Source: an uncultured Verrucomicrobia subdivision 3 bacterium (lineage in GTDB: Bacteria > Verrucomicrobiota > Verrucomicrobiia > Limisphaerales > UBA11358). From it: a stretch of DNA of 33,199 nucleotides. The position numbers and the translations under genes are program-made. Below the pieces are notes generated by a model. It ran no database searches, was not told the DNA's origin, and worked only from the letters and a program-made list of their open reading frames with translations. Shown in pieces: positions 1 to 33,199 of the stretch (the first letter of the stretch is position 1; each line of letters opens with the position of its first letter). The stretch covers positions 1 to 33,199 of the forward strand of contig CAJAQO010000189.1 of assembly GCA_903944085.1 (NCBI GenBank). The letters are read 5' to 3'.

Positions 1-241
1 AAAAACCAAACCTGCCAAAATGTAAAACACTCGAAAACTTCCAATGCCATTTTCCAGATCGGCCTCCAGTTTCCGAGGACACGAACTGATTTTAGCCCGC
101 GTTCAACACGCTATAGGATGCGTGTGAAATCTTTTTGTTATTATCCAGCCATTTTTTAACAGTTTGCTCGCCCTTGCCGACAAACACGGCTACCCGCATC
201 GTTTGTGAACGTCATAATCCCACAAAAAAAACCCTGCCGGC

Positions 242-270
242 TTGACCTTTGCGACGCGGTTGGTTATGGA
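242..270 (+). promoter_or_regulatory. possible sigma70-type promoter of htpG
   Basis: TTGACC at 242-247 and TATGGA at 265-270 are separated by 17 bp. The -10 box ends only 9 bp before the htpG ATG, so a transcript from it would have a leader of a few bases or none. The boxes match the consensus moderately and there is no experimental support. No CIRCE element (TTAGCACTC-N9-GAGTGCTAA) is seen upstream, so HrcA control is not indicated. Confidence 0.25.
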
Positions 271-279
271 ATTGCCCGC

Positions 280-2121
280 ATGAGCCAAAACGAAACCCAT
301 CATTTTCAGGCGGAGATTCAGCAACTGCTGGATATCGTCATCCATTCGCTTTACACGGACAAAGAAATTTTCGTGCGCGAGCTGATTTCCAACGCCGCCG
401 ACGCGTGCGAGAAGCTGCGCTTCAACCAGTCTTCCGGCACGGCCGTTTATCAATCGGAGATCGCGCCGGGCATCAGCGTGACCACCGACGACAAGGCGGG
501 CACGATCACCATCACCGACACCGGGCTGGGCATGACCCACGGCGAGCTGGTCGAGAATCTCGGCACCATCGCGCATTCGGGCACCAAGGCTTTTTTGAAG
601 CAGCTCACCGAGGATAAAAAGCCGGACGTGGGTTTGATCGGGCAGTTCGGCGTGGGTTTTTACTCGGCCTTCATGGTCGCGAAAAAAGTTACCGTCTTGA
701 GCCGGTCGTTCGCGCCGGATGAAACCGGTTGGCAATGGACCAGCGAAGGCATGGGCGGCTACGAACTCGCGCCCGCCGCTGAGCTGCCGCGCGGCACCAA
801 AATCACGCTCGAACTCAAGGACGACGCGAAAGATTTCGCGCAGGCCGCGACGGTGGAGCGGATCATCCAGCGCTATTCGAGCTTCGTGCCGTTTCCGATT
901 GAGCTGAACAGCAAGCGGCTGAACACCGTGCAGGCCATCTGGGCGCGGAACAAAAACGAAATCAAGGAGGAGGAATACAACGAGTTTTACACGTTCGTCG
1001 GCCATGACCATGAAAAGCCGCTGTTCCGGCTGCATTTTTCGGCGGACGCGCCGCTGGCGATCCAGGCGCTGCTGTTCGTGCCGCCGCGGAATTTTGAAAC
1101 GCTCGGCATGGGCCGCATGGATTCCGAGGTGAATCTGTATTGCCGGAAAATTCTCATTCAGGCGAAGGCCAAAGGGCTGTTTCCCGAATGGCTGCGTTTT
1201 CTCAAAGGCGTGGTGGACAGCGAAGATTTGCCGCTCAACATTTCACGCGAGACGATGCAGGACACCTCGCTGATGCAGAAATTGAACAAGGTGCTGACGA
1301 GCCGGTTCCTGAAATTTCTCGACGAGCAGGCCGAGAAGGACGCCGCCGCCTACGAAAAATTTTACACCGAATATCAGCGCTTTCTGAAAGAAGGCGTCGT
1401 CACCGATTTCACGCACAAGGAGGCGCTCGGCAAACTGCTGCGCTTTGAATCCTCCACGCTTGATGCAGGCAAACTCACGTCGCTGGCGGATTATGTGAAG
1501 CGGATGCCGTCGGAGCAAAAGGAAATTTATTGTCTGCTCGCGGCGAACCGCGCGGCGGCGGAAGCCAGCCCATATTTCGAAGTGTTCCGCGAGCGGAAAT
1601 TTGAAGTGCTGTTTTTTTACGATGCCTGGGATGAGTTCGTGATGGAGCATCTCCACACTTTCGACGGCAAGCCGCTCAAGCTCGCGGAAAAAGCGGACTT
1701 GAACCTGGCCGCCAAGAAGGACGGCGCACTGTCCGAAGACGCCGCGAAAGCGCTCGCGCAATGGCTCAAGGAAACGCTCGGCGACAAAGTCGGCGAAGTG
1801 CGCGTCTCGCAGCGCCTCGTCGAAAGCCCCGCCGTGATCGTGGATGCGGACAAGTTCATGACCGCCAACATGCGCCGCCTTATGAAAGCCATGAAGCAGG
1901 ACGGACCGGAAACGGCCGCGCGGCATGATTTTGAAATCAATCCGGCGCATCCGATTATTTCGCGGCTGGACGCCATGCGGCAAAAGGATGCCGCGCTTGC
2001 CAGCAGTGTCGCCGAACAAATTCTCGACAACGCCCGCGTCGCCGCCGGCCTGCTCGAAGACCCGCGCGCGATGCTGACCCGCCTCAACCAGTTGCTCGAA
2101 AAAATGCTGACGAAAGATTGA
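280..2121 (+). CDS. htpG: molecular chaperone HtpG (Hsp90 family)
   Basis: Cytosolic ATP-dependent chaperone, 613 aa, the usual bacterial HtpG length. The N-terminal GHKL ATPase domain shows ELISNAADACEKLRF (residues 34-48, with E34 and N38), DTGLGM (80-85) and GQFGVGFYSA (121-130, the lid/ATP motif). The middle domain contains ESEVNLYCRK-like and LPLNISRE segments, and the C-terminal dimerisation part carries TANMRRLMKAM. The frame is open upstream to a GTG at 205, but those 25 residues do not resemble HtpG. MSQNETHHFQ at 280 matches how family members begin, so I chose that start. There is no clear Shine-Dalgarno sequence. Its stop directly abuts the stop of the convergent DUF309 gene. Confidence 0.97.
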   Translation: MSQNETHHFQAEIQQLLDIVIHSLYTDKEIFVRELISNAADACEKLRFNQSSGTAVYQSEIAPGISVTTDDKAGTITITDTGLGMTHGELVENLGTIAHSGTKAFLKQLTEDKKPDVGLIGQFGVGFYSAFMVAKKVTVLSRSFAPDETGWQWTSEGMGGYELAPAAELPRGTKITLELKDDAKDFAQAATVERIIQRYSSFVPFPIELNSKRLNTVQAIWARNKNEIKEEEYNEFYTFVGHDHEKPLFRLHFSADAPLAIQALLFVPPRNFETLGMGRMDSEVNLYCRKILIQAKAKGLFPEWLRFLKGVVDSEDLPLNISRETMQDTSLMQKLNKVLTSRFLKFLDEQAEKDAAAYEKFYTEYQRFLKEGVVTDFTHKEALGKLLRFESSTLDAGKLTSLADYVKRMPSEQKEIYCLLAANRAAAEASPYFEVFRERKFEVLFFYDAWDEFVMEHLHTFDGKPLKLAEKADLNLAAKKDGALSEDAAKALAQWLKETLGDKVGEVRVSQRLVESPAVIVDADKFMTANMRRLMKAMKQDGPETAARHDFEINPAHPIISRLDAMRQKDAALASSVAEQILDNARVAAGLLEDPRAMLTRLNQLLEKMLTKD

Positions 2122-2541
2122 TTATTTTTCCAGCGCCAATTGCGGCAGATTGGTGGCCGAGAGCGGGTTGATTTTGAAATCGGCCTGTTCCAGTTGCCGC
2201 CGCCAGTCGGCCATCAAATTCTGCACCCGCTGAAGCTCCAGTTGTTCGTGCCGCGCGGGATATTTTTCCAGATTCGCCTGCGCCAGTTTGAACAGCGCGG
2301 CGGCCGGGCGCAGCCGGTTCTTTTGCAGATGCACAAACGCGCCCGCCAGTTGGATCAGGCCTTTGTAAAAATCGCCATTCGGACCGTGACGGCCGGGCAG
2401 CCACAAATCCTCCAGCACTTCGTGCGCCTCGAAAAAAAGCTGGCGGTTGAAGCAGTCAAAATAGCCGAGATAATGGGCATCCAGTTCCTGTCCCCGAAAG
2501 GATTCGATCATCGCGACGATGCGGGCGCTCTTGTGGCTCAC
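2122..2541 (-). CDS. DUF309 family protein
   Basis: 139 aa if read from GTG at 2541. An internal ATG at 2511 (residue 11) would give 129 aa and is equally plausible. The family signature is clear: a helix with FFEAHEVLEDLW (about residues 36-47), then FYKGLIQLAGAFVHLQ (58-73). DUF309 proteins are small, all-helical and of unknown biochemical function. The conserved EAHE and GLIQ faces suggest a binding pocket, but that is inference. The gene is convergent with htpG with no gap between the stops, so the two transcripts must overlap. It is divergent from hemC. Its C-terminal tail after residue 115 is not conserved in my memory of the family. Confidence 0.85.
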   Translation of the reverse strand: MSHKSARIVAMIESFRGQELDAHYLGYFDCFNRQLFFEAHEVLEDLWLPGRHGPNGDFYKGLIQLAGAFVHLQKNRLRPAAALFKLAQANLEKYPARHEQLELQRVQNLMADWRRQLEQADFKINPLSATNLPQLALEK

Positions 2542-2669
2542 CGCTGTAGTTTAAGGTGAAAGCCCCGGCCCGCGATAATAAAAATGCTGTCGCCTGCCCG
2601 CGCTGCGGCCGGCGCGAGTTGTTTCCTTTTCATCCGCGCAAAATTGTGTTCAGCTATGCCGAGAATTTT

Positions 2670-3638
2670 ATGGCTGAAAAACCGATCATCATTTGCACGC
2701 GCGGCAGCGCGCTGGCGCTCGCGCAGTCAAACCTGATTGCCGCGCAATGCCGCGCCGCGTTTCCCAAGCTGCAATTCGAGCTGAAAATCATCAAGACCAC
2801 CGGCGACAAGTTGCAGAAGGCTTCGATGGCCAAGACGGATCCGAGTTTGCCAAAAGGTTTGTTCACGAAAGAACTGGAAGTCGCCCTGCTGGCCGGCAAA
2901 GCTGATTTGGCGGTCCACAGCTTGAAAGATTTGCCGACTGAATTGCCCGCCGGCCTGATCCTCGCCGCCACGCCGGAGCGCGAGGATGTGCGCGACGTGT
3001 TGATTTATCGCGCCGCAAAAAAATCCAGCGCGCGCGGTTTCAAGGCCAACGCCACGTTGAAAGATTTTCCGAAAGGCGCGACCATCGCCACCAGCAGCAC
3101 GCGGCGCAAAATGTCACTGCTCGCCTTGCGCCCGGATTTGAACATCGTGGAAATTCGCGGCAATGTCGCCACGCGGATGCAGAAAGTAGCCGACAATGAA
3201 AACATTGACGCCACCGTGCTCGCGCTCGCCGGCATGACGCGGTTGAAATTCAAAATTAAAGCCAACGGCACCATCACCGGCGAAGGCGTGCCGGACGGTC
3301 TGCTCGCTTCGGTGCTGGATTTGGCGGCGATGCTGCCGTGCGTCGGCCAGGGTGCCATCGGCCTCGAAACGCGCGATGACGACGAACGCATCGCGAAGAT
3401 TTGCGCCAAGCTGAATCACGCCGAGACGTTTCATTGCGTGACGGCGGAACGTGCTTTTTTACGCGGCATGGGCGGCGGGTGCCAAAGCCCCGTCGGCGCG
3501 CACGCGGAAATTTCCGGCAAGAAAATTTCGCTCAAGGCGATTTCTTTCCGCGACGAAGTGGTCAAACGCGGCGAGGCGAAACGCCCGCTTGCCGAGGCCG
3601 CCCTGCTCGGCGCGCAAATCGCGGAAGAATTGAAATAA
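2670..3638 (+). CDS. hemC: hydroxymethylbilane synthase (porphobilinogen deaminase)
   Basis: Joins four porphobilinogen units into hydroxymethylbilane in tetrapyrrole (haem) synthesis; cytosolic. It has 322 aa from the ATG at 2670, close to the usual 310. Visible landmarks are CTRGSALALAQ (residues 9-19), KGLFTKELE (62-70), VHSLKDLP (82-89, where D87 corresponds to the catalytic Asp), TSSTRRK (141-147) and GQGAIGLETR (226-235). GGGCQSPVGAHA (268-279) holds C271, the expected dipyrromethane-cofactor cysteine. The frame runs upstream to 2556, but that part contains no HemC sequence. No other hem gene is beside it. The spacing before the ATG has no Shine-Dalgarno motif. Confidence 0.96.
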   Translation: MAEKPIIICTRGSALALAQSNLIAAQCRAAFPKLQFELKIIKTTGDKLQKASMAKTDPSLPKGLFTKELEVALLAGKADLAVHSLKDLPTELPAGLILAATPEREDVRDVLIYRAAKKSSARGFKANATLKDFPKGATIATSSTRRKMSLLALRPDLNIVEIRGNVATRMQKVADNENIDATVLALAGMTRLKFKIKANGTITGEGVPDGLLASVLDLAAMLPCVGQGAIGLETRDDDERIAKICAKLNHAETFHCVTAERAFLRGMGGGCQSPVGAHAEISGKKISLKAISFRDEVVKRGEAKRPLAEAALLGAQIAEELK

Positions 3639-3866
3639 TTTCGGAAGTTTGCAGCGGCCGACGTGAGGCTCAAACTTTGGAATAGTTTAAATGCCTTGCG
3701 CGACGTTTGCGTTGGCGGCCAAAGAATAAAAATTTTTTCCATTAGCCAGCTTCGCGCCCTTTGTCCGACTCCTTTTTAACTCCAAACCGTGGACCGGCAG
3801 ACCGCCACGGCAAACATTTCCAAAAATAGTTTGTCCACTTTGGCCGCCGGCGGAGATAATTAGTAG

Positions 3867-3990
3867 ATGCCCGATGCAAGCGACATGGATCTGATGCGGC
3901 AATTTGCCCGCGACCAACCACGCCGACCGAATCGAGTTCACGGCGGCGATCCATCCGGACCAACTGTGTTACGGACTGGTCTTTCTCGTT
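3867..3990 (+). pseudogene. possible decayed ECF sigma factor, 5' end
   Basis: From the ATG at 3867 the frame reads MPDASDMDLMRQFARDQ. From memory, this resembles the opening of many ECF sigma-70 factors in Verrucomicrobiota (M-D/S-x-D-M-x-L-x-R-x-F/Y-A-R). The frame then loses similarity. A second frame continues with EFTAAIHPDQLCYGL, reminiscent of the AFTALVxRHxxLVYxxA segment of sigma region 2. That pattern fits a frameshifted and truncated copy. No region 4 helix-turn-helix follows. The resemblance is short and was judged by eye, so this is tentative. The right boundary is approximate. Confidence 0.35.
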
Positions 3991-4029
3991 CCGTTGCTCT
4001 CCACCCCGCATTGCTGCGTCGCAGTTTTC

Positions 4030-4080
4030 GGGCAACGGGCGGCTGGCAAGTTTCTTGAATTCTTCACTTGCCGGTTGCCC
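4030..4080. repeat. imperfect inverted repeat
   Basis: The left arm (4030-4050) contains GGGCAAC and GGCAAG separated by a GC-rich insert. The right arm (4067-4080), CTTGCCGGTTGCCC, is their reverse complement without the insert. The loop is 16 nt. No U-tract follows on either strand, so it is not a clear terminator. It may be a structured remnant in a gene-poor region. Confidence 0.4.
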
Positions 4081-4253
4081 GATCTTTTTTATGGCCGTCG
4101 CAGCCACAAGCAAGTTAGTGTCGCGCGAATTTTTTTCTCCGGTAAAATCCGCCGCGTGATAAAACCGGTCATTCATTGGATGGAAGCGTCCGGCGATGCC
4201 TCGGCCTTGAACCGCTGGTGGCTTGCATCCGCCGCCGCGCACCTGAAGCTGGC

Positions 4254-6068
4254 TCAGTCGCGGAATTGGAGCGCGGCGAGGCGGCGGTAAACCCCGTCGG
4301 CAATGGCCTGCAGTTCCTCGTGCGTGCCGGCTTCAACAACGCGGCCACCAGCGATGACGATGATTCGATCCACATGCCGCACCGTGGCCAAGCGATGCGC
4401 GATGACGAAAGAGGTCCGCCCGCGCATCAGCGTTTCCAGCGCTTCTTGAATCAGCCGTTCGCTCTCGGAATCCAGCGAGCTGGTGGCCTCATCCAAAATC
4501 AGGATGGCCGGATTCTTCAAGATGGCGCGCGCGATGGCGACGCGTTGTCGCTGGCCGCCCGAGAGCTTGATGCCGCGGTCGCCGACCAGCGTGGCGTAAC
4601 CCTCGGGGAAACCTTGAATGAACTCATGCGCATTGGCCTGCCGGGCGGCTTGTTCGATTTCCGCCACGCTGGCACCGGGTTTGCCGTAGGCGATATTTTC
4701 CGCGATGCTCCCGCCAAACAACAACACCTCCTGCGGCACCATGGCCATTTGCCCGCGCAGCTCGGTGAGCCGATAATCGCGGGCGTCGCGGCCATCAATC
4801 ACAATCCGGCCGGCCGACGGATCATACAGACGCAACAGCAGGCTGATGACTGTGGATTTGCCCGCGCCGCTCGGACCGACGAGCGCAATCCGCTGTCCGG
4901 GAGTTGCGGTAAGGTTGACCGCATGAAGCACCTCAAAACCTGGCCGTGATGGATAGGTGAAATCAACCTGCTCAAATCTCACGTCACCTTGCAGTCGGGG
5001 CAACGCCGATGCCGGCGCGGGGCCCAACCGCGTCTCCACCTCGCCGGTTTCCCGGAGGATCTCACGCACGCGCTGCGTGGCACCGATGGCCTTCTGGAGC
5101 TGACTGTATAACTCCGCGAACTGGCCCATCGCCCCGGCGACGAAGGTCGTGTAGAGGATGAAGCGGGTGAGTTGACCGAACGTGATTTCACCTTGCTGCT
5201 CCAGACGGGCACCCGACCAGAGCACCAGGACAATCGAGCCGAACAAGGCGAAAATGATGAACGCGATGAGGCTCGCGCGCAACCGCGCGCCGCGCAAAGT
5301 GGCCGCCAGAAATTTACCCAGCCCGTCCTGATAACGATTCAGTTCGTAGCCTTCGTTGGCAAACGCCTTCACATTCATAATGCCTTGCAGGGTTTCCTCG
5401 ACGACGGTAGCCGTGTCGGCGAGCCGGTCCTGCGCCTCCCGGGAGATCTTACGCGTCTTCCGCCCGAACACCACGGCGACCACGGTTACCACCGGCAGGC
5501 TCGCCAGCATGATACCCGTCAATTTAATCGAAGTGACCGCGATCAATACGATGGCTCCGACCAGCAAGGTGGTCTGCCGAAGAAACTGCGGCAGGATGGC
5601 GATCAGCGTGTCCTCGATTTGAATCATGTCGGCGGAAAGCCGGCTGGCCAGCTCGCCCACGCGGCGTTGGGCAAAAAATGTCAGCGGCAGCGAAATCAAT
5701 CGCGCATAGGTGTCGCGCCGCAAATCCACCAAACTGCGTTGCCCGACCGTGGCAAACGAGAGAAAATTAAAGTAAGCGAGACCAGCTTGCAGCGCCAGCA
5801 CGCCCATCAGGAGCAACGCCGTCCGATCCACTCGGGCCATGCCGCCGCGACCATGCAGCACCGCGGCGTCAACGAAACTCCCCGCGAGATAGGGGAAGGC
5901 AAGACTCAGCAGGCTGCCCGCAAACATGGATGCCAGGGCAATCCCAAACCGGACACGATAAGGCCGCAGATACCGGAATAGTTCCAGTGCCTGCCGGAGC
6001 GATTCCCGATCCAGTTTCGCTTTGGGGAGTTCGACTCCCGCCTGATCATTGCGTGAATAGCGCGCCAT
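4254..6068 (-). CDS. ABC exporter, fused permease-ATPase (MsbA/BmrA-like)
   Basis: 604-aa half-transporter of the type I exporter fold, expected to act as a homodimer in the inner membrane. The membrane domain spans about residues 35-325, with hydrophobic segments near 41-62, 84-106, 158-178, 184-202 and 267-286. The nucleotide-binding domain has Walker A GPSGAGKST (398-406), Q-loop Q446, signature LSGGQ (503-507), Walker B ILILDE (522-527, with E527) and switch H558, so it should be an active ATPase. The substrate cannot be deduced; lipid A/phospholipid flippases and multidrug exporters share this architecture. AGGT lies 7 nt before the ATG, one of the few SD-like sites in the window. The gene stands alone and downstream of the glycosidase gene. 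Confidence 0.93.
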   Translation of the reverse strand: MARYSRNDQAGVELPKAKLDRESLRQALELFRYLRPYRVRFGIALASMFAGSLLSLAFPYLAGSFVDAAVLHGRGGMARVDRTALLLMGVLALQAGLAYFNFLSFATVGQRSLVDLRRDTYARLISLPLTFFAQRRVGELASRLSADMIQIEDTLIAILPQFLRQTTLLVGAIVLIAVTSIKLTGIMLASLPVVTVVAVVFGRKTRKISREAQDRLADTATVVEETLQGIMNVKAFANEGYELNRYQDGLGKFLAATLRGARLRASLIAFIIFALFGSIVLVLWSGARLEQQGEITFGQLTRFILYTTFVAGAMGQFAELYSQLQKAIGATQRVREILRETGEVETRLGPAPASALPRLQGDVRFEQVDFTYPSRPGFEVLHAVNLTATPGQRIALVGPSGAGKSTVISLLLRLYDPSAGRIVIDGRDARDYRLTELRGQMAMVPQEVLLFGGSIAENIAYGKPGASVAEIEQAARQANAHEFIQGFPEGYATLVGDRGIKLSGGQRQRVAIARAILKNPAILILDEATSSLDSESERLIQEALETLMRGRTSFVIAHRLATVRHVDRIIVIAGGRVVEAGTHEELQAIADGVYRRLAALQFRD

Positions 6069-6176
6069 AAGTTCGACCTATCACATGAAATGGGCGCGCG
6101 ACCTCGCCGGCGAAGCGGCCGGGTTTGGCGCTGCCGATTTTTTGCATGTCGTCTCAACTTTCAAAAAGTTTTATGA

Positions 6177-7547
6177 TTAACGGTGGTCGAAGAATGTGGT
6201 CAGCGGATAGACTTGGGCATTGAGTGTTCGCATGCCGTCAAGCAGTTCGGTGTAGGGCTGGTAGGTGCAGTTGACGATGCCTTTGTTGCTGTCGAGGTTG
6301 CTGGGATCGGCCTTCGGGTTCGCAGGGTCGTTGTCGGCATATTTGAACCAGTGCCAGCCCACGCAGCCGCGCGCTTCCAGCAGCGCGAGCGTGAAGTTCT
6401 GGTAAAACAGCGCGCGGTCGCGCTGGGTCTTGACGTTCCAGCCCGCGCCGGTCTTGTTGGCCAGGCCCGGCGCGTCCTGCGCCTTGGCATACCATTCAGT
6501 GGCCATCATCGGCCGGCCCGACCATTGCTCCCACTTGCGCACGGTTTCCGTCGGCGTCCAATCGCCATAGACATTCATCGCGATCACCGGCAGATGCTTC
6601 CCGGCCACCTTCCAAAGCGCGGCGTTGCTGGCATCGGTCCCGTGCAACCGCGAGCCAAGATAGATGTGGTGCGGATCGGCGTTGTGAATCGCGGTGCCGA
6701 CGAGGGTGTAGTAACGGTCCATCACGTGCGCCGTCCATTCATCGTGATCGGCGGCGGTAAGATTCTTGGTGTCGGCGTGCCGCGCGGCGAGCCACGCTTC
6801 AAGTTCCTTGCGACCGGGATCATCGGTGGGGCGCTGGAGATAGCGCTCGATGGCCTGCTTGGGCAACTGCAACTCGTTGTCGGAATAGATGCCGAGCAGC
6901 CAAGGGTCGTCTTTCGTCGTGGCGAGCTGTTGCGCGTATTCATCGCAGAACTTCGGGAAGTCGGGATGGAACACCGGAATCAATTCATCCTGATAGCCGG
7001 TGTGGCCGGGCACAACGTGCGTGAGGCCCAGCTTCTTGGCGAAGGCCGACATGAAATTCACGCCACGCGTATAAACCAGCCGTTGCGGCGCGACGGCGAG
7101 CGCTTCGTCAGCCGACCAGTTGCCGGTGCCGTTGAAACCGTTCGTGTGCAGCAGCGCCGCTGTCTGGCGCGCCCAGTCATCGCGGTCTTGGAAGCGCTTC
7201 GCGAACGCGGCCTTGAAAGTCGGGCCGCTGTCCGGGCTGACCGTGGCGACGCCGATGTGGATGAACGCATGACCTTCCGGCGTGACGAGCCACCAGCGGT
7301 CGCCGATTTTTTCCGCGCGGAAGAAACCGGTGCCGGCACGGCTTTGCGGGCCATTCACCCAGCCGCCGAACTGGTCAAGCTTCGGCGCGACCGTGGGCGG
7401 CTTGAAATCGGGAAGCGTGGTCAGCGTTCGCGTGGGCATCGGCACGGGCGGTTTGCCGTTCCGCCAAGCCTCGACAGTGACTTCGGCCTGCGCGGACACG
7501 ATCATGCCGGCGCAGATGCCAACGAGCGTTAACAAACGTAGGTTCAT
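6177..7547 (-). CDS. secreted clan GH-A glycoside hydrolase, agarase-like
   Basis: 456 aa with a signal peptide (residues 1-21, MNLRLLTLVGICAGMIVSAQA). The mature part reads RWWLVTPEGHAFIHIGV near residue 84, a motif common in beta-agarase and related GH50/GH86-type TIM-barrel enzymes. GIYSDNEL contains E225 in the Asn-Glu position of the clan GH-A acid/base. MATEWYAKA contains E351 in the nucleophile position. VIAMNVYGDW and GWHWFKYADN fit later barrel strands. It therefore probably cleaves a polysaccharide in the periplasm or outside the cell, but the substrate and GH family cannot be fixed by eye. An upstream TTG at 7553 is in frame; the ATG at 7547 gives the better signal peptide. No sugar transporter or regulator is adjacent. 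Confidence 0.72.
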   Translation of the reverse strand: MNLRLLTLVGICAGMIVSAQAEVTVEAWRNGKPPVPMPTRTLTTLPDFKPPTVAPKLDQFGGWVNGPQSRAGTGFFRAEKIGDRWWLVTPEGHAFIHIGVATVSPDSGPTFKAAFAKRFQDRDDWARQTAALLHTNGFNGTGNWSADEALAVAPQRLVYTRGVNFMSAFAKKLGLTHVVPGHTGYQDELIPVFHPDFPKFCDEYAQQLATTKDDPWLLGIYSDNELQLPKQAIERYLQRPTDDPGRKELEAWLAARHADTKNLTAADHDEWTAHVMDRYYTLVGTAIHNADPHHIYLGSRLHGTDASNAALWKVAGKHLPVIAMNVYGDWTPTETVRKWEQWSGRPMMATEWYAKAQDAPGLANKTGAGWNVKTQRDRALFYQNFTLALLEARGCVGWHWFKYADNDPANPKADPSNLDSNKGIVNCTYQPYTELLDGMRTLNAQVYPLTTFFDHR

Positions 7548-7549
7548 AA

Positions 7550-7726
7550 TCAATTAAGAACAAAGCGGCGGTGATTTGGGTTCAGGAAAATTCTCCATTG
7601 CCTCAGATGCTCCGCGATCGCGCCGAGATTCTCCAATGCTGTCTCAAGGTCCACCGTGATGTCGTCGCGGAGAATATTGCAATAGTTCCAAAGTTTCTGG
7701 ACGAGTTGAGGTGCGGGGCTGCTCAT
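7550..7726 (-). pseudogene. 5' remnant of hsdM (type I restriction methylase)
   Basis: 58-codon frame starting with an ATG that overlaps the doc stop (ATGA). Residues 7-22, QLVQKLWNYCNILRDD, match the highly conserved start of HsdM N6-adenine methylases, where the next residues would normally be G-x-S-Y-x-D-Y. Here the frame switches to a 36-residue tail that I do not recognise and then stops just before the glycosidase gene. The SAM-binding and NPPF catalytic motifs are absent, so it cannot methylate DNA. The simplest reading is a deletion that removed the rest of an hsd operon and left its first codons behind the antitoxin-doc pair. A genuine small protein is less likely but possible. Confidence 0.6.
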
Positions 7727-8127
7727 TTGTGGGCATGTAAAAGTTTTCGCAACCGTTTCGTTGTCTGCCCGCAGTCGAGACGGCTGGCCGCGACCTCCAG
7801 CGCCAACGTCTCCCACGCCTCCACGGCCAGCTTTTCATTCGACAGCAAATTATTTTCACTCAAAAAGATCAGGCACGTCGCCAACGCCGTGCGCTTGTTG
7901 CCGTCCACGAACGGATGATTGCGGCACAGATAAAACAGATACGCCGCCGCAATTGCCAACGGATCGGTGAACAACGCCTCGCCCGTCATCGTCGCCTGCG
8001 GCGTGCCCACCGCCGATTCCAGCAGCATTGCTTCCCTCAGCCCTGCGCCGCCGCCATGCGCGGCCAGCACTTCCGTGTGAATCGCCTTCACGGCTTCCAC
8101 CGTGAGATGCGCAAGCGGCCGCTTCAT
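7723..8127 (-). CDS. doc: Doc-family toxin (Fic fold, death-on-curing)
   Basis: 134 aa. The Fic/Doc active-site motif is intact: HPFVDGNKRTA (residues 71-81, with H71, D75, N77, K78, R79). In phage P1 Doc this site phosphorylates elongation factor Tu and stops translation. The helical N-terminus (HLTVEAVKAIHTEVLAAHGG) fits the short Doc form and not the longer AMP-transferring Fic proteins. The ATG overlaps the upstream antitoxin stop (ATGA), and its own stop overlaps the ATG of the hsdM remnant in the same way. The partner is an AbrB/MazE-type protein and not Phd. No inhibitory S/TxxxE(G/N) helix is visible in Doc itself, so control should come from the partner. Confidence 0.9.
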   Translation of the reverse strand: MKRPLAHLTVEAVKAIHTEVLAAHGGGAGLREAMLLESAVGTPQATMTGEALFTDPLAIAAAYLFYLCRNHPFVDGNKRTALATCLIFLSENNLLSNEKLAVEAWETLALEVAASRLDCGQTTKRLRKLLHAHK

Positions 8128-8351
8128 GACAGCCGCCGGAACAGCTCCGCATTCTTTTTGATCAAACGCTTCGCGGTGGCGGCCGCTTTTTCAGCGGTGA
8201 TGACGGGCCGCACGGGCGTCAGCACAATCGAGCCGCCCTCGTGCAGGCTGATGCTCACCTGGTCGCCCACCCGGATGCGCGCCAGATCCATCAGGGCCGA
8301 ATCAAACATCAGCCCCTGCGAGTTGCCAATTTTTGTGATCGTCTTTGTCAT
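8124..8351 (-). CDS. AbrB/MazE (SpoVT)-type antitoxin
   Basis: 75 aa. Residues 1-48 form a swapped-hairpin AbrB domain: ITKIGNSQGL (5-14), MDLARIRVGDQVSISLHEGG and SIVLTPVR. The remaining 25 residues are charged and probably helical (AAATAKRLIKKNAELFRRLS), which suits an antitoxin tail that binds and masks the toxin. As in other type II systems it would repress its own promoter by binding the DNA upstream of 8351 (inference). The stop overlaps the doc ATG, giving translational coupling and the usual antitoxin-first order. No Shine-Dalgarno sequence is seen in front of its ATG. Confidence 0.87.
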   Translation of the reverse strand: MTKTITKIGNSQGLMFDSALMDLARIRVGDQVSISLHEGGSIVLTPVRPVITAEKAAATAKRLIKKNAELFRRLS

Positions 8352-9211
8352 GCCGTTAAACTATGTTTTACGTCTGATCCAGTCAAGCCAGTTCATGTAG
8401 TTTCGCGTCTGGCGGTGTCATGCGGCCCTCCCAGCAGGTTCGACCGGCAAATCAAGGAAGAGTTGCGGGAAGTAGAACTTGTAAATTTTCGCCGGGAAGG
8501 CGATACGCAGCCGGCCTTTGGGGCTGGCCGAACTGATCCGCCGCCGGGTGCGAGTCGGGGAAATCCTCGTCGCCCAACGCGAGCAGGGCGAACGTCCTCG
8601 CGAGCCGTCGTCAACCCATCTTTTCCCTTTCGCCCCAGCTCGTGGGGACACTCGCCCCGCCAGACTCCGACTGACGGAACTTGAAGCCTGGTTTGATTTT
8701 GGAGGCTGCAACTATGCCGCGCCTGACGGCGCTGCCACCGGCATTTCATTTCTGCGTGGCGAGCCGTGTCCGGCTGCGGTTACATTTCGTGTGTGAAATT
8801 ATTTCACGCCGGCCCGGTGATCAACGCCAAGATGCTCGTGACGATGCTGGCGTAACATGGCATCGCCGCCACGCAGGTGTTCGCGGACCCCGCCGCGCCG
8901 GACGCCGGCGCGTCGGGTCAGTCATGATTGAAGAAGTCGTGCAGTTGAGCTTTGCCTGCATCGGGCATCCAGTCGTTGACGTGGCTGCATTCAAAAATCC
9001 ACGGATAAACCAGGTTCCTGGCGCAGGGATTCGTTGAGTGAACGCACGCCCATGGCGAAAAGCAGGGCGATCAGGTTGCGCTGGTGGCGTGGCGATGGTG
9101 CATGGCGGGTTGCCGTTTCAATCACTTCAAAGGAATTTTGCCGTTTCTTTGGATTGCGTTGATTGCAGGCGCGCTTTAACTTGGCAACAAGTTTTTGCAG
9201 CTTATTACGAA
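8352..9211. other. gene-poor interval upstream of the gspE unit
   Basis: About 860 bp without a convincing intact gene. 8393-8790 is GC-rich, open in several frames on both strands, and rich in Arg/Ser/Gly when translated, which is typical of non-coding GC-rich DNA. It could be a dispersed repeat of this genome. 8793-8927 holds a possible pseudogene, listed separately. 8991-9211 contains only a Lys/Arg-rich minus-strand frame with no recognised motif. The promoter for the TPR-gspE pair should lie in the last 100 bp, but no box pair is convincing. Confidence 0.5.
8793..8927 (+). pseudogene. possible small DUF2007-like gene with an internal stop
   Basis: From GTG at 8793 the frame reads VKLFHAGPVINAKMLVTMLA, a TAA stop at 8853-8855, then HGIAATQVFADPAAPDAG up to a TGA at 8925-8927. 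The pattern of an alpha segment followed by L-x-x-x-GI-x-A resembles small DUF2007 (putative signal-transducing) proteins. Third-codon positions are strongly GC-biased across the stop, as in coding DNA here, and a single C-to-T change (CAA to TAA) would explain the stop. The similarity is short and judged by eye. Confidence 0.25.
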
Positions 9212-10066
9212 ATGGCGATGACGGCATTAAATCCGGGTGAAGACGCTCAATTGCATCAAACGATTGAGATGTTCGAGGTCATTGTGCAGTCGCAGCCGAG
9301 CGACACGCAGTCGCTGGAGATTCTCAAGGAAGCTTATTCCAAGCTGGGGCGCGAGGAAGATGTCATCAACACGTCGAAACGCATCGCGCAGGCTTACTTG
9401 CAGCAGGGGCAGCTTTCGTCGGCCATTCTCGAATACGAAACCGTCCTGCAGCGGCGGCCCGATGATGCGGATGTGCGCGCGGCGTTGAAGCTAATCGAAG
9501 ACAAGGCGAGCAGCGCGGCGGTGCAGTCGGCCCAGGATGCGACCACGCTGCCGTCCGTGTCCGAAACGACGCTGCTGCGGCGCAAGGCCAAGCCGCGCGC
9601 GGCACCGGCGGACGAGGTGGATGACGGGCGCAAGTCGCTATATAAAATTTATGTGGAAAGCAAAATCATCACGGCGGGTGATTTTGATTTATGCTGGCGG
9701 AACGTGGATTTGACCATGGCCCCGCCGGACGTCGTGGAGCCGTTCATCCAGACGTTGCACGAAAAAGGCATTTACCTCATCGAGAAATCGCTCCGGCTGT
9801 TGTCCGACAAATCGCGGGTGGCCTATCTGCCGCTGGATCGTTACGACATAGACATGGATCTGTCGCGCGGCTTTCCGGCGGAAGTCTGCCGGCGCTGGTG
9901 TGTGCTGCCCTTTGACCGGATGAGCAAGGCGATTCTCGTGGCGACGGCCAACCCGTTCAACCAGCAGGCGGCGAAGGAACTCGCGGAGGCAACCACGCAC
10001 CGGTTGCTGTGGTATGTCGCGCCGCCGAATGACCTGCTGGCCAATCTCCGCATAGCGTTCCGCTGA
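9212..10066 (+). CDS. TPR plus MshEN-like protein, partner of GspE/PilB
   Basis: 284 aa from the ATG at 9212; a second ATG two codons later is possible. Residues 11-95 form two to three TPR-like helical pairs (TIEMFEVIVQSQPSDTQSLE, KLGREEDVINTSKRIAQAYL, AILEYETVLQRRPDDADV). A charged, low-complexity linker covers about 100-140. Residues 200-284 resemble the MshEN/T2SSE N-terminal fold, including AYLPLDRYDID, RRWCVLPFDR, ILVATANPFN and LLWYVAPPNDLLANL. It has no ATPase domain and no signal peptide. The GspE/PilB ATPase gene starts 2 bp after the stop, so the two are surely co-transcribed. It probably acts as a cytoplasmic adaptor or regulator of the secretion/pilus ATPase; that role is inference. 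Confidence 0.8.
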   Translation: MAMTALNPGEDAQLHQTIEMFEVIVQSQPSDTQSLEILKEAYSKLGREEDVINTSKRIAQAYLQQGQLSSAILEYETVLQRRPDDADVRAALKLIEDKASSAAVQSAQDATTLPSVSETTLLRRKAKPRAAPADEVDDGRKSLYKIYVESKIITAGDFDLCWRNVDLTMAPPDVVEPFIQTLHEKGIYLIEKSLRLLSDKSRVAYLPLDRYDIDMDLSRGFPAEVCRRWCVLPFDRMSKAILVATANPFNQQAAKELAEATTHRLLWYVAPPNDLLANLRIAFR

Positions 10067-10068
10067 TC

Positions 10069-11817
10069 ATGGCCAAAATCAAATCATTCGCGGAACGCAT
10101 CGCTGACGCGCTCGTCGAGGACGGCTTGTTGAGCGCGAGCCAGATCGAGGAATTGCTCGAACGGCAGCGCAAGGAAGGCGCGCGACTGGTAAAACTGCTG
10201 GTGGACAAAGACAAGCAATACGTCAGCCCCGACGACCTCGCGGTCTGCATGGGCCGCGTGCTGAATGTTTCGCCGATCAATCTCGCACGCATCAATCTTC
10301 AGCCGGAAGTGGTGGAACTCGTCCCGCGCGACACGGCGCACAACCACAAGGTCGTTCCGGTCAGCCGGCTGGATAATAAATTGTTCCTCGCGATGGCCGA
10401 CCCGCTGAACGTCCTGGCCATTGACGATGTCCGGCGCATCACCAAGCTGGAAATCGCGCCGCTCATCGCGTCGGAGAAAGCCATCACGGAAAAACTCAAC
10501 GCCTTGGATGCCGCCAAAAGCGGTTCGATGGAGGACATCATCCAGGACGCCGAAAAAAAACGGGATGCGGAAGCCGGCGACGCCGACACGCTCGAATCGG
10601 TCAAGGAAGCGGTCGAGGATATGAACCTCGACCAGCTCGCCGCCTCCAGCGAGGAAGCGCCGGTCATCAAGCTCGCGAATTTAATTATTCTTCAGGCCAT
10701 CAAGGATCGCGCGAGCGACATCCACCTTGAACCCTTTGAAAAAGTGATGCGCCTGCGCTACCGCATTGATGGGGTGCTGATTGACGCCACGCCGCCGCCC
10801 AAACAGATGCAATTGGCGCTGGCCTCGCGTTTGAAAATCATGTCGAACCTGGACATCGCCGAGCGCCGGCTGCCGCAGGACGGCCGCATGCGGGTCAAGG
10901 TCAGCGGCAAGGATTATGATTTGCGCGTCTCGGCGCTGCCCACGGTTCACGGCGAAAAAATCGTGCTGCGCGTCCTCGACAAAAGCAATTTGTCCGCGAG
11001 CATTGACAAACTCGGCCTCGACGAGTCCACCTTCAAGCAGTTCAAGAGCGCCATTGATGCGCCGCACGGATTGATTCTCGTCACCGGCCCGACGGGGTCA
11101 GGAAAAACGACCACGCTTTATTCCGCGTTGAACGAACTGAACAATCCGATGTGGAACATTGTCACCGTCGAAGATCCGGTCGAATTTCAAATTCCCGGCA
11201 TCAACCAGGTGCCGACCAAAAAGGAAATCGGATTGTCGTTCGCCAATGCCTTGCGCTCCATTTTGCGTCAGGACCCGGATATCATCATGATCGGCGAAAT
11301 CCGCGACACCGAGACCGCCGAAATCGCCATCGAAGCCGCGCTCACCGGGCATCAGGTGCTGTCCACGATGCACTGCAATGACGCGCCCGGTGCCATCGCT
11401 CGGCTCGACGACATGGGCATCGCGCCGTTTTTGATTTCGTCCTCCATCATTCTGTCCTGTGCGCAACGCCTGATGCGCCGCATCTGTTCGCACTGCAAAG
11501 AGCCGCTCACCTATCCGCCGAAAATGTTTGAAGACCTCGGCATTGACCCGGGCACATTTGACGGCGTGCAGCTTTACCGCGGCCGCGGCTGTGAGCGCTG
11601 CAAAAATTCCGGCTATGTCGGGCGCATGGCCGTCATCGAAGTCATGACCGTCAGCGACCAGATCCGCAAGCTGATCATCGCCCGCGCCAGCACCCGCGAA
11701 ATGGCCAAGCTCGCCATCAATCAGGGAATGAAAACGCTCCGCATGGTGGCGCTGGATCGTGCCCGCGACGGCATCACCACACTAGAACAGGTCATGGTTA
11801 CCACTTCCGCCTTTTAA
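10069..11817 (+). CDS. type II secretion / type IV pilus assembly ATPase (GspE/PilB)
   Basis: 582 aa, a normal length. The N-terminal MshEN domain (about 10-150) is the part that in MshE binds cyclic di-GMP. A charged linker covers 150-200. The ATPase core has an Asp box (ASDIHLEPF near 218-226), Walker A GPTGSGKT (340-347), EDPVEF, and the Walker B region DPDIIMIGEIRD followed by a His box (TGHQVLSTMH). Four cysteines (C473, C476, C508, C511) form the metal site of GspE/PilB. It would power pseudopilus or pilus extension from the cytoplasmic face. GspE and PilB cannot be separated by eye. No other gsp or pil gene is adjacent apart from the TPR protein upstream. It converges on the next gene with a 6-bp gap. 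Confidence 0.94.
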   Translation: MAKIKSFAERIADALVEDGLLSASQIEELLERQRKEGARLVKLLVDKDKQYVSPDDLAVCMGRVLNVSPINLARINLQPEVVELVPRDTAHNHKVVPVSRLDNKLFLAMADPLNVLAIDDVRRITKLEIAPLIASEKAITEKLNALDAAKSGSMEDIIQDAEKKRDAEAGDADTLESVKEAVEDMNLDQLAASSEEAPVIKLANLIILQAIKDRASDIHLEPFEKVMRLRYRIDGVLIDATPPPKQMQLALASRLKIMSNLDIAERRLPQDGRMRVKVSGKDYDLRVSALPTVHGEKIVLRVLDKSNLSASIDKLGLDESTFKQFKSAIDAPHGLILVTGPTGSGKTTTLYSALNELNNPMWNIVTVEDPVEFQIPGINQVPTKKEIGLSFANALRSILRQDPDIIMIGEIRDTETAEIAIEAALTGHQVLSTMHCNDAPGAIARLDDMGIAPFLISSSIILSCAQRLMRRICSHCKEPLTYPPKMFEDLGIDPGTFDGVQLYRGRGCERCKNSGYVGRMAVIEVMTVSDQIRKLIIARASTREMAKLAINQGMKTLRMVALDRARDGITTLEQVMVTTSAF

Positions 11818-11823
11818 GCGGCT

Positions 11824-12852
11824 TCAAAATGTTCGCGGCACAGGTGCCAAAGGCTGCGGGCCATCCGAAAGCCACGGCGGCGGCTGCACCAGTGAGGCCG
11901 ACTTTTTGGCGGGAACGGGACGCGGGCCGGTGAGTCCAGGCAGCGGGGTGAGACCCATCGGCCTACCGATGCCGCTTTCCAAAGCTGAAAATGAACGCCC
12001 CGCCGGATTGTAAGCCGGCAACGCTTGCAAATTCGGATCCGGCGTGGCGACCAGTGGCAAAGCAAAGCGGGCCGGTTCCGGCGCTTTTTCCGGGACGGAC
12101 GGCTCCATCAACGCGCGGAATCGGTCCATGCCTGCCAGTTGATCCGGCGTGGGCTTGGGCAGCGGCTCCGCCATCCCAAACGGATTGGCCCAGACGGAGC
12201 CTGCCTTTTGACCGATGTCCGGCGGCGAGTTTGGATTTGGATTGAAGAGCGGATTCAAAGTCTTGTCCGCGCCAGGAATCGTTCCGCCTAGGGTTTGCGC
12301 AAACCGGGTGTTGGCGTCCGCCGGGCGAAACAGGCTGGTTTCCGCATCGCCGCTCCAACTTGGAGCGTCCGGGTGGTGAAACCCGTTCGTTGCCCCCGAC
12401 GACGACAGCCGCTCCTGACGCTGCAAAAAACGTTCTTCTGCGGACATCTTGGGATCTTCCTTTGGATCAGTGAGGCCCAAGATTTTTTCCGGCGTGGGAA
12501 TGCCCATCACTTCTTCCGGCGTCATCAGCATCCAGTTTTTTTTGCCATCCAGGAATTTCCGCCACTGCTCCGCGCTGGCGGGGGACACCGCACCGGGATT
12601 AGGGCCGCCCGGCAAAATATCAAAATTGGCCGCCGAATTTTTCTCACCAAACAGCGGCGACGGCGCGTTGAACGCCCCGGCCGAATTCCGGCGTGCGGTT
12701 GTCGGCATGAAGGCGTTTGCCGTGCCGGACAAATCCTGGTCCACCGGCTTGGTAAACTGGATCGTCTGCTGCGCCGGCGCTGAGGCAGCCCCGGTCACGA
12801 GGCCCGCCAAAATCAGCCTGCGCATCAGAAAATTGACCCGGCAGAAATTCAT
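11824..12852 (-). CDS. secreted proline-rich protein of unknown function
   Basis: 342 aa from ATG at 12852; an ATG at 12825 (MRRLILAGLVTGAASAPAQQ) would place the signal peptide at the very start and may be the real one. After the signal peptide the protein is rich in Pro, Asn, Gly and Ser with few hydrophobic clusters, so it is probably largely disordered. A short ordered-looking segment is EQWRKFLDGKKNWMLMTPEEVMGI (described by its ends WRKFLDG and MTPEEVMGI, about 95-117). I recognise no domain. Coding is supported by the signal peptide, GC-rich third positions and lack of a rival frame. It lies tail to tail with the GspE gene, but nothing links it functionally to secretion. Confidence 0.7.
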   Translation of the reverse strand: MNFCRVNFLMRRLILAGLVTGAASAPAQQTIQFTKPVDQDLSGTANAFMPTTARRNSAGAFNAPSPLFGEKNSAANFDILPGGPNPGAVSPASAEQWRKFLDGKKNWMLMTPEEVMGIPTPEKILGLTDPKEDPKMSAEERFLQRQERLSSSGATNGFHHPDAPSWSGDAETSLFRPADANTRFAQTLGGTIPGADKTLNPLFNPNPNSPPDIGQKAGSVWANPFGMAEPLPKPTPDQLAGMDRFRALMEPSVPEKAPEPARFALPLVATPDPNLQALPAYNPAGRSFSALESGIGRPMGLTPLPGLTGPRPVPAKKSASLVQPPPWLSDGPQPLAPVPRTF

Positions 12853-12927
12853 TTTCAACGTAACAACCTAAAGCAATGGACCATCACCGTCAAAATCAAT
12901 TCAAAATAAGTTGCGGCCGATGGCGCG

Positions 12928-12959
12928 GAAAAATTTTGTTGCCAGACTTTGCCAGCAAC
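12928..12959 (-). terminator. probable terminator after fmdB
   Basis: Read on the minus strand, an 8-bp stem with two G-T pairs (GTTGCTGG / CTGGCAAC) and a 6-nt loop is followed by AAAATTTTT. It lies 5 bp beyond the fmdB stop, which suits the end of the long minus-strand unit. Confidence 0.5.
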
Positions 12960-12964
12960 CCACA

Positions 12965-13210
12965 TCACTGCTTTTCATATTCGCCCTTGCCCAGGCGCTT
13001 ATAGACTTGAAAACCCGCCTTCTTCGCGTCGGTGACGGACAACGGCTTGAGCTTGTGCGGCGTGCTGAAGGCAGAAAAAACCTTGCGCACCGGTTTTTTG
13101 CACGCCGGACATTTGGTCAGCGGCGGCGCGGACAGCGGGCGGTTCAAAGTGAATGTTCCGCCACACACTTTGCACTCGCCTTCGCAGAGTTCGTATTCGT
13201 AAAGAGGCAT
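12965..13210 (-). CDS. FmdB-type zinc ribbon protein
   Basis: 81 aa starting MPLYEYELCEGECKVCGG, the hallmark opening of the FmdB/CxxC_CxxC_SSSS putative regulatory family. Cysteines C9, C13, C16, C34 and C37 can supply a zinc site (CKVCGG and CPACKK). Family members have been suggested to be regulators, but their biochemical role is unknown. The C-terminal half (residues 45-81) is basic. The gene begins 3 bp after the slipin stop and ends the run, being followed by a hairpin with a T tract. Co-occurrence with slipin and NfeD suggests a shared transcript and not necessarily a shared function. Confidence 0.83.
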   Translation of the reverse strand: MPLYEYELCEGECKVCGGTFTLNRPLSAPPLTKCPACKKPVRKVFSAFSTPHKLKPLSVTDAKKAGFQVYKRLGKGEYEKQ

Positions 13211-13213
13211 TGG

Positions 13214-13996
13214 CTATTTTTTCAAAAATGCGCTGAACAAGTCAATCGGCAGCGGCAGGAATGTGGTCGTATTATGTTCGCTGGCCATTTCGCGCATGGT
13301 CTGGAGATAGCGCAGTTGCAGCGCAATCGGCTCCTTCGCGATCAAGCCGGCGGCCTGCACCATTTTCTCGGCGGCCTGGAATTCGCCCTCGGCATTCACC
13401 ACTTTCGCGCGGCGTTCGCGCTCGGCCTCGGCCTGCTTGGCCATCGCGCGCTTCATGCTGTCGGGCAGCGCCACTTCCTTCACTTCCACCGACGTGACCT
13501 TGATGCCCCACGGCTCGGTCTGCTTGTCTATGATCTCCTGCAATTTCTGGTTGATGACATCGCGCTGCGACAGCAGTTCGTCCAGTGCCGATTGGCCGAG
13601 CACGCTGCGCAAGGTCGTCTGCCCGATGAGCGAAGTCGCCTTCCAGTAATTTTCCACCTTCACCACCGCCGAATTCGGATCCACCACGCGGAAATAAATC
13701 ACCGCGTCCACCGTGGCGGGCACATTGTCCTTGGTCATGATTTCCTGCTTCGGCACGTCAATCGTCACCACGCGCAAATCCATCTTCACCATCTTGTCCA
13801 CCATCGGAATCAGAAAAATCAGCCCCGGCCCTTTGGCACCCTGCAATTTGCCGAGCCGGAAAATCACGCCGCGCTCGTATTCCCGAAGGATGCGGACGGA
13901 TTGCGGCAAAATAAAAATCACGAGCACCGCGACCACGATGATGACTGGGGCGGATGCGCCAAAAACTCTCATAAGACCGCTGATAATTTGTTCCAT
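13214..13996 (-). CDS. slipin (stomatin/prohibitin SPFH family)
   Basis: 260 aa. One N-terminal membrane segment (about 13-31, [19 protein letters not shown]) is followed directly by the SPFH/band 7 domain: [41 protein letters not shown] and [20 protein letters not shown]. The helical tail (about 190-225, [20 protein letters not shown]) is the coiled-coil oligomerisation part. Slipins assemble into rings or microdomains in the membrane and are classically encoded next to NfeD proteases that cleave them. Here nfeD lies 12 bp upstream on the same strand, so the pair is the standard slipin-NfeD unit. Confidence 0.94.
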
Positions 13997-14008
13997 AATT
14001 TTTCTTGG

Positions 14009-15286
14009 TTAATTGTTTTTCGGTTTAACTTTCAAAATCAGGCCATCAATGCCGGTAATTTCAGCAAACTGTCCGGTCTCGATGGGCGTGGCACTCACGG
14101 CGTTCCACGTTTCGCCTTCAATGAATACCTTGCCGCCCGCCGAATCAATGCGTGAAATTGCGCTGACATTTTTTCCCAGCATCGCGTCTTTGCCGGTGCA
14201 TGCGGGTTTGAGTTGCGCGCGAATGCCCTTGCCGACGACAAAAATGAAAAACAACGCCGTGAGCAGCGTCGCCGGCAGAATCCAGCGCAGCGACAATCCA
14301 TAGCCCGGCCCGGCCTGGCTGAAAAGCATCATCGCGCCGAGGAAAAAAGTCGCGATGCCGCCCGCCGTCAGCACGCCATGCGTCGTCGCGTAAACATCGG
14401 TGATGAACAGCACCAGCGCCAGCCCGATCAGCACGAGGCCGGTGATGTTGACCGGCAGAATGGCCGACATGTAAAGCACGAGGATCAGCGCAATCGCACC
14501 GACCACGCCCGGCAAAATCGCGCCCGGACTGCTCAACTCGCCCATGATGCCGTAAATCACCATCAGCATCAAAATAAACATCACTTCCGGCCGCAGGAAC
14601 AGTTGCGAAAATTGTTCAAACGGGTTCATCGGAATTTCCACGATGGTGGCACCGGCGGTTTTCAAAGCCGTGCCATTGATTTTGCGACCGTCCAACTGCT
14701 TCAATAAATCCGGCAGATCGGCGGCGATGAAATCAATCACGTTCGTTTTCAGCGCCTCTTCCGCCGTGATGGAGGCGCTGTCGAGCACGGCAGACTTGGC
14801 CCAGGCCACGCTGCGATGCCGTTTGTCGGCAATGGATTGGGCGAAGCTGGCGGTGTCGTTCTCCATTTTCTTTTTCATCACATCGTCGGTTTTTTCCACC
14901 TCGCCGCTGCTGCCGAGTTCCACCGGATGCGCCGCGCCGATGCGCGTGTGCGGAGCCATCACGGCCACATCCGCCGCCATCGTGATAAAAACTCCCGCGC
15001 TGCCAGCGCGCGCCGGAGCCGGCGCGACATAAACCACCGTGGGAATTTTGGCGGCGTAGAATTTTTCGACAATTTGTGACGCGGAATCCACGAGACCGCC
15101 CGGCGTGTCGAGCTGGAGGATGAGACATTCGTCTCTTTGATCAGTGGCCGCGTCAATGGCACGGGCAATGTAGCTGGCGGTGGCGGGGCCGATGGCACCA
15201 TTAATTTTAATCAGCCCGACTTGCGCGGCGTTGACCGCCACGCTGAAGCAGATTCCGACGACCGCAATGAAACGCCAGTGCCGCAT
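14009..15286 (-). CDS. nfeD: NfeD-family membrane serine protease (long form)
   Basis: 425 aa with a signal/anchor (residues 1-20). Residues 22-200 form a ClpP/SppA-like protease domain: LQLDTPGGLVDSA (58-70), nucleophile S96 in ARAGSAGVF, and lysines K138-K140, in register with the Ser97/Lys138 dyad known from the Pyrococcus 1510-N protease. About 218-350 carries five hydrophobic segments. The final 70 residues (GKDAMLGKNVSA onward) are the NfeD OB-fold. The known archaeal relative cleaves the C-terminus of its slipin partner; the slipin gene follows by 12 bp. The start ATG at 15286 gives the expected signal sequence. 55 bp separate it from the small zinc ribbon gene upstream. Confidence 0.93.
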   Translation of the reverse strand: MRHWRFIAVVGICFSVAVNAAQVGLIKINGAIGPATASYIARAIDAATDQRDECLILQLDTPGGLVDSASQIVEKFYAAKIPTVVYVAPAPARAGSAGVFITMAADVAVMAPHTRIGAAHPVELGSSGEVEKTDDVMKKKMENDTASFAQSIADKRHRSVAWAKSAVLDSASITAEEALKTNVIDFIAADLPDLLKQLDGRKINGTALKTAGATIVEIPMNPFEQFSQLFLRPEVMFILMLMVIYGIMGELSSPGAILPGVVGAIALILVLYMSAILPVNITGLVLIGLALVLFITDVYATTHGVLTAGGIATFFLGAMMLFSQAGPGYGLSLRWILPATLLTALFFIFVVGKGIRAQLKPACTGKDAMLGKNVSAISRIDSAGGKVFIEGETWNAVSATPIETGQFAEITGIDGLILKVKPKNN

Positions 15287-15341
15287 AAAATTTTCAATCC
15301 GACCCTAACCTAACAAAATCCGCCGCGTCTGCAAATGATTC

Positions 15342-15494
15342 TTATTCAGTTTCATCCTTGCCATGCCCGGCACAACCGCAGCCGGCGAGCGCCACGCAAT
15401 CCGCGCATAAAAATTCGCCGGCGATTTCCAAAACGTCGAAACTGCCGCAGCGTTCACAGGCGGCATCTGTTTTGACTTGCCTTTCGGGCGTCAC
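15342..15494 (-). CDS. small zinc-ribbon protein overlapping the trpE stop
   Basis: 50 aa, start GTG at 15494, stop TAA at 15342-15344. GTGA joins the trpE stop and this start, so translation is probably coupled. The sequence has ACERCGSFDVLEIAGEFLC with a second CxxC (C13, C16, C30, C33), then GCGC (C39, C41) and a His at 44, ending acidic. This is a compact zinc ribbon. From memory, similar tiny CxxC...CADC proteins occur in Verrucomicrobiota, but I know no assigned function. The two CxxC pairs at ribbon spacing and GC-rich third positions support coding. Possible roles are regulation of trpE translation, metal handling, or a protein-interaction adaptor; none is shown. Confidence 0.72.
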   Translation of the reverse strand: MTPERQVKTDAACERCGSFDVLEIAGEFLCADCVALAGCGCAGHGKDETE

Positions 15495-16993
15495 GCTTTG
15501 GAAAAACTTTCCGCCATCGCAATCGCCTTCCGCATCGCCATGGATTTGTTGATGGTTTCCTGATATTCGCCTTCCGGCGTCGAATCATTCACCCAGCCAC
15601 CGCCGGCTTGGACGTAAGCCTTGCCGTCTTTGATCAGCGCGGTGCGGATGGTGATGCAGGTGTCCAAATTTCCGTTGAAAGAAAAATAGCCGACCGCGCC
15701 GGCGTAAGTGCCGCGCGTGGTCTGCTCCAGTTCGGAAATGATCTGCATCGCGCGAATTTTCGGCGCACCGCTGACCGTGCCAGCGGGAAATGTCGCGCGC
15801 ATCAGATCGTAATTTGTTTTAGCCGCCGACAATTTTCCTTCGACCTGCGACACGATGTGCATGACGTGGCTGTAGCGCTCGATGAACATCAAGTCCTTCA
15901 CCTGCACGCTGCCGAAATCGCAGACGCGGCCGATATCGTTGCGCGCGAGGTCCACGAGCATGACGTGCTCGGCGCGTTCCTTCGGGTCGGCGAGCAGTTC
16001 TTTTTCGAGCGCGGCATCTTCGTCCGAATTTTTCCCGCGCGGCCGCGTGCCGGCGATGGGGCGGATTTCCACCTTGCCTTCCTCGCAGCGGACGTGCAGT
16101 TCCGGCGATGCGCCGACGAGCGCAAAGCCGTCCAGCTCCAATAAAAATAAATATGGCGACGGATTCACATTGCGCACGGCGCGGTAAATATCTAGCGGCG
16201 AAGCCGTGACCGGCGCGGAAAACCGCTGCGAACCGACCACCTGGATGATGTCGCCGCCGGTGATGTATTTTTTCGCCGCTTCGACGTTCGCGAAAAACTT
16301 TTCCTTCGTCTGGTTCGACTCGAATTCGACGGCGGGAATTTCATTGGGCACACCGACGACAGTGTGTTCGCTTGGTTGTTCGAGCAGCGAGAGGATGCGG
16401 TCAATTTCGCTGGTCGCATTTTCGTAAGCGTCAGCGGGGCTTTCAGCGGCGTCGAGAATGGCGTTGACCAGAATCGTGATCGTCTGCTGCACGCGGTCAA
16501 AAATCAAAAGCTGGTCGGCGACGAGAAAATACATCACCGGCGTTTTCAATTCATCGTGCGCCGGGCGCGGCACGACGGGTTCGATGTCGTGGATGAATTC
16601 GTAGCCGATGAAACCGAGCGCGCCGCCGGTGAAGCGCGGCAGGCCCGGCACCGCCACCGCGCGATATTTTTTCATCACGCGCTCGACGACTTCCAGGCCG
16701 TCCTTCACGTCCTTGCCGACGACGGAGCTTTCGGTGATGCGGCCGTTCTCGATCATCTGGACATGCTGGCCGTCCTGCCGGATGACCGCGCGCGGATTGC
16801 AGCCGACGAAGGAGTAGCGCCCGAGATGCTCGCCGCCTTCGACAGATTCAAACAGAAAGGATTCGCCCGCGCCGCGGATTTTGCGGTAGGCCGAGAGCGG
16901 CGTTTCCAAATCGGCGAGAATGCGGCGCGTGACGGGAATGAGATTTCCCTGCGTCGCAAATTTCAAAAATTCATCCAGCGTTGGCGAATACAT
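15491..16993 (-). CDS. trpE: anthranilate synthase component I
   Basis: 500 aa from ATG at 16993 (MYSPTLDEFLKF). The frame is open to 17101, but the extra 36 residues look non-homologous. It converts chorismate plus ammonia or glutamine to anthranilate, the first step of tryptophan synthesis. The N-terminal domain carries FLFESVEGG (about 47-55), where the ESxE element corresponds to the tryptophan feedback site. The chorismate-binding half shows RPIAGTRPRG, VDLARNDIGRV, YSHVMHIVSQVEG, AGTVSGAPKIRAM (near 405) and RGTYAGAVGYF. Near the end AGGGWVNDSTPEGEY stands where most TrpE have AGAGIVxDS. No trpG or trpD is adjacent, so the glutaminase subunit must be elsewhere. The gene lies 85 bp after priA and overlaps the 50-aa zinc ribbon gene. 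Confidence 0.95.
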   Translation of the reverse strand: MYSPTLDEFLKFATQGNLIPVTRRILADLETPLSAYRKIRGAGESFLFESVEGGEHLGRYSFVGCNPRAVIRQDGQHVQMIENGRITESSVVGKDVKDGLEVVERVMKKYRAVAVPGLPRFTGGALGFIGYEFIHDIEPVVPRPAHDELKTPVMYFLVADQLLIFDRVQQTITILVNAILDAAESPADAYENATSEIDRILSLLEQPSEHTVVGVPNEIPAVEFESNQTKEKFFANVEAAKKYITGGDIIQVVGSQRFSAPVTASPLDIYRAVRNVNPSPYLFLLELDGFALVGASPELHVRCEEGKVEIRPIAGTRPRGKNSDEDAALEKELLADPKERAEHVMLVDLARNDIGRVCDFGSVQVKDLMFIERYSHVMHIVSQVEGKLSAAKTNYDLMRATFPAGTVSGAPKIRAMQIISELEQTTRGTYAGAVGYFSFNGNLDTCITIRTALIKDGKAYVQAGGGWVNDSTPEGEYQETINKSMAMRKAIAMAESFSKA

Positions 16994-17078
16994 GGCTGCT
17001 GAAGCATGAAGAATTTTGCGGAAAGAAACAAACAATTTGCGAACCCGACAGCACGCTGCCAGCGCCGGCCCAATCATT

Positions 17079-19436
17079 TTATCCCAAGTCAACCGGGTCA
17101 ATATCCACCGCCAGCGTCACGTCATCCGGGAACACGAGCGTCGCGCTGAGACGGGCCAGCGCCGCGCTGAGGCGGCTCATCGCACGCGTCCGCAGCATGA
17201 TCTGGTAGCGGTAAAAATTTTCGGCGCGCAGCAGCGGAGCCGGAGCCGGCCCGGAAATGACCAAGTCCAAAGTCCGAGGCTCAAAGTGCAAAGTCGTGCC
17301 GGCTGCCGTCACTTTGGGATTTGGATTTTGGACTTTGGACCCCCCAAGTTTTTTTTCCAGTTCGCGCTTCAAATGCTCGGCGGAGAATTTTACTTTGTCC
17401 TCGTTGCGCCCTTTGAGCGTGAGCAAGGCAACGCGGCTGGCCGGCGGATATTTCAACTGTTCGCGAAATTCAATTTCCTGTTCGTAAAAACCCACGAAGT
17501 CGTGGCGGCGCGCGTATTGAATGGCCGGGTGAAACGGCGTGAACGCCTGCACAAACACTTCGCCTTCCACATCGCCGCGGCCGGCGCGGCCGGCCACCTG
17601 CGTGAGCAGTTGAAAAGTGCGTTCGCCCGCGCGGAAATCCGGCTGGTGCAGCGCCATGTCCGCGTAAATGATGCCGACGAGCGTGACGTTTGGAAAATGC
17701 AGGCCTTTCGCGATCATTTGCGTGCCGACGAGAATATCAATTTTGCCCGTGCGAAAATCGCCGAGCACCTGGCGGTAATCGTCCTTGCGTTTCATCGTGT
17801 CGGCGTCCATGCGTTTCACCCGCGCCTTGGGAAAAAGTTTGGCCAGCACTTCCTCGACCTTTTGCGTGCCTGTGCCGGCGTAACGGATGGCGGGATTTTT
17901 GCAGGTTGGTTCCGGGCAGACGGCGGGAACTTTTTCGCTGTGACCGCAAATATGGCAGGAAAGCTTCTGGTCAACCCGATGATAAGTCAGCGACACGCTG
18001 CAATTCGGACAGTTCGCCACATAACCGCATTTCGGACATTGCAGCGAAGTCGAGTAGCCGCGCCGGTTGAGGAATAAAATCGTTTGCTCGCCGCGTTCCA
18101 GCCGCTGGGTGATGGCCTCCTTGAGCTGCGGCGAAAACAGCGGCGGGCCTTTGCCGTCGCGCATCGCCTGCCGCATGTCCACCACGCGAACGTGCGGCAT
18201 TTTCTGATTGTCCACGCGCTCCGGCAATTCCAGCAGGGTGAATTTGCCGCGCTGGCAATTGTAAAAACTTTCCATGGACGGCGTGGCCGAACCGAGCACG
18301 ACCACGGCCGCTTCCATCTGGCCGCGCATGACGGCCACGTCGCGTGCGTGGTAACGCGGCGCTTCCTCCTGCTTGTAGGAATGCTCGTGTTCCTCGTCCA
18401 CGATGATGAGTCCGAGCGGTTCCACCGGCGCAAAAATCGCCGACCGCGCGCCAATCACGATGCGCGCCCGGCTTTGCCGGATCTTGTGCCATTCGTCGTG
18501 GCGTTCGCCCGCGCTCAAATGCGAATGCAGCACGGCAACGAGCGTCTGCAATTTTCCGGAGCTGAAGCGCGCTTTGAAACGCTCGACCGTCTGCGGCGTC
18601 AGCGAAATCTCCGGCACGAGCACAATCGCGCCTTTCCCCTGCTCCAGCGCATGCGCGATGGCCTGCAAATAAACCTCGGTTTTGCCGGAGCCGGTGACAC
18701 CGTGAAGAAGAAAGGTAGAATGAGGAGTGATGAATGATGAAGCGGGAGCTACTGTTTGCACGGTCTTGGTTTCATCATTCATCATTCTTACTTCATCTTT
18801 CCGCCCATCCATCGCCGCCTTGATTTTTTCAAGTGCGGCGGCCTGCGCGGGATTCATGGTGATCGGCTGCGTCGCCAAAATGGTTTCCCGGGCATACGGA
18901 TCGCGTTCCGAAATTTCTGAGGTGATTTGAAGCAGGCCGCGATCTTCCAATTTGCGCACCGTCGCCGCCGTGGTGGCCGCCAATTCAACCAGCTCGGACA
19001 ACAAAATTTCCCGCCGTTCTTCAACGAGGGTCCAGACGTCCTGTTGCCGCTTCGGCAATTTCGGAACTTCGCCGGTCACCGGCAGCACGCGGACGACCAG
19101 CCGCTCGCGCCAGCCCGCGTCTTCCTTGCGCACCGCTTCGGGCAAGACGGATTTCAGCGCGGTCTCCGGCGCGCAGCAATAATATTCGCCAATCCACCGC
19201 GCCAGTTTCAGGACTTTCGGCGTCACCAAAGTTTGCCCGCCAATGACTTTGAGGATGGGTTTCAGATTCGCCTGCCCGGACTCCTCGGCGACCGCCGTGA
19301 CGACGCCCAGAATTTTGCGCGGCCCGAACGGCACCTGCACGCGGCTGCCGACATCCACCTGCCCCGCCAGCGCCGCCGGAATCGAATAATCAAATTCCTT
19401 GCGCAGCGCGATTTCCAGACTGACACGGGCAATCAT
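17079..19436 (-). CDS. priA: primosomal protein N' (replication restart helicase PriA)
   Basis: 785 aa from the ATG at 19436; the frame opens at an in-frame TTG two codons earlier that overlaps the preceding stop. PriA recognises stalled forks and D-loops and reloads the replisome. The N-terminal DNA-binding part (RVSLEIALRKEFDYSIP) is present. The helicase has Walker A GVTGSGKTEVY (about 245-255), DEEHEHSYKQEE (near 347) and RRGYSTSLQC. A zinc-binding insert with CPKCG, CPNC, CHICG and CPEPTC lies at about 464-512. Two segments are alien: about residues 212-240, just before Walker A, and 698-724, near the C-terminus. Each coincides with an inverted-repeat element read in frame. Both sit at surface linkers, so the enzyme is probably active. 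The gene begins 2 bp after the DUF374 stop. Confidence 0.95.
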   Translation of the reverse strand: MIARVSLEIALRKEFDYSIPAALAGQVDVGSRVQVPFGPRKILGVVTAVAEESGQANLKPILKVIGGQTLVTPKVLKLARWIGEYYCCAPETALKSVLPEAVRKEDAGWRERLVVRVLPVTGEVPKLPKRQQDVWTLVEERREILLSELVELAATTAATVRKLEDRGLLQITSEISERDPYARETILATQPITMNPAQAAALEKIKAAMDGRKDEVRMMNDETKTVQTVAPASSFITPHSTFLLHGVTGSGKTEVYLQAIAHALEQGKGAIVLVPEISLTPQTVERFKARFSSGKLQTLVAVLHSHLSAGERHDEWHKIRQSRARIVIGARSAIFAPVEPLGLIIVDEEHEHSYKQEEAPRYHARDVAVMRGQMEAAVVVLGSATPSMESFYNCQRGKFTLLELPERVDNQKMPHVRVVDMRQAMRDGKGPPLFSPQLKEAITQRLERGEQTILFLNRRGYSTSLQCPKCGYVANCPNCSVSLTYHRVDQKLSCHICGHSEKVPAVCPEPTCKNPAIRYAGTGTQKVEEVLAKLFPKARVKRMDADTMKRKDDYRQVLGDFRTGKIDILVGTQMIAKGLHFPNVTLVGIIYADMALHQPDFRAGERTFQLLTQVAGRAGRGDVEGEVFVQAFTPFHPAIQYARRHDFVGFYEQEIEFREQLKYPPASRVALLTLKGRNEDKVKFSAEHLKRELEKKLGGSKVQNPNPKVTAAGTTLHFEPRTLDLVISGPAPAPLLRAENFYRYQIMLRTRAMSRLSAALARLSATLVFPDDVTLAVDIDPVDLG
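17265..17340. repeat. inverted-repeat element inside priA (3' part)
   Basis: Arms of about 30 nt (17265-17294 and 17311-17340) flank a 16-nt loop. The outer 11 bp, GTCCAAAGTCC / GGACTTTGGAC, match perfectly and the inner parts approximately. The element is built from repeated CCAAAGTCC-like words. On the minus strand it is read in frame within priA as GSKVQNPNPKVTAAGTT and onward, a stretch absent from typical PriA. It looks like a small mobile or slippage-derived repeat tolerated in a linker. An 11-bp word from it (CCAAGTCCAAA) recurs at the start of the DUF374 gene. Confidence 0.65.
18710..18801. repeat. inverted-repeat (MITE-like) element inside priA (5' part)
   Basis: A perfect 14-bp inverted pair, TGATGAATGATGAA (18728-18741) and TTCATCATTCATCA (18771-18784), surrounds a 29-nt loop. 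Weaker pairing extends outward to GAAAG (18710-18714) and CTTTC (18797-18801). On the minus strand it adds about 28 residues (DEVRMMNDETKTV ... SSFITPHST) immediately before the PriA Walker A. Codons in it (AGA, AAT, GAT, TCA) are AT-richer than those of the surrounding gene, which supports insertion. Confidence 0.7.
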
Positions 19437-19438
19437 TT

Positions 19439-20149
19439 TCAATCGCGCGTGATGGCACGCAATTCGGTTTCAAGCTGCCAGCGCAATTTTTCCCGCTCCG
19501 CGTCGCTCGCTTCGGCGGGCACATGAAAGGCCCGGCCCACGGACACTTCGCAACGCGCGAACGGCAGCGGGATTTGAAACCGGTCCCAGCTTTTCAGGGA
19601 AATTTTCCAGTTCAAATTCAGCGCCACCGGCACAATCGGCAGCCCCGTCAACTGCGCGAGCGAAGTGATGCCGTCCTGGATTTGGTAACACGGACCGCGC
19701 GGACCGTCCGGCGTAATGGTCAGGTCGTAACCGCGCTCCGCCCACGTCGTCAATTCACGCAACGCCTGCGCGCCGCGCCGGCTGCTGGAGCCGCGCACCG
19801 GCTGGACGCCAAACCATTCGAGGGCGCGCGACAAAAATGCGCCGTCCTTGCTCGCGCTCACCAGCGCGGCCATGCCCGCGCCGGCATTGTGCGGACGTCG
19901 GTGAATCGCCAGCACTTTGATGCACGTCGCCAGCCGGTTGTGCCACAGGCAAAAAATCACCGGCGCCGGCGCGCCGGGAGAAAAATATTCCGACGGCACC
20001 CGCAGCCGGCAGCGCACCGTGAGCAGCAGCGCGCGCAAGCACATGAAAAGCAGAAACGCCCCCAGCCGCTGATGCCATTTGGGTGCGTGCGGAATCACCA
20101 CCCCGCTGCGCCTGGGGACGTTGGCTTTTGGACTTGGGGCTTGCGACAT
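19439..20149 (-). CDS. DUF374 lysophospholipid acyltransferase-like protein
   Basis: 236 aa, one hydrophobic segment near residues 31-46. The LPLAT-superfamily features of DUF374 are present: an FCLWHNRLA acceptor block with H70, LVSASKDGAFLSR (97-109), GVQPVRGSSSRRGAQALREL (114-133) and ITPDGPRGP (145-153). Such proteins acylate lipid A precursors or lysophospholipids at the membrane; the exact substrate is unknown here. The gene starts 1 bp after the ruvA stop and ends 2 bp before priA, so it is tightly embedded among DNA-repair genes. Codons 5-9 (PSPKA) contain CCAAGTCCAAA, a word shared with the repeat in priA, so the first 15 residues may be a recent addition. A later start cannot be excluded. 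Confidence 0.87.
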   Translation of the reverse strand: MSQAPSPKANVPRRSGVVIPHAPKWHQRLGAFLLFMCLRALLLTVRCRLRVPSEYFSPGAPAPVIFCLWHNRLATCIKVLAIHRRPHNAGAGMAALVSASKDGAFLSRALEWFGVQPVRGSSSRRGAQALRELTTWAERGYDLTITPDGPRGPCYQIQDGITSLAQLTGLPIVPVALNLNWKISLKSWDRFQIPLPFARCEVSVGRAFHVPAEASDAEREKLRWQLETELRAITRD

Positions 20150-20150
20150 C

Positions 20151-20753
20151 TCAACCTTTTTTCAAACACGCGCGCACGAGCTGTTCAACTGTCGCGGATG
20201 ATCCCAACATCGTCTGCGCGGCATGGACCGCATCATGCGCCTCGATTTGTTTGAAGCCCAGCGCCATGAGCGCGAGCGTCGCGTCGTTGGTTTTCTGGTC
20301 GTCCGGCGAAAGCGCGTGTTTGGCGCTCGCGGCTTCCAGCGCGCCAGCCGCGCCGATCTTGTCGCGCAGTTCGACAACGATGCGCTCGGCGGTTTTTTTG
20401 CCGACGCCGGAAATCTGCGAAAGCGCTTTCACGTCACCGTTCGCCACCGCGCCACGAAAGGTGATGGCATTCATGCCGCTCAAAATGTTCAACGCCGTTT
20501 TCGGGCCGATGCCGCTCACGTTGTTGATCAGCAGCCGGAACAAATCGCGTTCCGCCGCCGACATGAAACCGTAAAGCGTGTGCGCGTCCTCGCGGACGAT
20601 GAGCTGCGTGAGCAGCTTCACCGGCTGGCCGGGCGGCGGCAATTTGTCAAACGACGACAGCGGAATGAGCGCCTCGTAGCCCAAGCCGTTCACGTCCACG
20701 ATGACTTGCGTGGGCAGCGACTCGACGAGTTTGCCTTGGAGAAAAGTGATCAT
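20151..20753 (-). CDS. ruvA: Holliday junction branch migration protein RuvA
   Basis: 200 aa, typical length. The N-terminal OB domain (1-63) begins MITFLQGKLVE and includes NGLGYEALIP. Two helix-hairpin-helix motifs follow: NVSGIGPKTALNILSG (78-93) and QISGVGKKTAERIVVELRDKIG (113-134). The C-terminal domain III, which contacts RuvB, is DATLALMALGFKQIEAHDAV (157-176). RuvA tetramers hold the Holliday junction for the RuvB motor and RuvC resolvase. ruvB is not in the window; ruvC is two genes upstream. The ATG overlaps the stop of the 72-aa zinc ribbon gene (ATGA), so RuvA translation is probably coupled to it. Confidence 0.97.
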   Translation of the reverse strand: MITFLQGKLVESLPTQVIVDVNGLGYEALIPLSSFDKLPPPGQPVKLLTQLIVREDAHTLYGFMSAAERDLFRLLINNVSGIGPKTALNILSGMNAITFRGAVANGDVKALSQISGVGKKTAERIVVELRDKIGAAGALEAASAKHALSPDDQKTNDATLALMALGFKQIEAHDAVHAAQTMLGSSATVEQLVRACLKKG

Positions 20754-20968
20754 ATTTCAGAGAAATGATGCTCCGCTTGAATTGCCTGGCAAATCAGGCA
20801 AATGAAATTCATTGGCCTTTTTTCTTCTTGTTCCATCTGTTTTTTTAGAAGCGCAATTTGTTCGTCGTTCAAAAGCAGTTCTTCGGGCAAAGGTTTTTCA
20901 CAAACACCGCAAATCTTGTTTTTGCGACTGTAAATCGGCGCATTGCAATTTGGACAACGAAATTCCAT
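20750..20968 (-). CDS. 72-aa zinc-ribbon protein between ruvC and ruvA
   Basis: Small protein with three CxxC pairs: CPNC (C5, C8), CGVC (C20, C23) and CLIC (C57, C60). The first two pairs make a standard zinc ribbon. A charged helix (about 30-50, LLLNDEQIALLKKQMEQEEK) separates the third pair, and the tail holds two histidines (HH, 67-68) that could complete a second metal site. No family name is recognised. It starts 4 bp after ruvC and overlaps the ruvA ATG (ATGA), so it is made together with both resolvasome subunits. Coding is supported by the cysteine spacing and tight packing. A role in nucleic-acid binding near the Ruv complex is only an inference from its position. Confidence 0.78.
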   Translation of the reverse strand: MEFRCPNCNAPIYSRKNKICGVCEKPLPEELLLNDEQIALLKKQMEQEEKRPMNFICLICQAIQAEHHFSEI

Positions 20969-20972
20969 AAAA

Positions 20973-21551
20973 CTAAATTCTTTTTGGCAGTGTCAAACCG
21001 TGCCGCGAATTTTCCTGCGCATGGGTCAGCGCCAGCGCCAGTGCGTCCGCCGCGTCGGGCGCGGGCAGCTCCGCCAGGTTCAGCAGCCGCTGCACCATTT
21101 TGGCGACGGCGATTTTTTGCGCCGCGCCGTAGCCGACGATGGCCTGCTTCACTTTGCGCGTGGCGATTTCAAAAATATCAATGCCTGTTTCGCCCACCGC
21201 CGCCAGCGCCGCGCCGCGCGCCTCACCCATGATGATGGCCGTTTTCAAATTTTGCGCAAAAAACAAGCCTTCCACCACGCAGACCTCCGGGCTGAATTCC
21301 AGCAGCACATCGCGGAGCGCCTGCGAAATTCTGGCGAGACAGCGCGAGCGCTCCCAATCTTTCGGACAGGCAATGGTGCCGTGCGCCAGCACGGTCGGAT
21401 GGGGCTTGCCGGTGCGGATGATCCCGTAGCCGGTGCCGCGCAACGACGGGTCAATGCCGAGAATGACCTGATTCAAGCTGCGAGGCGCGGGGCGCGAGGC
21501 GCGAGGCAACGCGGAAGCGTCCACGCGCTTGCCGTTGAGGCGCGCCTTCAT
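20973..21551 (-). CDS. ruvC: Holliday junction resolvase RuvC
   Basis: Endonuclease that nicks Holliday junctions symmetrically. From ATG at 21551 it has 192 aa. All four acidic catalytic residues are visible: D34 in ILGIDPSLRGTGYG, E94 in VVEGLFFAQN, and D166 and D169 in APDAADALALALTH. Known RuvC proteins begin 3-4 residues before the IxGIDP motif, so the first 25 residues here are extra, and they are encoded partly by a tandem heptamer (21480-21507). A TTG at 21476 would give a 167-aa protein with the normal start (MNQVILGID). I keep the ATG because GAG precedes it at SD distance, but the TTG is a serious alternative. A hairpin terminator of the previous gene lies upstream. Confidence 0.93.
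   Translation of the reverse strand: MKARLNGKRVDASALPRASRPAPRSLNQVILGIDPSLRGTGYGIIRTGKPHPTVLAHGTIACPKDWERSRCLARISQALRDVLLEFSPEVCVVEGLFFAQNLKTAIIMGEARGAALAAVGETGIDIFEIATRKVKQAIVGYGAAQKIAVAKMVQRLLNLAELPAPDAADALALALTHAQENSRHGLTLPKRI
21480..21507. repeat. tandem heptamer array in the ruvC 5' end
   Basis: Four adjacent 7-bp units on the plus strand: GCGAGGC, GCGGGGC, GCGAGGC, GCGAGGC. They lie between the two candidate ruvC starts (ATG 21551, TTG 21476). Since 7 is not a multiple of 3, gain or loss of one unit would put the upstream ATG out of frame with the RuvC core. Confidence 0.85.
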
Positions 21552-21613
21552 CTGCTCAAATTGTTGCACGGAAAATCCCACGCGAAAAGGTTGCCAGCGG
21601 CGGCCAGGTTGCA

Positions 21614-21647
21614 AAAGCAAAAACGCCGCGATGTTTCCATCGCGGCG
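21614..21647 (-). terminator. rho-independent terminator after the DUF6600 gene
   Basis: On the minus strand a perfect 10-bp stem, CGCCGCGATG / CATCGCGGCG (21624-21647), with a GAAA tetraloop, is followed by TTTTTGCTTTTG. It begins 15 bp past the DUF6600 stop. It also separates that gene from ruvC, so the ruvC unit needs its own promoter between 21551 and 21623. Confidence 0.9.
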
Positions 21648-21662
21648 CGGCAATCGCTGCCC

Positions 21663-23339
21663 TCAATGATTTGGTTTGTCCTTGTCCGAACCGCGATTGG
21701 AACCGCCGCCCGCGTTTTGCGGCTGGCTGGGCGCGGGAGCCGGTGGAGCCGGCGGCGGACTATAGCTGCGCGGCGCGGCCTCGACATGCGGCTGACTCGG
21801 GGCGACAAACTGATGCTGTTCCAACGGCGCGCTCACGACGGGCTTTTCAACACCGCGATTTTGCTGCCAGTCATTTTGCGAAACAGTGCGGCCCGTCACC
21901 GGAACGGGGTTGCTTGGCCGCATGGGCGGAACGGTGCCCGACGGCGGAGTCGTTGTCACCGGCTGCGCATGGCCAATCCCCGTCGCCGGCAGGTTGTTCG
22001 GTCGTTGCTGCCGATCGCCGGTTTGTCCAATGTTGTTCGGCGATGGGTTCCCATTCGGCACCACCGCCGAATTCAATGAGTGATTGGGCGTTTCCGGCCC
22101 GCGCGAGCTGGGGTGGTTGCCGGCTGGTTCCGCCGGCTGCGAACGCACCGGCGCGACTGGCCCACCGTTATGGTTCGGCTCCGGGCGCATGGCCGGCCCG
22201 TGACGAAGCTGGTCGTTGCCGCCGGAAAAACTCCGGCCACCATTATTCTCAACCGTTCCATGCAGAGCGGGCCGGTTGAAACCTTCCCCGCGCCAGCCTT
22301 GCCGGCCGGCGTTTGGCAGTTCACCGACGTGAACTGGCTCAATCTGACGGTGGGTCACACTGCTGATGCGCTCTACGCCAATGCCACGGTTCATCATCAC
22401 CCGACCGCTGGCATTGAAATCATTGAGCACCCGGGTTTGATGAAAAACCACGCTCGCGCGCGATGGCTCCAAGCAAAACGATCGCGGATGACGGTCACAG
22501 AAATGTTCCGGCGACACGAACATGAAATATCCGGCGTCCAGCCCAAAATCAAAATCAACGCCTACGCTCGCGCCGCGATAAAAAAATCCCGCGCCCGGAC
22601 GAAACACCGCAAACGGCGGCAGTGGTGCCCAACCGCAATATTCATCGCCGGAACGCCAGGTCACCCACGATGGCGCCCATTCGGTGTCCGGATACCAGCA
22701 CCAGCCCAACCGCGCATGGTGGAACCAGCGACCGTAGTGAAACGTCACGCCCCACGAATAATCCGAATCCCAATACCAGCCGCAGTCGGTATAAACCCAA
22801 TGGCCACGATCACAGTAGGGACGCCAGCCGGAATCATAAACCACCGCCGTCGGCCGCCAGCAGCGGCCATAGCCGTCAACCTCCACCCAGGAACCATAGG
22901 GCGTGAGCGTGTCGTTGAAATAATTGACGGTTACATCCGCAGCCGGCGGCGCGGTGTCCGGCACCGGCGAAGCCGGGCTTGTCATCACCGGAGCCGGCGT
23001 CAGGGTGCTGGCGTATAAAATTTTATCGCGTTCCATCATCGCATTGATCAGGTCAGAAGGAGCGCCTTCATCCTTCACAAAAAGAATTTTGTCCGCGTCC
23101 AAGTTGAATGCGCTTTGCGAATTGAGAATATAAGTTTTGATCGTGTCCGCATCCACGCCCGCCTGAACCATTTTGACCACTTCCGCCAGCGGGCTGCCCG
23201 GCACAATGTCAGCCGGCAACGCGCTGGCCGCCGTCGGCGGCGGAATGGGTTGCTCCTGTGCCTGGCTGACCGCTGCGGCGGCCGCAGCAATCGCCACGGC
23301 CAACGCAATTGATGTTTTGGTGTAAAAGCGAATTTTCAT
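21663..23339 (-). CDS. secreted DUF6600 aromatic-rich protein
   Basis: 558 aa. The signal peptide spans residues 1-28, with an Ala-rich core and cleavage near SQA-QEQ. Residues 48-110 form a helical region (SPLAEVVKMVQAGVDADTIK). About 140-290 is the DUF6600 domain, dense in Trp, Tyr and Gly: YGSWVEVDGYGRCWRP, GHWVYTDCGWYW, HYGRWFHHARLGWCWYPDTE, WAPSWVTWRSGDEYCGWAPL. Several cysteines (C160, C176, C186, C214, C235) could form disulfides outside the cytoplasm. The last 220 residues are rich in Pro, Asn, Gln and Gly and probably disordered. The function is unknown; the YxWGxW-like repeats suggest a surface or envelope protein. It is monocistronic, with its own promoter region (23340-23552) and a strong terminator. 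Confidence 0.83.
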   Translation of the reverse strand: MKIRFYTKTSIALAVAIAAAAAAVSQAQEQPIPPPTAASALPADIVPGSPLAEVVKMVQAGVDADTIKTYILNSQSAFNLDADKILFVKDEGAPSDLINAMMERDKILYASTLTPAPVMTSPASPVPDTAPPAADVTVNYFNDTLTPYGSWVEVDGYGRCWRPTAVVYDSGWRPYCDRGHWVYTDCGWYWDSDYSWGVTFHYGRWFHHARLGWCWYPDTEWAPSWVTWRSGDEYCGWAPLPPFAVFRPGAGFFYRGASVGVDFDFGLDAGYFMFVSPEHFCDRHPRSFCLEPSRASVVFHQTRVLNDFNASGRVMMNRGIGVERISSVTHRQIEPVHVGELPNAGRQGWRGEGFNRPALHGTVENNGGRSFSGGNDQLRHGPAMRPEPNHNGGPVAPVRSQPAEPAGNHPSSRGPETPNHSLNSAVVPNGNPSPNNIGQTGDRQQRPNNLPATGIGHAQPVTTTPPSGTVPPMRPSNPVPVTGRTVSQNDWQQNRGVEKPVVSAPLEQHQFVAPSQPHVEAAPRSYSPPPAPPAPAPSQPQNAGGGSNRGSDKDKPNH

Positions 23340-23390
23340 AAGATTTTTTTTAGTCTAACGGGCCATTCATCTAACAATTCATAGACTCGA

Positions 23391-23448
23391 AAGTTGCGTG
23401 CGCTGTTCACAACAAGATCGCACAATGCTAATTATCAATAAGTTGCGT
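23391..23448. repeat. direct repeat upstream of the DUF6600 gene
   Basis: AAGTTGCGT occurs at 23391-23399 and again at 23440-23448, 49 bp apart, in the AT-rich 213-bp interval in front of the DUF6600 gene. The spacing is not a whole number of helical turns by a clear margin. It may be a pair of regulator sites or chance. Confidence 0.25.
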
Positions 23449-23552
23449 ATTTCTCAAACCAGCCTTTTTTGCCCAGCCTGAACCAAGACAAACTGGTTTC
23501 AGTGCCATCACGCGTTCGGTCCACAGACGGCTTAGTCGAGATTTCCCGGCGG

Positions 23553-24548
23553 TCAAAACATTCCGCGCGGTGGATTCAGGATCGCCTCCGCCGCCTGTTG
23601 GACAGCGGTCACCAGTTCCTTTGGCTGCAAAACTTTCGCGTCGCCGCCCCAGCTCAACACCCAGCGCTGCACTTCGGCGAGGCTGGACAGCTTCATTTTC
23701 AATTCCGCCGCGCCGTTTTTCAAGTCACGAAGCACTTGCGACGGATGCCATTTTTTTTCGCGGATGTAATCGGCGGCGCGCGGCGTGAAGCGGATGACCA
23801 CGTCAAATTCGCCTTCGCCGGCGTGGACGCCAAAACTGTCGCGCAATCTTTTTTCCAGTGAAAATTTTTGCGTGCGCTCGAAATTTTTTCCGGTCGGCTT
23901 GACGGACTGAATCCGCGCCGGAACGAACGTGCGCAGATCTTTCCGCGCGTGGTCGTAGGCGAAGAGATACCACTCGCCGTTGATGTTCGCCAAATGATAT
24001 GCGTCCACGAGCCGCTTTTCCGCCGGTTGGCCGGGCTTGCGATAATGCAATTCCAACTGCTGTCGTTGGGCGACGGCCTTGGCGAGCGTGTCAAAAATTT
24101 CGAGATTGAGAATCGGCTCGGCGCGCGTGCGGAAGGAAATCGTCTGTTCAATGTCGGCAAGATTGAGCGAAATGGTATCGGGCAAAGCCTGCTCCATTTT
24201 TCTGATCGCGCTCAAGAGCGGTTTCTCAAAACTGGTTCCGCGATATTGTTGCAAGGCTTTTTCGGCGACGACGAGCGCGAAAATTTCGCCCTCGGTGATC
24301 TGCATCGTGGGAAAGCCGCTGACTTCGCCGTTGTAAAAATAACCGTTATTGGCCGGGGCAAATTCGATCGGCAGGTTCAGCCGGTCGCGCATGAACTCAA
24401 TGTCGCGGTGGATAGTCTTGGTGGAAACCTCAACCTCGCGCGCAAGCTTGCTGGCGTTGGGAAAACCGCCGGCCTGCAAGGCCTGGTGAATGCGCAACAT
24501 CCGCTCCAGCGGCGGACGCGAGTGCTGAATGGCAGGTTCAAGCTTCAT
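23553..24548 (-). CDS. WYL-domain transcriptional regulator
   Basis: 331 aa. The N-terminal winged helix-turn-helix (about 14-70) is of the YafY/HTH_11 type: RMLRIHQALQAGGFPNASKL, then AREVEVSTKTIHRDIEFMRD. The WYL domain (about 150-225) includes LELHYRKPG, GEWYLFAYDH (with the WYL triad) and RTFVPARIQSV. A C-terminal WCX domain (about 250-331) follows, with DVVIRFTPRAADYIREKKWH. WYL proteins respond to nucleic-acid or nucleotide ligands, and several control DNA-damage or anti-phage genes. No such target gene is adjacent, so this one is an orphan here. It is read toward the DUF6600 gene with a 213-bp gap and is preceded by the palindrome cluster. Confidence 0.92.
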   Translation of the reverse strand: MKLEPAIQHSRPPLERMLRIHQALQAGGFPNASKLAREVEVSTKTIHRDIEFMRDRLNLPIEFAPANNGYFYNGEVSGFPTMQITEGEIFALVVAEKALQQYRGTSFEKPLLSAIRKMEQALPDTISLNLADIEQTISFRTRAEPILNLEIFDTLAKAVAQRQQLELHYRKPGQPAEKRLVDAYHLANINGEWYLFAYDHARKDLRTFVPARIQSVKPTGKNFERTQKFSLEKRLRDSFGVHAGEGEFDVVIRFTPRAADYIREKKWHPSQVLRDLKNGAAELKMKLSSLAEVQRWVLSWGGDAKVLQPKELVTAVQQAAEAILNPPRGMF

Positions 24549-24563
24549 TTGCTTTTCATTAAA

Positions 24564-24688
24564 ACCCGGCTTCAGCCGGGTGCTTTTGGCGTTGAAGACT
24601 TTAACTGCTTCAGCGGTTTTTGCATGAAGAAACTGTTAAAACAGTTTTGCGCTTTGAACGGGTTTTGTCACCCGGCTAAAGCCGGGTG
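24564..24688. repeat. cluster of three palindromes (REP/BIME-like)
   Basis: Between the WYL gene and rho lie three hairpins. They are ACCCGGC-TTCA-GCCGGGT (24564-24581), AAACTGTT-AA-AACAGTTT (24630-24647) and CACCCGGCT-AA-AGCCGGGTG (24669-24688). The outer two share the word AGCCGGGTGCT in the same orientation and flank the AT-rich central one. None has a U-tract directly downstream on either strand, so they are not simple terminators. The layout resembles paired REP palindromes. Confidence 0.7.
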
Positions 24689-24696
24689 CTAATGCG

Positions 24697-24728
24697 AAAA
24701 ATAAAAAAACGACTGCGCTTCACGTCGC
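24697..24728 (-). terminator. weak possible terminator at the end of rho
   Basis: On the minus strand a short stem (CGAC / GTCG, possibly 5 bp) overlaps the rho stop codon and is followed by TTTTTTTATTTTT. The U-tract is strong but the stem is short. Confidence 0.35.
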
Positions 24729-25862
24729 CATCTTCGCCAGAAATTCGTCGTTGGTCTTGAATTTCTTGAGCGCGGCGGTGAGCGTTTCCATCGCTTCGAT
24801 GGGGTTCAAATCCACCATGGTGCGACGGAGCTTGCGGATGGCTTCGAGATTTTTCGCCGGAAAAAGTTTTTCCTCTTTGCGCGTGCCGGATTTCGGAATG
24901 TCAATCGCGGGATACAAACGGCGATCCGAAAGCTTGCGGTCCAAAATCAGCTCCATGTTGCCGGTGCCCTTGAATTCCTGGAAAATCAATTCATCCATGC
25001 GCGAACCGGTGTCCACCAGCGCAGTGGCGATGATGGTGAGCGAGCCGCCGTTTTCAATCTTGCGCGCGGAGGCGAACATCTTGCGCGGAATTTCCAGCGC
25101 GCGGGCGTCCACGCCGCCGGTCATCGTGCGGCCGCTGCCGCCGTGAACGCTGTTGTAGGCGCGGGCGATGCGCGTCAACGAATCCATCAGCACAAAAACG
25201 TCCTTGCCGGATTCAACAATGCGCCGGCAGCGCTCGATCATGAAACGCGACAAACGAACGTGCGTTTCCAGTTCCATGTCGTTCGAGGAGGCGACAACTT
25301 CGGCTTTCACCGAACGCTGAAAATCGGTGACTTCTTCCGGGCGTTCGTCAATCAGCAAAACCATCGCGTGAACTTCAGGATGGTTCGTGGTGATGGCGTT
25401 GCAGATTTGTTTGAGAATGGTGGTCTTGCCCGTGCGCGGCGGCGCGACGATGATGCCGCGCGTGCCTTTGCCAATCGGCGTGACGAGGTCAATCACGCGC
25501 GTCTCCAGCAAATCCGGCGTGGTCTCGAGCTGAAATTTTTCCACCGGGTCAATGCTCGTCAGGTTTTCAAAGCGCACCGCCTTGGTGTAATCCTGAAACA
25601 CCATGTCGTTGACCTTGTCCACGGTTTTCAGTTGCGGACTGGTGCCGCGATGCGGCGGCTGCGTCGCGCCCTCGACAAAGCTGCCTTCGCGCAGAAAGCT
25701 GCGGCGAATCGTGTCGGGCGTCACGAAGATGTCCGTGGGCTTGGGATGAAAATGGTTTTGCGCCGTGCGCAGAAAGCCGAAGCCTTTCTCGGAAATTTCG
25801 AGATAGCCCGCGCCGTAATTTGGATTGGGCGTTTTATCGCCGTTTGCTTGCGTTTCGCTCAT
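24720..25862 (-). CDS. rho: transcription termination factor Rho, short form
   Basis: 380 aa, about 40 shorter than E. coli Rho (419). The missing part is the N-terminal helical subdomain: the protein goes from a 17-residue Asn/Gly-rich start directly into the cold-shock RNA-binding fold (GYLEISEKGFGFLRTAQNHF, 19-38; TDIFVTPDTIRRSFLREGSF, 43-62). The RecA-type motor has Walker A APPRTGKTT (140-148; most Rho have APPKAGKT), the DERPEEVTDF catalytic block, VFVLMDSLTRIARAYN and the R-loop GGSGRTMTGGVD. The Q-loop/secondary RNA site region is intact (KGTGNMELILDRKLSDRRLYP). It should form the hexameric termination helicase. The start ATG at 25862 has no Shine-Dalgarno sequence. It may be autogenously regulated, but no leader is evident. 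Confidence 0.95.
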   Translation of the reverse strand: MSETQANGDKTPNPNYGAGYLEISEKGFGFLRTAQNHFHPKPTDIFVTPDTIRRSFLREGSFVEGATQPPHRGTSPQLKTVDKVNDMVFQDYTKAVRFENLTSIDPVEKFQLETTPDLLETRVIDLVTPIGKGTRGIIVAPPRTGKTTILKQICNAITTNHPEVHAMVLLIDERPEEVTDFQRSVKAEVVASSNDMELETHVRLSRFMIERCRRIVESGKDVFVLMDSLTRIARAYNSVHGGSGRTMTGGVDARALEIPRKMFASARKIENGGSLTIIATALVDTGSRMDELIFQEFKGTGNMELILDRKLSDRRLYPAIDIPKSGTRKEEKLFPAKNLEAIRKLRRTMVDLNPIEAMETLTAALKKFKTNDEFLAKMAT

Positions 25863-26021
25863 AACAATGTGTTGTGGCCGAAGGCTGAAACCCTTCCGAA
25901 AAATTGTTGGAAAAGTGAACTTTGGAAAACGTCCGCCGCCAGAAGCCGCAGACTTTGAACCTTCGACAGCTTCTAATTACGCATAAACGCCGTGAAACGC
26001 AACAACTATTTTTCGGCGGCC

Positions 26022-26060
26022 AAAACAAAAGGCGCGCAAATTCCGGAGAATTTGCGCGCC
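26022..26060 (-). terminator. rho-independent terminator after cysK
   Basis: A perfect 13-bp stem, GGCGCGCAAATTC (26031-26043) with GAATTTGCGCGCC (26048-26060), is closed on the minus strand by a TCCG (UNCG-type) tetraloop. TTTTGTTTTG follows. It lies 18 bp beyond the cysK stop. Confidence 0.92.
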
Positions 26061-26078
26061 GTGAAAATTGGCAATCCT

Positions 26079-27062
26079 TCAGCCGCCCACTTCCGCCTTC
26101 GCCTCGGCGGCGAGCGCGGTGCTTAAATAACGTTCGCCCGTCGAGCAGGCGATGGTGACGATGAGCTTGCCCTTGTTTTCCGGACGCTTGGCGATTTCGA
26201 TCGCGGCTGCGACATTCGCGCCGGTGGAAATGCCGACGAGCAAACCTTCTTCCTTCGCCAGTCGCCGCGCCATCGCAAACGCGTCGTCGTTGCTGACTTG
26301 AACGCATTCGACGATCTGCGAATTTCCCGCGCTGTCCTTCAAATGCAGATTTTGCGGAATGAAACCCGCGCCCGTGCCTTGGATCTTGTGCGGCCCGGGC
26401 TTGACCGGCTGGCCGGCCAGCGTCTGCGAAATCACCGGTGAATCTTTCGGTTCCACCGCGATGGCTTGGAACGAAGGCTTCTTCGGCCGGATGCCTTCGA
26501 CGCAGCCCGTGATCGTTCCGCCCGTGCCGACGGCCGCGACCAAAATATCAATCTTGCCGTCGGTGTCTTCCCACAATTCCACGGCCGTGGTCTTTTTGTG
26601 AATTTCCGGATTCGCCGGATTGTTGAACTGCTGCGGAATCCACGAGTTCGGCGTTTCCTTGGCCAGCGCTTCGGCGCGGGCAATCGCGCCTTTCATACCT
26701 TCCGCGCCAGGCGTCAAAACCAGCTTCGCGCCGAGCATTGCCAGCAGCGTGCGACGTTCCAGCGACATCGTTTCCGGCATCGTCAAAATAATTTTGTAGC
26801 CCTTCGCCGCCGCAACGAAAGCCAGCGCGATGCCGGTGTTGCCGCTGGTCGGCTCGATGATGACAGTGTCTTTTTTGAGAATGCCGCGCTTCTCGGCGTC
26901 CTCGATCATCGCCATGCCGATACGATCCTTGACGCTGCCGAGCGGATTGAAAAATTCGCACTTGAGCGCGATGGTGGCCGGCAGGCCGGCGGTAACTTTG
27001 TTCAGTTTGACCAGCGGCGTGCGGCCGACGGTTTCGACAATGTTGTTGTAAATACGTCCCAT
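26079..27062 (-). CDS. cysK: cysteine synthase (O-acetylserine sulfhydrylase)
   Basis: 327 aa. A fold-type II PLP enzyme that makes L-cysteine from O-acetylserine and sulfide. The PLP lysine is K45 in [11 protein letters not shown]. The substrate loop is [11 protein letters not shown] (70-80, with N75), the phosphate-binding glycine loop is VGTGGTITG (178-186), and the C-terminal serine contact is GISTGAN (277-283, S/T at 279-280). Length and motifs fit CysK better than the cystathionine beta-synthase or CysM branches, but CysK and CysM are hard to separate by eye. The gene is monocistronic, divergent from the CotH-type giant gene, and ends in a strong terminator. No cysE is adjacent. Confidence 0.94.
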
Positions 27063-27416
27063 AATTTTATTTGATTGGTTGGTTTAGCTGCGCGTTCAGA
27101 AATTTCGGCGAAAAAAAATTGTTGGGCAAGTCTTTTAATTCATGCGCGCCCCCGATTGGCTATGCGATTCCGCCGCCAGCATACTTTCCAAGCCCGAATC
27201 AAGCGCGCGATTTTCCGGTGTCGGTGGCCATGTTTCGTTTTGCCAGTCTGCTCGGTTTCGGGAAGCGCAGCGTTCGTTCGTGCTCCGGCCGGCACTGCGG
27301 AAATCACGCGGCAACATTTCCGCCACAGACTGATTGCTCTGCCCGACATTTTCCCGAAACGCCGGCAAAATTTTGCATTGCGGAGCGGCGCAAAAGTGAG
27401 ACTATTTTTCGCTCTC
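27063..27416. other. divergent intergenic region, cysK and CotH protein
   Basis: 354 bp between two divergent starts. It must contain both promoters. I see no box pair good enough to call, no riboswitch-like conserved core (no S-box pattern upstream of cysK) and no direct repeats. The plus-strand frame of the downstream gene is open across it, but the encoded residues are Arg-rich and precede the signal peptide, so it is treated as non-coding. Confidence 0.6.
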
Positions 27417-30400
27417 ATGAAACTCATCTCAGCCGTTCTTATCGCCGTCCTCTTTGCGTTTCCGGTTCGCGCCCAGGTGCGCATCACCGAATTCATGGCG
27501 AGCAACACCAAAACGCTCACGGACGAAGACGGCGACAGTTCCGATTGGATTGAACTCCAAAACACGGCGACCAACGCTGTCAGCCTGCTGAACTGGGCGC
27601 TGACGGACAGCGCCGGCAATCCGGGCAAATGGCGTTTCCCCGCCACCAACATGCCGCCGAAGAGTTTTATGATCGTCTTCGCCGACGGCAAAGACCGCAC
27701 CACGCCGGGTGCCCCGCTGCACACCAATTTCAAGCTGAGTTCGGATGGCGAATATCTGGCGCTGTTTGCGCCTGACGGCACGGCGGCCACGGAAATCGCG
27801 CCGCAGTTCCCGCCGCAATTTCCCGATGTTTCTTATGGTATCGGGATGCAACTCACCACAACCACGCTGGTCACGACGAACGCGGCAATTCATTTTTGGA
27901 TTCCGACGAATTCCTCCGTTGACGCCACTTGGACACAGACGAATTTCAATGATGCAAGCTGGCAACTGGGAACCAACGGCATCGGCTATGAAACGGGCAT
28001 TGTGGATCCGCAGGAGGAATCGTTCGCGGCGAAAGTTCTGGCAACGCAGCCGGTGGCCTACTGGCGCTTGAACGAAACGAATGGGGTGACGGCGGTGAAT
28101 CTCGGCAGCGGCGGCGTGTCCGACGGCGGCGGTTACCTTGGCAGCGTGATTTTAGGCCAGGCCGGGCCGCGTCCGCCCCAGTTTCCCATGTTTGAGGCAT
28201 CCAACTCGGCACCGTATTTCAACGGGACGAATGCCTATGTCAACGGGCCGTATGAACTGGTGAATGATTTGCCGGCGTTCACCATCGCCGGCTGGATTTA
28301 TCCGACGGCGACGCAACCGGGCCGCACCGGCTTGTTCGGCCAGAACGACACGATGGAATTCGGGTTCAGCAGTTCGACACAGATTCAAATTTGGACGCCC
28401 GCCGGCTCGGTGTCCGCAACTTATCCCTACGCGAACAATACCTGGCATTACATCATGGCGGTCGGCGGCGGCGGCCAGCTCGTGCTTTATTTCGACGGAA
28501 TGCCGGTGAAAACCAATTCGCCGATCACGGCGTCAAATTTTGGCGAGTCGGAATATGATTTCAACATCGGCGGCGGCGGCGTGTTTGATCCGACCGGCAA
28601 TTATTTCAAGGGCCAGCTTGACGAGGTGGCCGTCTGGTTCCGAGCGCTGGCAACCACTGAAATCGCCGCGCTGCTCGCCACCAACGCCGAGCAGGTCAGC
28701 TACACGAATTACATCGCCACGGATGTGCGTTCGCAAATGTATGGCTCGAATGCGACGGTTTATGTCCGCATCCCGTTCACGGTGGCCGATCCGACCGTGT
28801 TCGACAATTTGCAACTGCTGATGCGCTATGACGACGGCTTTGCCGCGTATTTGAACGGGCATTTGATCGCGAGTTCGAACGCGCCAGCCATGCTGGCTTG
28901 GAATTCCACCGCGACGCAGCGGCATCTTGATCCGCAGGCGGTGCAATGGTCGGCGTTCGATGTCAGTGCGGCGCGACAATGGCTGCAAGCCGGCAACAAC
29001 CTGCTCGCAATTCAGGCGTTGAACATCGCCGCGACGAACACGGATTTTTTGATGCAGGCGCAACTGGTCAGCCAGAGCATCGCCGACACCGGCATCGGCT
29101 GGAGATTTTTCACCGGCCCGACGCCGGGCGCGCCCAACGGCACGAGCACAAATGATTTCGGCCCGATCATGTCCGGCGCGGCACATTCGCCCAATGTGCC
29201 GGCGGCGGGTGGCGCGCTCGGAGTCACGGCGCAAATCGTGCCGGGCTTCAACGCCATCACCAACGTCACGCTGCATTACCGCGTGATGTTCAATGCGGAA
29301 GTCTCCGCACCGATGAACCTGGTCAACACGAACGGCACCTGGGCCGGCACCATTCCTGGCGGCGTGGCGGCGGCGGGACAATTGCTTCGTTATTATGTCA
29401 CGGCGGCGGATTCCGCCGGCAACCTTTCGCGCTGGCCGATTTTTCCGGACGCCACCGGCTCCCAGCAATATTATGGCACGGTCGTGGCCGATCCCTCGGT
29501 GCAATCGCAATTGCCGGTCGCTTATCTGTTCATCCAGGACACCAACTCCGCCGACAATCAAACCGGCACGCAAGGCTCGCTGTTTTATCTGAACGAGCTT
29601 TACGACAACCTGACCATTTACGTTCACGGCCAATCTTCGGTCGGCTGGCCGAAAAAAAGCCACAACCTTGAATTTCCGAACGACCACCGGTTCCTTTACC
29701 AGCCGGGCGGCGGGCGCGAGGACAAGGTTATTTTCATGAGCAATTACGGTGACAAGGCGCGGATGCACACCACAATGACGTGGCAGGCGTGCGCGTTGTC
29801 CGGCGGCGTGAGCATGTTTTCGTTCCCGATCCGCATCCAGCTCAACAACGCGTTTTTTGGCATTGAGGACATGGTCGAGCACGGCGACGATTTGTGGCTC
29901 GACCGCATTGGCCGCGACGGCAACGGCGCGCTTTACAAAATGTATAACGAGATGAGCACCGCGTCCGGCAACGAAAAGAAAACGCGCACGGACGAAGATA
30001 CCAGCGACCTGACCGCGCTGATCACCAACTTGGATGAATCCTTGCCGCTGACGAACCGCGTGACTTACGCCTGGGACAATCTGGATCTGCCGCAGACGGC
30101 GAGTTATTTCGCCGACATGGCCATCGTGAGCAGCCAGGATCTCGGCCATAAAAATTATTATCTCTACCGCGACACCGAAGGCACCGGCGAATGGGCGATC
30201 ACGCCGTGGGACGTGGATTTGACGTGGGGCCGGAATTGGCTGGATGCCAGCGGCTATTTCACCGACACGATTTTCACCAACAACGTGCTGAATTTTTACA
30301 ACCTCACGCAGCAGAGCAAACCGGCGAACCGGCTGTTCGATTTGTTTTTTGCCAACGCCGATTTCCGACAGATGTATCTGCGCCGGCTGCGCACGTTGAT

Positions 30401-32225
30401 GGACACGATGCTTCTGCCGGCCGGCACGCCGACCAACGCGCTGGTCCTTGAACCGCTCGTTCGCAAATACGAAAGTTTGATGAACCCGGCGAACATTTCT
30501 CCCAATGACGCCGCGCTGGACAATGCGGTTTGGGGGCCGACTTGGGGCGACACGAGCTTGAGCATCGTGCCCGCCGCCGCCGAGCAAATCGTTACCACCT
30601 ACCTGCCCGGCCGGCGCAGTTTTCTTTACAGCACCAATGCCACGCTCAACGGCGATTTCATTCCGGCGGCGCAGCCGACCAATGCGGTGGTTTTGATTGG
30701 TTCAACCGATTTCAAACCCGCGAGCGGCAACGCGGCGGAACAATTTGTCGAACTGCGCAACACGAATGCCTATTCCGTGGACGTTTCCAACTGGCGGCTG
30801 ATTGGCGCGGTGGAATTCACGCTGCGTCCCGGCACGGTGATTCCCGCCGGTGAATCGCTGTATCTGGCGGCGAACGTGAACGCCTTTCGTGCCCGCGCCG
30901 CCAGCCCGCACGCGGGCCAGAATATTTTTGTGCAAGGTCCGTTCGGCGGTTTTCTAAGCGCGCAGGGCAATTCACCTTTGATTTTGGAAAATGATAAAAA
31001 TGCGCTCGTCGCGCAAAACAGTTACGCCGGCAACGCATCGGCTTCGACGTTTACTGCCGGCAACCTCGCCGTGCTGCGCCTCGGCGACGGCACGGAAGCC
31101 TTGGGCAGTTCCGGCAATTCGGTTTTCATTGACCAGTTCACCACCAACGGCACGCTCGCCGGCAGCATCGCCATTCCCGACAACACCACCAACGCGCTGC
31201 TCATCAGCGGCAGCGCATCCTCGGAAGGCGCATTGACACGGTCTGCGGACGGACGACTGCTGCTGCTGGCCGGCTACAACATCGCGTTCACCAACAGCGC
31301 ATCCTCGCTGCCCAACTCGAGTTCGACCAATGTTCCGCGCGCACTGGGCGCATTGGATGCCTTCGGAAAGTTCACGTTCGTCGGCGTGACAACCAATCAA
31401 TATGGCGGCAATAACATGCGTTCTGGCACCAGCGACGGGCACGGAAATTATTGGGACGCGGGCGCGAGCAGCGGCACGTTTTATTTTGGCGGCGGCCCGA
31501 CCAACACGGTTCAAACCAACATCGTGAACTCCATTGTTATTCAGGATCTCGGCGGCAATCTTTATTTCAGCACGGCCAAAACCACGCCGGGACTCTGGAA
31601 AATTCCCGGCACGCCCACCATTCCCGTCACCAATGCCGCCGTGTTCTTGAGCGCCGGGTCCAAGGCCAGTCCGTATGGATTCGCGCTCAATGCCAGCGCC
31701 ACCACCGCTTATCTCGCGGACGATACGCTCAAAGGCACCGGCGGCATCCAGCGCTGGGATTTCACCAACAGCGCGTGGGCGATGACGTATGCGTTCACCA
31801 GCCTGACGAATATCGGCGCGCGCGGCGTCGCGGTGGATTTCAGCGGCGCGCAGCCGGTTATTTATGCGACCACGGCGGAGAACAGCACCAACCGGTTGGT
31901 GGCCATCTCCGACAACGGCGCAGCTTCAACCGTGAGCACGCTTGCCACTGCGGGCGTGAACCAGATTTTTCGCGGCGTGGCCTTCGCGCCAGACCCGACG
32001 GCGAATCCACAAATATTCGGCACCGTCAAAAACACCAACGGCTTCGTCATCACCTGGACCGCCTGGCTGAATCGGAATTACTCGGTGCAATGGACGGGCA
32101 ATCTCGGCGGCACGAACTGGATAACGCTGACCAATCTGACTTCCACGCTGCCCACGCTGACCGTGACGGACACCGCCGCCCCCGCGAATACGAACCGATT
32201 CTACCGGATTATATTGAATCCGTGA
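27417..32225 (+). CDS. giant exported LTD-LamG-CotH kinase-like protein
   Basis: 1602 aa from ATG at 27417, chosen because it starts a perfect signal peptide (MKLISAVLIAVLFAFPVRAQ). Domain order: lamin-tail LTD domain (about 21-140, VRITEFMASNTKTL and DSSDWIELQNT); LamG/concanavalin-like domain (about 210-418, VAYWRLNET, FTIAGWIYPT, GQLDEVAVWFRAL); a beta-sandwich region; CotH-kinase-like domain (about 694-985, PVAYLFIQDTN, GWPKKSHNLEF, NYGDKARMHTTM, NYYLYRDTEGTGEW, TPWDVDLTWGRNW). A second LTD follows (about 1093-1204, FVELRNTNAYSVDVSNWRL), then a propeller-like Gly/Thr/Asn-rich stretch and a C-terminal module (YSVQWTGNLGGTNW ... NRFYRIIL). It is probably extracellular or surface-bound. CotH proteins phosphorylate spore-coat proteins in Bacillus; the target here is unknown. 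Confidence 0.9.
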   Translation: MKLISAVLIAVLFAFPVRAQVRITEFMASNTKTLTDEDGDSSDWIELQNTATNAVSLLNWALTDSAGNPGKWRFPATNMPPKSFMIVFADGKDRTTPGAPLHTNFKLSSDGEYLALFAPDGTAATEIAPQFPPQFPDVSYGIGMQLTTTTLVTTNAAIHFWIPTNSSVDATWTQTNFNDASWQLGTNGIGYETGIVDPQEESFAAKVLATQPVAYWRLNETNGVTAVNLGSGGVSDGGGYLGSVILGQAGPRPPQFPMFEASNSAPYFNGTNAYVNGPYELVNDLPAFTIAGWIYPTATQPGRTGLFGQNDTMEFGFSSSTQIQIWTPAGSVSATYPYANNTWHYIMAVGGGGQLVLYFDGMPVKTNSPITASNFGESEYDFNIGGGGVFDPTGNYFKGQLDEVAVWFRALATTEIAALLATNAEQVSYTNYIATDVRSQMYGSNATVYVRIPFTVADPTVFDNLQLLMRYDDGFAAYLNGHLIASSNAPAMLAWNSTATQRHLDPQAVQWSAFDVSAARQWLQAGNNLLAIQALNIAATNTDFLMQAQLVSQSIADTGIGWRFFTGPTPGAPNGTSTNDFGPIMSGAAHSPNVPAAGGALGVTAQIVPGFNAITNVTLHYRVMFNAEVSAPMNLVNTNGTWAGTIPGGVAAAGQLLRYYVTAADSAGNLSRWPIFPDATGSQQYYGTVVADPSVQSQLPVAYLFIQDTNSADNQTGTQGSLFYLNELYDNLTIYVHGQSSVGWPKKSHNLEFPNDHRFLYQPGGGREDKVIFMSNYGDKARMHTTMTWQACALSGGVSMFSFPIRIQLNNAFFGIEDMVEHGDDLWLDRIGRDGNGALYKMYNEMSTASGNEKKTRTDEDTSDLTALITNLDESLPLTNRVTYAWDNLDLPQTASYFADMAIVSSQDLGHKNYYLYRDTEGTGEWAITPWDVDLTWGRNWLDASGYFTDTIFTNNVLNFYNLTQQSKPANRLFDLFFANADFRQMYLRRLRTLMDTMLLPAGTPTNALVLEPLVRKYESLMNPANISPNDAALDNAVWGPTWGDTSLSIVPAAAEQIVTTYLPGRRSFLYSTNATLNGDFIPAAQPTNAVVLIGSTDFKPASGNAAEQFVELRNTNAYSVDVSNWRLIGAVEFTLRPGTVIPAGESLYLAANVNAFRARAASPHAGQNIFVQGPFGGFLSAQGNSPLILENDKNALVAQNSYAGNASASTFTAGNLAVLRLGDGTEALGSSGNSVFIDQFTTNGTLAGSIAIPDNTTNALLISGSASSEGALTRSADGRLLLLAGYNIAFTNSASSLPNSSSTNVPRALGALDAFGKFTFVGVTTNQYGGNNMRSGTSDGHGNYWDAGASSGTFYFGGGPTNTVQTNIVNSIVIQDLGGNLYFSTAKTTPGLWKIPGTPTIPVTNAAVFLSAGSKASPYGFALNASATTAYLADDTLKGTGGIQRWDFTNSAWAMTYAFTSLTNIGARGVAVDFSGAQPVIYATTAENSTNRLVAISDNGAASTVSTLATAGVNQIFRGVAFAPDPTANPQIFGTVKNTNGFVITWTAWLNRNYSVQWTGNLGGTNWITLTNLTSTLPTLTVTDTAAPANTNRFYRIILNP

Positions 32226-32239
32226 CGATTTTTTGGCGG

Positions 32240-32258
32240 GCGTGGCCTCAAGCCACGC
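32240..32258. repeat. hairpin downstream of the CotH gene
   Basis: GCGTGGC (32240-32246) and GCCACGC (32252-32258) form a perfect 7-bp stem with a 5-nt loop, 14 bp past the stop. No T tract follows on either strand, so it is an imperfect terminator candidate or a REP-like palindrome. The remaining 180 bp to the next gene show nothing else. Confidence 0.5.
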
Positions 32259-32439
32259 ATTGAATTACGATTCTTACTTTGGCGCTAAAGTGAACGCGAC
32301 AAGGTTGAAGTTATTAGCCAACATGTCACGTGATTAATACGGAGAGTCTATTTCCGGCAACACGGATATGGTTCGAAAAATGGGCGCAAAGTTTTATCAT
32401 CGCGTAAATGCCGCAATTTTGGGTTCATAGCCCGAACAC

Positions 32440-33199
32440 TTAATGGCCGTTAACAGTGCCGGGATTGCACCAAATACTGTTCTTGTTCGGATCGTTGGCC
32501 CAAAGCGACCAATCGGTGAACTTCACAAAGACCGTGTTGCCGGCCACGCCCATCGCGATGCCGCCTTTGTTGCCGTGGCGATGGCCCAAACCACCGTCAG
32601 TGGTGGGACTGGGATAACTGGAACCATCATTATAGGCGGTCGCCCCACTTGGAACGTAATCATCGGGTTCCCAACCAATGAAAGAGTCCTGCCGAAAATC
32701 AGTCGTCTTATATCCATAAGTGATCGCCCCGAAACCACAGACCGACCCGTTCCAGATATAAGTGGAGAATTTGTTTGTTCGTTTGATAAAACCCAGTTGG
32801 TTGGTGGGAGTGTCCGCCGGGCACTTATACACGCTGATGTTCTTGATATATTGCCAGATCAAGCCACCTTGATAGGCAAGCGTGGGGTTGACGTTGTAAG
32901 GTGCCACCGTTAGATCGGGCACGCTGCTGCTCGCACTAGGATCGTAAAGCCAGCCCACAACCCACGGTGGATTCCAATTCGGATAGGGCAACCTATCCCG
33001 ATTATCGCCCGCATACATCAGTGATCCCATGATGATCTGTTTCTGATTGCTAACACAGATGGTGCGTTTGGCCTTGTCTTTGGCGCTGGCCAAGGCTGGC
33101 AACAACATGGCGGCAAGAATGGCAATGATCGCTATCACCACCAGCAGTTCAATGAGAGTGAACCCGGTGATGGGCTGATGCTTGCCTTTATTTCTTTGG
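32440..33199 (-). CDS. prepilin-like protein, 5' end beyond the window
   Basis: 252 codons are visible and the frame is still open at the right edge, so the start lies outside. The visible N-terminus reads [20 protein letters not shown], a type IV prepilin signal: cleavage after Gly before FTLIE, with Glu at position 5 of the mature protein. The hydrophobic helix [20 protein letters not shown] follows. Conserved features of the Verrucomicrobiota/Planctomycetota prepilin-like (DUF1559-related) group include [26 protein letters not shown] and a C-terminal [20 protein letters not shown]. It would be exported as a pseudopilin-like or surface protein, possibly by a system using the GspE/PilB ATPase at 10069. 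The number of such paralogs is usually large, so the link is loose. Confidence 0.88.

Follow-up and report, generated by a model that had tools for sequence, protein, structure and literature searches.

An AbrB-Doc toxin-antitoxin pair as the probable relic of a type I restriction-modification operon in an uncultured Verrucomicrobia bacterium

The gene pair described here lies in a 33,199-nucleotide stretch of DNA from an uncultured Verrucomicrobia subdivision 3 bacterium; we call the whole stretch the window. Our reading, to which we give a probability of roughly 0.85, is that the locus is a type II toxin-antitoxin (TA) module left from a type I restriction-modification (RM) operon of the order hsdR-hsdS-AbrB-Doc-hsdM, in which hsdM has collapsed and the pair has been kept as a self-contained unit. 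On the minus strand, from 8351 to 7550, the window encodes the antitoxin, Doc, and a 58-codon frame. An earlier note, made from the sequence alone, had described these three frames as joined by two ATGA overlaps, and the coordinates confirmed the two joints. Both TA frames are intact. The features, all on the minus strand, are as follows.

8355-8371, minus strand: imperfect palindrome GTAAAAC-ATA-GTTTAAC, putative AbrB operator (conserved core pattern upstream)
8382-8386, minus strand: TTGAC, putative TA promoter -35 box (inferred from its conserved placing before the AbrB start)
8383-8394, minus strand: probable hsdS remnant GAA CTG GCT TGA (E-L-A-stop), overlapping the -35 box (by eye, compared with G009 and G135)
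8124-8351, minus strand: AbrB/MazE-like antitoxin, 75 amino acids (sub-threshold matches in Pfam and NCBIfam; 97% identity to a G135 protein)
8124-8127, minus strand: ATGA overlap of antitoxin and Doc (frame coordinates)
7723-8127, minus strand: Doc/Fic toxin, 134 amino acids (Pfam Fic, 1.4e-17; HPFVDGNKR motif intact)
7723-7726, minus strand: ATGA overlap of Doc and the third frame (frame coordinates)
7550-7726, minus strand: third frame, 58 amino acids (HsdM head plus tail; translation)
7661-7726, minus strand: relic head, HsdM codons 1 to 22, its start overlapping the Doc stop (95% identity to G009 HsdM 1-22, E 2.8e-9)
7598-7660, minus strand: relic tail, final 21 codons of HsdM, joined in frame after codon 22 (aligns locally with HsdM C-termini)
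7550-7597, minus strand: old hsdM stop converted to TGG (Trp), followed by 14 readthrough codons up to a new stop (position inferred from the tail alignment; translation)

Elsewhere in the window (9038-11817), an MshEN/TPR protein is followed by a T2SSE-type ATPase, probably a type IV pilus or type II secretion pair.

Doc scored above the cut-offs of two family models (Pfam Fic, 1.4e-17, 64.8 bits, cut-off 24; NCBIfam TIGR01550, 40.8 bits, cut-off 38.65) and matched the sequences of three "death on curing protein" structures (9.4e-11 to 1.4e-9). The Fic/Doc motif is HxFx(D/N)xNKR; the window protein has HPFVDGNKR, with H, P, F, D, G, N, K, and R invariant in a six-row alignment. By its sequence, the protein is a clear member of the Fic/Doc family. 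The antitoxin is named only AbrB/MazE-like because its scores fell below the cut-offs of Pfam MazE_antitoxin (6.5e-5, 23.2 bits, narrowly under the curated 24.7) and NCBIfam TIGR02609 doc_partner (1.7e-6, 28.3 bits, cut-off 55.9). Its gene lies directly upstream of Doc on the same strand with a 4-base overlap, which is shared by 86 of 96 distinct AbrB-Doc loci, and the two genes are predicted to form a type II TA module. As in Phd-Doc and TIGR02609-Doc modules, a small antitoxin gene stands upstream of Doc, the toxin has a Fic-type motif, and there is a palindrome at the putative promoter; unlike them, the window module has an AbrB/MazE-like antitoxin below the TIGR02609 cut-off. When the window was compared with five relatives, dN/dS was 0.07 to 0.18 for AbrB and 0.20 to 0.33 for Doc, but the divergence behind these values may largely predate the deletion in hsdM, and thus they do not isolate selection after it.

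The third frame is, judging from its alignments, an hsdM gene whose middle was deleted in frame and whose stop was lost. The earlier note had recognized an HsdM start at its head, and the first 22 residues are indeed 95% identical to those of HsdM in a congener, G009 (E 2.8e-9). It had also held that homology was then lost, which proved wrong: residues 23 to 42 or 43 match the HsdM C-terminus. The score of this match was reached by 0 of 2,000 protein shuffles with HsdM of G009, by 0 of 2,000 with that of G135, and by 5 of 2,000 with that of G045. At the DNA level, the corresponding numbers were 0 of 1,000 for both G009 and G135 and 181 of 1,000 for G045, which leaves G045 without DNA support. 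A truncated hsdM with a random tail is ruled out, the tail being the HsdM C-terminus. The alignments to HsdM place the join right after codon 22, with the final 21 codons following, and at residue 44 of the frame a Trp occupies the expected position of the hsdM stop. No Pfam family matched the 58-amino-acid frame at an E value of 1; the reference HsdM of G009 (510 residues) matched N6_Mtase at 4.5e-64 and HsdM_N at 6.9e-13. Over the first 22 hsdM codons, dN was 0.019 against both G009 and the locus L172, and 0.233 against the decayed head of G135; the low values are as would be expected if the window deletion were recent.

The ancestral order can be read from the congener. In G009 (locus L065), the genes run hsdR, a Gp49-like/HTH gene pair, hsdS, AbrB, Doc, and full-length hsdM, and both ATGA overlaps are present. 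Family models confirmed its hsdR (EcoEI_R_C, 7.4e-37), hsdS, and hsdM. Because hsdS is split over two frames (2250-3035, with no Pfam match, and 3041-3943) and hsdR is cut by the contig end, the predicted type I system is not certain to be active. In G135, hsdM is full length, hsdS matches in part, and no hsdR was seen within the stretch fetched; a surely intact type I operon with AbrB-Doc was not found among the loci examined. As for the window, it holds the two ends of hsdM and a possible 12-base hsdS end, rather than hsdR, hsdM, and hsdS all intact, and from this gene content it is a relic of a type I RM operon and not a member of the class. When its genome (96% complete) was searched with the G009 proteins, the HsdM matches, the relic aside, had 22 to 34% identity, and HsdR gave a 26% match plus a 41% piece of 76 residues; HsdM_N had no match in this genome. 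A further, distant hsdR/hsdM-like pair, at 22 to 34% identity, is located at G000:C291:5820-8878 of the same genome.

The sequence before the antitoxin is also shared. Of 109 upstream regions, 86 (73 of the 96 distinct ones) have TTGAC 33 to 37 nt before the AbrB start; L215 and L238 were left out for too little upstream DNA. The core of the palindrome, a GTAAAACATAGTTTTAC-type sequence before the antitoxin, was present in 83 of the 109 (71 of 96 distinct), and its spacing to the start codon is mostly constant. In the window, the putative operator for AbrB or AbrB-Doc is GTAAAACATAGTTTAAC, within 8340-8400. By eye, GAACTGGCTTGA before the window antitoxin resembles an hsdS end, and G009 and G135 have CAA CTG GCT TGA (Q-L-A-stop) at the same place; being 12 bases long, the remnant alone gave no score above chance (hsdS score z 1.2). 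In the window and G009 alike, the stop of this putative hsdS end falls inside the TTGAC of the putative -35 box.

We propose the following course of events. While the operon was whole, expression of hsdM would have been coupled to the TA pair through the TA promoter and the ATGA overlap. The sequence itself shows that an in-frame internal deletion collapsed hsdM to codons 1 to 22 plus the last 21, and that hsdS is gone but for its apparent last three codons and stop. The pair would have been kept because it was self-contained, carrying both an antidote and a promoter, whose -35 box covers the old hsdS stop and whose -10 region is covered by the putative operator. Repression of this promoter would come from binding of AbrB, or of AbrB together with Doc, to the operator. 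AbrB would also inhibit Doc, which when free would arrest translation in the manner of P1 Doc.

How often AbrB-Doc is linked to hsd genes was surveyed more widely. Doc-like matches at an E value of 1e-10 or better occurred in 102 of 293 genomes of the order. AbrB adjoins Doc in all 30 of the best loci in the order, and in 80 of the 80 loci kept (out of 291 confirmed) from a named genome collection. By title, the collection loci come mainly from Verrucomicrobia or relatives, plus some Proteobacteria, Planctomycetota, and Acidobacteria and one Fibrobacteres metagenome-assembled genome (MAG). These sets gave 111 loci (31 + 80), of which 108 remained after L238 (no usable AbrB start), L089, and L212 (both without a Doc frame) were dropped; 96 were distinct. 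When viral contigs were scanned for Doc, distant relatives appeared at 52 loci, with 34 to 59% identity in the best segment.

Sequence from the hsdM head, the hsdS tail, or both was found at the edges of the module in 12 of the 96 distinct loci, the window included, at z > 9 versus shuffles; this cut was chosen after the scores were known, and the next locus (L194, z 6.3) was counted as unlinked. The other 84 had no hsd sequence at their edges, a fraction that describes loci drawn by similarity to the window Doc and is not a population estimate. At least 3 of the 84 have other hsd-like pieces, nearby in L200 and, by eye, just after Doc in L077 and L091. The idea that AbrB-Doc is an obligate part of RM operons is ruled out by these 84 loci. 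Linkage was clustered on the tree, with 7 changes versus a shuffled mean of 11.5 (none of 500 shuffles went that low). This is a quick tree with weak inner support, in which no well supported branch groups the window; the four rows nearest to the window were hsd-linked and the fifth unlinked. One additional hsd-linked AbrB-Doc locus, in G343 (L273), was found via its hsdM head and is outside the 12.

Coupling of AbrB-Doc to hsd genes is therefore found in other genomes, G009 among them. The proposal in the earlier note that the pair was once part of a type I RM operon and survived the loss of that operon is supported by the same chain in G009 and by the hsd-edged loci of the four nearest tree relatives. 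Its placing of the pair as the leading part of the operon needs correction: the pair lay between hsdS and hsdM, and led the hsdM part with its own putative promoter.

Decay of hsdM beside the pair has occurred repeatedly. It is broken directly beside AbrB-Doc in the window, G033, G077, G116, G147, L172 (the same locus as L266, G590), and G343; in G047 (L075), its decay is seen at the DNA level. In G135, a broken hsdM head beside AbrB-Doc is followed by a full hsdM, and in G166 (L082) and G238 (L098) the hsdS tail is the only hsd remnant at AbrB-Doc. An apparent internal deletion in the hsdM of G200 (L134) is actually an N run (7848-7929) and was not counted as a break.

AbrB-Doc is one of many cargos at this site. 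Searches for hsdM heads of this family gave matches in 44 of 293 genomes of the order and in 52 of 384 genomes of the class, which are overlapping sets, and many of the fetched loci had the order hsdR-hsdS-cargo-hsdM. The cargo families were TIR_2/AAA, HTH_3 plus Peptidase_M78 followed by DUF4411 (which we take to be PIN-like), RhuM, nSTAND3, DUF5131, AAA_21 plus RloB, Fic/Doc, YhcG, reverse transcriptase, OLD-like TOPRIM, GmrSD_N, RelA_SpoT, and helicase; the Pfam scan covered 20 of the cargo proteins seen, two of which had no Pfam family. A four-base overlap of the hsdM head with the upstream stop was present in 26 of the 69 heads that had an upstream frame (78 heads examined). From these gene orders, the hsdS-hsdM junction in Verrucomicrobia appears to be a recurrent cargo slot (TIR/AAA, HTH-M78, RhuM, DUF5131, RloB, Doc).

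Some of these cargos were noted in their own right. A reverse-transcriptase protein lies between hsdS and hsdM at L142:8917-10530 (G082; by Pfam) and L283:1220-2911 (G560; by its similar start). Two-gene cargo of a DUF5131-type gene plus a second gene is present at L131:6399-8368 (by Pfam) and, by similar starts, in L140, L146, L148, L200, and L283. L268 and L269 (G521:C73 and G401:C22, two species with the same genus code) share a similar downstream neighbor gene and have different cargo and a broken hsdM (1-35 and 1-22, respectively), which reflects either cargo exchange or independent decay at one site.

The slot can also be stacked. By eye, at least two hsdM-head matches were present on 9 of the 49 matched contigs (G010, G045, G076, G103, G116, G135, G144, G166, and G200). 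In seven of the nine, a broken head is followed by an hsdM that is full or is interrupted by a contig end or N run; G144 and G116 have broken copies only. A broken hsdM head runs directly into an hsdS C-terminal stretch in G076, G166, G116, and G311 (G116 being the weakest, at 35% identity), and shorter versions of this arrangement were seen by eye in G010, G200, and G147. G076 carries a double stack: hsdS, nSTAND, scar, DUF5131 plus partner, scar, HTH/M78, hsdM. The idea that a cargo brings its own hsdM head gained no support: among 25 heads, mean similarity was 0.686 within a cargo type versus 0.683 between types (894 of 2,000 permutations as high), and for 12 hsdM bodies it was 0.799 versus 0.813 (1,577 of 2,000 as high). 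Since heads are no more alike within a cargo type, insertion of units is not favored over tandem duplication plus cargo exchange. Tentatively, and with rather less than even confidence, we suggest that in one family of verrucomicrobial type I RM operons the slot is a docking site, where [hsdS tail - cargo - hsdM head] units may be added serially by recombination at the operon gene ends. New cargo would be placed before the working hsdM, often translationally coupled to it, old heads and tails would remain as scars, and TA cargo may leave or outlive the operon as a free module.

Three other explanations of the window locus or of its retention were weighed. It is very improbable that the 58-codon frame is a functional small protein built from two HsdM ends. 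The frame is open, keeps the ATGA joint, and has few amino-acid changes in codons 1 to 22, but its stop is lost and it had no second instance in 59 genomes (its own included), where matches in other genomes at E values of ≤0.01 ended by residue 27; the wider searches related to this frame used the HsdM start as their only query. Head-plus-tail remnants without the middle do exist in G033 (1-43 + 361-510), G162 (1-120 + 290-508), and G315 (1-50 + 438-477), but with other junctions; in G147, a short hsdM head is followed, by eye, by the apparent last HsdM codons in another frame. A better but still poor chance attaches to the arrival of the pair as a small fragment with an hsdS tail and an hsdM head, at a site that never had a complete RM operon. 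Such a unit is found at L172:5167-6867, in a Prosthecobacter-labeled MAG. There the 5' portion of a gene resembling galactokinase (Pfam GalKase_gal_bdg, 4e-22) precedes the last ∼20 codons of hsdS, AbrB, Doc, and the first 36 codons of hsdM, and the start of that gene is repeated downstream (frame 6571-6867), so such fragments seem to be mobile. A head-only fragment, however, would not bring the hsdM tail that in the window is fused in frame to the head.

The remaining explanation, also raised in the earlier note, is that the pair was kept as a guard of the RM operon, whose loss or inhibition would free Doc and kill or stall the cell. We consider this unlikely. Within or beside R-M loci, translation-blocking partners have precedents in PrrC and in neighborhoods with DOC, in the available parts of PMC3710099 and PMC12707154. 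In addition, none of seven hsdM heads directly beside AbrB-Doc was full length, versus 21 of 49 with other or no cargo (Fisher P = 0.038, post hoc). The window was excluded from this count and G135 is among the seven; one AbrB-Doc head with an N run was set aside, six with other or no cargo run off contigs, and L267, which ends with its contig and may or may not be broken, was entered as broken. The count kept 63 of the 78 heads, leaving out L065 and L200 (not from the head searches) and heads outside the LWNY-type family. It fits persistence of the pair after RM loss and is, for guarding, suggestive at most. If the pair were a guard, the RM genes should be protected from loss, but these were lost repeatedly while the pair stayed, and most of the surveyed loci (84 of 96) have no hsd sequence at their edges. 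Other cargo also persists beside a broken hsdM (L148, L268, and L269), and for TvrAT, a Doc-type pair in a type I locus, the available part of PMC6265443 reports no evidence of addiction. We retain the reading of a self-contained TA module that outlived its operon.

Doc pairs have already been described in type I loci. In the parts of PMC6265443 available, TvrAT is a Doc-family TA pair inside SpnIV (tvr), a type I RM locus of pneumococci, and has an antitoxin assigned to TIGR02609. It is flanked by hsdM and hsdR, in the company of hsdS fragments and a recombinase, and the role tested for it was suppression of excision and shuffling. The AbrB-Doc slot, in contrast, is between hsdS and hsdM, and in the window the RM genes are gone. 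PMC3710099 covers R-M neighborhoods with DOC, RhuM, and RloC/PrrC; according to its accessible part, Doc and RhuM hold similar positions among R-M genes, and this placing is as in the Verrucomicrobia loci. That part is silent on cargo stacking, on hsdM-head/hsdS-tail scars, and on TA relics that follow RM loss. PrrC with EcoprrI is, in the available text of PMC3710099 and PMC12707154, likewise a translation-blocking factor embedded in a type I operon, but PrrC is held inactive by the RM enzyme, whereas the window Doc has its own AbrB partner. The accessible parts of PMC8713573 and PMC5398294 have nothing on hsdS-hsdM cargo, and in the open-licence literature searched, as far as its texts were available, neither cargo stacking with hsdM-head/hsdS-tail scars nor an AbrB-Doc relic turned up.

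The window thus appears to have caught an AbrB-Doc pair en route from operon cargo to free-standing gene pair. It keeps apart two claims that are often merged, that a pair is located in an RM operon and that it guards that operon. For the cargo slot, a precedent may exist in Campylobacter, in the rlo genes of its type I loci. If the slot pattern is true, it would help to explain how type I RM operons gather and swap so many unrelated defense genes, and orphan hsdM starts and hsdS ends would offer a simple search key for more defense cargo.
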